From: Phycisphaeraceae bacterium
GTDB lineage: Bacteria; Planctomycetota; Phycisphaerae; Phycisphaerales; SM1A02
DNA: 64,000 bases
Assembly (NCBI GenBank): GCA_015709595.1
Contig: CP054178.1
Location: 2,547,205-2,611,204 of the forward strand
Direction: 5' to 3'
Shown here one piece after another: positions 1-64,000 of this stretch. Under the pieces are notes generated by a model that worked only from the letters and a program-made list of their open reading frames with translations, had not been told where the DNA came from and searched no databases. Position 1 is the first letter of the stretch. Each line of letters opens with the position of its first letter. A program made the position numbers and the translations under genes.

Positions 1-59
1 TGCAGGTGCGCAACAAGGTGATGGACGCCTACGAGGAAGTGAAGCAGATCCGGGTGTGA
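1..59 (+). CDS. fliE: Flagellar hook-basal body protein FliE, C-terminal end (partial)
   Basis: The window opens inside a gene whose last 18 codons read QVRNKVMDAYEEVKQIRV followed by TGA. The pattern V-R-x-K-V-x-x-A-Y-x-E is the conserved C-terminus of FliE, the small adaptor that joins the MS ring to the rod. The immediately following fliF, fliG, fliH and fliI genes match the usual fliE-fliF order. The start lies outside the window. About 90 bases separate this stop from fliF. Confidence 0.85.
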   Translation, partial: QVRNKVMDAYEEVKQIRV

Positions 60-149
60 TGTCAAAGCACTCCACGGTCTTGCGGTCAGGAGGACCCGGG
101 CCGGGGGTGAGCGAATCAGGACCAACAGGCAGGGCATGGAGGCCGGCCG

Positions 150-1814
150 ATGCAGGCGATTGAGCGGGCGATCACGCAGATTCGGCAGCACCTGGGGCGT
201 CTCTCCGTCAATGCGCGGCTGCTCATCGGTTCGATGATGGTCATTCTCGTGATGGCCCTGCTGCTGGTGTCGCAGTACGCCGGTCGCAGCGACATGATGC
301 CGCTGGGGCTGCCCAGCACGGCCGACGTGCGGGCGGCGGCCATCCGGTATCTCGAGTCATCGGCGATTCCTCACGAGGATCGCGGCAACGACATCTACGT
401 GCCGGCAGGAAAGCAGTACGAGGTGGTGGGGCGGCTCAATGAGCGCGGCATCGTGGGGGCGGGCGAGATCGACTTCAACGCACTCATCGACAAGCAGTCC
501 AACCCCTTCCTCAGCCGCGACCAGGCGCGCCAGATGTGGCTGACCGCCAAGCAGAACGTATTGGCGGCGATGATCAGCGCCAGGCAGGACGTGGCGGGGG
601 CCACGGTGGTCATCGGCGAACCGGCGGGAGCCCCCGGCATCGGGCGGGCCAGCATCCAGCCCACCGCGTCGGTCAGTGTGCGCATGAAGAGCGGCGCCCT
701 GACGCAGGAGCAGGCCGACGCCATCGGACGCATGGTGGCGGCGTCGCACGCCGGGCTCAAGCCCGAGAGCGTGACGGTGGTGGATACGGGAGCGGCGCGG
801 GCCTTCAAGCCGCGGCCCGATGACGTGGCCGCCGGCGGGCAGTACCTCGAGCAGAAGAACCGCATTGAGCAGCACTTCCAGCGCACCATCGAGTCGGCGC
901 TGAGCCGCGTGCCCGGCTCGGTGGTGACGGTCAACGCGGTGGTCAAGAACACGCGCGAGACGCGCAACGTGCGCACCGTGGATGAGCCCCGCGTCGGCGT
1001 GGTGTCATCCGAAACGCGCGACTTCACCTCGATTGGCGCTTCGCCGTCCGGTGAGGCCGGCATGGCGCCCAACACGGGCGCGAGCATCCGGGGCATGTCG
1101 CGCGGCTCGCAGACCACCGAGTCGGTGTCCAAGGAACGGACCGACCCGCAGTTCGGCGGCGCGCACGAGATCATCCAGGACGCCACTGGCTACCCGCTGC
1201 TCGTCAATGCCCTGGTGGGCATCCCCAAGTCGTACTTCGTGAAGATCTGGCAGGATGGCCAGGCGACCCCAGACGCCGCGCCCGACGCGGCGGCTCTGGC
1301 CCAGGTAGTCGATGATCAGACGAAGCGCTGGGAGGAAGATCTGTCGCTCCTCATTCGTACGGACGGGCTGACGGGAGCCATCGCCGGCACGGTGCGCGTG
1401 AGCATGATTCACGACTTCGACATCACGCTGACCGGCGGCGTCCCCACGCCGCTGGGGGTGGCCACGGTGTCCAACCTGCTCGAGGGCGGCGGAGGCATGG
1501 TCAAGAACCTCGTGCTCGGCGCCCTGGCGGTGCTCAGCGTCATCATGATGTTCCTGATGGTCCGTCGCGCCAACGTGCGCGAGCCGCTGCCCAGTCCGGC
1601 GGAGACGGCGGGCATCCTGCCGTCGCTGGGCGGCGAAGGCGTGGACGTGGTCGGCGAGGCGGAGGAGGGCGAGGCGGTGCTCGAAGGGCTTGAACTCGAC
1701 GAGGCCACCCTTCGCATGCAGGAACTGCTCAAGCAGATCAACGAGGCGGTGAAGGCGAGGCCCGAGGAGGCCGCCGCCATGTTCCAGCGGTGGGCCACGT
1801 CGGAAGTGGGCTGA
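150..1814 (+). CDS. fliF: Flagellar MS-ring protein FliF
   Basis: A 554-residue inner-membrane protein that forms the MS ring, the base on which the switch, rod and export gate assemble. A first membrane segment lies at about residues 24-44 and a second at about 452-472, bracketing a large periplasmic region with two YscJ/FliF ring-building repeats (around 45-220 and 225-350). The cytoplasmic tail ends with an acidic stretch and the FliG-binding segment. The ATG is preceded by GGAGG at good spacing. The family is usually 530-570 residues, so the gene looks complete. It is followed by fliG after 24 bases. Confidence 0.95.
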   Translation: MQAIERAITQIRQHLGRLSVNARLLIGSMMVILVMALLLVSQYAGRSDMMPLGLPSTADVRAAAIRYLESSAIPHEDRGNDIYVPAGKQYEVVGRLNERGIVGAGEIDFNALIDKQSNPFLSRDQARQMWLTAKQNVLAAMISARQDVAGATVVIGEPAGAPGIGRASIQPTASVSVRMKSGALTQEQADAIGRMVAASHAGLKPESVTVVDTGAARAFKPRPDDVAAGGQYLEQKNRIEQHFQRTIESALSRVPGSVVTVNAVVKNTRETRNVRTVDEPRVGVVSSETRDFTSIGASPSGEAGMAPNTGASIRGMSRGSQTTESVSKERTDPQFGGAHEIIQDATGYPLLVNALVGIPKSYFVKIWQDGQATPDAAPDAAALAQVVDDQTKRWEEDLSLLIRTDGLTGAIAGTVRVSMIHDFDITLTGGVPTPLGVATVSNLLEGGGGMVKNLVLGALAVLSVIMMFLMVRRANVREPLPSPAETAGILPSLGGEGVDVVGEAEEGEAVLEGLELDEATLRMQELLKQINEAVKARPEEAAAMFQRWATSEVG

Positions 1815-1838
1815 GCGAAGGAAGAGGACGCCCAGGAC

Positions 1839-2876
1839 ATGTCGGCATCGGCATCAGCATCCATCAAGAGCGCCAAGGATCTCGACGGCATCGTCAAGGC
1901 GGCGATCCTGCTCGTCAACCTCGACCCGGACGTGGCCAGTTCGATGCTGCGCAACCTGCCCACGCCGTTCGTCGAGGACGTCACGCGCGCCCTGGCCTCG
2001 CTGGGCGAGGTTCCCGCCCAGGTCTGCTCCGAGGTCGTGGAGGAGTTCTATTCGATCCGGCTGGCACAGCAGCACGCGCAGATGGGCGGGTTGGAATACG
2101 CCAAGTCGCTGCTGCAGAAGTCGCTCGACCCCAAGACCGCCGAAAAGGTCATCTCGCAGATTCAGCGCCAGGTGCAGAAGACGCCCTTCTCGTTTCTCCA
2201 GAAGGCGGAAAGCGAGAACCTGCTCACGTTCATCCAGGACGAACACCCTCAGACCATCGCGCTCATCGTGAGCTACCTGCCGCATCACCGGGCGGCGGAG
2301 ATCCTCGGCGGGCTTCCGTCGCAGAAGCAGATCGAGGTGGTGCGCCGCATCGCCAACATGGAGCGGGCCAACCCCGAGATCATCCGCGAGGTGGAAGGCG
2401 GGCTGGAGTCGCGGCTCGCCAGCATGCTGGGCCAGGCCTCGGACAAGGTGGGGGGCATCCCCACCGTGGCCGAGGTGCTCAACCTCTGCGACCGCGCCAC
2501 CGAGAAGTCCATCATGGAGGGCATCGAAACGGAGGATCCGGAACTGGTGGAGGAGATCCGCCGCCTGATGTTCGTCTTCGAGGACATCCTGATGGTCAAC
2601 GACAAGGGCATCCAGACCGTCCTCAAGGAGGTGGACAACGACGAACTGGCCCTGGCCCTCAAGACGGCGAGCGAGGAGCTCAGGCAGAAGGTGTTCGCCA
2701 ACATGTCATCCCGCGCGGCGGACCTGATCCGCGAGGAAATGGAGTACATGGGCCCCGTCCGCGTGAGCGACGTGGAGGCGGCGCAGCAGCGCATCGTGGA
2801 CATCGTGCGCCGGCTCGAGGATTCCGGCGACATCATCATCGCCGGGCGCGGCGGCGAGAAGGATCTGATCGTGTAA
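1839..2876 (+). CDS. fliG: Flagellar motor switch protein FliG
   Basis: A 345-residue protein of the rotor C ring that couples the stator to rotation. The middle domain carries the EHPQ motif (in FIQDEHPQTIALIVSYL). The C-terminal domain has the expected charged torque helix region (RRLMFVFEDILMVNDKGIQ, then DELALALKTA). Length and domain order (N, middle, C) are typical. It lies between fliF and fliH and is certainly co-transcribed. A longer frame over the same DNA (1790-2932) is an out-of-phase shadow. Confidence 0.96.
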   Translation: MSASASASIKSAKDLDGIVKAAILLVNLDPDVASSMLRNLPTPFVEDVTRALASLGEVPAQVCSEVVEEFYSIRLAQQHAQMGGLEYAKSLLQKSLDPKTAEKVISQIQRQVQKTPFSFLQKAESENLLTFIQDEHPQTIALIVSYLPHHRAAEILGGLPSQKQIEVVRRIANMERANPEIIREVEGGLESRLASMLGQASDKVGGIPTVAEVLNLCDRATEKSIMEGIETEDPELVEEIRRLMFVFEDILMVNDKGIQTVLKEVDNDELALALKTASEELRQKVFANMSSRAADLIREEMEYMGPVRVSDVEAAQQRIVDIVRRLEDSGDIIIAGRGGEKDLIV

Positions 2877-2885
2877 CCCGATGCG

Positions 2886-3644
2886 GTGAGCGCCGAACCC
2901 ATGACTGTCGTCAAGAGCATACAGACGGATGACCTGCTGCGCAGCGCGGTGGTGCTCGATCTGGGCGATCTGCGCCGACAGGGGGAGCGCATCCTGGCGC
3001 AGGCGCGAAGCGAGGCGGATCAGATCCTGGCCATGGCCCGGGCCGAGGCGGATCGGATCAAACGCGAGGCCGCCGGCAAGGGACACGCCGAGGGGCTGGC
3101 CCGCGGGTTGCACGAGGGACACGCCACGGGTGAAGCAGCAGGCCGCGAGCGGGCCTACGCGGAGCAGCGAGAGCAGCTGGCCGCCCTGCTCGAACGCTGG
3201 GGCGCCGCCGTCGAGCGCTGGGAGGCGGAGCGCGGCCGCTGGATGCTCGAGGCCCGCGAGGATGTTCTGCGGTTCGCCTGCCGCTTTGCCGAGCGCGTGG
3301 TGCATCGGACCGTGAAGCTTGACCCGACGATCGTTGTCGATCAGGTGGCGACCACGCTTGACCTGCTGATGCAGCCCTCGCGCGTCCGGATCACGGTGCA
3401 TCCCGACGATCGACCCCTGGTCGAGGCCGCGCTGCCTGGGCTGCAGAGGCGAATCGGTGAAACGGTCCACCTGAACCTGGAGACGGATCAGGCCATGGAA
3501 CGAGGCGGATGCGTGCTGGGCACCGATCGGGGCCGGGTGGACGCCACCATTGAACGCCAGATCGAGCGGATCATCGACGCGCTCCTGCCGCGCGGCGCGG
3601 ATGACCCGGACGGCGCGTCGGGCGAAGCGGAGTCGTCCGAATGA
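2886..3644 (+). CDS. fliH: Flagellar export apparatus assembly protein FliH
   Basis: A 252-residue protein, the negative regulator and peripheral stalk of the FliI ATPase. It shows the family's N-terminal alanine/glutamate-rich helix with repeated A-x-x-E-A-D-x-I units (about residues 35-65), a glycine-rich helix (GHAEGLARGLHEGHATGEA), and a C-terminal FliH/V-type ATPase E-like domain (LRFACRFAERVVHR and VRITVHPDD). The start is GTG at 2886; an ATG at 2901 would shorten it by five residues. Its 3' end overlaps fliI by four bases (ATGA), which suggests translational coupling. Confidence 0.93.
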   Translation: MSAEPMTVVKSIQTDDLLRSAVVLDLGDLRRQGERILAQARSEADQILAMARAEADRIKREAAGKGHAEGLARGLHEGHATGEAAGRERAYAEQREQLAALLERWGAAVERWEAERGRWMLEAREDVLRFACRFAERVVHRTVKLDPTIVVDQVATTLDLLMQPSRVRITVHPDDRPLVEAALPGLQRRIGETVHLNLETDQAMERGGCVLGTDRGRVDATIERQIERIIDALLPRGADDPDGASGEAESSE

Positions 3645-5068
3645 CCCTGTTGTCCGCGGCCATCGACACGCTGGACTCCATCCAGCCGCGTGAGCTGTGC
3701 GGCACGGTGGCTGCGGTGCGGGGGTTGACGATCCTGGTGGACGATCTTCCCCTGCCGGTGGGCGCGCTGGTGCGTTTCGAGTCGCCGGGCAGGTGCATGC
3801 ACGAGGCGGCTCACGAAGCCCTTCGTGGTGAGGTGGTGGGGTTCGACGGTGCTCGATGCATCGTCATGCTGTTCGGACACAGCACCGGCATCGCGCCGGG
3901 CATGCGCGTGATCGGCGAGCAGTCCGCCCAGACGGTGGGGGTGGGCGACGCCATGCTGGGGCGTGTTCTCGACGGGTTCGCGCGGCCCATCGACCACGGG
4001 CCGCCCCTGCTGGACCTGATGCTCCGTCCCCTGCAGCCGCGCGCCACGCAGGCGATGCGTCGATCAAGAATCCGCGATCCGCTGCCCACGGGGCTTCGGG
4101 CCGTGGATGGATTCCTCACCATCGGTCGCGGCCAGCGCATGGGCATCTTCTCGGCGGCGGGTGTGGGCAAATCAACCCTGATGGGGCAGATCGCCCGCGG
4201 ATCGACCGCCGACGTGAACGTGATCGCCCTGATCGGCGAGCGCGGGCGCGAGGTGCGCGAGTTCATCGAGGAATCGCTGGGACCGCGGGGGCTGATCCGT
4301 TCGGTGGTGGTGGTGGCGACGGGGGACGAGTCCCCTCTCATGCGCGTGCGGGCCGCCTTGACCGCCTCCACGATCGCCGAGCACTTCCGCGACGAGGGGC
4401 GTCACGTGCTCCTGATGATGGACTCGGTGACGCGCTTTGCGCAGGCGCAGCGCCAGATCGGGTTGACCGTGGGTGAGCCGCCCGCGACGCGCGGGTTCAC
4501 TCCGTCCGTCTTCGCCTCGCTGCCGGTTCTGCTGGAGCGGGCCGGGGCGGTGGAGGGCGGCGGGTCGATCACCGGCTTCTACGCCGTCCTGGTGGAAGGC
4601 GATGATCTCGACGAACCGGTCTCGGACACGGTGCGGGGCGTGCTGGACGGGCACATGGTGCTGTCGAGGCGGCTCGCCTCGCAGGGGCACTTTCCCCCGA
4701 TCGATCTGCTCTCGTCCATCTCCCGTCTGGCGACGGACGTGTGCGACCGGCATCACGTCGAATCACGGCGCACCCTGCTTCGCCTGCTGTCGGCCTACGC
4801 CGAGAACGAGGAGCTCATCACCATCGGCGCCTATGCGCGGGGATCGAACGCTGAATGCGACGCGGCGATCGCCCTGCGCCCCCGGTTGCTGCAATTCCTG
4901 CGGCAGGGGGTGGAGGAGCGGGCGGACTACCCCGCCACCTGCCGAACCATGATCGAACTGTGCGGCGCCGCCGAGCAGTTGCTGTCGAGGCCCGCGACCG
5001 GTGCGTCCGGAGTCGCCGCATCGGCCCAGCCCGCTTCGGTCAACGGAGCCGCCCGACGTGGACGATGA
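3641..5068 (+). CDS. fliI: Flagellum-specific export ATPase FliI
   Basis: A 475-residue F1-beta-like ATPase that energises unloading of export substrates at the type III gate. The Walker A motif GVGKST lies at about residues 173-178 inside GIFSAAGVGKSTLMGQ. Walker B is in HVLLMMDSVTRFAQAQRQIG. The stretch GLTVGEPPATRGFTPSVFA is a family signature. The N-terminal beta barrel (about 20-95) is present. The C-terminus carries a short alanine-rich tail (GASGVAASAQPASVNGAARRGR) beyond the usual end. Overlaps fliH and precedes fliJ by eight bases. Confidence 0.97.
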   Translation: MTLLSAAIDTLDSIQPRELCGTVAAVRGLTILVDDLPLPVGALVRFESPGRCMHEAAHEALRGEVVGFDGARCIVMLFGHSTGIAPGMRVIGEQSAQTVGVGDAMLGRVLDGFARPIDHGPPLLDLMLRPLQPRATQAMRRSRIRDPLPTGLRAVDGFLTIGRGQRMGIFSAAGVGKSTLMGQIARGSTADVNVIALIGERGREVREFIEESLGPRGLIRSVVVVATGDESPLMRVRAALTASTIAEHFRDEGRHVLLMMDSVTRFAQAQRQIGLTVGEPPATRGFTPSVFASLPVLLERAGAVEGGGSITGFYAVLVEGDDLDEPVSDTVRGVLDGHMVLSRRLASQGHFPPIDLLSSISRLATDVCDRHHVESRRTLLRLLSAYAENEELITIGAYARGSNAECDAAIALRPRLLQFLRQGVEERADYPATCRTMIELCGAAEQLLSRPATGASGVAASAQPASVNGAARRGR

Positions 5069-5076
5069 GGTAGATC

Positions 5077-5544
5077 ATGGTCAGGCGATTCAGGTTTCCG
5101 CTCGATCCCCTGCTGCGGCTTCGGCGCCGCGACGAGGAGACCGCGCAGCGCGCCGTGGCGGACCTTGAGCGACAGCGGCGGGATCTGGAGTCCGCCCTGC
5201 GCGACCATCAGCAGCGGATGGAGTCAGGCCGCCAGTCCGCCCGCGACCTGCTGATCGGCCCGGTGGATCTGCGGACGGTTCGAGGTCAGGCGCAGCACTC
5301 ACTGCACCTGATGAAAAGGACGAATCAGATCGTTCTGCAACTGGCGGGCGTGCATCGTCGGCTCGAGCAGGCACGCACCGTGCTGACGGAACGACGGCGC
5401 GACCGCCGGGCCATCGAACTCCTCCGTGAAAAGCGGCTGGCCGAGTGGCGGGCCGAGCACCGGTGGAGCGAGCAGGTGGTGCTGGATGACCTGGCGGCCT
5501 GCCCCGAGCGGTCCTCCGCGGTCGGCAAGGAGCGTGAACCATGA
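5077..5544 (+). CDS. fliJ: Flagellar export chaperone FliJ
   Basis: A 155-residue, almost entirely helical, arginine-rich coiled-coil protein. It starts with the FliJ-like signature RFRFPLDPLLRLRRRDEETAQ. FliJ is the central stalk of the FliH-FliI ATPase complex and an export chaperone. Sequence is poorly conserved in this family, so the call rests on the N-terminal signature, size, coiled coil and position directly after fliI. Its stop overlaps the next start (ATGA at 5541). Confidence 0.85.
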   Translation: MVRRFRFPLDPLLRLRRRDEETAQRAVADLERQRRDLESALRDHQQRMESGRQSARDLLIGPVDLRTVRGQAQHSLHLMKRTNQIVLQLAGVHRRLEQARTVLTERRRDRRAIELLREKRLAEWRAEHRWSEQVVLDDLAACPERSSAVGKEREP

Positions 5545-6266
5545 AGTCGCTGATGAGAGCGCTGGGGATTCTGTGCGTGGTGAATATGCTGGCGCTCCTG
5601 CTGCTGGCCGGGTGGCTCCTGGGGACCGATCGCCTGACGCCCCAGCGGCTGCTGGCGATTCGGGCCATGTTGTCCACCACCGCCGCGCAGGAGCGGGCGC
5701 GTCTGGACGCGGAGCAGGCGGAGCAGAAGCGTCTGGAGGCCGAGCAGGTTCGGCGCGAGCGCGAGCAGAACCCCGATCCGCCCGCGGACGCGCTGGTGCA
5801 GCGTCAGGCGCGCGCCGCTCTGGCGGAGCGCGATCGTCAGCAGGGGCTGGCGGCGGAGATCGAGCACCTTCGGGCCCAGATCCGGGACGCCCAGCAGGCG
5901 CTTGCCTCCGAGCGGGTCGCCTTCGAACAGGAGCGCGCCGCGTGGGAGCGATCGCGCAAGATTGAGCAATCGAAGGGTCAGGATGAGCAGTTTCAGCGCG
6001 TGGTGCGGCTGCTGGAGACCATTCCCGCCACCCAGGCGCGCGACACGCTGGTGGAGCTGATGCGCGGCGGGCAAATCGACGACGCCGTGGCGTATCTCAA
6101 CGCCATGAAGCCCTTCGCCGCATCCAAGGTCCTGCGCGCCTTCAAGGGCGACGAGCAGCCGCTGGCAACGGAATTGCTCCAGCGCATCCGGACGCTCGGC
6201 GGAACTCCTCCCGCCGACGCCTCGGGACGCGCGACCGATGCTGACGCTGCTGCCACCTCCGGTTGA
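5541..6266 (+). CDS. MotE-like flagellar protein with N-terminal TM helix and MgtE-N-like domain
   Basis: A 241-residue protein. An N-terminal membrane segment (about residues 8-28, LGILCVVNMLALLLLAGWLL) is followed by a long charged coiled coil (about 50-155) and a C-terminal helical domain (about 160-225) with repeats such as LLETIPATQARDTLVELM and AVAYLNAMKPFAASKVLRAF. That layout matches MotE/YlxF proteins, which sit between fliJ and fliK in Firmicutes-type operons and act as chaperones for the stator protein MotC/MotB. The role here is inferred from architecture and position. The 3' end overlaps fliK by 29 bases. Confidence 0.75.
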   Translation: MKSLMRALGILCVVNMLALLLLAGWLLGTDRLTPQRLLAIRAMLSTTAAQERARLDAEQAEQKRLEAEQVRREREQNPDPPADALVQRQARAALAERDRQQGLAAEIEHLRAQIRDAQQALASERVAFEQERAAWERSRKIEQSKGQDEQFQRVVRLLETIPATQARDTLVELMRGGQIDDAVAYLNAMKPFAASKVLRAFKGDEQPLATELLQRIRTLGGTPPADASGRATDADAAATSG

Positions 6267-7632
6267 CCCCTCCTTCGGAGCATCGCGCCGATCACCCATC
6301 GAGCCGACGCGATCCGCCCGAGACAATCGACCGGGAGCGTCGCCCGAGGAATCAACGTTCGCCGAAGCCCTTCGCGCCGCCGGCGAGCCGGACGCGTCTG
6401 ATCAGACGGCATGGTCGCGCCCTCCTGATTCCGCGTCCGCGCCGCGGGCGCCTGAGCAGGCCTCTGAATTGAACGTCCAGATCGAGGCGTCGGGATCCCC
6501 GACCATCGCGGCAGATCGAGGGGCGGATGCCGATCAGGTCGCGGCCACGGTCGGACGTGAGCCGGCGTCGGTTCCGCGCGGCACGGTCGCGTCAGTCCAG
6601 TCGGGCCTTTCGATCACGCATGTCGGCACATCCGAACACGCGGTGACTGCGACCCCAGCCGTCTCGACGACTCCGGTGGAGGAACCGACACCGACGCCAT
6701 CAGGGCCGCGGGCGGAAACCGGCTCGGCGCCGGATCGGGTCAGTCAGAATCAGGTTCCCTTGGCGATGATGGTCCAGCCGTCGGCGCCGCGGGCCGGTGG
6801 TGAGCAGGCAGGTTCGGGCGACCAGGTTCACGCTCGTGCCGCGATGGTTATGCACGCGACGGATGTCATGCCGACGAACGCGAGTTCGTCGGCGGACGCC
6901 CAGTCAGGAGATGGTGAGGCCGACACGACCGGGCATCGCGAGGCGAGCCCCCGGCCGGGGGCGGCGACGGGGGGCGTCATCGCGGGTTCCGAGCCCGCCC
7001 GTGATGCCGCCGCCGTGACCCGGGCTGTGCTGGTCAACGCGGCCATTGATCTGGCGCGGGGCGACGGTTCGCCGAACACCGCCTTGTCGAGCGGCGCGAC
7101 GGAGGCGGCGTCCGCCGGGATGCTGCGTGCCGTGGGCGGGTTGACCCCGGCGCTCACTCCGGCCGCCGTGGAAGGCGCGAATGCCGACGGTCGCGTGGTC
7201 GCCGCCGATCCCTTCGCCTCGCCGGTCGTACGGGGACTTCAGACCATGGTGCATCATCGCGGCGGCGTGATGACCATGCGGCTTGATCCGCCGGAGCTCG
7301 GGGCCTTGCGCGTGCAGGTGTCGATCGTCGGCGGATCGGTCAGCGCGCGGTTCGACGCCCAGTCGCTCGCGGCCCAGCAGCTGCTCCACAGGCACATGCC
7401 GACCCTTCGCAGCGCACTGGAGAGCCAGGGGCTGAACGTCGAGCGTCTGACCGTCACCGGCCCGACCGCGCCAGGCATGAGCGAGGCGTCGCATCGGTCG
7501 GGCGGCGATCCCGCGCGATCCGATGACGGACGATCGCCGCGACACGACGCCTCGCAGGGCGAAAGCCGCGGACGGCGCGACCAGAGGCAGCCATCCGCCG
7601 ACAATCATCAGCCATCGGCCAGGAACCAGTAA
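6238..7632 (+). CDS. fliK: Flagellar hook-length control protein FliK
   Basis: A 464-residue protein with a long, low-complexity, proline/alanine/threonine-rich N-terminal ruler region (about 1-320) and a C-terminal Flg_hook domain (about 325-410), recognisable by MTMRLDPPELGALRVQVSI and RHMPTLRSALESQGL. FliK measures the hook and switches export specificity from hook to filament. After the domain comes a polar, disordered tail (about 420-464). The last codons fall inside a degenerate heptamer repeat that continues into flgD, so the tail may have been extended by that repeat. The start overlaps the upstream gene by 29 bases. Confidence 0.9.
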   Translation: MLTLLPPPVDPSFGASRRSPIEPTRSARDNRPGASPEESTFAEALRAAGEPDASDQTAWSRPPDSASAPRAPEQASELNVQIEASGSPTIAADRGADADQVAATVGREPASVPRGTVASVQSGLSITHVGTSEHAVTATPAVSTTPVEEPTPTPSGPRAETGSAPDRVSQNQVPLAMMVQPSAPRAGGEQAGSGDQVHARAAMVMHATDVMPTNASSSADAQSGDGEADTTGHREASPRPGAATGGVIAGSEPARDAAAVTRAVLVNAAIDLARGDGSPNTALSSGATEAASAGMLRAVGGLTPALTPAAVEGANADGRVVAADPFASPVVRGLQTMVHHRGGVMTMRLDPPELGALRVQVSIVGGSVSARFDAQSLAAQQLLHRHMPTLRSALESQGLNVERLTVTGPTAPGMSEASHRSGGDPARSDDGRSPRHDASQGESRGRRDQRQPSADNHQPSARNQ

Positions 7633-7657
7633 GCCAAGAGTCAATCGCCATGAGTCA
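7588..7657. repeat. Degenerate heptamer tandem repeat across the fliK end and flgD start
   Basis: Read in steps of seven, this stretch gives cagccat, ccgccga, caatcat, cagccat, cggccag, gaaccag, and then related units such as agagtca and tgagtca. The period is seven except for one slip of a base. It covers the last 15 fliK codons, the 17-base gap and the flgD start codon. The cagccat core recurs, on the opposite strand, in the repeat at 18941-19066. Divergence between units makes this a moderate call. Confidence 0.45.
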
Positions 7658-8084
7658 ACTGTCGTTCAATCCGTCGCTCGATTCGGTCGCCCGCACGCCC
7701 GGGGCCAGCCGGTTCCAGGATCTGACGTCCGAGGACTTCGTGAAGATCATCTTCACCGAGTTGTCCAACCAGGATCCCTTCGCGCCAAACGATTCCAGCG
7801 CGCTGCTGCAGCAGCTGAGCTCCATCCGTTCAATCGAGAGCGATCTGAAACTCACCCAGCGGCTGGAGACGCTGGTGGCGCAGAATCAGCTCAGTTCGGC
7901 GGGGGCCATGGTGGGCAAGTTCATCGGCGGACTGAACGAGGCGCTCCAGCGTGTGTCCGGCTTCGTACAGGGGGTGAGCCGCGAGGGGGACCGGATTCTG
8001 CTCGAGCTTGACAGCGGACACGCGGTGCCGATGGACCACGTGGAGATCATTCTCGACCCGGATCTCGTGGGCGAGGGCCGTTGA
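7650..8084 (+). CDS. flgD: Flagellar hook assembly (cap) protein FlgD, short form
   Basis: A 144-residue protein needed to cap and polymerise the hook. The conserved FlgD N-terminal scaffold is clear: DFVKIIFTELSNQDPFAPND, followed by a helix rich in Q and L (SSALLQQLSSIRSIES). The rest (AGAMVGKFIGGLNEALQRVSGFVQGV and the following strand pair) is a reduced Tudor-like part. It is much shorter than the 230-residue E. coli protein but close to Bacillus-type FlgD, in line with the Firmicutes-like order of this operon. The N-terminal residues overlap the repeat at 7588-7657. Confidence 0.92.
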   Translation: MSQLSFNPSLDSVARTPGASRFQDLTSEDFVKIIFTELSNQDPFAPNDSSALLQQLSSIRSIESDLKLTQRLETLVAQNQLSSAGAMVGKFIGGLNEALQRVSGFVQGVSREGDRILLELDSGHAVPMDHVEIILDPDLVGEGR

Positions 8085-8102
8085 CGAAGGAGTCGTCACG
8101 GA

Positions 8103-8627
8103 ATGAAGGCCGCATCAACCAACCTGCTGCGTCGTCTCGATCCGCCCGTGCGGCCGTCGTCATCGGAACGCGCGGCGCGACCGGCGGCGACCGCGCCGAA
8201 CGGGTTTGAGGATCTGCTCGTGCTGGCGTCGCGCGGCGAACTGCGCTCCGGGATGCCGGTGACCGCTCCGCCGTCCGGAGCCCCGCTGAACGAAGATGAC
8301 CAGGAGCGCCTGGGCGAGGCGGCTGACACCGCGGCGGCGGCGGGGTTCGAGCAGGCGCTGATTGTTCTCGACGGCAGGCACCTCGTGATTGACGTGCCAA
8401 CGCGGCGCGTGCTTGAGGAGGCCTCGCCCCGGCAGTCCACGCGCACGATTCGCGTGGATGGCGCGGTGATTGCGCCGAGCCGCGAGGAGCCACTGGCGCC
8501 CGTTCGCGGGCCCGCATGTCTGCCGCCCGATTCGATCCGTCAGCAGATCGAGTCGGCACACCATTCGCTCTGTGAAGAACCACAACCCGACGCGCCGTCC
8601 CGCGCCGCGTCGGATGGGAGCATCTGA
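8103..8627 (+). CDS. TIGR02530-like flagellar operon protein
   Basis: A 174-residue protein of unknown biochemical role. The central part reads FEDLLVLASRGELR, then LNEDDQERLGEAADTAAAAG, then FEQALIVLDGRHLVIDVPTR. This matches the pattern of the small 'flagellar operon protein' family (TIGR02530): a helix beginning with a splice-like LSxEDxxRL, a K/A-rich helix, a strand SLILMDDxAFIVNVKNRTV. Members usually lie between flgD and flgE, as here. This version is longer than usual because of a 45-residue basic N-terminus and a 65-residue C-terminal extension. It starts 18 bases after flgD and ends three bases before flgE. Confidence 0.7.
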   Translation: MKAASTNLLRRLDPPVRPSSSERAARPAATAPNGFEDLLVLASRGELRSGMPVTAPPSGAPLNEDDQERLGEAADTAAAAGFEQALIVLDGRHLVIDVPTRRVLEEASPRQSTRTIRVDGAVIAPSREEPLAPVRGPACLPPDSIRQQIESAHHSLCEEPQPDAPSRAASDGSI

Positions 8628-8630
8628 CTC

Positions 8631-10391
8631 ATGGCATCCACCACCGCGCTCTTCACCGGTCTGTCGGGGCTGTCGGCCAATGCCCGCCGCCTCGACGTGA
8701 TCGGCAACAACATCGCCAACGTCAACACCACCGCGTTCAAGGCGAACCGGATGATGTTCGCGCCGACCTTCAGTCGAACGTTCTCGATGGGCACCGCCCC
8801 GGCGGAAACCACGGGCGGCGCCAACCCGGGGCAGGTCGGGCTGGGGGCCAGCATCGCCGGCACGCAGCGCAACTTCAACAACGGGGCGATTTCCGCTACC
8901 GGCGTCGCCAGCGACGTGGCCATCGAGGGCGACGGCTTCTTCATCGTGCGCAACGGAACCGAACGGTTCTACACCCGCGCCGGGGCCTTTCAGCGCAACG
9001 CCGCCAACGACCTGGTCACGGTCAACGGGTCCAACGTCATGGGTTACGGCGTGGATGACCAGTTCCGCGTGGTCACCAGCGACCTGGTCAATCTCAACAT
9101 TCCCATCGGCACGCTCACCGTGGCGGAGCCGACGCGGAACGTGGTGTTCAACGGCAATCTGAACGCCTCGGGCGCGACCGCCACCACCGGCTCGATCCAC
9201 ACCACCCGCGCCTTCTACACCGACGCCGGACTCACCACGCTGCTCAACACGGCCAACTTCGACCTCACCGTGCCCGGCAACGACCTGTACATCGATGACG
9301 GCGCCGGCGGATCGTTCCTCGCGCTCGAGGGCGGCGCCGGAACCGTCATCACGGTCCGCGGCGTGGAGAAGGGCGGCAAGGATCTGGGGACGCGGTCGTT
9401 CGCCTTCTCCGCCACCGCCGTAAGCGGCGTGGACGACTACGGCGCCACCCTGCAGGACTTCATGGACTTCCTCGACGGCGTCTTCGGCCTCAACAGCACC
9501 GGGGTGAACGGACAGGACCTGGGCGGCTCCATTTCCTTCTCCAACGGGCAGATCGTTGTCACCGGCAACGAGGGCACCGCGCAGGATCTGAACATCGAAA
9601 CCGCCGACCTGGTCGCCACCAATGCCGGCAACGGCATCAGCCAGCCGTTCGTCATGTCGCGCACGGGCAGTGCGGACGGCGAATCGGTCCGCACCAGCTT
9701 CGTCGTGTACGACTCGCTCGGCACGCCGCTCACCGTGGACCTGACGCTGGTTCTGCAGCAGTCCACCCCCGGAGAGGGAACGACGTGGATGTTCCTGGCG
9801 GAGTCGACGGACAACAACGCCATCGACCGCGTGCTCGGCATCGGCCTGGTGACGTTCGACGCCAGCGGCCGTCTGGTTTCCACCAGCAACGACGCGTTCT
9901 CGCTGATCCGCACCAACGGCGCGGTCAGTCCGCTGACGGTGACGATGCAGTTCGACGACGGGGCCAACGCCATCAGCGCGCTGACTGATCAGAGCAGTCA
10001 GCTGGCGGCGGTCTTCCAGGACGGCTCGCCCATCGGCACGCTCAGCAACTTCTCCATCGGTGAGAACGGCGTCATCTCCGGCGCGTTCACCAACGGGCTG
10101 GTCCGCACCCTGGGTCAGATCGCCCTGGCGAAGTTCACGAATCCCGAGGGGCTGGTGGACGTGGGGAACAGTCTGTTCGCCATCGGACCCAACTCGGGGT
10201 CGCCGATCGTCGCCACGCCCCAGCAGTTCGGGACGGGGCGGCTGGTGTCGGGCGCGCTGGAGCTTTCCAATGTGGATCTGTCGCTTGAGTTCATCAACAT
10301 GATTCTCACGTCGACGGGGTATTCCGCCGCCAGCCGGGTCATCACGACGACGGATGAACTGATGCAGCAGTTGCTGCGCCTGGGCGCGTGA
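8631..10391 (+). CDS. flgE: Flagellar hook protein FlgE
   Basis: A 586-residue hook subunit. The N-terminal rod/hook helix (ALFTGLSGLSANARRLDVIGNNIANVNTTAFK) and the C-terminal coiled-coil segment (ELSNVDLSLEFINMILTSTGYSAASRVI) are the conserved ends that form the inner tube. Between them, the FlgE D1 region carries AISATGVASDVAIEGDGFFIV. The variable outer domains (about 160-450) are larger than in enterobacteria, where FlgE has about 400 residues. It is the last flagellar gene of the block; a long open frame on the opposite strand here is a shadow. Confidence 0.95.
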   Translation: MASTTALFTGLSGLSANARRLDVIGNNIANVNTTAFKANRMMFAPTFSRTFSMGTAPAETTGGANPGQVGLGASIAGTQRNFNNGAISATGVASDVAIEGDGFFIVRNGTERFYTRAGAFQRNAANDLVTVNGSNVMGYGVDDQFRVVTSDLVNLNIPIGTLTVAEPTRNVVFNGNLNASGATATTGSIHTTRAFYTDAGLTTLLNTANFDLTVPGNDLYIDDGAGGSFLALEGGAGTVITVRGVEKGGKDLGTRSFAFSATAVSGVDDYGATLQDFMDFLDGVFGLNSTGVNGQDLGGSISFSNGQIVVTGNEGTAQDLNIETADLVATNAGNGISQPFVMSRTGSADGESVRTSFVVYDSLGTPLTVDLTLVLQQSTPGEGTTWMFLAESTDNNAIDRVLGIGLVTFDASGRLVSTSNDAFSLIRTNGAVSPLTVTMQFDDGANAISALTDQSSQLAAVFQDGSPIGTLSNFSIGENGVISGAFTNGLVRTLGQIALAKFTNPEGLVDVGNSLFAIGPNSGSPIVATPQQFGTGRLVSGALELSNVDLSLEFINMILTSTGYSAASRVITTTDELMQQLLRLGA

Positions 10392-10439
10392 CGCGCGATG
10401 AGAGAAGCGTCCGTCGCCGTCACCGGGGCGCGCGACCGC

Positions 10440-10445
10440 TACGAT
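10440..10445 (+). promoter_or_regulatory. -10-like hexamer (TACGAT), leaderless-type promoter
   Basis: TACGAT ends six bases before the ATG at 10452, and no Shine-Dalgarno lies between. This spacing would put the transcript start at or next to the A of the ATG. No convincing -35 is seen. The same arrangement occurs before several other genes in the window. Confidence 0.45.
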
Positions 10446-10451
10446 CCACGC

Positions 10452-12620
10452 ATGACTGGCCCGGCCGCCGACGCTTCGCATCGTGTGAATGACGGGTTGA
10501 ACGCGCGCCTGCTGGCGGAGTCGCTGCGAGGGCTGGAGTCATCGCGTCCGGGATCGGAGCGCCCCGGGTGGCCGATCGGCGCGGTCGAACCGGCGTCGGA
10601 TGATCCCGAGCGGGCCCTCATCAGTCGAGCGGTGGTTCATGCCGAGGCCCCGCGACTGGCCGCTTCGCTCCGGCGTTTCATCCGTAGGTCGGTGATGCTG
10701 GTTCTTCTGATGATGCTGATCCCGCTGGTCGCGGGCGGCGTGGCGGCCCGCGCGGCCGTCACGGGAACCACCGCCAACGTCTTCGGGCTTCTGGGGGGAT
10801 TGCTCGGGGTGCAGACGGTCTTCCTGCTGCTGTGGGCGGCGGTCATGGCGTCCTCACGCCGCGCCGGGGGAGGCGTGGTCGGTCGAACCCTCATCGAGTT
10901 CGCCATGAGCGTGATGCGACGGGTGCTCCGATCGGATGTGGACGCCGCCTCGGCGCAGGCCCTCGGCTCGGTCCTGGCGTTTCCGCGCGTCGGTCGATGG
11001 ATGATCTCCCTGCTGACGCACGCGGCGTGGGCCTGCTTCAACCTGGGAGCGATGGCGGCTCTGGCGTTCATGTTTCTCGGCGAGGGTTATCAATTCCGCT
11101 GGGATTCCACGTGGCTTTCAGCGGAGTCCTACGCGAGGGTCATCCATTGGGTGGGCGCGGGCCCGGACGCCCTGGGCTTTCCAACGCCCGATGCGTCGCA
11201 GATCGCCGCTTCGAGAACGGCTTCGGGCGGCCCGGCGGCGCAGGATGAGCCCACCCGCGCCGCGTGGTCGTGGCTGTTCTTCGGGTCGGTCGTGGTGTAC
11301 GGCCTGGCGCCGCGGCTGTTGCTGGCGCTGTCGTCGGGAGTTCTGCTGCGACGATCGCTGCGGCGGTATCGGCTCGATCTGGATCACCCGTACTACATGT
11401 CGCTGCTGCGCGCCAGGCATGCGCCCGTCGCCGCCCCGGCGCCGCGGGGCGATGAAACCACGACGCCATCCGTCGCGGGCCGGATGAGTTCGTCCCGCAA
11501 CGCACCGCCGGGTTGCGCCGTCGGCCTGTTGGGATACGAGATCACCTCGGACAACTGGCCTCCCCTTCGTGAGGGCCTCGACCTGGGCCGCATCGACGAT
11601 CGGGCGCAGCTCACCGGCGCGCTGAACCGGGCGAAGGCCCAATCGGGTGAAGTGGGGCGAGTGCTGGTGTTCGTCGAGCTGCGCACGTCACCCGATCGCG
11701 GTGTGCGCGGCGTCCTGGAGCACGTCGCCACGTCGCTGCCTCGTTGGGAAATCTGGGTGGTGCTGAGCGGCGGCCGGGCGTTCAACAGTCGCGCCGGCGC
11801 CGAGGCGACGGAGCGCCGCGTCGCCGGCTGGCGCCGCATCGTGCGCGATGCGGGACTGGACGCGGATCGCGTGGTCGAACTCGACCTCGATCATCTCACC
11901 GACGTGACGCGTTCCCGGCTGCGGGCGATGGCGCGGGGTGAGTCGATCAACGAAGTCGCCGGACGTTGCCTCGAAGGCGCCTTCGGGCTGATTCAGGAAG
12001 CAGCCGAGCAGTGGACGCCGTGCGTGCCGTGGAAGGCGCAGGTCGAGTTGCTTCAGCGCCTCGACGCGCTGTACGGTCGTGGCGCGGGGAGAGCCGGTCC
12101 ATCCGTCTGGCAGGCCTCCGTGGATCGCCTGTCGCGCGTGCGCTCGGTCGCCGAAGCGTCCGAGGCGTTGACCGGCGCCGCACGGCAGTTCGCCGAGCGG
12201 CTGCCGCCATCGCTTCGCCTGCGGCCAGCATGGATGGCGGCTGGCGCGGTGGCCGGCGCGGTGGGGTGTCTGGCCGCGGCGCTCACGCTGGCGCCGGCGG
12301 CGGTGGGGGCGTTGCCGCTCTGGTCCGGGCTTGGCGCGGCGGTGGCGGGCGCGATGTCCTCGCTCGGCAGGAGCGGCGGCGCCGAGGCGACAGCATGCGA
12401 TGACCACGGGGCGTCCCGGGGGTCGGCGGTTCGCGCCGCGGCGCTGTACGCCATGACCCTGGAGTCGCAGGGGCGGCCGGAGTCACGGATCAGTCAGGTG
12501 CTGGAGCGTGCAATCCCGGCGGATGAACCCGAGCTGGAGGATGTCGATTCCATCCGCCGCTGGCTGGATGACGTGCGCCACCGCTTCGATCTGGCTCTGG
12601 TTTCGGAGGGCGTCGCGTGA
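10452..12620 (+). CDS. DUF2868 family membrane protein
   Basis: A 722-residue membrane protein from the ATG at 10452. An in-frame ATG at 10398 would add 18 residues, but the -10-like TACGAT favours 10452. Membrane segments are seen at about 77-98, 108-132, 192-214, 272-300 and 594-637. The stretch from GYQFRWDSTWLS to DALGFPTPDASQIAASR is the diagnostic DUF2868 core (an aromatic/W-x-S/T-T region, then L-G-x-P-x-P). A cytoplasmic Rossmann-like region follows (RVLVFVELRTSPDRGV and IWVVLSGGRAFNS). The function is unknown. DUF2868 genes are known to pair with DUF3482 GTPases, as here, where the next start overlaps this stop. Confidence 0.75.
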   Translation: MTGPAADASHRVNDGLNARLLAESLRGLESSRPGSERPGWPIGAVEPASDDPERALISRAVVHAEAPRLAASLRRFIRRSVMLVLLMMLIPLVAGGVAARAAVTGTTANVFGLLGGLLGVQTVFLLLWAAVMASSRRAGGGVVGRTLIEFAMSVMRRVLRSDVDAASAQALGSVLAFPRVGRWMISLLTHAAWACFNLGAMAALAFMFLGEGYQFRWDSTWLSAESYARVIHWVGAGPDALGFPTPDASQIAASRTASGGPAAQDEPTRAAWSWLFFGSVVVYGLAPRLLLALSSGVLLRRSLRRYRLDLDHPYYMSLLRARHAPVAAPAPRGDETTTPSVAGRMSSSRNAPPGCAVGLLGYEITSDNWPPLREGLDLGRIDDRAQLTGALNRAKAQSGEVGRVLVFVELRTSPDRGVRGVLEHVATSLPRWEIWVVLSGGRAFNSRAGAEATERRVAGWRRIVRDAGLDADRVVELDLDHLTDVTRSRLRAMARGESINEVAGRCLEGAFGLIQEAAEQWTPCVPWKAQVELLQRLDALYGRGAGRAGPSVWQASVDRLSRVRSVAEASEALTGAARQFAERLPPSLRLRPAWMAAGAVAGAVGCLAAALTLAPAAVGALPLWSGLGAAVAGAMSSLGRSGGAEATACDDHGASRGSAVRAAALYAMTLESQGRPESRISQVLERAIPADEPELEDVDSIRRWLDDVRHRFDLALVSEGVA

Positions 12621-14029
12621 GCGGGCGGCTTCTGCGCATTGCGGTGATCGGTCATGCCAACACCGGCAAGACGTCGCTGCTTCGCACGCTGCTGCGCGAT
12701 GTCGGCTTCGGGGAAGTATCCGATGAGCCGGGGACGACGCGCGAGGTGGCGGCGGGCGTGCTCACCGTCGCCGGGCGTCCCGCCGTCGAACTGTTCGACA
12801 CCCCGGGGCTGGAGGATTCCAGCACGTTGCTGGAAGTGCTGGAGCAGGGGCGGACCTCGCTCCGGGTCGACGGGCCGGCGATGATCGAAGCGTTTCTGTC
12901 GTCGCCGCGGGCCTCTGATGGTCTGGCTCAGGAGGCCAAGGCCATCCGTCAGGTGCTGGCGTGCGACGTGGCGCTGTACGTGATCGACGCGCGCGACCCG
13001 GTGCTGGGGCGGCATCGCGACGAGCTGCGCATCCTCACGTTCTGCGCCCGCCCGGTGGTGCCGGTGCTGAACTTCATCGCCTCGCCGGATGCCCGGACCG
13101 CGACGTGGCGATCGGAGCTGGCCCGCGTCAACATGCACGCCGCCGCCGAGTTCGACACCGTGGTGCTGGAAGCGGATGGAGAGGTCCGGCTTTTTGAGAA
13201 GATCCGCTCCCTCGCCGACGCCCATCGGGCCACGCTGGACGCGCTGATTGATGAGCGTCGCCAAGAGCGGCGGCGGCTGATCCACGCTTCCGCCCGGTTG
13301 ATCGCGGACATGCTCGTGGACGCGGCGGCCTTCGCCATCGAGACGCCGCTCCATGATGCCGGCTCGACCGAGCAGGCCACCGATGACATGCGGAATGCGA
13401 TCCGTCGGCGCGAGCAGCAGTGCGTCGATGATCTGCTGCGATTGCACCGATTCCGTCCCGATGACGCCGTCGCCTCGCCGTTGCCCGTGGACGGCGGAAC
13501 GTGGGGGCAGGATCTCTTCTCGATCGAGGCCCTGGAGGAGTATGGCGTCCGCGGGGGGAAGGGCGCCGCCGCCGGAGCCATGGTCGGACTGGCTCTGGAC
13601 GTGATGTTCGGCGGGATGAGTCTGGGCGCCGCCGCCGCGCTCGGTGCGAGCATCGGCGCGGCCATCAACGCCGGCCGCCTGCCTGGCCGACAACTGATGC
13701 GGCGTCTGCGCGGGCGGGCGGAGCTGCGCGCCAACGAGCAGACCCTGATGCTCATGGCCTCGCGTGAGACACACCTGGCCCGCGCCCTGCTGCATCGCGG
13801 TCACGCGGCCATCTCTCCCGCCCGGACCACCGACGGGCTCTCGCCCTCAGAGGACGCATCCCCCATCCTGCGTCCCTTCCGTCGGGCCGCTCGACACCAT
13901 GCCTGGTCGCGCCTGAATGCCGGGAACCCCGCCTTGACCGCCCTGAGTGATCGCGGCCGCATCGACACGGTGGAAGAGGTCGCTTCGCTGCTCATTCGAT
14001 GGATCGACGCTTCCATCGAACGTTGTTGA
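12617..14029 (+). CDS. DUF3482 family GTPase
   Basis: A 470-residue P-loop GTPase starting at GTG, overlapping the DUF2868 stop by four bases. G1 is GHANTGKTS (about residues 12-20). G2 is the threonine in PGTTREV. G3 is DTPGL. The usual G4 NKxD is replaced by NFIA in VVPVLNFIASPD, as I recall for this family. The C-terminal half has the glycine/alanine-rich amphipathic segment GGKGAAAGAMVGLALDVMFGG that marks DUF3482. It probably acts at the inner face of the membrane with its DUF2868 partner. Substrate and process are unknown. Confidence 0.8.
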   Translation: MSGRLLRIAVIGHANTGKTSLLRTLLRDVGFGEVSDEPGTTREVAAGVLTVAGRPAVELFDTPGLEDSSTLLEVLEQGRTSLRVDGPAMIEAFLSSPRASDGLAQEAKAIRQVLACDVALYVIDARDPVLGRHRDELRILTFCARPVVPVLNFIASPDARTATWRSELARVNMHAAAEFDTVVLEADGEVRLFEKIRSLADAHRATLDALIDERRQERRRLIHASARLIADMLVDAAAFAIETPLHDAGSTEQATDDMRNAIRRREQQCVDDLLRLHRFRPDDAVASPLPVDGGTWGQDLFSIEALEEYGVRGGKGAAAGAMVGLALDVMFGGMSLGAAAALGASIGAAINAGRLPGRQLMRRLRGRAELRANEQTLMLMASRETHLARALLHRGHAAISPARTTDGLSPSEDASPILRPFRRAARHHAWSRLNAGNPALTALSDRGRIDTVEEVASLLIRWIDASIERC

Positions 14030-14125
14030 CGCGATGAGAATGGCCCCGGATTCCGCGTCTGGACGCTCGACTTGGTGTATGGGCTGGACTTCATGCTCGC
14101 CCGCCGCCCGCGCGGCGCATCCCGG

Positions 14126-14131
14126 TATCAT
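14126..14131 (+). promoter_or_regulatory. -10-like hexamer (TATCAT), leaderless-type promoter
   Basis: TATCAT ends seven bases before the ATG of the S9 peptidase gene at 14139. The seven intervening bases contain no Shine-Dalgarno. A transcript from it would begin at or just before the start codon. No clear -35. Confidence 0.5.
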
Positions 14132-14138
14132 CTCCACC

Positions 14139-16412
14139 ATGAGGATCAACCGCTTTGGCGTCGCGGGATGGTGTTGTCTTGTTCTGGCGGCGGCGTGCCT
14201 GGCGCGCGGGGCGAGAGCGGGCGATCAGCCCATCGTCACCAGCGACCTGCTGCGCCTCCGCGCCATCACATCGATCGACGTGGCCAACGACGGCTCGAAG
14301 GCGGTCTTCGCGCTGCGCTCCATCGCCCAGGTGGAGGAGGACGAAGGACCGACCATCGACCGCGACGGCAAACCCAGGCCGCCGAAATACGAGTATCGCT
14401 CGCACCTGTACGTGATCGATCTCACCATCGCCGACGCCTCGGCCGTGCAGCTGACGCACGGGCGTCGGAACGATCACTCGCCGCGCCTGGCGCCGGATGG
14501 CCGATCGGTGGCGTTCGTGCGAGCGGGAACCGAGGAGGGCAAGGGCGACAAGCCGCAGGTGTGGCTGATGCCGCTCGGGGGTTCGGGGGGCGAGGCGCGG
14601 GCCATTACGGATTTCAAGCACGGGGCGGCCAATCCCGTCTGGTCGCCGCTGGGCACGGGGCTGGTGGTCTCGTCCTCGCTGCCGATGGAGGAGATCGAGG
14701 GTGTGCCGCCCTATCCGATGGAGCGTCCGCGGCGAACCTGGAAGGACGCCGAGTCGAAGCCCGAGCGGCCCATCGAACCGCGCCCGGACGGCACGCGCGA
14801 GCAGATTCGCGCCTGGTTGGAGCAGAATGCGCAGCGTGACAACCCGACCGTCATCACCCGGCTGGACTTCCACGACGAGTTGAATCTCAAGCCGCCCATG
14901 CGCTTCGCGCATCTGTTCCTGGTGCCGGCGCAACCTGCCGAGCCGACAGGACAGTCCGCCGCCGTTCAGCTCACCCGGGGCTTCTTCGATCACATGGACG
15001 CCTGTTTTCTTCCCGCGGGGGAGAAGGTCGTCTACGCCGCGAAAAAGCCGACGGATCGTCACCCGGATCGGGTGCTGGACACCGCCCTGTGGATGGTCAA
15101 CATCGACGGCACGGGCGACCGCACAGTCCTGTCGCGCCAGGGCTGGTCATTTGATTCGCCCCGTCCCAGCATGGACGGGTCGATCATCGCCTTCCGCGCC
15201 GAACAGACGGATGAGCCGAACTATCGGCAGACCCTGCTGGGTATGACGCCGACGGCCGGAGATGGTTCTGCCGACCCGATCTGGCTGACCGACACGCTGG
15301 ATCGGTCAGTCGGCTCGTTCGAGTGGATGACCTCGCGTGGGGCGATTCTGTTCACCTGCGCGGACCGCGGCGCCTTCCCGTTGTACTCGATCAGCCCATC
15401 CGTGCTTCAGCCGACCCCGATCGTGGAAGGCGCCAGGGGCGTTCACGCCTTCGACGTGGGTGGCGGCGCGATCGTCTACGCCCTGACCACGCCCGCCGAC
15501 CCCTGCGCGCTGGTGGTCAGCACCCCCCGTCACGGCGAGCGGATCGCCTTCCGCCCCAACGCCTGGGTCTACGACAAGGCGCTGTCGGTGATGCAGGAAG
15601 GGTGGATTGACCGGCCCGACGGCACGCGCGTGCAGTACTGGATCATGCCGCCCACGAATGTGAAGGATGGCGAGAAGTACCCGCTCGTGCTCAACATTCA
15701 CGGCGGCCCCAGCGCCATGTGGGGCCCCGGCGAGATGACCATGTGGCACGAGTTCCAGTTGATGTGCTCGTGGGGCTACGGGGTGGTCTTCTGCAACCCG
15801 CGAGGCAGCGGGGGATACGGGTACGCCTTCCAGAAGGCCAATCACCAGAACTGGGGGACCGGCCCCGGCGGCGACGTGCTGGCCGCCGTCGATCGCGCGC
15901 TGAATCTGCCGTGGGTGGACGCGGATCGACTCGTCGTCACCGGCGGCAGTTACGCGGGATATCTCACCGCGTGGCTGATCGCGCACGATCAACGGTTCAA
16001 GGCGGCGGTGGCGCAGCGCGGCGTGTATGACCTGACCACCTTCTTCGGCGAGGGCAACGCCTGGCGGCTGGTGCCGTGGGCGATGGGGGGATACCCGTGG
16101 GAGTCCACCATCCGACCCATCCTGTCGCGCGAAAGCCCCTTCACCCACGTGCTGCGCATCCGTACACCGCTGCTCATCACGCACGCCAGCAACGACCTGC
16201 GAACCGGTGTGTCGCAGAGTGAGATGCTCTATCGCGCCCTGAAGGTGCTGGAACGGCCCGTGGAGTACGTCCGCTACCCCAACGCCGGGCATGACCTGTC
16301 ACGCACCGGCGACCCGCTGCAGAGAATGGATCGGCTCAACCGCATCATCGAGTTCTTCGAGCGGCACGTTCAGAATCCCCGAGCAGCGCCGGTGGTTCCG
16401 TCCGGAAGGTGA
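14139..16412 (+). CDS. S9 family prolyl oligopeptidase / acylaminoacyl-peptidase-like, exported
   Basis: A 757-residue serine peptidase. From the ATG at 14139 the protein begins with a signal peptide (GWCCLVLAAACLARGARA, cut before GDQP), so it is exported. A seven-bladed WD40-like beta propeller occupies about residues 30-480. The C-terminal alpha/beta-hydrolase domain has the nucleophile in GGSYAGY (Ser604), then Asp686 in SNDLRTG and His718 in NAGHDLSR, a complete triad in the normal order. The family cleaves short peptides. A charged insert at about 190-240 (KDAESKPERPIEPRPDG) is unusual. Longer upstream in-frame starts would place the signal peptide internally and are rejected. Confidence 0.9.
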   Translation: MRINRFGVAGWCCLVLAAACLARGARAGDQPIVTSDLLRLRAITSIDVANDGSKAVFALRSIAQVEEDEGPTIDRDGKPRPPKYEYRSHLYVIDLTIADASAVQLTHGRRNDHSPRLAPDGRSVAFVRAGTEEGKGDKPQVWLMPLGGSGGEARAITDFKHGAANPVWSPLGTGLVVSSSLPMEEIEGVPPYPMERPRRTWKDAESKPERPIEPRPDGTREQIRAWLEQNAQRDNPTVITRLDFHDELNLKPPMRFAHLFLVPAQPAEPTGQSAAVQLTRGFFDHMDACFLPAGEKVVYAAKKPTDRHPDRVLDTALWMVNIDGTGDRTVLSRQGWSFDSPRPSMDGSIIAFRAEQTDEPNYRQTLLGMTPTAGDGSADPIWLTDTLDRSVGSFEWMTSRGAILFTCADRGAFPLYSISPSVLQPTPIVEGARGVHAFDVGGGAIVYALTTPADPCALVVSTPRHGERIAFRPNAWVYDKALSVMQEGWIDRPDGTRVQYWIMPPTNVKDGEKYPLVLNIHGGPSAMWGPGEMTMWHEFQLMCSWGYGVVFCNPRGSGGYGYAFQKANHQNWGTGPGGDVLAAVDRALNLPWVDADRLVVTGGSYAGYLTAWLIAHDQRFKAAVAQRGVYDLTTFFGEGNAWRLVPWAMGGYPWESTIRPILSRESPFTHVLRIRTPLLITHASNDLRTGVSQSEMLYRALKVLERPVEYVRYPNAGHDLSRTGDPLQRMDRLNRIIEFFERHVQNPRAAPVVPSGR

Positions 16413-16542
16413 GGCAGGTCACCACGGCGCAGCGCGGCGGCGCCCGGAACTGGCGCGAATGGACCATCCGCCCTCACCGTGGCCTTATCATCCATTCCCG
16501 CCTTTCCTGTCTCTGGCGACGCCCGCCGTCCTGGGAGCCACC

Positions 16543-17706
16543 ATGTTCGACCTGTCCACGATCGCCACGATCCGATCCGGGGTTGAGACGCGTTCGATCT
16601 CCGCCGAGAACCCCACCGGCGAGCCGGGCAACGGCGCGCGGGCCCGCGTGGGCGATGACCCGCACACCACGCAGGCGGCGAGGGAGTTTCCCGGTCGAGG
16701 ACTGGGCTGGAAGGTTCGTCCCTGCCTGCGCCTGCGCCCGGGTGATTCCGCCACGCTGTGCGACATTGAAGGCCCGGGTGTGGTGCGGCACATCTGGATC
16801 ACGCTCGACTCCATGCGATCGCGGCTCTTCACCCTGCGCGTGTACTACGACGGGGTGGACTCGCCGTCGATCGAGTTGCCCGTGTGCGATTTCTTCGCCA
16901 ACGGCGTCAACGGGCGGGCGCGGATCGCCTCGCTGCCCATCGCCGTCAACCCGACGGGGGGCATGAACTCGTACTGGCCCATGCCGTTTCACCGGCGGCT
17001 GCGGATCACCGTCAGCAACGACTGGCCCACGCCCCACCCGACGCCTCACCCCACGCTGGTCGGCGCGGCCGTGTCACCGGACAACCGCGCTACTTGGCCG
17101 GTGGAGGAGTTCTTCTACCAGATCACCTGGACCCGCGAGCCGGTGGCGGACAACGCCGGATACCTGCACGCGCAGTGGCGGCGCACGGTGACGGAACGCG
17201 AGAGGCCCGAGTTCACCATCCTCGATGCCGCCCGCGGGCCGGGGCAATTCGTGGGCACGTACCTCATCTGGCAGCAGCTCTCCAATGGCTGGTGGGGCGA
17301 GGGAGAGGTCAAGTTCTTTGTGGATGGCGACGGCGGACAGGCCACCCACCCCACCATCTGCGGCACGGGCACGGAGGATTACTTCGGCGGGGCGTGGGGA
17401 TTCGCCGAGCCGGACGAGCGAGGCGTCCAGCGGCCGATCCCGTACACCACCGCGTTCCTCGGGTATCCGCAGGCGATCATCGACCGACAGACCATCCCCA
17501 TCCACGGGCTGTACCGCTGGCATGTGCCGGACCCGATCCACTTCCGGTCATCGCTGCGCGTCACATGCCAGGCGCTGGGCTGGTGGCCCACGCGAACGTA
17601 CCAGCCGCTGGCGGATGACATCATCGCCGTGGGTCTGTTCTACGCCCGCGAGGCGCAGCCCGTGCCGGCATCGCTGCCGGGTGTGTACGAGCGACTGCTT
17701 CGTTGA
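16543..17706 (+). CDS. DUF2961 / GH172 family glycoside hydrolase-like protein
   Basis: A 387-residue protein starting at ATG 16543 (MFDLSTIATIRSGVETRSIS). It has the family's double jelly-roll layout, the N-terminal ARxGDDPHTTQAAREFPGRGLGWKVRP region and the hallmark GTGTEDYFGGAWGF (Glu278, Asp279). The founding GH172 enzyme is a fructofuranosidase that makes difructose anhydride and has a catalytic glutamate, but planctomycete members are mostly uncharacterised. There is no signal peptide, so the protein looks cytoplasmic. A TATCAT hexamer at 16486-16491 could be its -10, giving a leader of about 45 bases. The next gene is convergent. Confidence 0.85.
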   Translation: MFDLSTIATIRSGVETRSISAENPTGEPGNGARARVGDDPHTTQAAREFPGRGLGWKVRPCLRLRPGDSATLCDIEGPGVVRHIWITLDSMRSRLFTLRVYYDGVDSPSIELPVCDFFANGVNGRARIASLPIAVNPTGGMNSYWPMPFHRRLRITVSNDWPTPHPTPHPTLVGAAVSPDNRATWPVEEFFYQITWTREPVADNAGYLHAQWRRTVTERERPEFTILDAARGPGQFVGTYLIWQQLSNGWWGEGEVKFFVDGDGGQATHPTICGTGTEDYFGGAWGFAEPDERGVQRPIPYTTAFLGYPQAIIDRQTIPIHGLYRWHVPDPIHFRSSLRVTCQALGWWPTRTYQPLADDIIAVGLFYAREAQPVPASLPGVYERLLR

Positions 17707-17855
17707 ACGGCGTGCGATTGCGGTCCGGTGGTGTTTGACAGGAAGGTCAACCGGATTCCGTCCTGGCGGACTCCGCCGAGCGCCGATCAAGATCGTCGAT
17801 TGGCGCGATCGGTCGCGCTGTTCACCGCGTGCGTTGATCGGGATTCACCAGCGGA

Positions 17856-19577
17856 TCAATTCCCCGGGTTTCGATCCACCCGCCAGAGTGTGAAGCCGCC
17901 GGGCCAGTCGGGGGTGCGGGGCAGTTCGGTCGAGCGCCGCACGAGCGTGGCCCTGGCGCCGCGGCGGGAGGCGTACGAGGGCACGTCGAATCCCTCGCGC
18001 TGAGCGGTGCGCGGTCGATCGCCGGCGATCAGCCAGAACCTCTCGTGCCGGTGAAACGCGGCATGCAGCGACTCCGCGGTCTCGGGCGCGGACGAACCGA
18101 GAAACGCCTGCACATGGCTGCCGCCTGTGCTGGTGAAGACGAGCGGCAGCGGCTGGGCGTCAAGGGTTTCCTTCGCGTCGCGGATGAACGACTCATACGC
18201 GCGGCCTGCGCCCTTGACGGGCGCGCCCCATTCCAGGCCGCCGCCGAGGACCAGCAGCGCCATCGCCCCCGCCGCGGTGATCGAGGGAATGACGCGACGG
18301 ATTCGATCGCTCGGTCCCGTGACCTGCATCCATCCCCACGCCGCCAGCAGCATGGCGGGTGGATACGCGGCGGCGATGTAGTCCGCCCGCTTGCCGGCGG
18401 AGAGCGAAAAGAGGACGACGATCAGGACCACCCAGGTCGCCGCGGCGTGAAGCCAGGCGCCGTGTTCTCCATGCGCGCGCCAAGCGCGGATGGCGGATCG
18501 TCCGCGATCATTCCCATGGCCGCCGTCTCCGCCGCCCCCCTTGGCGCGCCGCCACAGGAGAACGACCGCGAGAATCGTCAGAACGGACCACGGTGCGGCT
18601 CGCAGCAGAAAGTACGCAGGCATGTGGAGCGAGGTGGTGATCCACGCCAGCGGGCCCGCCTCCGGCGCCTCCCCCTGCGTGCCCATGACGCGCCCGTAGA
18701 GTTCATCCTCCCACAGCGTGCGCACCAGGTGATCGGGATGAGTGACGTACACCGCGACCACCCAGGCGGCAAAGGGCAGGAGCGACAGCGGCACGCCCCA
18801 CCACCAGCGCAGGCAATGGACCGCGCCGAGCCGACCAGCGAGAGGGCGCGCGATGAGAAATGGAAAGAGCATGGCCGCCAGCGCGGGCGGCCCCTTGGTC
18901 AGCCACGCGAGGGCCACCGCGAGCCAGAAGAGAACTGCAAGAGTTCCGAGTTTCGGGTTCCGAGTTCCCGGCGCTTCACTCCCGGCTCCCAATGCATCAT
19001 CCCAGACGCTCGGCGCCTGACGCCTGACGCCTTCTCTCTCACGGCTGACCGCCGATGGCTGATGGCATCCCACCAGGACTCGAGTCGCCGCCAGCCACGC
19101 GATCGTCAGCCACAGCGTCAGCAGCATGTCGGGTCGGGCGAGATAACCCAGTTTGTACATCGCGTAGGTGGCGACCAGCATGGTGGCGGCGAGGAAGCCG
19201 ACGCCGCGCCCCAGCACGCGCTCGCCCAGACAGACGACCACCGCGGCGCAGGCGATGAGCGACAGCACGCTGGGCATTTTGTGCGCGAGCGTGGAGTCGA
19301 AGCCCATCACGCGCACGAACGGCGCCGCGACCCAGTTGTAGAGTGGCGGCTTGGTGGCTGGCAGCATGCCGCGCTCCAGCGGCAGCACCCAGCGTCCATG
19401 CACCAGCATGTCGGTGGTGTACGAGATGGTCTTGGGCTGCGTCTGGTGGTGAACGTCGCTGGGTCCGAGCACTCGGGCGACGAGCACGACCGCGAGCGCC
19501 GCGCCGAGCATGATCGCCCACCAGCGCACGCCGGTTGCGCCGCGGTCTGCATCGCTCGCCGCGACGATGCCGTTCAC
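17856..19577 (-). CDS. ArnT/PMT-like family 39 glycosyltransferase, integral membrane
   Basis: A 573-residue protein with about ten predicted membrane segments. The N-terminal first loop reads TTDMLVHGRWVLP followed by ATKPPLYNW. The KPPLY motif is typical of GT39 / ArnT-like transferases that move a sugar from a polyprenyl-phosphate donor to lipid A, protein or glycan. The usual acidic pair near the start of the first loop is not obvious (the region reads HHQTQPKTISYT). The loop at about 170-215 is built from heptamer tandem repeats inserted in frame (see 18941-19066). Its start overlaps the aroB stop (ATGA), so the two genes are co-transcribed. Confidence 0.8.
   Translation of the reverse strand: MNGIVAASDADRGATGVRWWAIMLGAALAVVLVARVLGPSDVHHQTQPKTISYTTDMLVHGRWVLPLERGMLPATKPPLYNWVAAPFVRVMGFDSTLAHKMPSVLSLIACAAVVVCLGERVLGRGVGFLAATMLVATYAMYKLGYLARPDMLLTLWLTIAWLAATRVLVGCHQPSAVSREREGVRRQAPSVWDDALGAGSEAPGTRNPKLGTLAVLFWLAVALAWLTKGPPALAAMLFPFLIARPLAGRLGAVHCLRWWWGVPLSLLPFAAWVVAVYVTHPDHLVRTLWEDELYGRVMGTQGEAPEAGPLAWITTSLHMPAYFLLRAAPWSVLTILAVVLLWRRAKGGGGDGGHGNDRGRSAIRAWRAHGEHGAWLHAAATWVVLIVVLFSLSAGKRADYIAAAYPPAMLLAAWGWMQVTGPSDRIRRVIPSITAAGAMALLVLGGGLEWGAPVKGAGRAYESFIRDAKETLDAQPLPLVFTSTGGSHVQAFLGSSAPETAESLHAAFHRHERFWLIAGDRPRTAQREGFDVPSYASRRGARATLVRRSTELPRTPDWPGGFTLWRVDRNPGN
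18941..19066. repeat. Heptamer tandem repeats inserted in frame in the glycosyltransferase gene
   Basis: On the + strand, gagttcc, gagtttc, gggttcc, gagttcc follow one another at exactly seven-base steps (18941-18968). Two gcctgac units lie at 19015-19028. gctgacc, gccgatg, gctgatg lie at 19044-19064. The block corresponds to a hydrophilic stretch of about 40 residues between two membrane helices. It looks like a short tandemly repeated sequence of the kind usually found between genes. Confidence 0.7.
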
Positions 19578-20680
19578 GCCGCCCCCAGCCCGCGCCAGGC
19601 GTCCGCCACGACCTTCACCGGCACGTCGTCGGCGATTGCGGGTCGTCCAATGGCTTGAAGCAGAATCAGCCGAACACGTCCGCCTGACACCTTCTTGTCG
19701 AAGCGCATGGCGTGGAGCAGCGGTTCGACCTTCGCGCCGCGGTGGAGCGTGCGCGGCAGCCCCGCGCGGTCGAGCAGGGTTCCCACGCGGGCGTGCACGT
19801 CGGGCGCCAGCCGATCGGTCGCCGCCGACACGGCGCAGGCGCCCATCAGACCGATGGCCACCGCCTCGCCATGCTTGAAGGGGCAGCGCGGCAGCGACTC
19901 GATGGCGTGAGCGAAGGTGTGCCCGAGGTTGAGAAACGCGCGTTCGCCGCTCTCACGCTCGTCGCGCTCGACGATCGCCGCCTTGATGTCCACGCTGGCG
20001 GTGATGAGCCGCTCCAGCGGCTCGCGCTTCAGCCGCAGGAGCGGCGCGAGATCGCGCTCGATCTGATCGAGGTGATGGGCGTCGGCGATGAGTGCGTGCT
20101 TGATGCATTCGGCCAGCCCGCAGCGGAGCTCGCGCGGCGGCAGCGTCCTCAATACGGCGGGATCGCACAGCACAAGGCGGGGCGGCCAGAAAGCGCCCAC
20201 CAGGTTCTTCCCAAGCCCGCCCGGCGGCGGGAGATTGATGTTGACGCCCGTCTTGCCCCCGATGGAGGCGTCCACCATGGCCAGCAGCGAGGTGGGCGCG
20301 TGGATGAGCGGTACGCCGCGCAGGTACGTGGCCGCGGCGAATCCTGCCGCGTCGCCCACGATGCCGCCGCCCAGGGCGATGACCGGGCTGCCGCGCTCCA
20401 TGCGATGGGTGAGCAGCGCGTCGTAGATCGCCCGCACCGTGCGAAGCGACTTGGAGCGCTCGGTCGCGGCCACGTCGATCATGGCGACGTGGCAGCCGGC
20501 CTTTCTGAGCGACTGCATGGCCTTGACGCCGTGTGTAGCCGCAACGTTGGCGTCGGCGACGATCAGGGCGCGCGGGTTGGACGCGACCTGGCGGACGCGC
20601 GGGCCGAGCGAGGCGAGTCCTCCCCATTCGACGACCACGTCGTACGCGCCCGAGGCGGAGTGGACGGTGCGGGTGGTCAT
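19574..20680 (-). CDS. aroB: 3-dehydroquinate synthase
   Basis: A 368-residue enzyme of the shikimate pathway that converts DAHP to 3-dehydroquinate using NAD and a divalent metal. Family signatures are clear: the NAD-binding GGGIVGDAAGFAAATYLRG, then APTSLLAMVDASIGGKTGVN with the active-site lysine, LAECIKHALI, and metal ligands in NLGHTFAHAIES and KHGEAVAIG. Length is normal for the family. It lies in a minus-strand operon: its start overlaps the stop of the upstream membrane protein and its stop overlaps the glycosyltransferase start. Confidence 0.97.
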   Translation of the reverse strand: MTTRTVHSASGAYDVVVEWGGLASLGPRVRQVASNPRALIVADANVAATHGVKAMQSLRKAGCHVAMIDVAATERSKSLRTVRAIYDALLTHRMERGSPVIALGGGIVGDAAGFAAATYLRGVPLIHAPTSLLAMVDASIGGKTGVNINLPPPGGLGKNLVGAFWPPRLVLCDPAVLRTLPPRELRCGLAECIKHALIADAHHLDQIERDLAPLLRLKREPLERLITASVDIKAAIVERDERESGERAFLNLGHTFAHAIESLPRCPFKHGEAVAIGLMGACAVSAATDRLAPDVHARVGTLLDRAGLPRTLHRGAKVEPLLHAMRFDKKVSGGRVRLILLQAIGRPAIADDVPVKVVADAWRGLGAA

Positions 20681-21501
20681 GCGGGGTGCTCCCGTCCCGC
20701 GGGCGTGCCGCCTGGGCGACCGGGGATGAGGTGCGCCGGCGGGACGCCCGCGCCACGGACGCCCGCGCCACTGTGGCGGCGCAGGACCGCCAGGGCGTCC
20801 GCCGGGTCGGTCGGCAGGTCGAGCGGTTCGTCGATGTCATCCGACTCGACGATCGCCCGGCGACCCCGCTCACGGTCACGCCTCGCCGCGCGGCGTGCAA
20901 ACGCCATCAGCAACACCACCACGACGCCGGCCAGTCCCACCGCGCCGGCCATCACGGGCAGCACCCAGCCGGACGTGCTCGCGGATGACGACATCAGTCG
21001 CTGGGGATGCGCGCCCACGAAGGCCGCGTACGCCCGGAGGTCACCCGCCTGTCCCGGGCCGTCGAGGATGGCCTCGAATCGCTTGAGGAACCGTGCCGTC
21101 AGCCGCACACGCTGTCCGGGTTGGAAGGGTCGCGCATCGGTGCCGGCTGGTCGATGCACGTACACCAGCGCTGGTTCGCCTGATTCCCCGCGGACGAACC
21201 ACGCTTCGAACATCTCCCACGGGGCGCGAAGCCGCTCGGTCAGCTCGATGCGGCCTTCGAGCCGGCACAGGTCTCCGCGGTACGCGGCGGGATGTTCTCG
21301 CATGGCGATGAGATCCGGCGTCAGACGGATCGGCGCATCGCCCACCTCGCCTGTCCACGCCGCCACGTGGGCGGCCAGCGCCGCGAAGGCCGGCTCCTGG
21401 TGGTCGTACGCACCGTCGCGCGCGGTGTCGAGCAGGCCGCGCTCCTCCGCCGTGAGCGGGGGAATGCTCAGAACCAGCAGCAACACGGTCAGCAGGTGCA
21501 T
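20677..21501 (-). CDS. Hypothetical exported/membrane protein with OB-like middle region
   Basis: A 274-residue protein of unknown function from the ATG at 21501. An N-terminal signal or membrane segment (MHLLTVLLLVLSIPPLTA) is followed by a beta-rich region at about 65-165 (YRGDLCRLEGRIELTERL, EAWFVRGESGEPALVYVHRP, GQRVRLTARFLKRFE) that looks like an OB-type fold; that is inference. A second membrane segment (WVLPVMAGAVGLAGVVVVLLMAF) and a charged tail follow. The final 30 residues (from SGAGVRGAGVPPAH) are encoded by a palindromic repeat at 20698-20771 and may not be functional sequence. It is the first gene of an operon with aroB. Confidence 0.6.
   Translation of the reverse strand: MHLLTVLLLVLSIPPLTAEERGLLDTARDGAYDHQEPAFAALAAHVAAWTGEVGDAPIRLTPDLIAMREHPAAYRGDLCRLEGRIELTERLRAPWEMFEAWFVRGESGEPALVYVHRPAGTDARPFQPGQRVRLTARFLKRFEAILDGPGQAGDLRAYAAFVGAHPQRLMSSSASTSGWVLPVMAGAVGLAGVVVVLLMAFARRAARRDRERGRRAIVESDDIDEPLDLPTDPADALAVLRRHSGAGVRGAGVPPAHLIPGRPGGTPAGREHPA
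20698..20771. repeat. REP-like palindrome plus 15-bp direct repeat
   Basis: cgcgggcgtgccgcc (20698-20712) and ggcgggacgcccgcg (20738-20752) are inverted copies with one mismatch, separated by 25 bases. They could form a long hairpin. ggacgcccgcgccac occurs twice head to tail at 20742-20756 and 20757-20771. The element encodes the C-terminus of the upstream membrane protein. It resembles dispersed palindromic repeats, but only one copy is present here. Confidence 0.65.
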
Positions 21502-21507
21502 CGACAC

Positions 21508-21513
21508 AGGATA
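21508..21513 (-). promoter_or_regulatory. -10-like hexamer (TATCCT on the minus strand), leaderless-type promoter
   Basis: Read on the minus strand, TATCCT lies exactly six bases before the ATG at 21501, with no Shine-Dalgarno between them. It would drive the membrane protein-aroB-glycosyltransferase operon. This supports the start chosen at 21501 rather than a longer form overlapping the upstream gene. Confidence 0.5.
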
Positions 21514-21592
21514 CGCCACGGCGCGTCGATCCGATCTCCGGTCCGGCGTCGCTCGAGAGAACCGCGACCGCGAGGAAGCGGTGATCCCACGT

Positions 21593-22342
21593 TCACTCCG
21601 TCCAGAGGTACGAATCGAGAAACTCGCGCAGATGACGCGCGGTGGGAAACTCGGCGCCGATGAGATCACTGCGCAGGCCGCGGCAGATGTGCTTCACGAT
21701 GGCCGGTTGTCCGGCGTAGGTCTCGCGGCCGCCCAGGATGTCGTAGAGCATGCGCACCAGAAAGATGACGTCGTCGCGGTAGTGGGCCGCGGTGGTGCGC
21801 CCCCAGTTGTAGAAGTCCACGAGCTTCACATCCCAGAAGATGCCCTGTCGCTTGACCAGTACGTTGCCGTCGTGGATGTCGCCGTGATACTCGCGCGCCG
21901 CGTGGATCTCCTCCAGTCCGCGCGCGACGGCGTAGATCAGATGCAGCGCCTCGTACGGATGCAGCCGGCGGCGCGGCTGGCGGCGCACGTAGTCCACGAG
22001 CAGTTCACCTTCGACGAAGTCGCTGATGAGTGCGGTGACGTTGACGCCGCGGCATCGAATCACCTCGGAGTGGTGATACTGGATGACGATGGGGCTCTTG
22101 CGCACGCGCTCCATGCGTTGCGCGTAGACGGTGACGGCGCGGTCGGCCTCGTTGCGATGCGGGAAGAACAGTTTGGCGGCGCGGGTGATGCCGGTGCGCC
22201 GCTCGACCACCTTGTAGACCTCGCCTTCCTGGCCTGAGCCGAGTTTCTGCTCGACGAGATATTTGCCGCCGATCTGTCGGCCGGGCGGCAGATTGAACGA
22301 CGTGACGCGCGTCGTTTTCGGACTGGCGAGAAGGGGAGCCAT
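21593..22342 (-). CDS. Serine/threonine protein kinase-like protein with altered motifs
   Basis: A 249-residue single-domain kinase-fold protein. The glycine-rich loop is KLGSGQEGEVYKV, the ATP-binding lysine is in RAAKLFFPHR, and the catalytic loop reads YHGDIHDGNVLV, with HGD instead of HRD (as in ABC1 and aminoglycoside kinases) and a conserved Asn. The metal-binding DFG is DFYNWG, so the glycine is replaced by tyrosine. The C-lobe is short and no membrane or sensor domain follows. Starts: ATG at 22342 (MAPLLASPK) fits a TATCAA hexamer eight bases upstream; ATG at 22351 is also possible. Target unknown. Confidence 0.75.
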   Translation of the reverse strand: MAPLLASPKTTRVTSFNLPPGRQIGGKYLVEQKLGSGQEGEVYKVVERRTGITRAAKLFFPHRNEADRAVTVYAQRMERVRKSPIVIQYHHSEVIRCRGVNVTALISDFVEGELLVDYVRRQPRRRLHPYEALHLIYAVARGLEEIHAAREYHGDIHDGNVLVKRQGIFWDVKLVDFYNWGRTTAAHYRDDVIFLVRMLYDILGGRETYAGQPAIVKHICRGLRSDLIGAEFPTARHLREFLDSYLWTE

Positions 22343-22503
22343 CAGCCGCATTGATAGCACGTCTGCGGCGCATCGGGTAGCGGCTCGGACGGGATTTGAT
22401 GATCGTTTTCGTTGGATGCCCAACCCCCCGGTCCGGGCTTCGCGCGGGGCGAAAGAACGGTCATGTCATGCTGGGGATGGCCCGTGGATGGTTTCGGGAT
22501 AAC

Positions 22504-22524
22504 CCGGCCCCTGAGCCGGGCCGG
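22504..22524. other. Hairpin in the 22343-22632 intergenic region
   Basis: ccggccc and gggccgg form a perfect seven-base stem around a seven-base loop. It lies in the 290-base gap between the divergent kinase-like and DUF2179 genes. No T-run follows, so it is not an obvious intrinsic terminator. I see no other gene or clear promoter in this gap. Confidence 0.35.
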
Positions 22525-22632
22525 ACGATCGATGACCCCGAGGGCTCCCCCCTGTTCATCCGGAAGTTTCGGGCAACAATAGGGTTCGCCTTGGGCTGCT
22601 CCCGTCCGCCCAGTTCGCCGTCGTCGCCACCC

Positions 22633-23289
22633 ATGCCCGATCTCACCTCAATCCTTCCCCTCCTGACCTTGGTCAGCAGCGCCATCGTTCCGGTGGAGCC
22701 GCCCGTCGCCGCGGCCGTGGCGGCGTCTGCCATGGCGTGGTACGTGCCGATCCTGATCTTCCTGGCCCGCATCTGCGACGTATCGATCGGGACGGTTCGC
22801 TCCATGCTGGTGGTGGCGGGGTACCAGATTGTTCCGGCCATCATGGGCTTCTTCGAGGTGCTGATCTGGGTGCTGGCGGTGGGGAGCGCCATCCGCTACC
22901 TGGACAACCCCTGGGCCCTGATGGGATACGCGGGGGGCTACGCCACCGGCGTCATCCTTGGCGTCAAGTGCGAAGAACGCCTGGCCCTGGGGTATCGCAT
23001 CCTGCGGATCATCTCCATCGACAAGAACATCGAGCTGGCCACCGCGCTGCGGACGGCGGGGTATCGCGTCACCCGCGTCGAGGGCGAGGGACGCGACGGA
23101 AAGGTGGAAGTGGATTTCCTCGTGGTCAAGCGGCGGCAGGTAAGCGAGATCCGGGCGCTGGTGCGCCAGATCGCCCCACGGGCGTTCATCACCGTCGAGC
23201 GGGTGGACCATGCCTCGGGAGGCGGCTTCACGCGGGAAGCGTCGCTTGGGAAGCGAATGGTGGATCGGTTCTTCCCATTGCGGAAGTGA
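22633..23289 (+). CDS. DUF2179 / UPF0316 family membrane protein
   Basis: A 218-residue protein from ATG 22633. Three to four membrane segments fill the first 120 residues (WYVPILIFLARICDVSIGTVRSM is the family's N-terminal signature; then PAIMGFFEVLIWVLAVGSAI). A cytoplasmic DUF2179 domain follows (about 130-200: GYRVTRVEGEGRDGKVEVDFLVVKRRQ, then PRAFITVERVD). DUF2179 domains are small ferredoxin-like modules thought to bind small ligands; in DUF1538/YitT relatives they sit at the C-terminus. The biological role is not established. Confidence 0.85.
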   Translation: MPDLTSILPLLTLVSSAIVPVEPPVAAAVAASAMAWYVPILIFLARICDVSIGTVRSMLVVAGYQIVPAIMGFFEVLIWVLAVGSAIRYLDNPWALMGYAGGYATGVILGVKCEERLALGYRILRIISIDKNIELATALRTAGYRVTRVEGEGRDGKVEVDFLVVKRRQVSEIRALVRQIAPRAFITVERVDHASGGGFTREASLGKRMVDRFFPLRK

Positions 23290-23403
23290 GGGAGCGGGAG
23301 TCGTCACGAACCGGTTTCTCAACGCGGGCACGCCTGTCCCGTCAGCCATCCGCCCTCCGCGTATGATCCGCCCCGACCGCTACTCATCAAGAAGGAGCGT
23401 CAT

Positions 23404-24459
23404 GTGTCCGAGGTGACTGCCGCGTCGTCGCTGGAACGCCGCAAACAGCTGGCCATCGAAGCCGTGGCGGCGGCGTGTGCCGTTACCCGCACGGTGCAGC
23501 GTGAGTTGGCGTCCATCCAGGGTGTTTCCAAGGATGACAAGAGTCCGGTGACCGTGGCGGACTTCGCGGCCCAGGCGGTGGTGAACCACGTGCTGTCGCA
23601 ATCCACGCAATCGGGCGGCCCGGGGCTGCTCATGGTCGGCGAGGAAAGCGCTGCGATTCTGCGCGACCCCTCGAACCGCGCCCTGCTCGACCAGGTGGTG
23701 CAGGCGGTCCGCCTGACGTGGCCGAACGCCGCCCCATCGGATGTTCTGCACGCGATTGATCTGGGGGGCCATGACGCCACCGCCTCGGCGTACTGGACGC
23801 TCGACCCGGTGGACGGCACCAAGGGATTCCTGCGCAACGGGCAGTACGCGCTCGCCCTGGCGTGGATCGAGGGGGGCGTGGTCAAGGTCGGCGTCATGGG
23901 TTGCCCCAATCTCTCGCTGGACTTCAGGCGGGACTTCAACGATCCTGATCCCCACGGAGTCATCTTCGCCGCGGTGAAAGGCGGCGGCGCGACCATGATG
24001 TCGGCCAGTCAACCAGAGGGCGGCGCGGCGGCAATTCGCGCTTCGGGCGCCAAAGGGGCTTCCGGGAATCAAGGCCCCATCCGCGTGTGCGAGTCGGTCG
24101 AGTCGGGCCACACCAGGCATGACGACACCGCCCGCATCGTGGAGCGGCTGGGAGGGGCGGGTACTCCGGCGCGGCTGGACAGTCAGGCCAAGTACGGCGT
24201 GGTGGCGCGGGGCCAGGCCGATGCCTACCTGCGGCTTCCCACCAAGCCCGGTTACGTGGAGAAGATCTGGGACCACGCTGCGGGATCGCTGGTGGCGACC
24301 GAGGCGGGCGCTGTCGTGACCGACATCGACGGCAAGCCGCTGGACTTCTCGCGCGGCGCAGGGCTGAGCGCCAACCGGGGCGTGGTCTGCGCGGGGCCCG
24401 GGTTCCATGGTCGGATCATCGAGGCGATTGCGGCCCTGGGGCTGCATCCGCAGCGGTGA
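23404..24459 (+). CDS. HAL2/CysQ-type 3'(2'),5'-bisphosphate nucleotidase (inositol monophosphatase superfamily)
   Basis: A 351-residue phosphatase. Metal ligands of the superfamily are visible: GEES (the EE pair, about residues 80-82), DPVDGTKGFLRNGQY (about 136-150) and WDHAAGSLVATEAGAVVTDIDG near the C-terminus. Length and the KGFLRxxQYALALAWIE segment fit the eukaryote-type HAL2 branch, which removes the 3' phosphate from PAP/PAPS formed in sulfur metabolism. Other superfamily substrates cannot be excluded. The start is GTG at 23404, five bases after a good GGAGCGTCAT context with AAGGAG at 23392. An ATG at 23402 is in another frame and stops at once. Confidence 0.85.
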   Translation: MSEVTAASSLERRKQLAIEAVAAACAVTRTVQRELASIQGVSKDDKSPVTVADFAAQAVVNHVLSQSTQSGGPGLLMVGEESAAILRDPSNRALLDQVVQAVRLTWPNAAPSDVLHAIDLGGHDATASAYWTLDPVDGTKGFLRNGQYALALAWIEGGVVKVGVMGCPNLSLDFRRDFNDPDPHGVIFAAVKGGGATMMSASQPEGGAAAIRASGAKGASGNQGPIRVCESVESGHTRHDDTARIVERLGGAGTPARLDSQAKYGVVARGQADAYLRLPTKPGYVEKIWDHAAGSLVATEAGAVVTDIDGKPLDFSRGAGLSANRGVVCAGPGFHGRIIEAIAALGLHPQR

Positions 24460-24497
24460 AACCGCCCGGGACATCGTGCTGGTCGTGGCGGCTCGTC

Positions 24498-24503
24498 TAT
24501 CGT
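24498..24503 (+). promoter_or_regulatory. -10-like hexamer (TATCGT), leaderless-type promoter
   Basis: TATCGT ends five bases before the ATG of the nucleotidyltransferase gene at 24509. There is no Shine-Dalgarno in the five bases between. It lies 38 bases after the upstream stop, so this gene may have its own transcript. Confidence 0.45.
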
Positions 24504-24508
24504 TGACC

Positions 24509-25819
24509 ATGTCCACTCCAGGCGAGCATGGGGAGACCCGGTTCTCACCGCGTGAGGCGGCGGAAGCGGTCGCCCTGCGGCTGCGACAGGCGGGCTACCA
24601 GGCCCTCTTCGCGGGCGGGTGCGTGCGGGACGAACTGCTCGGACTCACCCCCAAGGACTACGACGTCGCCACCAACGCCACCCCGCCGGAGATTCAGCGG
24701 CTCTTTCCCCGCGCCCATGGCGTGGGAGCGGCCTTCGGCGTCGTGCTGGTGCGGATCGGGGGGCAGTCCGTCGAAGTCACCACCTTCCGGGCCGATGGCG
24801 CCTATTCCGACAGCCGACGACCGGACCAGGTGTCCTACGCCGACGCGCCGCAGGACGCCCGGCGACGTGATTTCACCATCAACGGGTTGTACGAAGACCC
24901 GGAGACAGGGGAGATCATCGACTACGTGGAAGGCCTGGCCGACCTGGAGGCCGGTGTCATCCGGGCGATAGGCGATCCAGCGGCCCGCCTGCGCGAGGAT
25001 CATCTGCGGGCGCTGCGAGCGGTGCGATTCGCCGCCCGGTTCCGGTTCCGGCTCGACCCGAGGACGGCGGAAGCGATCCGGAGGGCGGCGAGCGACCTGA
25101 GGGGTGTGAGCCGCGAGCGGATCGGACAGGAAGTGACATGGATGATGGCGTTACCCGCACGGGCTGAGGCGGCGACGCTGGTCCAGTCACTGGAACTGGA
25201 CGCGGCGGTGCTGGAGGAGCCCCACTGGGAGGGGCCGCTTCCACGGCTGGCGGGACTCCGAGGGACGGCGGGCACGGATGAGTCGGTGCCATTGCCGACC
25301 GCCTTGGCCGCCTGGTGGCTGGATCGCCGGTCGGGTGGCGCCGCAATCGCGTCCGATGCGGAGGGATGGCGCAAGGCCCTGATGCTCTCGAACGATGACT
25401 GGCACGGGATGCAGGACGCCCTGCGAGGCGTGGAGGCGATTGGGGCGTCGTGGATGGCGCTCCCCGTCGCGGCCCGCAAACGACTGGCGTCCAGCCCGGC
25501 CTACGCGTTGGGATTGCCCATTGTGAAGGCGACCGAGCCGCAGCGGGCGGCCTCGGTGGAGCAGGACGTGGCGGAACTGGCTCGGACCGGACTGGCGCCA
25601 CCTCCCTTGGTGACCGGTGACGACCTGATTGCGGCGGGCTTCCAGCCCGGTCCCGCCTTCCGGCACGTCCTGTGGAATGTGTACGACGCCCAGTTGGAAG
25701 GACGGGTCATCGACCGGCCTGGCGGCCTGGCGATGGCGAGGCAGCTTCTTGAGCAGTACGACAGCCAGCGGGAAGGGAAGAGGCGTGCCCGTCCGGAGAA
25801 ACGGTCTCATCCCGGCTGA
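24509..25819 (+). CDS. CCA-adding enzyme / poly(A) polymerase family tRNA nucleotidyltransferase
   Basis: A 436-residue class II nucleotidyltransferase. The head domain has GGCVRDELLGLTPKDYDVATNATP (the flexible loop plus the D-Y-D metal site), then FRADGAYSD and RRRDFTINGLYEDP. The neck carries DHLRALRAVRFAARFRFRLDP. The family adds CCA to tRNA 3' ends or A tails to RNA; separate CC- and A-adding versions exist, and sequence alone does not settle which this is. The C-terminal part is diverged. Start ATG 24509 matches a -10-like element; an upstream in-frame start at 24407 would run into the previous gene. Confidence 0.88.
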   Translation: MSTPGEHGETRFSPREAAEAVALRLRQAGYQALFAGGCVRDELLGLTPKDYDVATNATPPEIQRLFPRAHGVGAAFGVVLVRIGGQSVEVTTFRADGAYSDSRRPDQVSYADAPQDARRRDFTINGLYEDPETGEIIDYVEGLADLEAGVIRAIGDPAARLREDHLRALRAVRFAARFRFRLDPRTAEAIRRAASDLRGVSRERIGQEVTWMMALPARAEAATLVQSLELDAAVLEEPHWEGPLPRLAGLRGTAGTDESVPLPTALAAWWLDRRSGGAAIASDAEGWRKALMLSNDDWHGMQDALRGVEAIGASWMALPVAARKRLASSPAYALGLPIVKATEPQRAASVEQDVAELARTGLAPPPLVTGDDLIAAGFQPGPAFRHVLWNVYDAQLEGRVIDRPGGLAMARQLLEQYDSQREGKRRARPEKRSHPG

Positions 25820-25869
25820 GGGCGGTCGCAGGCCGGAAATGGGGGGGCGAAAGGGGGAAAACCGGAACT

Positions 25870-25931
25870 TTGCAGGATTCCGTGCGTCGATTATGCTGTA
25901 CAAACGCCGCCGGGCCTGATCGAGACCCGGC
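25870..25931 (+). promoter_or_regulatory. Candidate promoter and 5' hairpin upstream of the ClpP/NfeD-like pair
   Basis: TTGCAG (25870-25875) and TATGCT (25892-25897), spaced by 16 bases, form a plausible sigma70-type promoter. Just after it, gccggg (25909-25914) and cccggc (25926-25931) make a six-base stem with an 11-base loop at the expected 5' end of the transcript. The leader to the ATG at 26012 would be about 105 bases. A second weak hexamer (GATACT) lies five bases before the ATG. Confidence 0.4.
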
Positions 25932-26011
25932 CTGTCCGTGGCTGAATCGGTCCTTCTTGAAGCACCGCAGGGGAAGCATGGCAGCCCCGAAGGTGTCGGA
26001 GATACTGAGCG

Positions 26012-27448
26012 ATGAATCGAATCCTCTCAAGCGGTCGGTGGTCGGCGGTGGTCGGGCTTGGCGTGCTGTGCGGCGTGCTCGGGGCGACCGAAACGCAGGC
26101 GCGACTGGCGTGGGTGCAGCAGGACGTGACCGAGGACGTGCTGTACCTGACCGACGGTCGCGTCCTTCGCGGGAAGATCCTCAGCGAGTCACGCACAGAT
26201 GTGCGCTTCGAGATTCACGACCGTCGCACCGGCCTCAAGAGCGCGATGACGATCTTCCGCGACCAGATCCGCGAGATCAAGCGCGGCGTTCCGGTCGAAG
26301 GGGCGGAATCCAAGCCCGCTGACGCCGGCGCCCCTGCCGCCGGGTCGCCCGCCGCGCCGGAGCAGACGTTCGATCCGAGCATTCCGAGCATCTACGTGGT
26401 GCCCTTCAAGGGCGAGATGGCGACGGACATCTTCATCGATGTCTACCGCCCGATCATCGAGGACATCAAGAAGCACAACCCCACGTGCATCGTGTTCCGG
26501 CTCGATTCCGATTCGAGCGAGCACAAGCTCAACCCCAACCCACGGGCCATCGAGGACTACCTGAACTTCGAGGAGTACCGGCGGCTGGTTCACATGTTCA
26601 AGGACAGTTTCCGCGACACGCGGCAGGTGATGTGGATCGCCAAGTCCAAGGGCGTCAGTTCGATCATGGCGCTGGCGTGGAACGAGATCTACATGGAGCC
26701 GAACGGGGTTCTCGACGGTCTGAACATCGTTCACCAGGTGACGGCGGCCTGGCAGGATCCTGACGTGCGCGCCAAGATGCAGGCCGCCTGGGCCGGCATC
26801 GCCAAGGGCTTCGTCGAGCACGGGCGGCACGATCTGAACCTGGCCCACGCCATGATGTTCCCCAACGCCAAGCTGAGCGCGGACTTCAAGGGACGCAACG
26901 TGGTGTGGAAGCTGGATGACACCGGCGAGGTGGTGGTGGACAGCCGCGAGGACTGGACGCCCACGTTCCTGGCCGAGGACGCCCGCAACCTGCGCATCAG
27001 CCAGGAGACGGTGGAGCCCACGGGCAAGGACAACCTGGCCGACCTGGCGTTCATCCTGGGCTACCGGGAGTACCGCAAGTGCGAGGGAATCGGCGAGTCG
27101 TCGATCGAAACCTACATCACCAAGTGGCGTGATCGTTTCGCCCAGACCGAGAAGCTCATGCTCGACATCCAGGACTACCGCCGCTGGGCCACCGGTGACG
27201 ACGAGGTGAAGTACCTGGGTTCCGAGCTGTCGGCGCTGGAGAAGATCATCGCCGCGATGAACCAGTACAAGGCCATCGAGCGCGAGTGGGAGCGTCGCGG
27301 CGTGAGCAAGCTGGACCTGGAGCTTCGCATCCGCCAGATTCGCGAGCGCATCAAGGAGATCAACAACCAGAACCGCGATCGCGGTCGGGGCACCGGCGGC
27401 GGCGGCGGGGGTGGTCGCGGGCCGGGGCTGCCCGGCGGAGGCGGGTGA
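26012..27448 (+). CDS. Exported protein with ClpP/NfeD protease-like fold, probably non-catalytic (first of a pair)
   Basis: A 478-residue protein I cannot assign to a named family. It has a signal peptide (VVGLGVLCGVLGATETQA), a small beta-rich N-terminal module (LYLTDGRVLRGKILSESRTDV, about 42-95), a proline/alanine linker, and then a ClpP/crotonase-like domain (about 125-330). In it, VVPFKGEMATDIFIDVYRP, CIVFRLDSDSS and MALAWNEIYMEPNGVLDG line up with the strands and helix of NfeD-type membrane serine proteases. The Ser expected in the A-S-A position is not at a matching place (KGVSSIMALAW). A long charged helical region (about 370-455) and a Gly-rich tail follow. The next gene is a paralogue. 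Confidence 0.6.
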   Translation: MNRILSSGRWSAVVGLGVLCGVLGATETQARLAWVQQDVTEDVLYLTDGRVLRGKILSESRTDVRFEIHDRRTGLKSAMTIFRDQIREIKRGVPVEGAESKPADAGAPAAGSPAAPEQTFDPSIPSIYVVPFKGEMATDIFIDVYRPIIEDIKKHNPTCIVFRLDSDSSEHKLNPNPRAIEDYLNFEEYRRLVHMFKDSFRDTRQVMWIAKSKGVSSIMALAWNEIYMEPNGVLDGLNIVHQVTAAWQDPDVRAKMQAAWAGIAKGFVEHGRHDLNLAHAMMFPNAKLSADFKGRNVVWKLDDTGEVVVDSREDWTPTFLAEDARNLRISQETVEPTGKDNLADLAFILGYREYRKCEGIGESSIETYITKWRDRFAQTEKLMLDIQDYRRWATGDDEVKYLGSELSALEKIIAAMNQYKAIEREWERRGVSKLDLELRIRQIRERIKEINNQNRDRGRGTGGGGGGGRGPGLPGGGG

Positions 27449-27534
27449 TCCGTCTCTGAGGCGACGAGGGTGAAGCATTGATCGAGGGTCACGAGCAACG
27501 AGCATTCCGAACTGCTGATCAGGAGTTGACGTTC

Positions 27535-28803
27535 ATGAAGGGCTTGAGAAACGGCATCATCGCGATGGGTCTGGCGCTGGGCATGGCGCTGCAGGGCTAC
27601 GCCGCCGATCGCGTCACCATGAAGGACGGCCGCGTCTTCGTGGGCGACATCATCGAGACCACCGAGAACTACGTGCGCGTCAAGGTCACCACCGGCGCGC
27701 TCGTGAAGGAACTGGTCTTCTGGATGAACGAGGTCGCCACCATCGAGCGCGACGTGAAGGTCGAATCAAAGGATTCCGGCCAGCCGGCGGGCCCGACGCC
27801 AGTGGGCGTGACCAACGTGGAGACCGTTCGCGGCACGCGCGGCTCGACCATCGACACCTCGAAGCACGGGGTGATCGTCCTGCCGCTCTCCGGCATGGTG
27901 GGCGTCGAGTTCCGTCACCAGGAGATCGAAGCCGTCGGCAAGGAGGCGGATCGCATCAAGGAGCAGACAGGCGTCTCCCCCATCATCGTGCTGGACATCG
28001 AGTCCGGCGGCGGCCTGGTGCTTGAGATGGAGAAGATCCACACCACGATGGTCGAGATTCGCAAGCGTCACCGCGTGGTGGCGTGGATCCGAGAGGCCAT
28101 TTCCGCCGCCTGCGCCACCGCGCTGCACTGCCATGAAATCTACTTCCGCACCGAGGGGAACGCCGGGGCCATGACCATGTTCGCCGGCACCCGGGCCGTG
28201 CAGGGCGAGGATCTGCAGCGATGGCTGCGGACCGCGGGCGACTGGGCGGAGTACGGCGGGCGCTCTCGCTACATCGCCGAGGCCATGATCCACGAGCCCA
28301 AGCTCCTCTCCTACGACAAGGATCCCGTCACCGGCGAAGTCACCTGGTACAACGATCTCACCGGGCAGTACGTCCTGTCCCGCGCCGGTGAGAACCTGTC
28401 GTTCACCGTCTCCACGGCCCTGCACAGCGGGTTCGCCGACGGCAAGGCCGACACCGAGGCGGAACTGGCCGCGCTGCTCGACCTGCCCGCGTGGCACGAG
28501 GTGAGCGACTTTGGCAAGCGCATCCACAAGGAGTGGAACGCCACCGTCGAACGCGCCCGCGTGGAGATTCCCCGGCTGTTCGGCGAATACCAGATCATCC
28601 AGGGTTCCGCCGCCGCCAGCAACGCACAGAAGATTCGTCAGGCCATCACGCTGGTCGAGGAGCTGATCAAGTGGTGGGGTCGCTGCCCCAACGTGTGCGA
28701 GTACGAGATCGGTCTCCCGCCCAAGGATGTCCTGGAGCGTCAGTTGCGTGAACTCAAGAAGCAGCTGGCCGACCTGCTGGCTCAGGAGCGGCGCGGGCGC
28801 TGA
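27535..28803 (+). CDS. Exported protein with ClpP/NfeD protease-like fold (second of a pair)
   Basis: A 422-residue exported protein from ATG 27535, with AGGAG eight bases upstream. A signal peptide (GIIAMGLALGMALQGYA) precedes the same small beta module as the upstream protein (VTMKDGRVFVGDIIETTENYV). The ClpP/NfeD-like domain runs from about 110 to 320: VIVLPLSGMVGVEFRHQEI, IIVLDIESGGGLVLEMEKI, then AISAACATALHCHEIYF, where Ser190 falls at the catalytic serine of NfeD proteases. No lysine occurs between Ser190 and Lys256, so the Ser-Lys dyad of that family seems absent. The C-terminus is a coiled coil (DVLERQLRELKKQLADLLAQE). Function unknown; 86 bases after its partner. Confidence 0.6.
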   Translation: MKGLRNGIIAMGLALGMALQGYAADRVTMKDGRVFVGDIIETTENYVRVKVTTGALVKELVFWMNEVATIERDVKVESKDSGQPAGPTPVGVTNVETVRGTRGSTIDTSKHGVIVLPLSGMVGVEFRHQEIEAVGKEADRIKEQTGVSPIIVLDIESGGGLVLEMEKIHTTMVEIRKRHRVVAWIREAISAACATALHCHEIYFRTEGNAGAMTMFAGTRAVQGEDLQRWLRTAGDWAEYGGRSRYIAEAMIHEPKLLSYDKDPVTGEVTWYNDLTGQYVLSRAGENLSFTVSTALHSGFADGKADTEAELAALLDLPAWHEVSDFGKRIHKEWNATVERARVEIPRLFGEYQIIQGSAAASNAQKIRQAITLVEELIKWWGRCPNVCEYEIGLPPKDVLERQLRELKKQLADLLAQERRGR

Positions 28804-28830
28804 CCTTCGCTCGCCTCGTCCTGCTCCATC

Positions 28831-28876
28831 CATCGCGCCCGCGAGTCGCTCTGGCCGAGCGTTCGCGGGCGCGATG
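28831..28876. terminator. Strong nested hairpin between convergent genes
   Basis: catcgcgcccgcga (28831-28844) and tcgcgggcgcgatg (28863-28876) are perfect 14-base inverted copies. Inside the loop cgctc and gagcg form a second stem. It lies 28 bases past the stop of the second NfeD-like gene and 60 bases past the convergent HMA gene. No long T-run follows on either strand (TTCATT on +), so it may be a bidirectional terminator or 3'-end stabiliser. Confidence 0.55.
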
Positions 28877-28936
28877 TTCATTCGGCCCGATACGCGATGG
28901 CGAATCCGTACGACGCGGAGCGCCGTGGCGGCCGGC

Positions 28937-29176
28937 CTACCTGGGATTCCGGCTCTTGCCGTTGATACTGGCGTTGTATCCCGCTTCCTCGATCACGCGC
29001 CGCAGCGCCTCGCCGGTGCAGCTGGCGTCATGCGAGACGATCGCCCGCCCCCGGTAGAGACTGACTTCGACGTGGTGGACGCCCCGCACCCGCTCCAGCG
29101 CCTCGGTGAGCCGTTCGCGGCAGCGGTTGTCGCGCATGCCGCCGATCAGAATGCTGGTCTGAGTATCACGGGACAT
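28937..29176 (-). CDS. HMA-like (heavy-metal-associated fold) small protein lacking the first metal cysteine
   Basis: A 79-residue protein with the beta-alpha-beta-beta-alpha-beta pattern of copper chaperones: ILIGGMRDNRCRERLTEALE, then VRGVHHVEVSLYRGRAIVSHD, then ALRRVIEEAGYNASI. In canonical members the motif is M-x-C-x-x-C. Here it reads M-R-D-N-R-C, so the first cysteine is an aspartate. One further cysteine occurs at SCTGE. It may still bind metal or may be a non-metal relative. It is transcribed away from the FixL-like kinase gene. Start ATG at 29176; longer upstream frames on this strand lie over the kinase gene. Confidence 0.65.
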   Translation of the reverse strand: MSRDTQTSILIGGMRDNRCRERLTEALERVRGVHHVEVSLYRGRAIVSHDASCTGEALRRVIEEAGYNASINGKSRNPR

Positions 29177-29398
29177 TGGCGTCGAACCAGGTACGGGAAC
29201 CCCGCGGAACACTCCGCCAGGGCGAATCGATGCGGACCTTGTGGGGATGGATGAGTCGCGAAGCGGCATGTGGCGACAACGGGGGCGGGCAGCGAGATCC
29301 CCATGCCGTGAATCTTGGCTCATCGTCTGGCTGGCACCATGCGGAAACTTACCCGATTCGCCGCGTGATCGAGTTCCGCCGGCATGTGGACGTGGCCA

Positions 29399-29404
29399 TA
29401 CGAT
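29399..29404 (+). promoter_or_regulatory. -10-like hexamer (TACGAT), leaderless-type promoter
   Basis: TACGAT ends five bases before the ATG of the FixL-like kinase at 29410. No Shine-Dalgarno lies between. This is the main reason for choosing ATG 29410 over the in-frame ATG at 29176, which would overlap the divergent gene's start. No clear -35 is seen. Confidence 0.45.
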
Positions 29405-29409
29405 CAGCC

Positions 29410-31521
29410 ATGACGGAACGACCAGCCCCATCCTCGCGTTCTCGATCGCGGGCGAAGTCTCGGACCGAATCATCGTCGATATCGCTGGAGCGGGCGGTGC
29501 TGGCCGCCACGCTCGATCCCGTGGTGGTGATCGACGCCTGGGGGGTGATTCAATCGGCCAGCGACTCGATCGAGCGGGTGTTCGGGTGGAAGCCGAGTGA
29601 TCTGACCGGCCGCAACGTCAGCATGCTGATGCCTCAGCCGCACCGTGGGGCGCACAACGGGTACCTGGAGCGCTATCGACGCACGGGTCAGACCACCATC
29701 CTGAACCGGGCGCGTCAGTTCGAGGCGGTGCGCCGAGACGGGGAGCTGTTCCCCATCGAACTCTGCGTGTCACGGGCCGACGTGCCGGGGCGGGATTCGC
29801 CTCTCTTCGTCGGCATCATCCGCGACCTTGGAGAACGCAAGCGCTTCGAGCAGGAACTGGGACTGGTGCAGACCCTGACGCGGTTGATCGGTGAAGCCCG
29901 CACGTTGTCCGAGGCGATGCATGAAACGCTCCGGGAGATCATCCAGGCCACCGGATGGGACTACGGCGAGGTGTGGCTGCACGCGGGCGCCGCCGATGGC
30001 GGCACGGACACCGCCGTGGTGCGCGGCGCGTGCTGGCCTCGGACGGGCCGCCGCTTCGCCGCCATGCGGGCCGGCGCGTCGCGTCTGACGGCCCGCACGC
30101 ACTCGGGGCTGGTGGGTCGATCATGGAGCGCCGCGGAGAGCGTGTGGTTCGATGATCTTCCGAAACTGAGCCCGCGGGTGTTCCTGCGTCATCATGAGGC
30201 CACGGCGGCGGGACTGAAGGCGGCGGCGGCGATTCCCATCCGGTGTGAGGATCAGACCGAGGCGCTGCTGCTGTTCTTCCTGCGCCGAAGCCGAAGGGAT
30301 GACCACCGCCTGCTCTCGCTGGTGACGGCGGCGGTCGCCCCGCTGGGGCAGCTCATCCGCCGGCGCAACGCCGAGGACGCGCTGGCGCGACATCACGATC
30401 AGCTCGAGCAGCTGGTCGAGGAGCGAACCGCTCAGCTCGAGAAGAGCCGCGCCCAGCTGCACATGGCTGACCGCATGGCGTCCATCGGCACACTGGCCGC
30501 CGGCCTGGGCCACGACATGAACAACGTGCTGCTGCCGGTGCGGGCGCGGTTGAACGCGCTGCGTCATTCCGATCCGGCGCTTCCGGCGGCAGCTCGACAC
30601 CACCTGGAGGGCATCCAGCGGAGCATCGCCTATCTGCAGCAGCTGGCCGATGGCCTGCACTACCTGGCGCTCGACCCGGAGCGGGAAGACGCCACCGAAT
30701 CAGCCACCGATCTGGCCGACTGGTGGCGCGACGTGGGGGTGCTGATCGGCAAGGCCGCTCCGAAGCAGGTGCGGTTGACGGCGGCGCTGCGCGGCGACCT
30801 GCCCGAAGTCGGCGTGCCCGCCCACGGGCTCACGCAGGCGGTGCTCAACCTGGTGGTGAACGCGGGCGAGGCGATCGCCTCCATGCCGCAGAGGCGTATC
30901 GGACGCATCCGTCTCGAGGCGGAGCCGGTCGAGCGCGACGGTCGATCCTGGGTGCGTCTCTCGGTCATTGACAACGGCCCGGGCATGAGTGAGGAGGTCC
31001 GACGTCGCGCGTTCGAGATGTTCTTCACCACCAAGCCGCGTGGGTTGGGCACGGGACTGGGGCTTTCCCTTGTGCGCAAGGTGGTGGACGCCGCCGGAGG
31101 GGTGGTGGAAATCGAATCGGAGAAAGGGCGCGGCACGAAGGTCTCGATGCTCCTGCCGATCGCAGCGCGGGCGTCCAGCGCGAACGGAGATGCGGGCGGC
31201 GGAAGAACCGCGTTCGTGGAGTTGACCGACGGCCGGGCGGCCTCGCTGGTGCGTCACTTCATCGAGTCGTCCGGGATGACGGTCGTCGAACCTCATGCCT
31301 GCGGCGGGGCGGATTGCTGGTTGATCGAACCGCTTCCAGGTGCTCTGAATCGCGTCCGTTCGTGGCGATCCGCCCGTCCCCGGGGGCGCGTGGTGCTGTG
31401 GGGCGCACCGTCCCCGCGGGAGCGGAGTGGGTGGAAGTCGCTCGGCGCGATTACCATCACCAGGCCCGATGACCTCGACGACGTGCGTGCCGCGCTCGCC
31501 GAGGCGGCGTCGGATCGCTGA
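29410..31521 (+). CDS. FixL-like oxygen-sensing histidine kinase (heme PAS, GAF, HisKA, HATPase)
   Basis: A 703-residue cytoplasmic sensor kinase. The N-terminal PAS (about 30-148) is strikingly FixL-like: NVSMLMPQPHRGAHNGYLER carries His82 at the place of the FixL proximal heme ligand, and Arg102, six residues before RRDG, matches the distal arginine that senses bound oxygen. A GAF-like domain (about 155-315) follows, then a coiled coil and the HisKA box AAGLGHDMNN with phospho-acceptor His368, the N box VLNLVVNAGEAI, and ATP-lid motifs DNGPGMSEE and GTGLGLSLV. Residues 590-703 look like a receiver remnant without the aspartate. The next gene is its likely response regulator. Confidence 0.88.
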   Translation: MTERPAPSSRSRSRAKSRTESSSISLERAVLAATLDPVVVIDAWGVIQSASDSIERVFGWKPSDLTGRNVSMLMPQPHRGAHNGYLERYRRTGQTTILNRARQFEAVRRDGELFPIELCVSRADVPGRDSPLFVGIIRDLGERKRFEQELGLVQTLTRLIGEARTLSEAMHETLREIIQATGWDYGEVWLHAGAADGGTDTAVVRGACWPRTGRRFAAMRAGASRLTARTHSGLVGRSWSAAESVWFDDLPKLSPRVFLRHHEATAAGLKAAAAIPIRCEDQTEALLLFFLRRSRRDDHRLLSLVTAAVAPLGQLIRRRNAEDALARHHDQLEQLVEERTAQLEKSRAQLHMADRMASIGTLAAGLGHDMNNVLLPVRARLNALRHSDPALPAAARHHLEGIQRSIAYLQQLADGLHYLALDPEREDATESATDLADWWRDVGVLIGKAAPKQVRLTAALRGDLPEVGVPAHGLTQAVLNLVVNAGEAIASMPQRRIGRIRLEAEPVERDGRSWVRLSVIDNGPGMSEEVRRRAFEMFFTTKPRGLGTGLGLSLVRKVVDAAGGVVEIESEKGRGTKVSMLLPIAARASSANGDAGGGRTAFVELTDGRAASLVRHFIESSGMTVVEPHACGGADCWLIEPLPGALNRVRSWRSARPRGRVVLWGAPSPRERSGWKSLGAITITRPDDLDDVRAALAEAASDR

Positions 31522-31540
31522 CAAGGAGTCGTGCAAGGCC

Positions 31541-32305
31541 ATGACAGAGTCCACGACCAGAGCCGCCGCCACTCGCGCTCGACGTGTTTCCACGGGAGGA
31601 GCTTCCGGTACTCCGACCGCTCCGGAGGGCGACGGCGTCCGCGTCCTGTGCGTGGACGACCACGCCGTGCTGGTGGAGGGGCTGAAGGCGCAGTTCGCCG
31701 TGGATGGCCGAGTGCGCGTGGTGGGGCGCCTGGCGACCGCGGAGAAACTGCTCGACGAGGTGGAACGCCTCCATCCGCGGGTGGTGCTGCTGGACATCGA
31801 GATGCCCGGGCCGGACGCCTTCGAGATGGCCGATCGTCTGCGGCACCTGCACCCTCAGGCGCGGGTGATCTTTCTGTCCGCGCACATCCGCGATCGGTAT
31901 CTGAACGCGGCGTACAAGTGCGGCGCGTGGGGATACTTCGCCAAGGGCGATGAGCTGGAGGACATCGTCGCGGGTGTGAAGCAGGTGGCGGCGCAGACCA
32001 GCAGCGCGTTCGTCATGGGGCCGAAGGTGAAGGCGCACTGCGCCCTGCCGCGCGCCGGGAGTCACGGTCGTTCATCGTCCGCCGAAGCCGCGCCGCGCAC
32101 CGCGCTGGATGCGCTCACCCCCCGCGAGATTGAGGTGCTGCGGCTGATCGGGAAGGGGTTGTCGCGCACGCAGATCGCCAAGGAGCTCTGCCGCAGCGCC
32201 AAGACGATCGACGGTCACCAGGAGCGCATTCTCAAGAAGCTGGGAGTCGAGTCACGGGCGGAACTGATGCGTCTGGCGATCCGCGAGGGGTTCGCCGAGG
32301 CGTGA
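31541..32305 (+). CDS. LuxR/FixJ-type response regulator
   Basis: A 254-residue DNA-binding response regulator. The receiver (about 33-155) has the acidic pair DD (39-40), the phospho-acceptor Asp85 in VVLLDIEMPG, the conserved Ser/Thr in FLSAH and Lys in YFAKGDE. A serine-rich linker leads to a LuxR helix-turn-helix (about 185-245): LTPREIEVLRLIGKGLSRTQIAKEL, then KTIDGHQERILKKLGV. It starts 19 bases after the kinase, with AAGGAG at 31523, and presumably receives phosphate from it. An N-terminal disordered arm of about 30 residues is unusual. Target genes are not proven; the cbb3 operon downstream is the obvious candidate. Confidence 0.9.
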   Translation: MTESTTRAAATRARRVSTGGASGTPTAPEGDGVRVLCVDDHAVLVEGLKAQFAVDGRVRVVGRLATAEKLLDEVERLHPRVVLLDIEMPGPDAFEMADRLRHLHPQARVIFLSAHIRDRYLNAAYKCGAWGYFAKGDELEDIVAGVKQVAAQTSSAFVMGPKVKAHCALPRAGSHGRSSSAEAAPRTALDALTPREIEVLRLIGKGLSRTQIAKELCRSAKTIDGHQERILKKLGVESRAELMRLAIREGFAEA

Positions 32306-32333
32306 ACGCCTGTCAACCCGACCCGTCAGCGCA

Positions 32334-32374
32334 TGAAAAAGGGGCGGGCAAGGCGTGTCCTGCTTGCTCGCCCC
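32334..32374 (-). terminator. Intrinsic terminator of the porin gene
   Basis: ggggcgggcaag (32341-32352) pairs with cttgctcgcccc (32363-32374), a 12-base stem with one G-T pair and a ten-base loop. On the minus strand it is followed by TTTTT, so it would terminate the minus-strand porin transcript about 106 bases after its stop. On the + strand there is no T-run, though it may also stop readthrough from the regulator gene. Confidence 0.75.
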
Positions 32375-32479
32375 ATGCGGTTGGCTCCGCGTGGTTCGGC
32401 CATTCCTGTCGTGGTGGAGCGGCCGACGATGTGGGTGATGGGTGCCTGCGGTGCGTGTGTGTTTGGGGGTGGAGGGGGG

Positions 32480-33829
32480 TCAGAACTTCAGTTGCAGCTG
32501 GGTGCGGAAGACGATCTGTCCGTCGTTGTCCGAGGCGTCGGTTCGCCACCCCGCGCCGGCGCCGCCGGTGCCGAGCAGTCCATCGCCCCAGGTGGCGCTG
32601 ACCTCGTTGAGTCCGTAGCCCACGTCGCAGCTCCAGCGAAGCTGCTGGCGTGAGAAGTACTTGTTGAAGCCGACGGTGACGATGCTCAGATCCTCCGAGG
32701 AGATGTCGTCGTCGCCCCATTCGTAGCGGGCGAAGAGTTCGACATCATCGGTGACGAAGAAGCCGCCCTGGATGACGAAGCCGTACTGGTCGAGGTCGAT
32801 CGTGGTGGAGTCGAGGTGCCGTCCGACCACGTACGCCAGCAGGTTGGCGCCGCCGAACTCGAGCGAGGCGTCCACCGTCCATTGCAGGGCCTCGATCTCG
32901 TCGGCCGCGGTGCCGTACTCGCCGTCCTGGTAATGGATGCCGCCGCCCAGCATGAAGCCGAACTCCTCGCCCTTCCACGAGGTGAGATCGGCGAACTGAT
33001 CCCACGAGCCGGCCAGCAGCACCTCGGCCCGTGCGGTGAGCGAGTATTCGGTGTCGTAGGCCAGCGCCGGAGCGTTGGTGCCGCCGGTGGCGGTGTGTCC
33101 GTCGGTGTAGCCGAACGTGAAATGCAGCCAGTCGCCGCGGTAGTCGATGGCTGCGCCCTGGGTGCGTCCGGCGTTGAACTCGGCATCGACGAGCGAGCGC
33201 TCGACGGGAAGCTGGTCGTAGTTCTCCACGAGGAACTCGCGCTGCATCGGCACCTTGACCTGTCCGGCGAGGAATGTCCAGCCGTTGCCGAGGGCCTTGC
33301 CGATGAAGGCGTCCTCCAGCACGAACCCGCCGCCCATCGATGAGAAGTTGCCCTGAACCTTGTAGATCCACGACGGATCGACGACGTGGCCGGTGAAGAT
33401 GAGCTTGGTGCGCCGGCTCTCGAATCCGCCCCGGGATGAATCCTCGGCGTCATCATCCTGGTGGTTGAAGACGTACCGGACCTGCACCAGCCCCTTGAGG
33501 TTGAGCCGGAAGTTGCCGTCCGCGCTGGCCAGGAAGAATCCGTTGTCCCACCCGGCCGTCCCGCCGCCCTGCAGCAGCGACGCGCGGGTGTCAGCGTCGG
33601 CCAGTACGTCCTGCACGAGGGCGCGGATGTCGGCGGCGCGCTGCTCGGTGAGCCAGTGATGCGTGCTCGTCTGCTTCAGTTCCGCCAGACGCGCTTCCAG
33701 TTCCGCGACGCGCTGACGCAGGGAGGCGTCGTCCTCGCCCAGTGCTGACGCCGCGGGTGCGCTCGCCAGCATGACCGTTGCGGCGGCGGCCAGACCCAGG
33801 GCGGCGCCTCCGACCCGTGGTGTACGCAT
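32480..33829 (-). CDS. OprO/OprP-like outer membrane porin
   Basis: A 449-residue outer-membrane beta-barrel protein. A signal peptide (GLAAAATVMLASAPAASA) is followed by a short coiled coil (LRQRVAELEARLAELKQ), as in trimeric porins. Then come GFFLASADGNFRLNLKGLVQVRYVF and alternating barrel strands, ending in LQLKF with the C-terminal phenylalanine needed for Bam-dependent insertion. The pattern matches the phosphate-selective porin O/P family. Specificity cannot be told from sequence. It lies between the two-component genes and the cbb3 operon, divergent from the latter, and has its own terminator. Confidence 0.85.
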   Translation of the reverse strand: MRTPRVGGAALGLAAAATVMLASAPAASALGEDDASLRQRVAELEARLAELKQTSTHHWLTEQRAADIRALVQDVLADADTRASLLQGGGTAGWDNGFFLASADGNFRLNLKGLVQVRYVFNHQDDDAEDSSRGGFESRRTKLIFTGHVVDPSWIYKVQGNFSSMGGGFVLEDAFIGKALGNGWTFLAGQVKVPMQREFLVENYDQLPVERSLVDAEFNAGRTQGAAIDYRGDWLHFTFGYTDGHTATGGTNAPALAYDTEYSLTARAEVLLAGSWDQFADLTSWKGEEFGFMLGGGIHYQDGEYGTAADEIEALQWTVDASLEFGGANLLAYVVGRHLDSTTIDLDQYGFVIQGGFFVTDDVELFARYEWGDDDISSEDLSIVTVGFNKYFSRQQLRWSCDVGYGLNEVSATWGDGLLGTGGAGAGWRTDASDNDGQIVFRTQLQLKF

Positions 33830-33892
33830 GAGTCCATCCTTTCCTCATTCGGATCAGCGCTGGCGGGAAGGCACGAGCCGGGTCCGCCGTCG

Positions 33893-33924
33893 CCGAATAT
33901 CGGATAAAAGCATCCCGTATTCGG
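33893..33924. promoter_or_regulatory. Candidate operator in the 308-base porin/cbb3 intergenic region
   Basis: ccgaata (33893-33899) and tattcgg (33918-33924) are perfect inverted copies 18 bases apart. Nested between them, ggat and atcc (33902-33915) form a second inverted pair. attcgg occurs twice more in this gap (33847 and 34109 areas). The gap separates the divergent porin and ccoNO genes and holds no gene that I can see. A regulator site, for instance for the nearby FixJ-like protein, is plausible but not shown. Confidence 0.4.
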
Positions 33925-34137
33925 AAAAAGGCCGCCATCGGGAAGATTCCCTGATCGGGCGAACCCGTGGCGTTCGGGTGGACAAGGTGTCCGCGCTCCC
34001 CGGGGACGTGAGGGGTGCAAACAGGGACGCTTCCCTGTAGTCGCCCGGCATGGCGGGAGCGATTGTTTCCTCGCGACAGGGCGACAGACCGCCGCGGGGC
34101 GGTTGCCCATTCGGCTCACGACAGGAACCACGACGCG

Positions 34138-36463
<2,326 letters not shown>

Positions 36464-36477
<14 letters not shown>

Positions 36478-36697
36478 CGCAAGGTTCGTGCTGCTGGCCG
36501 CAGGCGTGACCTGGGTGGAGGCGGCGCTGGTTCTGTTCTTCGTGATGTTTCTGGCGGTGGTGATCTGGACGGTCGTCGCGAAGCGGGATCGTTTTCACGC
36601 GGTCTCCCGCATTCCGCTGCAGGATGATCGGCCTGTCGAGCCGCGCCTGCCGGCTGGCGGCGATCGCACCGGAAAGGAGTCGGCCCATGTCAGGTAA
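36464..36697 (+). CDS. ccoQ: CcoQ-like small cbb3 oxidase subunit
   Basis: A 77-residue protein with one membrane helix (WVEAALVLFFVMFLAVVIWTVV) and a short polar tail (KRDRFHAVSRIPLQDDRP). Its size, topology and place between ccoO and ccoP match CcoQ/FixQ, which stabilises the complex. The start overlaps the ccoNO stop by 14 bases and its end overlaps the ccoP start by 11. Sequence is too short for a firm family call on its own; position decides it. Confidence 0.75.
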
Positions 36698-37295
36698 ACC
36701 GACGGGCGGATTGCTCGACCACGAGTACGACGGGATCAAGGAGTTCGACAACCCGCTGCCCGGATGGTGGCGATGGCTCTTTGCGCTGTCGATCTTCTTC
36801 TCCATCGGGTACTGGATGTGGTACCACATCGGCATCGGGGCGAGCATCCACGACACCTATCAGCAGCAGGTCGCGTCGTACTGGGAGGAGAACCTGGCGC
36901 GGCTGGGCTGGACGAAGCCCACCAACGAAGCCATCGTGATGCTCAGCCGCAACGAGAGCGTCATGGCCGCTATGGCCGGAATGTTCGAGAGCAACTGCGC
37001 CCAGTGTCATCGGGCGGATTTGGGCGGCAACATCGGCCCGAACCTGACGGACGACGAGTGGAAGAACGTCACCAAGCCGGAGGACATCGTCCGCGTGATC
37101 CGCGACGGGGTGAAGGGCACCGGCATGACCGCGTGGGGTACGCGCTTCCGTGAGCCGCAGATGATGCTGCTGGCGGCCTACATCGTGGCTCAACGGGGCT
37201 CCAACCCACCTAATCCGAAAGCGCCGGAGGGCATGGCGATTGCGCCGTGGGATTCCTTCCTGCCTGCCGATGGCGGAGGCGCCGCGGGGAAATGA
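36687..37295 (+). CDS. ccoP: CcoP-like cbb3 oxidase subunit, monoheme form
   Basis: A 202-residue membrane-anchored cytochrome c. The N-terminus has the CcoP signature DHEYDGIKEFDNPLPGWW and one membrane helix (LFALSIFFSIGYWMWYHIG). A single heme-binding site is present, NCAQCH (Cys104, Cys107, His108), with a likely Met ligand in GTGMTAWG. Classical CcoP has two such sites and about 300 residues. Here the first cytochrome domain has no CxxCH and is reduced to a linker. The protein passes electrons from soluble cytochrome c towards CcoO. Its stop overlaps the ccoG start (ATGA). Confidence 0.93.
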   Translation: MSGKPTGGLLDHEYDGIKEFDNPLPGWWRWLFALSIFFSIGYWMWYHIGIGASIHDTYQQQVASYWEENLARLGWTKPTNEAIVMLSRNESVMAAMAGMFESNCAQCHRADLGGNIGPNLTDDEWKNVTKPEDIVRVIRDGVKGTGMTAWGTRFREPQMMLLAAYIVAQRGSNPPNPKAPEGMAIAPWDSFLPADGGGAAGK

Positions 37296-38848
37296 CCACC
37301 GCCGCACCATCCGAGGCCCCGGAGCGCGTACTTTCGACGCTCAACCGCGACGGCACGCGCCGGTGGCTTGACCCCCGGCTCTCCAAGGGTCGTTTTCTGG
37401 CGCGCCGGCGTGTCGTGGCCTACGTGCTGCTGGTGCTCTACAACGCGCTGCCGTGGATTGAGATCAACGGCAAGCCGGCGATGCTGCTGGACGTGGCGCG
37501 GCGCGAGTTCACGTTCTTCGGAACCACGTTCCTCTCCACCGACACCCTGCTGCTGATGCTGTTCATCGCGGGTGTGTTCGTGCTGGTGTTTCTGCTCACC
37601 GCGCTCTTCGGGCGCGTGTGGTGCGGCTGGGGCTGCCCGCAGACGGTGTACATGGAATTCGTGTTCCGTCCGCTGGAGCGGCTCTGCCTCGGCGCCTCGC
37701 CTGCGGCCCGCAGGCAGAACGCCGGCGCCATGCCGCTGCGCCGGGCGCTGATGTACCTGGCGTACTTCGTCGTTGCGTTCCACCTTGCCAACACGTTTCT
37801 GTCGTATTTCGTGGGAGCAAGGACGGTGTTCCAGTGGTCGCTCGGTTCGCCGCTCAATCATCCTGCGGCGTTTCTGCTGGTGCTGGCGGTGACGGGGCTG
37901 ATCCTCTTCGATTTTGCGTACTTCCGCGAGCAGGTGTGCATCGTGGCCTGCCCGTATGGGCGGCTCCAGTCGGTGATGCTCGACCGCTCCTCGCTCATCA
38001 TTTCGTATGACGAGAAGCGCGGCGAGCCGCGGGGGAAGAAGGGATCGAAGGATCGAGGGAACAAGGGAACGGGGCATCAAGGGATCGAGGGATCGAGGGG
38101 CCAAGGGAGCGAGCCGGGGGCTGGCGACTCCCACCTGTCCTCGCGCTCGGCCCTCCACGCCTCGATGCCTCTTGCCTTGATGCCCGCTCCAACCGGCGAT
38201 TGCATCGACTGCCGCCTGTGCGTTACGACCTGTCCCACCGGCATCGACATCCGCGATGGCTTGCAGATGGAGTGCATCGGCTGTGCCCAGTGCATCGACG
38301 CCTGCGATGCGGTGATGGAGAAGATCGGTCGCCCGCGGGGGCTGATCCGCTACTCATCGCGGGAGGCGATGGAGGCGGGGCGCAAGCACCTGCTGCGCCC
38401 GCGCGTGATTCTGTATCCGGGGCTGCTGCTGGTCATCGCATCTCTCTTCGTGCTGGTGCTGGTCAACCGCGCCCCGGCGGACATCACGCTGCTGCGCGCC
38501 AGTACGCGGCCGTATGTGACGCTGACCGACGGTCGCGTCGTCAACGAAGTGACAGTCAAGATCGTCAACCGCACCGACGAGTTGCGACGGTATGATTTTT
38601 CCATCGAAGACATGGCGGGCGGCGCGATGGAAACAATCACGCCCGTGATCGAGGTTGCGCCGGGGGAGACCGGTCAGGTCGTGCTCTCGATCACGTCGCC
38701 GCGCGGTGTGTTTCAGCGCGGCATGGCGACGGCGACCATCATCATCCGCGATGATGCGGGGTACGAGAAGCGGATGCCTCACCGGCTGCAGGGGCCGTTC
38801 GGCGGGGGAACCAGAGGCGGGTCAGCCGTTTCGGAGAGCGACGAATGA
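37292..38848 (+). CDS. ccoG: CcoG / RdxA-like cbb3 assembly ferredoxin with in-frame repeat insertion
   Basis: A 518-residue membrane iron-sulfur protein. Membrane segments occur at about 33-52, 80-105, 150-172, 190-210 and 370-390. GRVWCGWGCPQTVYME and CIVACPYGRLQS are the NapH-like motifs. Two 4Fe-4S ferredoxin motifs follow (CIDCRLCVTTCPTGIDIRDG and CIGCAQCIDACD), and the C-terminus has an immunoglobulin-like domain. CcoG reduces copper for oxidase assembly. Between the conserved RGEPRG and GDCIDC lie about 53 residues instead of roughly 13. The extra part is encoded by octamer repeats (38033-38112) plus a short non-conserved stretch. Confidence 0.94.
   Translation: MTTAAPSEAPERVLSTLNRDGTRRWLDPRLSKGRFLARRRVVAYVLLVLYNALPWIEINGKPAMLLDVARREFTFFGTTFLSTDTLLLMLFIAGVFVLVFLLTALFGRVWCGWGCPQTVYMEFVFRPLERLCLGASPAARRQNAGAMPLRRALMYLAYFVVAFHLANTFLSYFVGARTVFQWSLGSPLNHPAAFLLVLAVTGLILFDFAYFREQVCIVACPYGRLQSVMLDRSSLIISYDEKRGEPRGKKGSKDRGNKGTGHQGIEGSRGQGSEPGAGDSHLSSRSALHASMPLALMPAPTGDCIDCRLCVTTCPTGIDIRDGLQMECIGCAQCIDACDAVMEKIGRPRGLIRYSSREAMEAGRKHLLRPRVILYPGLLLVIASLFVLVLVNRAPADITLLRASTRPYVTLTDGRVVNEVTVKIVNRTDELRRYDFSIEDMAGGAMETITPVIEVAPGETGQVVLSITSPRGVFQRGMATATIIIRDDAGYEKRMPHRLQGPFGGGTRGGSAVSESDE
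38033..38112. repeat. Ten-unit degenerate octamer tandem repeat inside ccoG
   Basis: Read in eights from 38033: gggaagaa, gggatcga, aggatcga, gggaacaa, gggaacgg, ggcatcaa, gggatcga, gggatcga, ggggccaa, gggagcga. The period is exact over 80 bases, with consensus gggatcga. The unit length is not a multiple of three, so the encoded peptide is not periodic, yet the frame stays open. It encodes a Gly/Lys/Arg-rich linker between the membrane part and the ferredoxin domain of CcoG. Confidence 0.85.
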
Positions 38849-39009
38849 AACGCCGCACGCTGGCCATCCTGTTGCTGGTGCTCATGGTGCTGGTCTTCTT
38901 CGCCGTGGACGCGGCGATGATCGCGATCTCCTCGCGCACAGTGACTGTTTCATCTCCACCCGCGGACGCGGCGCAGATCCGCGTCGTACCGAAGGGGAAC
39001 ACGCGATGA
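38845..39009 (+). CDS. Small single-helix membrane protein in the cbb3 operon (CcoH position)
   Basis: A 54-residue protein. It starts with ATG overlapping the ccoG stop (ATGA at 38845) and its stop overlaps the start of the next gene, so it is tightly coupled on both sides. An N-terminal membrane helix follows two arginines (ILLLVLMVLVFFAVDAAMIAI), and about 25 residues lie outside. Its place is where ccoH/fixH is normally found, but FixH has about 150 residues. It could be a reduced CcoH analogue or a separate small subunit. The overlaps on both sides are the main support that it is real. Confidence 0.65.
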   Translation: MKRRTLAILLLVLMVLVFFAVDAAMIAISSRTVTVSSPPADAAQIRVVPKGNTR

Positions 39010-39809
39010 TCACACTCATCGCAGCCGTCTTCGCGGCGAGCATCGTCGGTTCGCTCCACTGCGCGGGCATGTGCGGCGGCGTGCTGGCCCTGGCCATCGG
39101 CGTGGCCGGGGGTGACGCCACGCCGCGATGGCGATTACAGACCGCCTATCACGCGGGGCGACTGACGACCTATTCAGGACTCGGACTTCTGGCGGGTGCG
39201 ATTGGGTCAACGATGGACCGGGCCACGATCGCCGGCATCGAGCGCCCAGCCGCGATCGTGGCCGGCGCGGTCATGATCGCCTTCGGCGCGATGGCTCTGG
39301 CCCGCGTGTGCGGCCTGCGCGGCTTGCGCGTGCGTTCGGTGTCGGGATGGCCCGCACTGCAACGTGTCATCCGGTACGGCTACGACTTCGCCTTCTCCCG
39401 CTCCGGCCTGCTGCGGGCGGCGACGCTCGGGCTGCTCACCGGTCTGCTGCCCTGCGGCTGGCTCTGGGTGTTCGTCGCGGCGGCGGCGGCTACGGGAGAT
39501 GCGGCGACCGGCGCCATCACCATGGCGGTTTTCTGGTCGGGCACGCTGCCGATCCTGGCCGCGGCGGGGGCAGGCATGCAAGCGCTCGCCGGGCCGTTGC
39601 AACGGCATCTGCCGAAGCTCACGGCGATCGTGCTGATCGCGGTCGGCGCGTGGACGGTGAGCGCCCGGGCGTTCGGACCTTCGATGCTGACGCGCCTGCC
39701 CGGCGATGCTCGTGAGCACGGCATCCATGCGGCGCTGAACCACATCGACTCCATCGACGAATCGGACCTTCCCTGTTGCACCCATGACGACGTTGACGAT
39801 TCCAACTGA
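39006..39809 (+). CDS. SafE/TauE-like (COG2836) membrane protein, probable copper-related cbb3 accessory
   Basis: A 267-residue protein with six predicted membrane segments. It opens with ITLIAAVFAASIVGSLHCAGMCGG, the Cys-containing signature (CAGMCGG) of the COG2836 family, and has a second motif GLLTGLLPCGWLW in the fourth helix. These proteins recur in cbb3 operons next to ccoI and ccoS and are thought to help copper delivery; the transported species is not settled. The C-terminus ends in CCTHDD, a possible metal-binding tail, and overlaps the ccoI start by 26 bases. Confidence 0.85.
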   Translation: MITLIAAVFAASIVGSLHCAGMCGGVLALAIGVAGGDATPRWRLQTAYHAGRLTTYSGLGLLAGAIGSTMDRATIAGIERPAAIVAGAVMIAFGAMALARVCGLRGLRVRSVSGWPALQRVIRYGYDFAFSRSGLLRAATLGLLTGLLPCGWLWVFVAAAAATGDAATGAITMAVFWSGTLPILAAAGAGMQALAGPLQRHLPKLTAIVLIAVGAWTVSARAFGPSMLTRLPGDAREHGIHAALNHIDSIDESDLPCCTHDDVDDSN

Positions 39810-42288
39810 GCGGGGCTGCTTGGTCGCACCGCCCTGTGCGGCCAGGACCGCCTGCACCCACTGTGGTCTGCCCGTCCCCGCCGGGCTGATCGAGTCCGGC
39901 GCGGCGGAACAGTTCTGCTGCGCCGGCTGCCGCACGGTGCATGACATCCTTCACCGAAGTGGCCTGGGGCGTTTCTACGCCGTGCGCCATCGCACGGGCG
40001 CCGCCCCTCGACCGGCGCGACCTTCGAATGGGTCCTTCGCGGGCTTTGATGACCCGGCGTACTTTGCGGCGTCGTGCCGCGCGATCTCACCCGCGCGGTG
40101 CGAGACGGAGTTCTATCTTGAGGGCGTCCACTGCGCCGCCTGTGTGTGGCTGGTGGAGAAACTGCCACGATTGACCCCGGGCGTGATCGAAGCGCGGCTG
40201 GACCTGGGCCGCGGCATGGTCCATCTGGCGTGGGATCCGCGCGTGATCGCGTTGTCGGAGATCGCACGTCGGCTGGACCGGCTCGGCTACGTGCCGCACC
40301 CGGCGCGCGGGCACGCGGCGCGTGAGCGCCATCGCGCCGAGGACCGCCGTCGCATGGTGCGCATCGCCGTGGCGGGAGCCATTGCGGGCAACGTGATGGT
40401 GATCTCCTTCGCGATGTACGGAGCGATGTTCCACGCCATGGAGCAGGAGTTTCTTTCGCTCTTCCGCTGGTCCACGCTGGGTCTGGCGACGGTGAGCGTG
40501 GCGTGGCCCGGGCGCGAGTTCTTCCGCGGCGCGTGGAAAGCCCTGCACGCCCGTACCGTCAACATGGACCTTCCCATCGCCATCGGCCTTTCCGCGGGTC
40601 TGATCGCGGGGGCGGTCAACACCGTGCGCGGCGGCGGCGAGGTCTACTTCGACTCCATCACCGTACTCATTCTGCTGCTGCTTTCCGGGCGATTCCTGCA
40701 GACCCGCCGCCAGCGCGCCGGGTACGAGGCAGTTGAAGCCATGCTGGCGCTCACGCCGTCGACCGCGCGGCGGATTGAGGGCGATGGTCTACGGGAGGTT
40801 CCCATCACTTCCATCGCGCGCGGCGATCGGCTGGAAGTTCGCGCGGGCGATTCCTTCCCGGCGGACGCCGTGGTGCGCGAAGGCGCCTCGAACATCGATC
40901 GCGCGATTCTGACCGGTGAGTCGCGCCCCGTGCCGGCAGGGGTCGGCGACGTGGTTCACGCGGGCACGACCAACCTTGGCGCGCGCCTCGTGGTGGAGGT
41001 GACGGAGACGGGCGAATCCACCCGCATCGGGCGATTGATGCGACTGGTGTCGGAGAGCGCCCATGCGCGGCCGCGCCTGGTGCGGCTGGCGGATCGGGTT
41101 GCGTCGGTGTTCGTGATCGTGGTGCTCACCATCGCGGCGGGCACGGCGGGTGCGTGGATGCTCGTCGATCCCTCACGCGCCCTGGAATGCTCGATGGCGC
41201 TGCTCATTGTCACCTGTCCGTGCGCGCTGGGCATGGCCACACCGCTGGCGGTGGTGGCGTCGCTGGGCCAGGCGGCGCGGCGGGGGATTCTCATCAAGGG
41301 CGGCGACGTGATCGAGCGGCTTGCCTCGCCCGGGCTGGCCGTGCTGGACAAGACCGGAACCGTCACCGCGGGTGAGATGTCTCTTGTGTCGTGGCACGGT
41401 GACGATTCGCTCAAGCCCATCGCCGCGGCGGTCGAGCGGCACTCGGCACACCCGATCGCCAGAGCGATGGTGATGGGGCTGAGGGCGGAGACGTCCGAAC
41501 CGGACGACTCGGTTGAAGTGCTCGCCGTGACTGAAACGACCGGTCGAGGCATGACAGCGATGGTTCGAACCGCGGCCGGAGAGCAGGCCATCCGGATCGG
41601 CAGCCGCGCGTTCGTGACAGATCAGGGCGCACAACCGCCTGCGTTGATCGATCGGGTCGAGCATGACCTGACGATTCGCGCCGTATCGCCGGTGTTCATC
41701 GCGGTGGACGGCGTGGTGCGCGCTGTGGCGGGCGTTGGCGACCCCATCAAGCCGGACGCCGCGGCCGTGGTCGCTGAGCTGCGCCGGCGCGGCTGGCGCG
41801 TGGCGATTCTCTCGGGCGATCACCCGGACGTGGTGAGGGTGGTGGGGGCGTCGATCGGCGTCGAGCCGGGCGACTGTCACGGCGGCGTGTCGCCGGAAGA
41901 CAAGGCCGAATGGATCCGCGAGGCCGCGGCGCAGGGACCGGTGATGATGATCGGCGACGGGGTGAACGACGCCGCCGCGCTCGCCGCCGCCACGGTGGGC
42001 GTGGCGGTGAAGGGCGGCGCGGAAGCCGCGCTTCAGGCGGCTGACGTGTTCATCGCGTCACGTGGGCTGGCCCCGGTGGTGGAGATGCTCGACGGCGCCA
42101 AGCGCGCGCTGCGAGTCATCCGGCGCAACGTGGCGGCGTCGCTGGGATACAACGCCATCGCCACCGCGCTGGCGGTGACAGGCGTCATCAACCCGCTCAT
42201 CGCCGCGATCATGATGCCGATCAGTTCGCTGACGGTTGTGACGCTCTCATTCCGCTCGCGCACGTTTGGAGGGCCGCCATGTCAGTGA
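39784..42288 (+). CDS. ccoI: CcoI-type copper-translocating P1B ATPase
   Basis: An 834-residue metal-exporting P-type ATPase needed to supply copper to cbb3 oxidase. The N-terminus has a four-cysteine module (CTHCGLPVP, then FCCAGC), followed by a degenerate HMA-like domain with GVHCAACVWLVEKL. Membrane helices carry the ion-binding CPC motif (Cys478-Pro-Cys480). The phosphorylated Asp522 is in DKTGT. TGES and GDGVNDAAAL complete the catalytic machinery. Length and N-terminal Cys-rich extension are typical of CcoI/FixI. It sits between the SafE-like gene and ccoS, overlapping both. Confidence 0.96.
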   Translation: MTTLTIPTERGCLVAPPCAARTACTHCGLPVPAGLIESGAAEQFCCAGCRTVHDILHRSGLGRFYAVRHRTGAAPRPARPSNGSFAGFDDPAYFAASCRAISPARCETEFYLEGVHCAACVWLVEKLPRLTPGVIEARLDLGRGMVHLAWDPRVIALSEIARRLDRLGYVPHPARGHAARERHRAEDRRRMVRIAVAGAIAGNVMVISFAMYGAMFHAMEQEFLSLFRWSTLGLATVSVAWPGREFFRGAWKALHARTVNMDLPIAIGLSAGLIAGAVNTVRGGGEVYFDSITVLILLLLSGRFLQTRRQRAGYEAVEAMLALTPSTARRIEGDGLREVPITSIARGDRLEVRAGDSFPADAVVREGASNIDRAILTGESRPVPAGVGDVVHAGTTNLGARLVVEVTETGESTRIGRLMRLVSESAHARPRLVRLADRVASVFVIVVLTIAAGTAGAWMLVDPSRALECSMALLIVTCPCALGMATPLAVVASLGQAARRGILIKGGDVIERLASPGLAVLDKTGTVTAGEMSLVSWHGDDSLKPIAAAVERHSAHPIARAMVMGLRAETSEPDDSVEVLAVTETTGRGMTAMVRTAAGEQAIRIGSRAFVTDQGAQPPALIDRVEHDLTIRAVSPVFIAVDGVVRAVAGVGDPIKPDAAAVVAELRRRGWRVAILSGDHPDVVRVVGASIGVEPGDCHGGVSPEDKAEWIREAAAQGPVMMIGDGVNDAAALAAATVGVAVKGGAEAALQAADVFIASRGLAPVVEMLDGAKRALRVIRRNVAASLGYNAIATALAVTGVINPLIAAIMMPISSLTVVTLSFRSRTFGGPPCQ

Positions 42289-42419
42289 TCTACGTGGTCT
42301 TCGGACTCGGTCTGCTAGTGGTGGCTGCGGCGATCGCCGCGTTCATCTGGGCGGCCAAGTCGGGTCAGTATGACGACCTCGATACGCCGTCGGTGCGGAT
42401 GATCGTGGATGATGAGTGA
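42279..42419 (+). CDS. ccoS: CcoS, cbb3 oxidase maturation protein
   Basis: A 46-residue protein with one membrane helix: MSVIYVVFGLGLLVVAAAIAAFIWAAKSGQYDDLDTPSVRM. The helix, the conserved W-A/S-x-K-S-G-Q-Y/F-D-D-L-x-x-P pattern and the place after ccoI identify CcoS, required for heme and copper insertion into the oxidase. The start overlaps the ccoI stop by ten bases. It closes the cbb3 operon. Confidence 0.93.
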   Translation: MSVIYVVFGLGLLVVAAAIAAFIWAAKSGQYDDLDTPSVRMIVDDE

Positions 42420-42578
42420 TGCAAGCCCCGCTGGGAGAGAGAGGGGTTACGCTGTCTCATACCTTGACGGCATGGAGGAACGCAGCCATCCTTCTGGCCG
42501 TGCCGATGATCCGCACATCCGGGTTGACGAAACGCGACGGTCTTCGCGTCGGCATCGTCCGAGTTGACCTGACGGTGG

Positions 42579-42845
42579 ATGTTAACCGGATCGACGTTCG
42601 GCCGCGCCATGGCCGCAGTGTTCGGCGTGGCGGCGGCGTCGTTCCTGCTCAACTTCATCGCCGGTCTGTGGGAGCCGGCCAGGCAGTTCCGGTTCCTGGG
42701 ATTGATGGAGTACTACCGCCCGGCGATCATCATCCGCGACGGGGCGTTCCCAGTGCGGGACATGGCGGTGCTGACCGCTTGGGGTCTGATTTGCTGGATC
42801 GTCGGGCTGCAGATCACACAATCGCGGAGCGTTTGTACGACGTGA
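42579..42845 (+). pseudogene. Remnant of an ABC-2 type transporter permease (C-terminal end)
   Basis: An 88-residue open frame that reads like the last two membrane helices of an ABC-2 permease: FGVAAASFLLNFIAGLWEPA, then FLGLMEYYRPAIIIRDGAF and VLTAWGLICWIVGLQI, ending in a short basic tail. The pattern of a helix, LEYYRP and a final helix is common at permease C-termini. Nothing matching the N-terminal part or an ATPase partner is found upstream: an in-frame stop lies at 42570, and 42420-42570 reads as nothing recognisable in any frame. Most likely a truncated relic left by a deletion or insertion at this boundary. Confidence 0.55.
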
Positions 42846-42916
42846 GCGGCTCGAATCGTCGCAAGTCGTTGGCTGAATGGGGTTTGCGATATTCTTGAGA
42901 AAGCACCAGTCAGAAC

Positions 42917-42946
42917 TTGACACGGGGGAGCGGGGGGAGGTAGATT
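42917..42946 (+). promoter_or_regulatory. Sigma70-like promoter of the Cys-rich peptide gene
   Basis: A perfect TTGACA (42917-42922) and TAGATT (42941-42946) are separated by 18 bases. Transcription from about 42953 would give a short leader containing gaggggag, a strong Shine-Dalgarno, seven bases before the GTG start at 42968. This consensus-like layout differs from the leaderless elements elsewhere in the window. Confidence 0.55.
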
Positions 42947-42967
42947 GATCCTGAGGGGAGAGCTACC

Positions 42968-43264
42968 GTGACGACCAAACTGATTCTTGGACTCTTGACC
43001 TTCGCTCTGGGGTTCCTGGCGACGGCCGTTGTCGCAACGCCTGCCAACCATTCCTCGCTTGATCCATCCTGTCCTGAGTGGTGTTGCTACTGTTTGCAGA
43101 ACGAGGGCGGAACGACGTGCAAGAATTCCAACTTGCAGAAGTGCGTCACCTGCTGTGCCCGGTTGGCCGCATGCAATCCCTACATGTCAGCGTGTCAGGC
43201 GTTGTGCTTTGACGATTGGACATGTGCGCCAGCCCCCGCCGGTTGCGGATGTACATTCATGTGA
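42968..43264 (+). CDS. Secreted cysteine-rich small protein (14 Cys)
   Basis: A 98-residue protein I do not recognise. A signal peptide (LILGLLTFALGFLATAVVA) precedes about 74 mature residues with 14 cysteines, including WCCYC, TCC, and a CGC near the end. The even number suggests up to seven disulfides or a metal cluster. Start is GTG 42968 after a good Shine-Dalgarno. Base composition here is visibly lower in GC than in the flanking genes. The gene is followed after 16 bases by another secreted protein. The role is unknown; a secreted structural, toxin-like or metal-binding peptide are all possible. Confidence 0.65.
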   Translation: MTTKLILGLLTFALGFLATAVVATPANHSSLDPSCPEWCCYCLQNEGGTTCKNSNLQKCVTCCARLAACNPYMSACQALCFDDWTCAPAPAGCGCTFM

Positions 43265-43280
43265 TCGAGAGGAAGCGATC

Positions 43281-44441
43281 ATGCGAAGCCACTTCGTGAC
43301 CATCACCATCGCACTCGCTGCGATGGCTTCTGGAATTGCAGCCGCGTCACTTCTACGGGCAAGTCCCGATCCGCCCGCAACCGGGACGGAGATTGACTAT
43401 CGTTCGTACTTCCCACCGGGGCTCGAACCTGACGTCTCGACCCAGGTGAACGCCCGTCTCAACATCCAGATGGACTTGCTGGAGAACGTCGACGGAGTTG
43501 ATCGAGGTCGAGCCATTGAGGCGCTGCGCGACACGGTGTTGGATGACGCAAACCATGAGCAGTTGCGGCTATATACGCTCACAATCATCGGGACGCTCAT
43601 TAGTGATGGCGATCTTAGCGCCGACGAGATCAAGCCGTTGGCCCAGACCTTTCTTGATGTTGTGCATCAAACAGAGATGCCATCCACGCCCTCGATGCGA
43701 GCGGCTGCGCGGGCGAGCATGATTGGGACCGAACTGTTCGTGTTTCAGGAGTTCCTGGCGGCAATTGATAGAGTCGAATCGGACCCTGAGGTGCTCGCCT
43801 ACTTCCTGCAGTTCGACATTGTCCCATCATGGCTCAAGTCGGAACCGAAAGGAGTCGGCAAAGCCGGCAATACCGCGCTGCCCGACGAGAAGGAGGAGGT
43901 CGCACCGCGTCGAATCGTCCCCACCGCCGAGTTCGGGTCGATCGAGTGGCGGTACACACTCGAGAAGCCAAGTGATGATGCCGCTTGGGCCAACCCTGCT
44001 TTCGACGACTCGAAATGGCTGACCGGCAAGGCGGGATTCGGCACGTCCAACACGCCAAGCGCCAAGGTGGGCACCGAGTGGACCGCCGAATCCATCTGGC
44101 TGCGCCATCACTTCAAGATCGACTCGCTGCCCGAGCATCCTCTCCGGCTTCGGTTCCACCACAACGATGACGCCGAAGTGTTCATCAACGGCGCGCGCAT
44201 CGTCGAGTTGAAGGGGCGCACGAAGTGGTACAAGGAAATCGAGTTCCCGAAGGAAGCACGCGAAGCGCTCGTCAAGGGTGAAAACGTGCTGGCCGTGACG
44301 TGCAGGAACCTGGGCGGCCCTCAGTACATCGACGTGGGGATTATCGAGGTCGTGCCGGCACCCAAGGATGAGGCGAAGGAAGCCGGCAAGCAGGCCGAGT
44401 CTGCCACGGGAACATCGCCCGATGCGCCGAAGGGCAAGTAG
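43281..44441 (+). CDS. Exported protein with C-terminal galactose-binding-like jelly roll
   Basis: A 386-residue protein from ATG 43281 (GAGGAA upstream). A signal peptide (ITIALAAMASGIAAAS) is followed by a helical region (about 55-180) with no recognised family, a linker, and a jelly-roll domain (about 215-360): WRYTLEKPSDDAAWANPAFDD, SIWLRHHFKIDSL, LRLRFHHNDDAEVFINGARIVEL. That pattern is the galactose-binding-like domain found at the ends of GH2 glycosidases and in many planctomycete exported proteins. The tail is rich in Ala, Lys and Pro. The first half has lower GC than its neighbours. It probably belongs with the Cys-rich peptide. Function unknown. Confidence 0.65.
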   Translation: MRSHFVTITIALAAMASGIAAASLLRASPDPPATGTEIDYRSYFPPGLEPDVSTQVNARLNIQMDLLENVDGVDRGRAIEALRDTVLDDANHEQLRLYTLTIIGTLISDGDLSADEIKPLAQTFLDVVHQTEMPSTPSMRAAARASMIGTELFVFQEFLAAIDRVESDPEVLAYFLQFDIVPSWLKSEPKGVGKAGNTALPDEKEEVAPRRIVPTAEFGSIEWRYTLEKPSDDAAWANPAFDDSKWLTGKAGFGTSNTPSAKVGTEWTAESIWLRHHFKIDSLPEHPLRLRFHHNDDAEVFINGARIVELKGRTKWYKEIEFPKEAREALVKGENVLAVTCRNLGGPQYIDVGIIEVVPAPKDEAKEAGKQAESATGTSPDAPKGK

Positions 44442-44465
44442 CCAGCCCCAGCGGTTTGCGGACCA

Positions 44466-45650
44466 TCACCGCTGCTCAATCGGCACGTACTTCACGCCGT
44501 GCGGGCCGACGTAGTCCGCGCCGGGGCGGATGAGTTTGTTCTCGGCCAGGTACTCGATGCAGTGCCCGCACCAGCCGGAGACGCGGCTCATGGCGAACAT
44601 GGGCGTGAACAGGTCCACATCCAGCCCCAGCGAGTAGTACGTGGTGGCGGAGTAGAAGTCCACGTTGGGCAGGATGCCCTTGGCCGCCACCGCCTCGCGC
44701 ATGATCTCCTCGATCTTGCGGCTCATCTCGTAGAGCTTCTGGTTGCCGGTGTCGCTGGCGATCTGCTGAGCGAAAGTCTTGAGGTACGTGGCCCGCGGGT
44801 CGTAGGCCTTGTAGACCCGGTGGCCGAAGCCCATGATGCGCTCCTTGCGCTCCAGCTTGCCCTTGATGTAGGGCTCGACGTTGTCAATGGAGCCGATCTC
44901 CTGCAGCATCACCATCACTTCCTCGTTGGCCCCGCCGTGCAGCGGGCCCTTGAGCGTGCCGATGGCGGTGGTGACGGCGGAGTACATGTCCGACAGCGTG
45001 GAGATCGTCACCATGGCCGCAAAGGTGGAGGCGTTGAAGCCGTGGTCGGCGTGGAGGATGAGGCATACATCCAGCGCCTTGGCCATGGCCTCGGTGGGCT
45101 TCTCGCCGCGCAGCATCCACAAAAAGTTGGTGGCCACGTTGAGGGACTTGTCGGGCTTGACGAAGGACTTGCCCTTGCGATGGCGGTCGAAGGCGGCGAT
45201 GAGCGTCGCCGTCTTGGCCAGCAGGCGGATGCTCTTGCGCTGGTTGGCTTCGGGCGAGCCGTCCTCGGTCTCGGGGTCGAAGAGCGCCAGCGCCGATACC
45301 AGCGTCCGCAGCGCCTGCATGGGCACGGCGTCGGCGGGGATACGGGCGATGATGCCGTGCATGGCGTCGGGGATGTCGTATTCCTGCTGGATGGACTTGA
45401 CGAAGGCGTCCAGTTCGCTCTTGCGCGGCAGGCGGCGGTTCCACAGCAGGAACACCGATTCCTCGAACGTGGAGTTGCGGGCCAGCGAGTCGATGTCGAT
45501 GCCCACGTACTCCAGCACGCCCTTGGCGCCGTCGATGAACGACATGCTCGTGTCGGCGGCGATGACGTTGGCCAGACCCGGATCCTTGAAGGTGGCGGGT
45601 TTGGTGGCTGAGGCGGGCTTGTCGGTGGTCGGCGTGGCGGTGGCGGTCAT
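44466..45650 (-). CDS. gltA: Citrate synthase
   Basis: A 394-residue TCA-cycle enzyme that condenses acetyl-CoA and oxaloacetate. Active-site regions are clear: HADHGFNASTFAA and GPLHGGANEEVM (first His), GFGHRVYKAYDPRAT (second His) and ILPNVDFYSATTYYSLG (catalytic Asp). The compact form without the NADH-regulated N-terminal domain of enterobacterial GltA resembles the Gram-positive/archaeal type; a 2-methylcitrate synthase cannot be fully excluded. ATG 45650 gives a short Thr/Ala-rich N-terminus; AAAGG lies about 12 bases upstream. Convergent with the upstream jelly-roll gene, 24 bases apart. Confidence 0.93.
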   Translation of the reverse strand: MTATATPTTDKPASATKPATFKDPGLANVIAADTSMSFIDGAKGVLEYVGIDIDSLARNSTFEESVFLLWNRRLPRKSELDAFVKSIQQEYDIPDAMHGIIARIPADAVPMQALRTLVSALALFDPETEDGSPEANQRKSIRLLAKTATLIAAFDRHRKGKSFVKPDKSLNVATNFLWMLRGEKPTEAMAKALDVCLILHADHGFNASTFAAMVTISTLSDMYSAVTTAIGTLKGPLHGGANEEVMVMLQEIGSIDNVEPYIKGKLERKERIMGFGHRVYKAYDPRATYLKTFAQQIASDTGNQKLYEMSRKIEEIMREAVAAKGILPNVDFYSATTYYSLGLDVDLFTPMFAMSRVSGWCGHCIEYLAENKLIRPGADYVGPHGVKYVPIEQR

Positions 45651-45827
45651 GGCTTGCTGCCTTTCACAAGTCGCGCCGGTAGGATCAGCATCCCCGGCGT
45701 CGTCAGCCCCACATGGTTCGCGAATGATCGGCCGGGCGATGCACGCCACCGGCCTCCACTTCGTTCGATCATAGCCCGCGACGCCCGCCGCTGCCACGAT
45801 GCGCCGAACAGGGAAATCACCCTCATC

Positions 45828-47066
45828 ATGCGACTCGCCGGACGCCTGATTCTCGATGGATCGTCGATTCCACAGTCCGGCTGGGTGGAGGTGGCGGGCG
45901 ATCGCATCGCGCGCGTCGAGCCGGGCTCCTGCCCTGCCACACCCGATCTGGGCGGCGACGACTGCATCATCTGCCCCGGTTTCATCGACGCCCACGTCCA
46001 CCTTCCCCAGGTGGACTCGATCGGCGTGGACGGGCTGGAACTGCTCGAATGGCTTGCACAGGCGATCTACCCCGCCGAGTCGAAGTGGGCCGAGCCGCGC
46101 CATGCGGAGCAGGCCGCCGCGCGGGCGTATCGGCGGATGCTTCGCGCCGGCACGCTGGGGTACGCGGGGTATCTCTCCAGCCATTTGGCGGGGGTGACGG
46201 CGGTCATCAGGGCGGCCCATGCGATGCCCCTTCGCGCCGTCGTGGGGCAGTCGCTCATGGACCGCGAGGCGCCGGACCTGCTGCTTGGTCAGCCGGAGGC
46301 GCGGCTGGTCCGCAGCGCCCGGGGGCGGCTGGTGACCTCTCTCAACCCGCGTTTCGCCGTGTCGTGTTCGGAAGCGATGCTGCGGCGCACGGGCGAACGA
46401 CTGGCGGCGGGGTTTCCCGATTCACCCAAGCAACGCGAGCCCGAAGATCCCAGCGGCAACCTGTTCCTGCAGACGCACCTGGCCGAGACGAAGGCGGAGT
46501 GCGCCCGCGTGCGCGAACTGTTCCCCGAGGATCCGCATTACACCGGCGTGTACGACCGCTTCGGCCTGCTCACGCCCCGCACGCTGCTGGCGCACGGGAT
46601 TCACCTGAGCGATGAGGAATGGTCGCTGATCGCCTCGCGCGGGTCGGTGGTCGTCCACTGCCCCGGCGCCAACACGTTTCTCGAATCGGGGTTGTTCAAT
46701 CTGCGCGCTGCCCGCGAACACGGCGTGCGAGTGGCCCTCGGGTCGGACGTGGCGGCGGGGCCGGACTTCGCCATGCCGCGCGTGGCGCGGGCGATGATCG
46801 AGGCGGCGAAACTGCGCCGCATGACGATCGACGCCGAGGCCCTCGTCCCTACGCCCGGCGAGGCGTTCGACCTGATCACGCGCGGCAACGCCGATTCTCT
46901 CGGCTGGCGCGACATGGGCCGCATCGAGGTCGGCGCCAGCGCCGACCTGCTGGTGCTGCGATCGACGATCGAGCCGGACAGGCACTTCTTCGGACGGCTG
47001 ATTCACGGGTGGGAGGAGACGTGGATCGTTGATCGACTGGTGGCCGGGCGGCCGATGGTCGCGTGA
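45828..47066 (+). CDS. guaD: Guanine deaminase (amidohydrolase superfamily)
   Basis: A 412-residue zinc-dependent amidohydrolase that turns guanine into xanthine. Metal and substrate motifs are in order: PGFIDAHVHLPQ (His-x-His plus the guanine-deaminase PQ), LNPRFAVSCS, LFLQTHLAE, LLAHGIHLSDEEW, and GSDVAAGP (Asp ligand). The segment LEWLAQAIYPAESKW, where guaD enzymes usually have L-x-W-L-x-x-Y-x-F-P-x-E, strengthens the assignment over other nucleoside deaminases. ATG 45828 begins at the expected first strand. It is divergent from citrate synthase. Confidence 0.9.
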   Translation: MRLAGRLILDGSSIPQSGWVEVAGDRIARVEPGSCPATPDLGGDDCIICPGFIDAHVHLPQVDSIGVDGLELLEWLAQAIYPAESKWAEPRHAEQAAARAYRRMLRAGTLGYAGYLSSHLAGVTAVIRAAHAMPLRAVVGQSLMDREAPDLLLGQPEARLVRSARGRLVTSLNPRFAVSCSEAMLRRTGERLAAGFPDSPKQREPEDPSGNLFLQTHLAETKAECARVRELFPEDPHYTGVYDRFGLLTPRTLLAHGIHLSDEEWSLIASRGSVVVHCPGANTFLESGLFNLRAAREHGVRVALGSDVAAGPDFAMPRVARAMIEAAKLRRMTIDAEALVPTPGEAFDLITRGNADSLGWRDMGRIEVGASADLLVLRSTIEPDRHFFGRLIHGWEETWIVDRLVAGRPMVA

Positions 47067-47108
47067 GCGTCGGACGTTCGCCCCCGGTTGCGTTCCCCGG
47101 TCGGCGCG

Positions 47109-47708
47109 TCACGCCTTCAGCAGCGTGGCGAGAAGCCGCTGCACGTCGGTGCGATCCTTGGCGCTGCTGACGCCCTTGATTCCAAGCGGCTCGAGCATGC
47201 CGAAGCCGATGGCCACCTGCACCAGGTGCAGGGCGATGCCCGAGGCGGAAGCGTCCTTCCGCACCACCTTCTGCTGCTGCAGATGCGAGATTTCGTCGGT
47301 CAGGAAGGCGGTGAGCCGTCCGATGTGCCGCTGCAGAGCCGCCATGATCTCCTCGTCGTTGCGCGACTCGCTCATGGCGTGAAAGATGACGCGATAGATG
47401 CCGCGTCCGCGTTCATGCGTGGCGGGGTTCCCGGCCAGCAGCACCCCCAGTCGCTCGGCGGGGGTCGTCGCCTGCTCCAGCGACGCGCGCCAGGCGGCGA
47501 TCACCTCATCGCCGACTTCATCCACCAGCGTGACGAAGAGCGCCTGCTTGTTGGTGAAGTGACGATAGAGGATGGGCTCGGTGATCTTTGCCGCCTTGGC
47601 GAGCTGGGCGGTGGTGGTGCCGTGATACCCGCGGCGGGCGAACTCCGCCGCCGCGACTTCGAGCAACTGTCTGCGCCGCTCCGGCGCGCGCATCCGACGC
47701 CCCGCCAT
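47109..47708 (-). CDS. TetR family transcriptional regulator
   Basis: A 199-residue regulator. The N-terminal helix-turn-helix is typical: LLEVAAAEFARRGYHGTTTAQLAKAAKITEPILYRHFTNKQALF (about residues 15-60). The ligand-binding domain has no assignable ligand. Start ATG 47708 has GAGGAG eight bases upstream and a TACACT hexamer further up. The gene is convergent with guaD (42 bases apart), and upstream of it lies the GH35-like gene pointing the same way; neither is proven as target. Confidence 0.88.
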   Translation of the reverse strand: MAGRRMRAPERRRQLLEVAAAEFARRGYHGTTTAQLAKAAKITEPILYRHFTNKQALFVTLVDEVGDEVIAAWRASLEQATTPAERLGVLLAGNPATHERGRGIYRVIFHAMSESRNDEEIMAALQRHIGRLTAFLTDEISHLQQQKVVRKDASASGIALHLVQVAIGFGMLEPLGIKGVSSAKDRTDVQRLLATLLKA

Positions 47709-47845
47709 GCCTGAATCTCCTCACGTGAAGAAAGAGTGTAGGGAGCGGCATGGACGCGATCCGCCGCCGTGGGCGTGGGGCGTGGGATGAGTTGAGCGCC
47801 GAAGGTGCGCCGCCACCGGTTCACGGTCAATCCCGGTCGAGACGA

Positions 47846-50635
47846 TCACACCTCGAACTCGCCGCGCACCCGGTACTCGATGCGGGTCTTCGACGGGTCG
47901 AACCCATGCTCGTCAAAGACCATGATCTCGTTCTCCTCGCCGGGTTTGAGCCACGATTCGGGCAGATAGAGGCAGCGCTGCGGTCCGACCCTGGCTCCGG
48001 TCGCCGTGGCGGTGAAGTATCGCCCCACGTTGTGGCCGTTGAGGTACACCTGTCCCTTGCTCAGTCCCTCGGTGTCGAACCAGGCCGGCACGGTGCTGGG
48101 CTTGGGGGTGAAGGTCGTCCGCCACCAGCCGGGCTGTCCCTTGCTGACCTTGGGTCCGCCCCGTCCTGGCGATGCGAACTGGCCGACAGGCGGCGCCTCC
48201 CACCGCGCGAAGCCCCACGACCCGCCCTCGGTGAGGTTCTCGACGCATTCGTACAGGGCGAGCGACTTCATCATCGCGTCCAGGCCATTCACGCAGTCCG
48301 GGTCGGGCGCGAAGCGCAGTTCATTCCTGCCTCGCTTGAAGGGGCTGCTGTCATCCGCCTGCACGACGAAGCGCATGGCGGTCTCGCCGGTGGCGCCGGC
48401 GTACCACGTCACCGGCGTTCCGTTGAGCAGAAAAGCGCCGTACGCCTCCACGTTGTGAACGTGGATGATGATGGGCGTTTTGCGTCGGTGCTCGAACGAC
48501 CACACGATCTGCTGATCGCTGGTGAGCCGTGTCTCCGACTGGCCGAGGATGAAAGGTCGCACGGAGAGCGGCGAGATCGGCTCGCCGGACTCGATCTTCG
48601 GTCGGCTCGCCTTGACCGGTTTGACGGCGAAGAGATGCCCGAACCAGCCCTTGCGCCGTCCGAAGTCATTGCCGCCCGAGAATCGTCCCGTGTGATCCGC
48701 CAGTCCGACGGCGACATGTTCGCCCTTGCCAACCTTGAGTTCGAAGAAGTTGCCCATGGCGCCTGGGCCGGTGCCGGCGATCCCCATCGGGTCACCGTCG
48801 ACGTACAGATGCAGCCGCTGTCCGATGTCCGGCACCGCGCAGAGGCGCTTGGCCGCCGATGCCGACTTGAACTGCACGCGATACCACCCGTAGCCGCTGG
48901 GCGTGCCGCAGGCGTCGAGCGTCTCCGGCCCGGCGATGGAGGCGAACCGCGGATTCGAGCCGTCCACGTACCCCGAGCATGACACGTATCCCCACGTGTC
49001 CAGTCGGATGGTCGGCGGCGCCTTCACGATCGGCGCCGCGCGCTGCGTCTGCGTCTCCTCGCCCTGTCCTCCGATCACCGTGATATGCGTGAAGCCCGGC
49101 TTGGGCAGCGGCTGCCCCGAGGCGTCCAGACCGTCAGCGCCGACGTACACGCGCGAACCGGCGATGTAGGTCGCGTCAATCTGCTGCTCGTTGCAGATCA
49201 CCACCGTCATGTCGCCATGCCGGATCACCCGCGGCTTGGCGCCGGTGGGAACGGTGGTTTCCATGGCCGACTCGTTGATCGAGAGGTGCGCCGGCGACTT
49301 CTCAGGCCCGTACAGCACCAGGATGGAGCGGTCAATGAGCGCAAATGGGCGCAGGTTGCAGTAATCCAGCCGGCCCCGTCCCCCGAGGTCCACGTCCAGC
49401 AGCAGCCAGGTGACCCACTGGTCGCCCATGTGGATCGTCAGCGGCAGCCCGTTGTCGAGCAGCAGCGTGGCTGCCTGGTCGGTCACCCCCGGCTCGTCGA
49501 ACAGGAACACGACGCGACCCTGGGCCCCGCGCAGGGGCACCACCGCGGGCCCGCCGCAACGCTTGCGTCTCGAGGCGGCGTCCTCGCCCCCGATCTGATC
49601 CACCGCCAGAGTGACCGGCTGGTAGTCGGTGTCGAGTTCGGCGAAGACGAATCCGAAGTGGCTGGCGAAGGTCATGATGCGCTTGACGCGCTCGTACTTC
49701 GCACTTCGGGCGCCCCCTTCGCCCAGCAGGGTTCCGGGGGCGGCGGCGGTGGCGACAAATCGATCCGGTCCGCCCGGCATGCGACCGCCCAGGAAGCCGA
49801 AGTTGGTTCCCCCGTGGAACCCCGCCAGCATCGGCTGCGCCCCCGCCGCCAGGACCTGGGCCACACGATGCACGATGGCGTCCGCGTCCCGCTGGGGGGG
49901 CGGCTCCTCGCCCCACACCACCGGCGAGGCGATCTCCAGCGAACTCACGACCCGCGGACGATCCGGGTGGATGACCCGCAACTGACGCAGGTTCGACAGC
50001 AACCCGTCCCACCCTGTCCAGGTTTCCACGGTGCCGGGCGTGTCGATCCACAGCCCGTTGGCGGTGAAGATCGGCACGTAGACGCCGTTCTCCCGGATGT
50101 GCCGGTTGATCTCCGCCAGGTATGATTCCGCCAGGTCGTCATTGGTGCAGTGCCACGACTGCTCCGCCTGCACGAAGATCACGCCCCCCGGCTTGGCGCT
50201 CGTCACCTGCAGGTTGCTGAATTCGCCGATCAGTTTGCGCAGGTAGAGCGACACTCGCTCCATGAAGAGCGGCCCGCCATCGCGAAGCGAGATCGAGGCG
50301 ATCTCGCGCAGCCACGAGGGCAGCCCGCCGCCATCATACGAACCGCCCACGTAGGGCCCCACCTTCACGCCGACATAGAGCTCCTGCTCGATGCACAACT
50401 CGACGAATCGTCGGACGTTGCCGAACCCGTCGAAGACGTAGCGACCCTTGCGCGGCTCATGAACCAGCCAGGGACAGGTGGTGACGACGGTGTTGAAGCC
50501 GGCCTGCTTGGCCGCCGCGATCCGGTCCGCCCACATGTCCGGGGGTACGCGGGCGTAGTCGATCCCCGCACCGACCAGCCACACGCGGCGATTGTCAATG
50601 GAAAAACTCTGGCCGTCGTGGGTGATTCGTGTCAT
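47846..50635 (-). CDS. GH35 beta-galactosidase-like protein with altered catalytic positions
   Basis: A 929-residue protein from ATG 50635, without a signal peptide. The N-terminal TIM-barrel part is GH35-like: MWADRIAAAKQAGFNTV, VGPYVGGSYDGGGLPSWLR, and GFHGGTNFGFLGG. Two jelly-roll domains follow in the C-terminal half (WWRTTFTPKPSTVPAWF, GLSKGQVYLNGHNVGRYF). In active GH35 enzymes the acid/base sits in V-E-N-E-Y. Here the segment is VQAEQSW, so the position of the second glutamate is Ser160. The nucleophile region (SSLEIASPVVWGEE) is also hard to align. It could be a non-catalytic or altered enzyme. Divergent from the efflux genes. Confidence 0.78.
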   Translation of the reverse strand: MTRITHDGQSFSIDNRRVWLVGAGIDYARVPPDMWADRIAAAKQAGFNTVVTTCPWLVHEPRKGRYVFDGFGNVRRFVELCIEQELYVGVKVGPYVGGSYDGGGLPSWLREIASISLRDGGPLFMERVSLYLRKLIGEFSNLQVTSAKPGGVIFVQAEQSWHCTNDDLAESYLAEINRHIRENGVYVPIFTANGLWIDTPGTVETWTGWDGLLSNLRQLRVIHPDRPRVVSSLEIASPVVWGEEPPPQRDADAIVHRVAQVLAAGAQPMLAGFHGGTNFGFLGGRMPGGPDRFVATAAAPGTLLGEGGARSAKYERVKRIMTFASHFGFVFAELDTDYQPVTLAVDQIGGEDAASRRKRCGGPAVVPLRGAQGRVVFLFDEPGVTDQAATLLLDNGLPLTIHMGDQWVTWLLLDVDLGGRGRLDYCNLRPFALIDRSILVLYGPEKSPAHLSINESAMETTVPTGAKPRVIRHGDMTVVICNEQQIDATYIAGSRVYVGADGLDASGQPLPKPGFTHITVIGGQGEETQTQRAAPIVKAPPTIRLDTWGYVSCSGYVDGSNPRFASIAGPETLDACGTPSGYGWYRVQFKSASAAKRLCAVPDIGQRLHLYVDGDPMGIAGTGPGAMGNFFELKVGKGEHVAVGLADHTGRFSGGNDFGRRKGWFGHLFAVKPVKASRPKIESGEPISPLSVRPFILGQSETRLTSDQQIVWSFEHRRKTPIIIHVHNVEAYGAFLLNGTPVTWYAGATGETAMRFVVQADDSSPFKRGRNELRFAPDPDCVNGLDAMMKSLALYECVENLTEGGSWGFARWEAPPVGQFASPGRGGPKVSKGQPGWWRTTFTPKPSTVPAWFDTEGLSKGQVYLNGHNVGRYFTATATGARVGPQRCLYLPESWLKPGEENEIMVFDEHGFDPSKTRIEYRVRGEFEV

Positions 50636-50761
50636 CGTCGGGTGTTTTCCCAGCGTGGTGGCCCCGGAAGTCGATGGCAAGGGAGCAGGAAGCCAACAAT
50701 ACGAACCGATGAGGAGCGGTTTCAAATTGTGTTCGCGGCAACGAGGCGCCGCCAACACCCG

Positions 50762-50767
50762 TACAAT
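50762..50767 (+). promoter_or_regulatory. -10-like hexamer (TACAAT) upstream of the TolC-like gene
   Basis: TACAAT, five of six matches to consensus, lies 24 bases before the ATG at 50792 in the 156-base divergent gap. No good -35 is found at 16-18 bases. AAGGAA (50780-50785) lies six bases before the start and could serve as Shine-Dalgarno. Confidence 0.4.
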
Positions 50768-50791
50768 GGGTTCCACGTCAAGGAACGCGCG

Positions 50792-52642
50792 ATGCATGTG
50801 AAAAGGGTTCCGCCCGATCACGGGCGGATATCGAGGGGTCGGAGCCGGCGCTGGTCACCGACGGCAGCCGTCGTCGTTATTGCTTTGCTGGCAAGTGGTT
50901 GTGAGTCGCCATTCGACGCCATCGATGCCCGCACCGACGCCATCCTGCGCGAGACGAGCGCGTCAATTGGGACGGATGCTCTGCCTCCCAGCGGCGATCG
51001 AACGGGGTACGCCGCGGGTCGTTCGCTGACATACCCAAAATCTGAAATCTATCGACCGCCGACCAACAATCCGGCGGCCGAGGCCATCCCATTCCGCGAG
51101 CGGGTGGAGAGGTCGGATGCTGGTGTCGAGGCGAAATCAGTTATCGGACGATTGGAGTCGTCCGGGTCGGTGGTTCAGGAGGGTGTTCTTCGGCTGGACC
51201 TGACGGAAGCACTGGCCATCGCCATGCGTCAGGCGCGGGAGCTGAAGTCGGCGGAGGAGGAATACATTCTCGCCGCGCTGCGGTTGCTCATTGAGCGTCA
51301 TGCGTGGGGGCCGCGGTTCTTCAACGACGTCAGCGCCACCGTGACGGGCGTCGCCGAGGACAACGCCTACAACAGCGCCTTGCGCGTGGTGAATGACCTG
51401 CGGGTGACGCAGCGGCTGCCCTATGGAGGCGATGTGTCGGCCCGCCTGCTGGCCCGCGCCACCGAGGATCTGCGCGAGAAGGTCGCCGGCGAAGGGGTTC
51501 AGACCGCAGAACTGATCCTGTCGGCGAACATTCCGCTGCTGCGAGGCGCCGGGCTGTCGGCGGCGGAAAGCCGCATTCAGGCGGAGCGGAACCTGGTGTA
51601 CGCCGCTCGCACGTTCGAGGAGTTCCGTCGGCAGTTCCTGGTCAACGTTGCACGGGACTTCCTGGGACTGGTCGTGCAGTCGCGCGGGATCGAGAACTCG
51701 GAGCGTCAGTTGATCCGGCTGCGCGACTTCCAGGCGCGCGAGGAGGCGCTGGTGCAGGCGGGCCGTCAGCCCCCGTTTCAGGCGGCGCTTTCCGCCCAGG
51801 ACGTGCTCTTCGCCGAGGACAATCTGCGCAGTCAGAAAGAGGCCTTCCGGCTCGCGGTGGACCGCTTCAAGGTGCGGCTGAACATTCCGGTGGACCAGGA
51901 AGTCGAAATCGTCCCGTCCACGCTGGGGCTTCCGGTGCCCGAGGCGGACATGGATGAGGCGGTGCGCAACGCGCTGGCCTACCGGCTGGACCTGCAGAAT
52001 CGACGGGATCAGCTTGACGACACCTACCGGGCCATCGACATCGCCAAGAACCAGCTGCTTCCCGATCTGGACTTCTCCGGCTCGGTGGGCGTGCCCAGCG
52101 ACCCGGGCAAGGATCGCGACGGGCTGCAGCTGGACTTCGAGCGCAACGATTTCTCCGCCGGCATCACCTTCGGGCTGCCGCTGGACCGGGAGACCGAGCG
52201 TCTGCGGTTGCGCCAGGCGCAGATCGCCGCCGAGCGGGCGCAACGGGAGTATCAGCGTTTTCGCGACACGCTGGTGATCGACGTGCGCGACGCGGTGCGC
52301 GAGATTGACCGGGCGGCCTTCTCGCTGCGGCTTCAGGAGGAGAACATCGCGATCGCCCGTCGTCGCCTCGAGTCCATCGAGGTGGCCCCCGACCGCGCCA
52401 CGGCGCGTGACAAGAGCGACGCCGCCGATGGTCTGACCCGCGCCGAGAACGACCGCGACCGCGCCGACCGCGACCTGCAGGTGTCGATTCTGGAGTACCT
52501 GCTGCAGACGGGAACGCTTCGCGTCAACTCGGACGGCACGATTCGCCCCCTGCAGGGCATGACCATCACGCCGCGTTCGGATGATGACCGGGATGATCGA
52601 GATGACAATAATCGTGAAGCAGGGGAAGCCGGCGGGGGCTGA
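50792..52642 (+). CDS. TolC-like outer membrane efflux lipoprotein
   Basis: A 616-residue outer-membrane factor. The N-terminus has a lipoprotein signal (VVVIALLASGCES). Two outer-membrane-efflux repeats follow, each a long pair of coiled-coil helices: LDLTEALAIAMRQARELKSAEEE (about 130-155) and YRLDLQNRRDQLDDTYRAIDIAKNQLLPDLDFSG (about 405-440). The acid-rich tail (DDDRDDRDDNNREAGE) is unusual. It should form the channel of a tripartite efflux system with the HlyD-like adaptor encoded 181 bases downstream. No inner-membrane pump gene adjoins. Several much earlier in-frame starts would overlap the divergent GH35-like gene and are not supported. Confidence 0.88.
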   Translation: MHVKRVPPDHGRISRGRSRRWSPTAAVVVIALLASGCESPFDAIDARTDAILRETSASIGTDALPPSGDRTGYAAGRSLTYPKSEIYRPPTNNPAAEAIPFRERVERSDAGVEAKSVIGRLESSGSVVQEGVLRLDLTEALAIAMRQARELKSAEEEYILAALRLLIERHAWGPRFFNDVSATVTGVAEDNAYNSALRVVNDLRVTQRLPYGGDVSARLLARATEDLREKVAGEGVQTAELILSANIPLLRGAGLSAAESRIQAERNLVYAARTFEEFRRQFLVNVARDFLGLVVQSRGIENSERQLIRLRDFQAREEALVQAGRQPPFQAALSAQDVLFAEDNLRSQKEAFRLAVDRFKVRLNIPVDQEVEIVPSTLGLPVPEADMDEAVRNALAYRLDLQNRRDQLDDTYRAIDIAKNQLLPDLDFSGSVGVPSDPGKDRDGLQLDFERNDFSAGITFGLPLDRETERLRLRQAQIAAERAQREYQRFRDTLVIDVRDAVREIDRAAFSLRLQEENIAIARRRLESIEVAPDRATARDKSDAADGLTRAENDRDRADRDLQVSILEYLLQTGTLRVNSDGTIRPLQGMTITPRSDDDRDDRDDNNREAGEAGGG

Positions 52643-52735
52643 ACCCGTACAAATGACGGGGCATCGCCTCGGGGTGGCGGCTGTTTCGTAGCGTTCGCCT
52701 GATTGCAACGGAGCGGCTGAGCGTCAGGCCATGCC

Positions 52736-52757
52736 CGGCGTCCTTCATCGGACGCCG
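52736..52757 (+). other. Hairpin between the TolC-like and adaptor genes
   Basis: cggcgtcc (52736-52743) and ggacgccg (52750-52757) form a perfect eight-base stem with a six-base loop, midway in the 181-base gap. No T-run follows. It may be an attenuator-like or RNA-stability element; I see no other feature in the gap. Confidence 0.35.
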
Positions 52758-52823
52758 ACGTGGGAATCCGGTCCGGTTCGGGCGGCGAAGTTGTGAGTGT
52801 CTTTCACCTGATGGGGAATACGC

Positions 52824-54773
52824 ATGTCTTCCGACGTGTTCTGCTCATGCATGGTTCGACGTTTCCCGAAGACGTGCGTTCGTCGCGGCGCGGCGGCGCC
52901 GGCGGTGATCGCGCTGATCGCCCTGCTTGCCGTGGCGGGCGCCGTGTGGATGATCTGGTTCCGCGGCGATCGGACCTCGGAAGAGTCCGCGCGTGAACGC
53001 GCCAGTGAGATCTTCAGCGTCATCAAGGGCTCGTTCGACATCACAGTGCCCGCGTCGGGTGAACTGGCGGCCTTCAACCAGATCGAGATCCGCAACCCCA
53101 TTCAGGGTCGGGCTGTCATCACCTACATCGCGCCGGAGGGAGCCACCGTCAAGCGAGGCGAGGTGCTCATCCGGCTGGCGGATGAGGAGATTCGCAACTC
53201 GGTCAAGGACGCGGAGCTCAACGAACTGACGGCTCAGAACGCGGTCACCGCGGCCCAGAAGTCGCTGGAAATCCAGATCAGCCAGAACGACTCCCGGCTT
53301 CAGCAGGCGCAGCTCAAGGTGGAGCTCGCGGAGCTGGCTCTGGAGCAGTGGGAGCGGGGCGAGGTGGAGGCGGAACGCCAGCGGCTGACGCTGGCCCTGG
53401 AGAAGGCCGAGCGCGAACTCGTGCGTCTGACCGAGAAATACGAGGAGTCCGCCAAGCTGCTGGAGCGGGAGTTCATCAGCAAGGACGAGTTCAAGCGCGA
53501 CGAAATCGCCAAGATTGAAGCCGAGGCCCAGCTGCTCAAGGCCAAGCTGGATCGGGAGGTCTACGAGCAGTACCAGTACAAGCGCGACCGCAAGCAGAAG
53601 GAGTCGGACGTTCAGCAGGCCAAGGACGAGCTCGAGCGCGTGCGCACGCAGAACGAGGCGGAGCTCGTCAAGGCCACCGACGACCTGAAGACCAAGGAAG
53701 GGCAGCTCGAGATTCGCCGGTCACGTCTGGCGGACCTGCGCAAGCAACTGGAAGGGTGCGTGACCGTGGCGCCGGCGGATGGTCTGGTGGTCTACGCCAG
53801 TTCGCTGGAGACGGGCGGCGGGATGCGCGGCAACAACACCTCGCCTCCCCAGGTGGGTACGGAGCTTCGCCCCAATGAACTGGTCATCATCCTGCCCGAT
53901 GTGTCGCAGATGATCGCGGCGGTGATGGTGCACGAATCCCTGGCGGGACGGATCAAGCCGGGACAGCAGGCGACGGTGGTTCCGGACTCGGCCCAGTCCA
54001 CCACGCTCAGCGGACGGGTCTACAACGTGGGCGTCCTGGCCCAGTCCGGCGGGTGGCGTGATCCCAACCGCCGCGATTACACCGTGCGCATCGCGCTGGA
54101 GAATGCCGGATCGCTGGGGCTCAAACCCTCGATGCGGTGCAAGGCGGAGATTTTCCTGGATCGGGTGACAGACGCGCAGTTCGTCCCCATTCAGGCGGTG
54201 TTCCGCGAGACGGGCCGCACGTCGGTGTACGTGGCGCAGGGGTCGGGCTTCGTCCAGAAGGAAGTCAAGATCGGACGGACCAGCGAGATTTACGCGGAAG
54301 TGGTCGAGGGGCTCTCGCTCGGCGATCGCGTGCTGCTTCGTGAACCGCGCGCCACGGAGATCATCGCCAAACTGCCGCCGGTTCCGCCGATGGCGGCGAT
54401 GAACAACGGCGACGCGGCCAATGGTCCAATGTCGGGCGGGGTGACGCCTCCCACCACGCCCCTGGCGGGCGGCGGCTCGGCGCCAGGCGCCAACGGCGGC
54501 GAAAGCCCGGGTGCGCGTCCTGGTGGAACCATCAACCTGATGGCCCAGTTCGACACCGACGGCGATGGGAAACTCCAGAAGTCCGAACTGCCCGCCCAGA
54601 TGCAGGGGATGTTCGAGCGGCTCGACGCCAATAGTGACGGGGCGATTGACGAGTCCGAGATCGCCGCCATGCGCAATCGAGCCGGAAGCGGGGGCGGACG
54701 CCCGGGTGCTTCCGAACCGCGGGGGCCGGGCAACAACGCCACCCGGGGTGAGCAGCCCGGCAGTTCGCCCTGA
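52824..54773 (+). CDS. HlyD/MacA-type periplasmic adaptor with C-terminal EF-hand pair
   Basis: A 649-residue membrane fusion protein. A membrane anchor (APAVIALIALLAVAGAVWMIWF, about 26-47) is followed by a biotinyl-lipoyl half (ITVPASGELAAFNQIEIRNPIQG), a long coiled-coil hairpin (about 125-300), the second lipoyl half (GCVTVAPADGLVVYA) and a beta-barrel region. After a Gly/Pro-rich linker the C-terminus has two EF-hand loops, DTDGDGKLQKSE (Asp577) and DANSDGAIDESE (Asp601), both with canonical calcium ligands. EF-hands on an efflux adaptor are uncommon outside planctomycetes. It pairs with the upstream TolC-like lipoprotein. ATG 52824 gives a basic, Cys-containing start. Confidence 0.85.
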   Translation: MSSDVFCSCMVRRFPKTCVRRGAAAPAVIALIALLAVAGAVWMIWFRGDRTSEESARERASEIFSVIKGSFDITVPASGELAAFNQIEIRNPIQGRAVITYIAPEGATVKRGEVLIRLADEEIRNSVKDAELNELTAQNAVTAAQKSLEIQISQNDSRLQQAQLKVELAELALEQWERGEVEAERQRLTLALEKAERELVRLTEKYEESAKLLEREFISKDEFKRDEIAKIEAEAQLLKAKLDREVYEQYQYKRDRKQKESDVQQAKDELERVRTQNEAELVKATDDLKTKEGQLEIRRSRLADLRKQLEGCVTVAPADGLVVYASSLETGGGMRGNNTSPPQVGTELRPNELVIILPDVSQMIAAVMVHESLAGRIKPGQQATVVPDSAQSTTLSGRVYNVGVLAQSGGWRDPNRRDYTVRIALENAGSLGLKPSMRCKAEIFLDRVTDAQFVPIQAVFRETGRTSVYVAQGSGFVQKEVKIGRTSEIYAEVVEGLSLGDRVLLREPRATEIIAKLPPVPPMAAMNNGDAANGPMSGGVTPPTTPLAGGGSAPGANGGESPGARPGGTINLMAQFDTDGDGKLQKSELPAQMQGMFERLDANSDGAIDESEIAAMRNRAGSGGGRPGASEPRGPGNNATRGEQPGSSP

Positions 54774-54795
54774 TGAACGCATCAAGGCGTCGAGG

Positions 54796-54823
54796 GACCG
54801 GAGTTGTCATCCGACAGCCGGTC
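54796..54823. terminator. Possible bidirectional terminator hairpin
   Basis: gaccgg (54796-54801) and ccggtc (54818-54823) enclose a second inverted pair, tgtc and gaca. It lies in the 80-base gap between the convergent adaptor and PilZ genes. No T-run follows on either strand, so the assignment is weak. Confidence 0.35.
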
Positions 54824-54853
54824 GCCGAGAACCTTCGCCGTTTCCTTTCGTCG

Positions 54854-55732
54854 TCAGCCAGCACGCCGCAGCATCTGCATTCGCTGCACGCTGGCCACGT
54901 ACCGACCGATCTGCTCGACCACCACGCGCTGGTGAGCGGGGTTGAATGTAAAGTCGAAGGCCAGTCCCGCGTAGTAGTCCTGCGTCGCGGTCATGTGCGT
55001 GTGCACCGCCTTGGCGGTCGCGCAGATCGGCGCCGGCAGATCGGGGGGCAGCGCGATGCGCAGCCAGAAGAGTTTGTGGCGCAGGAGCCCCTGCGACTCG
55101 CTGTTGGCGACGGTCAGTCCTACGCCGCCGCCGCCCAGGTTGACCAGCTGCGCGCTGAATCGCGGCCCGACATCGGGAAGGGTCAGTTCGTCCGTGGTCG
55201 GCGACGTGCGTGAGTTCCCCGGCGTCGCGTTCTCGAAGAGCAGTTCGTTGGCGCGTTCCGCCACCACGACGGTGCGCGGGTCAAGCAGGGGCCACACGTC
55301 AACGTGAGGCAGGTTGAGCGATGCGGTGCTCACGCGGTAGTTGCTGCGGCGCTGACATCGCTCCACGACTTCGGGCATGGCCAGTCGCAGGGCGGCGATG
55401 GGCTTGGACCCGTAGCGCCCACCGCCCTCGGCCAGCCGCAGTCCCCCGAGGGAGCGCGTCCGGAACATCCAGCGATTCTGCCCGATGGTGAGAATCACCA
55501 CCAGTTCCACACCGGTCGCCAGGTCGATCTGCTTTCCCAGCGTGGTGGGATGTTCGATGACAATGGCCTGGTCCGTCAGATCGAGCAGACGGACACGCCA
55601 GAGCACGTTGGCGCCGTTGACGTTCTCGTCCCGATGATCGTTGGCGATGGCGACGTCCAGTGAGCCGCCCCGTTCCGCCACCTGGCGGAGGGAGCGATGC
55701 CAATCCGTGTTTCGCAGGCGCGTGGCCGGCAT
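54854..55732 (-). CDS. PilZ domain protein, YcgR-like
   Basis: A 292-residue cytoplasmic protein. The N-terminal half (about 25-118) resembles the YcgR/FlbR beta-barrel domain (VLWRVRLLDLTDQAIVIEHP, GVELVVILTIGQNRWMFRTR). The PilZ domain begins with the c-di-GMP motif RRSNYR (Arg128, Arg129, Arg133). The second motif, normally D/N-x-S-x-x-G, reads NLGGGG (from Asn198), so the serine is glycine. An insert of about 45 residues separates the two motifs. YcgR-type proteins brake the flagellar motor, which fits the flagellar genes elsewhere in this window. About 155 bases without a gene separate it from the methyltransferase upstream. Confidence 0.75.
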   Translation of the reverse strand: MPATRLRNTDWHRSLRQVAERGGSLDVAIANDHRDENVNGANVLWRVRLLDLTDQAIVIEHPTTLGKQIDLATGVELVVILTIGQNRWMFRTRSLGGLRLAEGGGRYGSKPIAALRLAMPEVVERCQRRSNYRVSTASLNLPHVDVWPLLDPRTVVVAERANELLFENATPGNSRTSPTTDELTLPDVGPRFSAQLVNLGGGGVGLTVANSESQGLLRHKLFWLRIALPPDLPAPICATAKAVHTHMTATQDYYAGLAFDFTFNPAHQRVVVEQIGRYVASVQRMQMLRRAG

Positions 55733-55888
55733 GGTGTATCCCGGGTTTCAGGGCGCGATGAGGTGAGTCGATCCATGCGGGGATCGGCCGGTTCCGCGGG
55801 CGTCTTCAGTGGGTCGGCGGGGTGTTCACCTGGTTCCGCGCGTTCGTGCGGACTGGGGAGAAGCGGCGGGCTGTCCCGGATGCCAGAG

Positions 55889-56644
55889 TCAGCGTGAAGG
55901 CCGCCGGCCGGTCCGATGTTCCCCGACGTTCACCTTTCCGGACCTGCTCCAGGCCCGCAGCGTGGAGCCCGTCCGGAGAGGAGCCGATCGCAGGTCCACC
56001 GACCGGGCATGATGATTCAGGTCGTCGGTGGTCCACAGTCGCAGTCGTTGATCGGAGCGGGTCGGCGCCCAGTGCCGCCGGTTCACCCGGCGACCCTGCC
56101 GAACCGCCACAATCGCCTCGCCCGGCTGCCAGACGAGTTGCATCCGCCCGTCGCGCGACACGCCCTCGCGCCACCGACCGGAAGCGACCTCGCGCCAGAG
56201 TTCGGTGGAGAAGTCATCGACGACGAAGAGCCCGCCAGGCGTCAGTCGCTTCGCCACCTGACCGAACAGGGTCGCCAGGTGGTCATGGGTGGTGACGGTC
56301 ATCAGCGTTCGACCGAGCATGATGGCGGCGTCGAAGCGCCTCCGCAAATCAGTCCACGCGGCGAGGAAGTTCCGGCGCTCGAGGCGGGTTCGGGCGCGCG
56401 GGTCGTCTGCGTTGACGCCGAGCCGACGAAGGGCGGTTCGAGCCGCGGCGATCGCGGCGGGATCATGATCCCACCCGGTGACATGATGCCCATGCAGCAC
56501 CAGCGGGAGCATGACGCGGCCGTCGCCGCACCCGAGATCCAGCACCGTGCGGGGAGGTGATCCCAGCATATCGAGCAATTCCGCAATCTGGCGTTGCGAC
56601 TGCTCGGAGTCAAGGGGTCTCCAGTCGGATGAGCGGCGGCTCAT
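55889..56644 (-). CDS. Class I SAM-dependent methyltransferase
   Basis: A 251-residue methyltransferase. Motif I is VLDLGCGDGRVMLPL (about 35-49), the acidic end of strand 2 is in TGWDHDPAAI, and the post-motif region reads FDAAIMLGRTLMTV, then LTPGGLFVVDDFS. These are Rossmann-fold signatures; the substrate (protein, lipid or small molecule) cannot be told. The C-terminal 50 residues are basic and low in complexity. Its ATG overlaps the stop of the transglutaminase gene (ATGA), so it is the last gene of a four-gene operon. Confidence 0.82.
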   Translation of the reverse strand: MSRRSSDWRPLDSEQSQRQIAELLDMLGSPPRTVLDLGCGDGRVMLPLVLHGHHVTGWDHDPAAIAAARTALRRLGVNADDPRARTRLERRNFLAAWTDLRRRFDAAIMLGRTLMTVTTHDHLATLFGQVAKRLTPGGLFVVDDFSTELWREVASGRWREGVSRDGRMQLVWQPGEAIVAVRQGRRVNRRHWAPTRSDQRLRLWTTDDLNHHARSVDLRSAPLRTGSTLRAWSRSGKVNVGEHRTGRRPSR

Positions 56645-58899
56645 GGCAGTCGCACCGAGAGCCGCTGGGCAAGCCGCGTCAGCGCTTCGCGGGCCAGGGT
56701 GGATTCGTCGGTCGTCAGGGTGCGTCCGCCATATCGGGCCGCGTAGAACACGCGCGTCAGCGAACGGACGGGGTCGGCGACTTCAGGCCGTCGCGCCTGA
56801 ATCGCGTCAGCGTACGCGAGCGGGGGCTGCCACGCGGGCTTGGCGAGCCCGGCGCGACGAAGCACGTCGAGCATGTCGAGGTAGAAGCCCAGTTGCCGGA
56901 GCAGACGCCGGTACTCGGAACGCTTCAGATGCTCCAGGTGCAGCGTGCGGCGGAGCCGCCTGGCTCGACGGACCAGTTTGACGGCCACCAGCCCGGCCAC
57001 GAACACCGCCGCCGAGACCGCCAGGATCCACAACCCGCCGGCGAAGCCGAACCGCGAAACAAAGCGGCGCAGCCACTCCACCGCCTGCTCCGTGAAGCGG
57101 TTGATGGCTTCCAGCGCGTCCAGGCGCATCGTGTCAGCCACGGCGGACTGAGCCGATGCGTCAAAGTTGACCACGTTGGCGAGCCAGCCCACTTCGAGAA
57201 ACTCGTACACGTTCCGCACCTGGTCGGCCATGGTGCTGGGCGGATTGAGCAACCGTTCGAGCGTCTGCGGCGGGGTGGGGTCAAACGCCGTCCAGGCGAA
57301 GGGCCCGGTGCGCACCTCGGCCCAGGCGTGCGCGTTCGACTCGCGCACGGTGTACCAGCCGTTGCCTTCGTAGTCGCTGCCCAGGTACCCGGTGACGATG
57401 CGGGCCTCCACACCCACGGTCTGACACATGGCCACCAGGGCGCTGGCGAAGTACTCGCAGTGCCCGCGCCGGAAGTCGAGCAGGAAACTGGGAATGGGGT
57501 CGCCCTCGATGTCCACGTCGCTCAGGTCAAGCGTGTAGGTGAACTGCCGCTGCAGATGCTCCTCGAACGCCCGGGCCACGCGTCGATTGTGCTCGCCTCG
57601 CTCGGGATACGAGACCGGCGCGTTGAGCGGCAGGCCGGCGGCGCGGATCAGGCGCTCCGCCTCCCGCCGCACGCGATCGTCATCGTACAAGGTGGAGCGC
57701 ATCGCCACGCTCGCTCGTCCGTTGAGTGCCCGCAGCACGGCGTCGCTGGGGCGCGGATCGGCTTTCACTCGGTAGCCGCGCGGGGGCGTCAATCCCTGCA
57801 GGTAGATCGAGCCGGTGCGCGGGTTGAACGTAAAGGCGCGGTCGGAGTCGGTGGAAAGCGCGATCGGCGCCACGATCGACAGGACCGCGAAGTCCAGCGG
57901 CGCCAGCGACTCGAACTCCAGCGTGTAGCAGGATTCAAGGGGAACGGCGCCCAGGCGTGAGAAGTCCGCCACGGGCGTGAAGCCGGCGGGACCGACCGTC
58001 TGCGGCTCGTTGCGCTCCGCCACGGGCTGCGGAGAGGCGAGCCAGGTGAACTGGGCGCTGTCGTACAGATCCAGCGCGTTGGCTTTCAGGTACAGCGGTC
58101 CCGGGTACTCCACCGGCTCGCCCGAGGGGCTGAGCACGCGCACGCGGAAGATGGGCGTGCGTGATTCGGTGATGCGCGATCCGGTCGTCAGCGATACCTG
58201 GCCCAGCACGCCGCCCCGCTCACGCGCGGGGTCGGGCAGGATGCGGCGCAGCCACCCGGCGCCCACGCCGCGCGGCACGGACAGGAACACCAGCGTGCTC
58301 ACCGCCAGTCCCAGAAGGCATGCTCCCAGCACCGTCAATGCGAACTGGCCGGTCACGTCGCGTCCGATGACCGGACGGACCGAAGGCACCAGCCGGTGAC
58401 CCGGAGGCGATTCGATGCGGCGGGCGAGGACGGCCCGCTCCTGCGCCGCGTGAATCTGGTACAGCAGCAGCACGTACACGCCCAGCACGGTGTAGAAGAA
58501 CACCGCCACCCCGAACAGAAGGTCGCGCGACGACAGCGCCCCGGCCACCACCAGCACCAGCGTCAGCCACAGCAACTGGGCGTAATCGCGGCAGGTCTTG
58601 CGCTCGTAGAGTTTGATCAGGCACAGGTACACCGCGAACCGTCCCAGCACGCCCGGCGCGTCGGTGGGGTGCAGGATGATGTCCGGCACCACCGCGATCG
58701 AGGCCAGGATGATCAGCAGGTTGGAGGCCCAGCGAGGCAGCGCCAGCCCGCGCGGACCTTCCGCCACGTACCACGATGCGGCGGCGATCGCGCCCGTCAC
58801 CAGCAGGAATCCCACCTGGTTCTTGGCGGCGCAGAAACTTACGATCGCCAGCAGCACCAGCGCGAAGGCGGCCACCGGAAAGGATCGCAGCAACCTCAT
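56641..58899 (-). CDS. TgpA-like transglutaminase membrane protein
   Basis: A 752-residue protein. Seven membrane segments fill the first 190 residues (VAAFALVLLAIVSFCAAK is the first). The large external region has a transglutaminase core with a complete triad: Cys in RGHCEYFASALVAMC, His in SNAHAWAEV and Asp in AFDPTPP. A last membrane helix (AGGLWILAVSAAVFVAGLVAV) precedes a cytoplasmic DUF4129-like tail. Such proteins occur with DUF58 and MoxR genes and act on unknown periplasmic targets. ATG 58899 overlaps the DUF58 stop; a longer in-frame start would extend through the DUF58 gene. Confidence 0.9.
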   Translation of the reverse strand: MRLLRSFPVAAFALVLLAIVSFCAAKNQVGFLLVTGAIAAASWYVAEGPRGLALPRWASNLLIILASIAVVPDIILHPTDAPGVLGRFAVYLCLIKLYERKTCRDYAQLLWLTLVLVVAGALSSRDLLFGVAVFFYTVLGVYVLLLYQIHAAQERAVLARRIESPPGHRLVPSVRPVIGRDVTGQFALTVLGACLLGLAVSTLVFLSVPRGVGAGWLRRILPDPARERGGVLGQVSLTTGSRITESRTPIFRVRVLSPSGEPVEYPGPLYLKANALDLYDSAQFTWLASPQPVAERNEPQTVGPAGFTPVADFSRLGAVPLESCYTLEFESLAPLDFAVLSIVAPIALSTDSDRAFTFNPRTGSIYLQGLTPPRGYRVKADPRPSDAVLRALNGRASVAMRSTLYDDDRVRREAERLIRAAGLPLNAPVSYPERGEHNRRVARAFEEHLQRQFTYTLDLSDVDIEGDPIPSFLLDFRRGHCEYFASALVAMCQTVGVEARIVTGYLGSDYEGNGWYTVRESNAHAWAEVRTGPFAWTAFDPTPPQTLERLLNPPSTMADQVRNVYEFLEVGWLANVVNFDASAQSAVADTMRLDALEAINRFTEQAVEWLRRFVSRFGFAGGLWILAVSAAVFVAGLVAVKLVRRARRLRRTLHLEHLKRSEYRRLLRQLGFYLDMLDVLRRAGLAKPAWQPPLAYADAIQARRPEVADPVRSLTRVFYAARYGGRTLTTDESTLAREALTRLAQRLSVRLP

Positions 58900-60095
58900 G
58901 CGGCGACCTCCTCGTGCAGGGGATGGGCCGCCGTCGAAAGGGGCGTCGGGCCTTCGGCCAGCACCGAGCGCGTCAGCACCAGGTGCTCGATCTGCCCGGC
59001 GGAGAAGTGCCAGCCGTCGCGCCGCATGATGCCCGTATCGATGCGTGCGGGATGGATGATGACCATGCCGGCCCGCTCCGCGTCCGCCGTGGCGCGAGCC
59101 GCCACCGGCGTCCGCGCGCGGCTCAGGTCCAGTCCGGCGAGCGCGCCGAGAATCTTCTCCACGTGCCAGTGGCTGCGGCGCAGGGGCGTGGCGGGGACGT
59201 CCATGCCCAGCACGGTCAACCCCACCTCGAAGCCCGCCCGGTAGCCCGCGTGGACGAAGGTGGCGGCCAGGGAGATGGCCCGCTCCTCCAGTTCCGACGG
59301 ATCGAGGGTTCCGCGAGGGTCGTGTTGCAGCGCCTCCGTGGGCACGGTCAGATTGAGCACGATGCGCAGCCGGGGCGGGCTGGGGAGCGTGCGTTCCTTG
59401 ACGATGAGCGCCTCGCCCCCCGCGGAGCGCTTCCACGCGATCTGGCGTCGACCATCGCCCGGCTTGTACTCGCGCAGCCCGAAGTAGTCGTCGCCTCCGC
59501 CCGGTCGGTTCGAGAGTTTCATCCCCAGCGGACCGGAGGGGATGATGGACTCCAGCACGCCGCGCTTGAGCGCATAGCGGCGCGGGTAGATGAGCGTGTG
59601 CGCCGGCTGCGACATGGTGCGCGTCCGGCGCAGGATGCCGAAGGGGAAAGTCGTCCACGCCCGGAGGCGTTCAAACGACGCCTCACCGCGGGCCGCCGGC
59701 CAGAGCACCGCCTCGCCATGGACGGTCTCTCCTGGGCCGATGTGCATGATCCAGGCGCGGGCGCGGTTGGAAAAGTGACGGTCCCGCGATGTGCCGCGGG
59801 GGGGCAGATCCTCCACCGTCACGTTGAAGGCGGGCAGGAAGCGGCTGCGGTTGGTGACGGCGTACTGGATGACCAGCGGTTCGCCGACCAGTCCGTGCTT
59901 GGGATCAAGGCGTTTGACCTCAATGGCCCGCATGCACAGCGTGGCGTACCCCGCGGAGAGGATGATCGCCGCCCCCAGCACCCCCGCCGCCCAGAAGAGC
60001 AGGTTGTTCTGTCCGTGCATGGCGGCCAGCAGCAGCCCGGCGAGCAGCCCGACCGACGCCAGCAACGGAAGGTGGGGACGGAGCGCGGCGCTCAT
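58896..60095 (-). CDS. DUF58 domain protein
   Basis: A 399-residue protein. Two adjoining membrane segments at the N-terminus (LPLLASVGLLAGLLLAAM, LLFWAAGVLGAAIILSAGYA) precede an immunoglobulin-like region and the DUF58 domain with the family hallmark FGLREYKPGDGRRQIAWKRSA (about 205-225). DUF58 proteins have a von Willebrand A-like fold and work with MoxR AAA ATPases and TgpA-like partners. No MoxR gene adjoins here. It overlaps both neighbours by four bases. Confidence 0.9.
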   Translation of the reverse strand: MSAALRPHLPLLASVGLLAGLLLAAMHGQNNLLFWAAGVLGAAIILSAGYATLCMRAIEVKRLDPKHGLVGEPLVIQYAVTNRSRFLPAFNVTVEDLPPRGTSRDRHFSNRARAWIMHIGPGETVHGEAVLWPAARGEASFERLRAWTTFPFGILRRTRTMSQPAHTLIYPRRYALKRGVLESIIPSGPLGMKLSNRPGGGDDYFGLREYKPGDGRRQIAWKRSAGGEALIVKERTLPSPPRLRIVLNLTVPTEALQHDPRGTLDPSELEERAISLAATFVHAGYRAGFEVGLTVLGMDVPATPLRRSHWHVEKILGALAGLDLSRARTPVAARATADAERAGMVIIHPARIDTGIMRRDGWHFSAGQIEHLVLTRSVLAEGPTPLSTAAHPLHEEVAA

Positions 60096-60544
60096 CGGAA
60101 GCGCTCGTAGTCGCGCAGGGGGGAATCATCACGCGGGTCCGGCGTATCCACGCCGCGCTGCAGCACGATCAGCAGCAACCGACCGGAAGGATTGCGAGGC
60201 AATGCCATGATCTCTGCGGCACGGTGATACCCAGGCGCCGAGCCGCGAATCTCCCACGTCTCCTCCATCCACCCGGCCCCGAAGGCGTCAAGCGGCAGGT
60301 CGAAACTGCCGTCGGGCAGCGTGCGCACCCTGGCGGCGAGCGACCGGTTGAGGTGGTCGTGATCGCGGAAAACCTCCACGGTGGCGCCGCCGACGCGCTT
60401 TCCCCAGTTGAAGACGGGGTTGGCCGGATCGACGAACTGCACCAGGCCGTACTCACCTTCCATCACCACGCCGCGAATCCGGTACGATCCGCAAGCGGTC
60501 AGCAGAAGACACAGGATGACAGCACATGCAAGACGAACGGGCAT
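60092..60544 (-). CDS. Small lipoprotein, first gene of the DUF58/TgpA operon
   Basis: A 150-residue protein from ATG 60544. A lipoprotein signal is clear (LACAVILCLLLTACGS, cut before Cys). The mature part (about 20-135) reads like a carboxypeptidase-regulatory-like beta sandwich: YRIRGVVMEGEYGLVQFVDP, GGATVEVFRDHDHL, RTLPDGSFDLPLDAFGAGWME, WEIRGSAPGYHRAAEIM. That fold is inferred from the spaced G-x-V and T-x-x-D-G-x-F pattern. The stop overlaps the DUF58 start. Function unknown. Confidence 0.7.
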   Translation of the reverse strand: MPVRLACAVILCLLLTACGSYRIRGVVMEGEYGLVQFVDPANPVFNWGKRVGGATVEVFRDHDHLNRSLAARVRTLPDGSFDLPLDAFGAGWMEETWEIRGSAPGYHRAAEIMALPRNPSGRLLLIVLQRGVDTPDPRDDSPLRDYERFR

Positions 60545-60731
60545 GAGGGGATCCAATCCTGACCGGGCCGACCGGGCGTAGACGGCCACGCGAACGGGCG
60601 CGGGAACATGATACCGACTGCGGACGTAGTGGGCCGCGTGGGTGTCGCACGGCGTTTTCACGATTCGACGCACGGGACCGGCGTGTTCCGCCGATCTCGG
60701 AGAAGAACGCACCCGGCCCGGCTCCGCGGTG

Positions 60732-60737
60732 AATAAT
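60732..60737 (+). promoter_or_regulatory. -10-like hexamer (AATAAT), leaderless-type promoter
   Basis: AATAAT, five of six matches to TATAAT, ends seven bases before the ATG of the site-2 protease gene at 60745. There is no Shine-Dalgarno. It lies in the 200-base divergent gap to the lipoprotein gene, in which I see nothing else clear. Confidence 0.5.
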
Positions 60738-60744
60738 CATCCGC

Positions 60745-62931
60745 ATGCTCAGCACCGTCATCAACCTCGGGCTCATCATCCTCGGCTTCGGCATCCTGAT
60801 CTTCGTCCACGAACTGGGCCACTTTCTGGCGGCCCGGTGGGCGGGCATCCGTACCGAGGCCTTCGCCGTCGGCATGGGTCCGGTGGCGCTGGCGTACCGC
60901 AAGGGCGTGGGATTCCGGCTCGGCTCCACGGCGCGGGACGTGGATCGCCTGGTGCGCGGCTGGCTGACGGCGCGGAATGAAGCCGTCAACATGGGCGACG
61001 AGGATGCGCGGCGCGAGCAGGTCTACCGCGCCATGGACGATCTGGGTCTCGGCTCCACTGAATACTCGCTGCGCGTGCTGCCCATCGGCGGCTTCGTCAA
61101 GATGCTGGGGCAGGAGGACGCCAACCCCGACGCGACAAGCACCCTGCGGGGAAGCTATCAGAACACGCCCATCGGCAAGCGCATGGTGGTGGTGTCGGCG
61201 GGCGTGGTGATGAATCTCATCCTCGCGGTGCTGCTGTTCGTGGTGGCGTTCATGGCGGGCGTGCGCATGCCCGCCCCGGTGGTGGGGTATGTCTCGCCCG
61301 ACATGCCCGCGGCGCAGGCCATGGCCCTCAACGCGGTGGACCACGGGATCACCGAGCCGGGACTGAAGCCCGGCGATCGCGTGGTGCGCATCGACGGCGA
61401 ACCCGTGCAGACCTTCATGGACGTGGCGGTGGCGGCGGCGATGTCGCGCGGCGACCGACCCCTTGAAGTCATCGTCTCGCGCGAGATCGAAGGCCAGCCC
61501 CGCTCGCTGCACTTCGAGATCATTCCGAAGAAGCAGGGGGGCGAGGGACTGCTCGCCTTCGGCGTGGGACCGGCGTCGTCCACGCAATTGTGGGTGAAGG
61601 ACGAGAACGGCGTACTCGCCAGAGCGCTCCGGGAAACCGGTCTGGCCGACCAGGGGCTTGAGCCCGGCATGATGCTGGTCGAGGCGGACGGCAGGAAAGT
61701 CACCACGTTCAACGCCCTGGTGGAGCTGGCCCGGTCGCACGCCGACGACCGACTTCCCACGCGATGGGTTCGCGTGGACGAGCGGGGCGAGCCGGTCGGC
61801 CAGCCAATCGAGGTGCGGCTTCCGCTTGAGCCGCGCTTCGACGAGTTCGCCTGGAAACTCGGCAACGCGCGCATCGTGGGCGAGTATGGTCTGCTCGGGC
61901 TGACGCCGCTCGTTCAGGTGCAGGAAGTCACGCCCACGAGTCCGAACCGCGAAGTGCTCCGCACCGGCGATGTGATCCTGCGGCTGGGCGGCATGACCGG
62001 ACCTCGCATGAGGCACATCATGGCCGCGGCGGAGAAGGCCAGGGGCGTCGGCACGCTCGACGCGCTGGTGCTGCGCGACGGCGAGATGACGCCCCTCACG
62101 CTCACCGTCTCGCGCGAGGGCAAGATCGGCATCGCCATGACCGAGGCGCTGGACGTGCCCCGCGTCGCCGAGCCGATCGAGCGCTTCGCCCTGCCCGCCA
62201 GGCCCGGCGAAATCATCCAGGAGATCGACAGTCCCGTGGCCGGACTGGAGATTTACGGCGGATCGCAGTTGGCGTCGGTCAACGGGCGGGCCATCGCCGA
62301 CTGGAGCGACTTCCGCGCCGCATTACTCGATGCGACGCGCGGGTCTCTTTCCACAGGCGAGGCGACGCGCGTGGAACTGTCCTTCGACCTGCTGCTGGCG
62401 GGCGAACCCCGACGGACGGTGACGGTGGAAGTGACGGCCGAGCACGCCCGCCGCCTTCATGCGCTGGGCTGGCGACCCGTGCTGGGCGAGGGCGCGTTCG
62501 AGCCCATCGAGGAGACGCTTCACGCCGACGGCAACCCGATCACCGCGGTCAAGATGGGCTTTCACCGCACCCACATGTTCATGCTGCATACCTACGTCAC
62601 GATCGATCGACTTTTCCGGGGCACCGTGGGCGTCGATCAGCTGCGCGGGCCGGTGGGAATCGTTCATCTCGGCGCCACGGTGGCGGATCGCGGACTGATG
62701 TACCTGGTGTTTTTCCTGGCCATGATCAGCGTCAACCTGGCGGTCATCAACTTCCTGCCCCTGCCCATCGTGGACGGTGGGTTGTTCCTGTTCCTCGTGT
62801 ACGAGAAACTGAAGGGGCGGCCGCCCTCGATCGCGTTCCAGAACGCGGCGACCATCGTGGGGTTGATGATCATCGGCACGCTGCTGGTGGTGACGCTGTA
62901 CAACGACGTGGCGCGGCTGGTGTTCGGATGA
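60745..62931 (+). CDS. rseP: RseP-type site-2 zinc metalloprotease (M50), enlarged form
   Basis: A 728-residue intramembrane protease. The zinc motif HELGH is at residues 22-26 in the first helix. The C-terminal membrane motif NFLPLPIVDGG carries the third zinc ligand. At least two PDZ-like regions lie between (GLKPGDRVVRIDGEPVQTF and a later LRTGDVILRLGG). Classical RseP has about 450 residues. Here an extra segment of about 55 residues follows the first helix (RLGSTARDVDRLVRGWLTARN) and the periplasmic part is far longer. RseP cleaves anti-sigma factors and signal peptide remnants; which substrate applies is unknown. Confidence 0.88.
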   Translation: MLSTVINLGLIILGFGILIFVHELGHFLAARWAGIRTEAFAVGMGPVALAYRKGVGFRLGSTARDVDRLVRGWLTARNEAVNMGDEDARREQVYRAMDDLGLGSTEYSLRVLPIGGFVKMLGQEDANPDATSTLRGSYQNTPIGKRMVVVSAGVVMNLILAVLLFVVAFMAGVRMPAPVVGYVSPDMPAAQAMALNAVDHGITEPGLKPGDRVVRIDGEPVQTFMDVAVAAAMSRGDRPLEVIVSREIEGQPRSLHFEIIPKKQGGEGLLAFGVGPASSTQLWVKDENGVLARALRETGLADQGLEPGMMLVEADGRKVTTFNALVELARSHADDRLPTRWVRVDERGEPVGQPIEVRLPLEPRFDEFAWKLGNARIVGEYGLLGLTPLVQVQEVTPTSPNREVLRTGDVILRLGGMTGPRMRHIMAAAEKARGVGTLDALVLRDGEMTPLTLTVSREGKIGIAMTEALDVPRVAEPIERFALPARPGEIIQEIDSPVAGLEIYGGSQLASVNGRAIADWSDFRAALLDATRGSLSTGEATRVELSFDLLLAGEPRRTVTVEVTAEHARRLHALGWRPVLGEGAFEPIEETLHADGNPITAVKMGFHRTHMFMLHTYVTIDRLFRGTVGVDQLRGPVGIVHLGATVADRGLMYLVFFLAMISVNLAVINFLPLPIVDGGLFLFLVYEKLKGRPPSIAFQNAATIVGLMIIGTLLVVTLYNDVARLVFG

Positions 62932-63038
62932 AGTGAAGCCATGAGTCACGTTGTCTCGGAGAATCACACGGACGATGCGGCTGTGATGTACGTCGCCGCG
63001 ACGGAGACCCCGCGGCGCCCCACGAGAGGGGGACTGGC

Positions 63039-63794
63039 ATGACCATCGCGCCCGTGGCGCTGATTACCGGGGCCGGCTCAGGCATTGGTCGGGCCACGGC
63101 GATCCGGCTCGCCTCGCACGGCTGGCGGCTGGCGCTGGTCGGACGGCGCGAGGAGGCGCTTCAGGAGACGATCCGGCTCGCGGCATCAAGCGCCCCCGGC
63201 GATCTTGACTTCATGTTGATCCCGGTTGATCTGTCCGACGTGGGAGCGGCGGAGGGCGTCATCGACGCCACGCTCTCGCAATTCAAGCGGCTCGACGCGC
63301 TGATCAACAACGCGGGCATGGGCGAGCGCGTGCCGATCGACGCCACCACGCCCGATCTGCTGGACCGCACCTTCGCGCTCAACACCTTCGCCCCGGCCAT
63401 GCTGATCGCCGGCGCGTGGAAGGCGTGGAAGCGCCAGCGGCCGCTTCGAGGCGCCCCGTCGCCCTGCGTGGTCAACGTCTCCTCGATGTCCACCATCGAC
63501 CCGTTTCCCGGCCTGATGGTGTACGGCGGCAGCAAGGCCGCGCTGGAGAGTTTCACGCGCTCGATCATGAACGAACGCGGTGCGACGGGCGTGCGGGCGT
63601 TCTCGATCGCGCCGGGGGCGGTGGAGACGCCGCTGCTGCGTCGCGTGTTCTCCAGGAAGGAGGCGCCTCCCTCGATCGCCCTCGAACCCGACGACGTGGC
63701 CGTTGAGATCGTGGCCTGCGTGCTGGGCGACCGGCCCCGATCCGAGGGGCGCGTCACCATGCTGGTGAAGGGCAGGCCCAGGCGCGTGGTGTAG
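63039..63794 (+). CDS. Short-chain dehydrogenase/reductase
   Basis: A 251-residue classical SDR. The nucleotide-binding TGAGSGIGRATAIRL is at about 9-23, NNAGMGERV marks the core, and the catalytic Ser (VVNVSSMST), Tyr and Lys (VYGGSKAAL) are in place. The arginine after the second strand (VGRRE) favours NADP(H). Substrate unknown. ATG 63039 has GAGGGGG about ten bases upstream. It lies 107 bases after the protease gene. Confidence 0.88.
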   Translation: MTIAPVALITGAGSGIGRATAIRLASHGWRLALVGRREEALQETIRLAASSAPGDLDFMLIPVDLSDVGAAEGVIDATLSQFKRLDALINNAGMGERVPIDATTPDLLDRTFALNTFAPAMLIAGAWKAWKRQRPLRGAPSPCVVNVSSMSTIDPFPGLMVYGGSKAALESFTRSIMNERGATGVRAFSIAPGAVETPLLRRVFSRKEAPPSIALEPDDVAVEIVACVLGDRPRSEGRVTMLVKGRPRRVV

Positions 63795-64000
63795 CGTTGC
63801 CGTTCGTGCGATCTGGGTAAAGAGGGCGGATCGTGCGGGTCAGTCCGATCGATGTTCCTGCCAAGCCCGGCGGAACGTTTGCGATGCGTCTTCTGGATTG
63901 AACCCTTGCCATGGCCGCGCTCGCACCGTTTGCGGGCCGGCACATGGGCCTTGTTCGCCCTCAGGGGTCAACGTGCCGGAGGCACGACGGGGTGAGACAA
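63795..64000. other. Terminal non-coding stretch with a small inverted repeat
   Basis: I see no gene in these 206 bases. cgtgcc (63972-63977) and ggcacg (63981-63986) form a six-base stem with a three-base loop close to the window end. It could be part of a terminator or a dispersed repeat cut by the window edge; there is no T-run within view. Confidence 0.3.

What the first reader, a model, noticed from the sequence alone, without database searches (positions are those of the whole stretch)
29410..42419. FixL/FixJ-like oxygen sensing next to a complete cbb3 operon
Seen: the PAS domain of the kinase has MPQPHRGAHNGYLER and then R-Q-F-E-A-V-RRDG. Known: in rhizobial FixL the equivalent histidine is the proximal heme ligand and the equivalent arginine contacts bound oxygen. 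Both fall at matching spacing (His82, Arg102). The next gene is a FixJ-like regulator, and the cbb3 operon (FixNOQP equivalent) starts 1.8 kb on. Inference: a low-oxygen switch for the high-affinity oxidase outside the Proteobacteria, with a GAF domain added to the sensor.
Basis: partly seen in the sequence, partly recalled or inferred. Interest (0 to 1): 0.78.

Follow-up and report, generated by a model that had tools for sequence, protein, structure and literature searches.

The report
Oxygen sensor wired to high-affinity oxidase
A Phycisphaerales-like bacterium carries a predicted heme-based oxygen sensor and its partner regulator, and matching candidate DNA binding sites lie in front of the sensor gene and in front of a low-oxygen respiratory enzyme 1.8 kb away, so the two are probably wired together, although no experiment has yet shown it.

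Summary
The kinase (window 29410-31521) has a PAS domain whose nearest solved relatives are rhizobial FixL (phmmer 4e-24; AlphaFold model Z 19.6 to FixL). His82 and Arg102 sit at the FixL His200 and Arg220 positions and are invariant in the 14 orthologous kinases I aligned. A ccoNO-Q-P-G-H-(DsbD_2)-I-S operon starts 1.83 kb after the regulator. Two corrections: the regulator is NarL-type, not FixJ, and I saw the adjacency in no other genome; relatives carry the pair beside universal-stress, CBS and ribosome-hibernation genes.

The link to cbb3 is supported in a new way. A palindrome GGGGAAATTTCCCC was learned only from kinase promoters of 8 relatives (score 51; 12 shuffles at most 28.8). In the 64-kb window its best site is this kinase's promoter; its third and (tied) fifth best are both in the 308-bp ccoNO promoter. 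Related sites lie between nosZ and a lyase gene and before citrate synthase and a second kinase-regulator pair. I read it as an autoregulated, FixL-type low-oxygen switch acting directly on cbb3, within a DosR-like hypoxia regulon. Heme binding, oxygen response and protein-DNA binding are untested.

The parts
28937..29176 (-). Small HMA-fold gene (79 aa) divergent from the kinase; the usual CxxC is reduced to one Cys (GMRDNRC)
   Evidence: Homologues in 8 of 41 kinase loci searched, all 8 divergent from the kinase; HMA was recognised by eye, Pfam was not run on it
29339..29357 (+). Candidate operator in the kinase promoter, ATGCGGAAACTTACCCGAT, 53 bp before the ATG
   Evidence: Best site in the 64-kb window with a matrix learned from 8 relatives' kinase promoters only; 0 of 1000 shuffles reach it. 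Only 10.6 bits with the first matrix, 36 of 2000 shuffles
29410..31521 (+). Sensor histidine kinase: FixL-type PAS, GAF, DHp/HATPase, receiver-like C-terminus
29491..29844 (+). FixL-type PAS domain (residues 28-145); His82 codon 29653-29655, Arg100 29707-29709, Arg102 29713-29715
   Evidence: phmmer FixL 4e-24; fold match Z 19.6; His82, Tyr85, Arg102 invariant in the 14 kinases aligned
29896..30339 (+). GAF domain
   Evidence: Pfam GAF_2 5.9e-07 and GAF 8.7e-06
31201..31518 (+). Receiver-like C-terminal domain without an evident acceptor Asp (pseudo-receiver)
   Evidence: AlphaFold alternating strand/helix order 600-700; no Pfam hit there; the missing Asp is my reading by eye
31541..32305 (+). 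NarL-type response regulator (REC + GerE)
   Evidence: Pfam Response_reg and GerE; NCBIfam MctR 126, NarL 105, FixJ 56 bits
32480..33829 (-). Porin_O_P outer-membrane porin, divergent from ccoNO and sharing its promoter region
   Evidence: Pfam 1.2e-07
33937..33955 (+). Candidate operator 1 of ccoNO, ATCGGGAAGATTCCCTGAT, 183 bp before the ATG
   Evidence: Third best window place with relatives-only matrix; pattern with 1 mismatch, 3 window hits against 0.07 expected
34020..34038 (-). Candidate operator 2 of ccoNO, ACAGGGAAGCGTCCCTGTT, 100 bp before the ATG
   Evidence: Exact pattern match; fifth best window place, tied with 31927
34138..36477 (+). ccoNO fusion
   Evidence: NCBIfam bifunctional cbb3 I/II 1197.5 bits against cut-off 1080; ccoN and ccoO over cut-off
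36464..36697 (+). ccoQ-like small membrane ORF
   Evidence: Position and hydrophobic sequence only; no family hit
36687..37295 (+). ccoP with a single CxxCH
   Evidence: FixP_N and Cytochrome_CBB3; ccoP model 89 bits, below its cut-off 180
37286..38848 (+). ccoG
   Evidence: 427.9 bits, over cut-off
38845..39009 (+). ccoH-like small ORF
   Evidence: Position only; no family hit
39006..39809 (+). DsbD_2 / SafE-type membrane protein
   Evidence: Pfam 2.3e-36
39784..42288 (+). ccoI copper P-type ATPase
   Evidence: Copper-translocating ATPase model over cut-off; named ccoI by position
42279..42419 (+). ccoS
   Evidence: TIGR00847 over cut-off
45808..45826 (+). Motif site 158 bp upstream of the likely citrate synthase start (45650, minus strand): possible further target
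   Evidence: 21.7 bits; citrate synthase family; start chosen by me within a longer ORF

Best explanation
This is an autoregulated oxygen-responsive two-component system in a Phycisphaerales-like planctomycete. Most likely steps: the FixL-type PAS of the kinase binds heme through His82 (inferred) and O2 contacts Arg102 (inferred); O2 lowers kinase activity (inferred from FixL); when O2 falls, His368 is phosphorylated and the phosphate passes to the NarL-type regulator (inferred); the regulator binds a GGGGAAATTTCCCC-type palindrome (motif shown, binder inferred) in front of its own operon and twice in front of ccoNO. It thus induces the high-affinity oxidase directly, without a FixK step, as one branch of a wider hypoxia set (nosZ, citrate synthase, a second kinase-regulator pair; in relatives universal-stress, CBS and ribosome-hibernation genes).
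For: FixL is the best solved relative by sequence and by fold. His82, Tyr85, Arg102 and His368 are invariant in the 14 kinases aligned; FixL His200 in 44 and Arg220 in 43 of 45 PAS rows from the class, own counted twice. EM on the kinase promoters of 8 relatives gives GGGGAAATTTCCCC, score 51 against at most 28.8 in 12 shuffles; held out, the own kinase promoter ranks 1 and the ccoNO promoter ranks 3 and 5 (tied) in the 64-kb window. Related pattern: 3 window hits against 0.07 expected; 11 own-genome hits against 1 reversed control; 34 hits in 61 family genomes against 0 reversed control, denser in the 18 genomes with a strong kinase homologue. A 24-bit site lies before ccoN of G018, whose kinase is on another contig. 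No FNR-like box lies in the ccoNO promoter and no FNR/FixK was found with PF13545.
Against: No experiment. The motif's binder is inferred from gene neighbourhood. Adjacency was seen in no other genome. Four of 8 kinase-bearing genomes lack a good ccoN site and one of 28 counted as without has one; Fisher p 0.005 at a cut-off I set after seeing the scores, rank test p 0.07. Of the 14 PAS domains other than BjFixL, all keep His200 but three lack Arg220 (L060, L067, L074); L060 and L067 are kinases with the same type of partner regulator and were not in the 14-row alignment. FixL Arg206 and His214 (heme propionate contacts, recalled) are not conserved, and position 218 is Arg. No sigma-70 promoter was found at ccoNO. 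Three of the top six window places with the new matrix lie inside predicted genes.
Confidence: 0.62

Rival explanations
1. The PAS binds heme but senses NO, CO or redox state rather than O2, and the system is a nitrosative-stress or denitrification switch.
For: A motif site lies between nosZ and a tyrosine phenol-lyase gene and before a multicopper oxidase in G003. The distal pocket has Arg at position 218, where DosP has its Met95 ligand (DosP detail recalled).
Against: Arg102, the FixL O2-contacting Arg, is invariant in the 14 kinases aligned, though lost in L060; targets include cbb3 twice and stress/dormancy genes.
Confidence: 0.17
2. The pair controls a stress/dormancy set and itself, and lies near cbb3 only by chance; the ccoNO sites are coincidence or serve the divergent porin.
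For: In the other loci read the pair is beside stress genes and not beside cbb3. The intergenic region is shared with a porin, and a gene that looks porin-like by eye has a site in G019 (L105).
Against: Two sites in 308 bp out of 11 in 3.84 Mb; held-out ranks 3 and 5; a 24-bit site at ccoN of G018, not in the training set.
Confidence: 0.15
3. Heme is not bound; the PAS keeps the FixL shape but is an apo or other-ligand relay, and the GAF domain is the real sensor.
For: Propionate-contact positions 206 and 214 vary; His at position 200 is also kept in distant PAS domains without Arg220 (L067, L074); L060 lost Arg220.
Against: His82, Tyr85 and Arg102 are invariant in the 14 kinases aligned, with and without GAF (no GAF hit in the L061 and L062 kinases); best fold match by about 4 Z units is FixL.
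Confidence: 0.13

Closest known systems
FixL-FixJ-FixK-fixNOQP of rhizobia and Caulobacter (partly recalled; PMC4999443 passages)
   Same: Heme-PAS sensor kinase, partner regulator with a LuxR-type DNA-binding domain, output is cbb3
   Different: Regulator is NarL-type; candidate operators lie directly at ccoNO and no FixK/FNR was found with PF13545; GAF and pseudo-receiver domains added; Arg at 218 and Phe at 222 in the PAS
hFixL-FxkR-FixK of Rhizobium etli and R. leguminosarum (PMC7888657 abstract; PMC4999443 passages)
   Same: FixL-type sensor with a non-FixJ regulator, ending at cbb3
   Different: FxkR site is GTTACA-N4-GTTACA and acts through FixK; here a GGGGAAATTTCCCC palindrome sits at ccoNO itself
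DosS/DosT-DosR of Mycobacterium (recalled; DosR and USPs mentioned in PMC6127331 passages)
   Same: NarL-family regulator, GGGA..TCCC-type palindrome (recalled), regulon with USPs, CBS, nitroreductase and ribosome-hibernation-like genes (gene list largely recalled)
   Different: DosS/T sense through heme in a GAF domain (recalled); here the candidate heme site is a FixL-type PAS
NmpRSTU of Myxococcus xanthus (PMC11841059, abstract and passages)
   Same: Heme-based oxygen sensing linked to cbb3 and stress genes outside the classical Proteobacteria
   Different: Globin-type sensor, phosphorelay and NtrC-type regulator

Membership tests
FixL-type heme PAS | Sequence and fold closest to FixL among solved PAS domains | tested here: met
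   phmmer 4e-24, next family DosP 4e-8; Z 19.6 to FixL, 15.7 to the next entry that is not FixL
FixL-type heme PAS | Proximal His200 and distal Arg220 | tested here: met
   His82 and Arg102
FixL-type heme PAS | Binds heme and reversibly O2 | not testable with these tools
   needs spectroscopy
FixL protein (NCBIfam sens_FixL_Rhizob) | Whole-protein equivalog cut-off 850 bits | tested here: not met
   152.3 bits, although it is the top hit
FixJ regulator (NCBIfam NF006900) | Equivalog cut-off 255 bits | tested here: not met
   56 bits; NarL 105, MctR 126, these too below their cut-offs
NarL/LuxR-type response regulator | REC plus GerE domains | tested here: met
   Response_reg 4.1e-19, GerE 5.4e-16
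cbb3 oxidase operon | ccoN and ccoO over cut-off plus assembly genes ccoG, ccoI, ccoS | tested here: met
   ccoN, ccoO, ccoG and ccoS over cut-off; ccoI placed by the copper-ATPase model and position
cbb3 oxidase operon | Diheme ccoP (ccoP equivalog cut-off 180 bits) | tested here: not met
   89 bits and one CxxCH (sequence); the 14 ccoP genes called in 15 family cbb3 loci also have one
FixLJ-FixK cascade | FixK/FNR intermediate and FNR-type box at ccoN | tested here: not met
   only PF13545 hit is an MntR-like ORF by eye; no FNR box with 2 or fewer mismatches in 33830-34137; PF00325 not searched
DosR-type dormancy regulon | NarL-family regulator with USP, CBS and hibernation-factor targets | tested here: inconclusive
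   motif sites beside USP, CBS, Ribosomal_S30AE and VIT1 genes in relatives, several of which served to build the first matrix; own USP genes show no good site

The most novel reading that the evidence does not exclude
A conserved Phycisphaerales oxygen module of three genes (HMA-like protein that has mostly lost its CxxC, FixL-type PAS/GAF kinase with a pseudo-receiver, NarL-type regulator) autoregulates through GGGGAAATTTCCCC and runs a DosR-like hypoxia/dormancy regulon. It is a third, independently assembled solution beside FixLJ and DosST-R. In this genome it has captured cbb3, nosZ and citrate synthase under direct control, and its heme pocket carries two distal arginines (100 and 102), which may tune it to a different oxygen range.
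Probability: 0.35. Interest if true: 0.68.

Novelty: new variant of a known kind. Interest (0 to 1): 0.55.

Why it matters
My searches of an open-licence library listed no paper whose title or abstract start treats oxygen control of cbb3 in this planctomycete class (1, 9, 2 and 0 papers listed, none of them opened). If true, one small operator predicts a low-oxygen regulon across Phycisphaerales, links oxygen sensing to the oxidase and to N2O reductase, and tests whether FixL-type sensing was recruited separately to NarL-type regulators. The claim can be tested with one EMSA and one spectrum.

Tried and rejected
Adjacency as evidence: rejected, because no other genome with both genes showed it. 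The match list was cut, and many assemblies are fragmented. The first motif fit timed out; widths 16 and 17 gave a shifted, weaker motif. The first matrix came from 9 relatives' regions that I picked by eye out of those printed. I dropped the own-genome regions (ccoNO, HK, L070_HK) and L061_HKup, L061_fdhD, L069_HKup, L072_HK, L065_HK, L067_HK, L068_NTR and L062_CBS (same site as L062_VIT). I had already seen the own ccoNO dyad by then, so, which learns from other promoters and leaves the own genome out, is the cleaner test. Its 8 loci were those with an HMA partner, and their region limits were set by me (L208's was cut short).

With the first matrix, loci L205, L207, L208, L211, L213, L225, L209, L215 and L216 show no site of 14 bits or more; the subclade version of the motif was recovered only. 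The ccoN-promoter comparison leaves out L051 (ccoN start not matched) and L054 (contig end); the sorting into genomes with and without the pair, and the 12.5-bit cut-off, are mine; G023, G025, G044 and G126, which have other related kinases or PAS domains, were counted as without. The 14-kinase alignment leaves out the more distant kinases L060, L065, L067, L072, L073, L074, L181 and L182. The 1e-50 line for a strong kinase homologue is mine. Own-genome motif hits L082, L083 and L087 have no recognisable target. Sigma-70 scan at ccoNO found nothing. Own USP genes have no good site within the stretches fetched. Side-chain orientation of His82 could not be inspected because model coordinates were not in the box. 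PF00325 was not searched.

Full report
What is there. Window 29410-31521 encodes a 703-aa kinase: PAS 28-145, GAF 163-310, an H-box with His368, HATPase_c 473-584, and a C-terminal domain that the AlphaFold model shows as alternating strands and helices in receiver order, without an evident acceptor Asp (the last point is my reading by eye). The next gene, 31541-32305, is a REC-GerE regulator nearest to MctR and NarL models; FixJ scores far below its cut-off. After a minus-strand porin (32480-33829) comes a cbb3 operon, ccoNO-Q-P-G-H-(DsbD_2)-I-S, 34138-42419; ccoQ and ccoH rest on position only.

Heme pocket. The PAS matches FixL at 4e-24 and DosP at 4e-8. The AlphaFold model (mean pLDDT 90.8) matches FixL with Z 19.6, and entries that are not FixL at 15.7 and below; FixL fills Foldseek ranks 1-20. 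His82, Tyr85 and Arg102 are invariant in the 14 kinases I aligned. In 45 PAS rows from the class (own counted twice), His200 is kept in 44 and Arg220 in 43. Against: which includes more distant kinases, three of 14 PAS domains besides BjFixL lack Arg220 (L060, L067, L074) while all 14 keep the His, so the His alone is not diagnostic. Positions 206 and 214 vary. Position 218 is Arg in 16 of 45 rows and 222 is Phe in 15. From memory, 218 corresponds to the DosP Met95 ligand, so the distal side would differ from FixL. I could not inspect side chains.

Neighbourhood. Among 61 family genomes 16 (own included) have FixO, and only the own genome has a listed kinase match near it (the match list was cut). 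Among 298 class genomes, 65 have a PAS match at 1e-22 and 98 a FixO match. 29 have both, nine of them with a strong FixO, and only the own genome has them within 20 kb; in the complete genome G092 they are 2.3 Mb apart, while many others are fragmented. The pair itself is conserved; its neighbours elsewhere include double USP, CBS-pair, Ribosomal_S30AE and VIT1 genes, and in named loci, mostly Phycisphaerales MAGs, CBS, alcohol-dehydrogenase-like, AhpD-like, USP and globin-like genes (names by eye). None of the 80 named loci holds ccoN or ccoO within the stretch fetched; only about a dozen of them are close relatives of the kinase.

A third gene. A 79-aa HMA-like gene, 28937-29176, is divergent from the kinase. 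Homologues stand divergent from the kinase in 8 of 41 loci searched, some of which are one place held twice. The own copy and 5 of the 8 keep one Cys where HMA domains have CxxC; L205 reads CDNRC, L211 has CxxC, and L174 has none.

Operator, first pass. EM on nine relatives' regions gave a dyad, from which I made an oriented 19-bp matrix. In the own genome, allowing one mismatch, there are 11 hits against 1 control. Two lie in the ccoNO-porin region; the others include the promoter of a second kinase-regulator pair, citrate synthase, the region between nosZ and tyrosine phenol-lyase (nosZ read from a cut-off ORF, 463 bits, under its full-length cut-off), a haem-binding-domain protein, acyl carrier protein, and a region between a carboxymuconolactone-decarboxylase-family gene and a polA-like gene; three have no recognisable target.

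Operator, held-out test. EM on kinase promoters of 8 relatives that carry the HMA partner gave GGGGAAATTTCCCC with score 51, against 24.0-28.8 in 12 shuffled sets. With that matrix the best place in the 64-kb window is the own kinase promoter (29339; 0 of 1000 shuffles reach it), and ranks 3 and 5 are the two ccoNO sites (33937, 34021; 5 of 1000 shuffles of the region reach the better one). Ranks 2 and 4 (8881, 12708) and 31927, tied with rank 5, lie inside predicted genes. This is the strongest evidence that kinase-regulator and oxidase share a regulator.

Other genomes' ccoN promoters. With the first matrix, scores of 12.5 bits or more (cut-off set afterwards) occur in 4 of 8 genomes with the pair (own 15.5, G060 15.4, G018 24.0, G020 13.0; not G010, G019, G058, G092) and in 1 of 28 counted as without (13.9); Fisher p 0.005, rank test p 0.07. 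So the cbb3 link recurs but is not universal.

Mechanism and limits. Best reading: low O2 releases the kinase, the NarL-type regulator binds the palindrome, and ccoNO and the kinase operon are induced. Shown: domains, conserved residues, motif and its places. Inferred: heme, O2 as ligand, sign of the response, identity of the binder. FNR-type boxes with at most 2 mismatches are absent from the ccoNO promoter, and the only PF13545 hit is an MntR-like ORF by eye, so no FixK step was found, though PF00325 was not searched.

Literature. PMC7888657 (abstract) and PMC4999443 (passages) describe hFixL-FxkR acting through FixK on fixNOQP, with FxkR site GTTACA-N4-GTTACA. PMC10468136 (passages) places FixL and DosP in one PAS cluster in which over 9700 sequences (60%) keep the His. 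PMC11841059 (abstract, passages) describes a globin-kinase/NtrC system with cbb3 and stress targets in Myxococcus. PMC6127331 (passages) links low-oxygen loci, USPs and DosR. Searches with FixL plus Planctomycetes plus heme, cbb3 plus Planctomycet and three further terms, Phycisphaer plus cbb3 plus hypoxi, and FixL plus Planctomycetota plus histidine kinase returned 1, 9, 2 and 0 papers, seen as listings only.

Noticed in passing
window 36687-37295; L044-L058: CcoP has one CxxCH instead of two, here and in the 14 ccoP genes called in 15 family cbb3 loci; ccoN and ccoO match one ORF in all 15.
   Followed up: partly
window 28937-29176: HMA-like gene, mostly without its CxxC, divergent from the kinase in 8 of 41 loci; possible third component.
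   Followed up: partly
L070 9581-12057 and site 12184 (own genome about 3.79 Mb): A second kinase-regulator pair without the PAS match, with a 22.4-bit motif site upstream: a likely cascade or paralogue.
   Followed up: partly
window 45808-45826: Strong motif site upstream of citrate synthase.
   Followed up: partly
window 31201-31518: Receiver-like domain without an evident acceptor Asp at the kinase C-terminus.
   Followed up: partly
window 33893-33924: Inverted repeat CCGAATATCGGAT...ATCCCGTATTCGG (2 mismatches, by eye) in the porin-ccoNO region, apart from the operator sites.
   Followed up: no
L081 around 1501 (own genome 2059909): Sec-type nosZ and tyrosine phenol-lyase are divergent with a motif site between them.
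   Followed up: partly
window 43000-43264: Short Cys-rich, possibly secreted ORF downstream of the operon, by eye.
   Followed up: no
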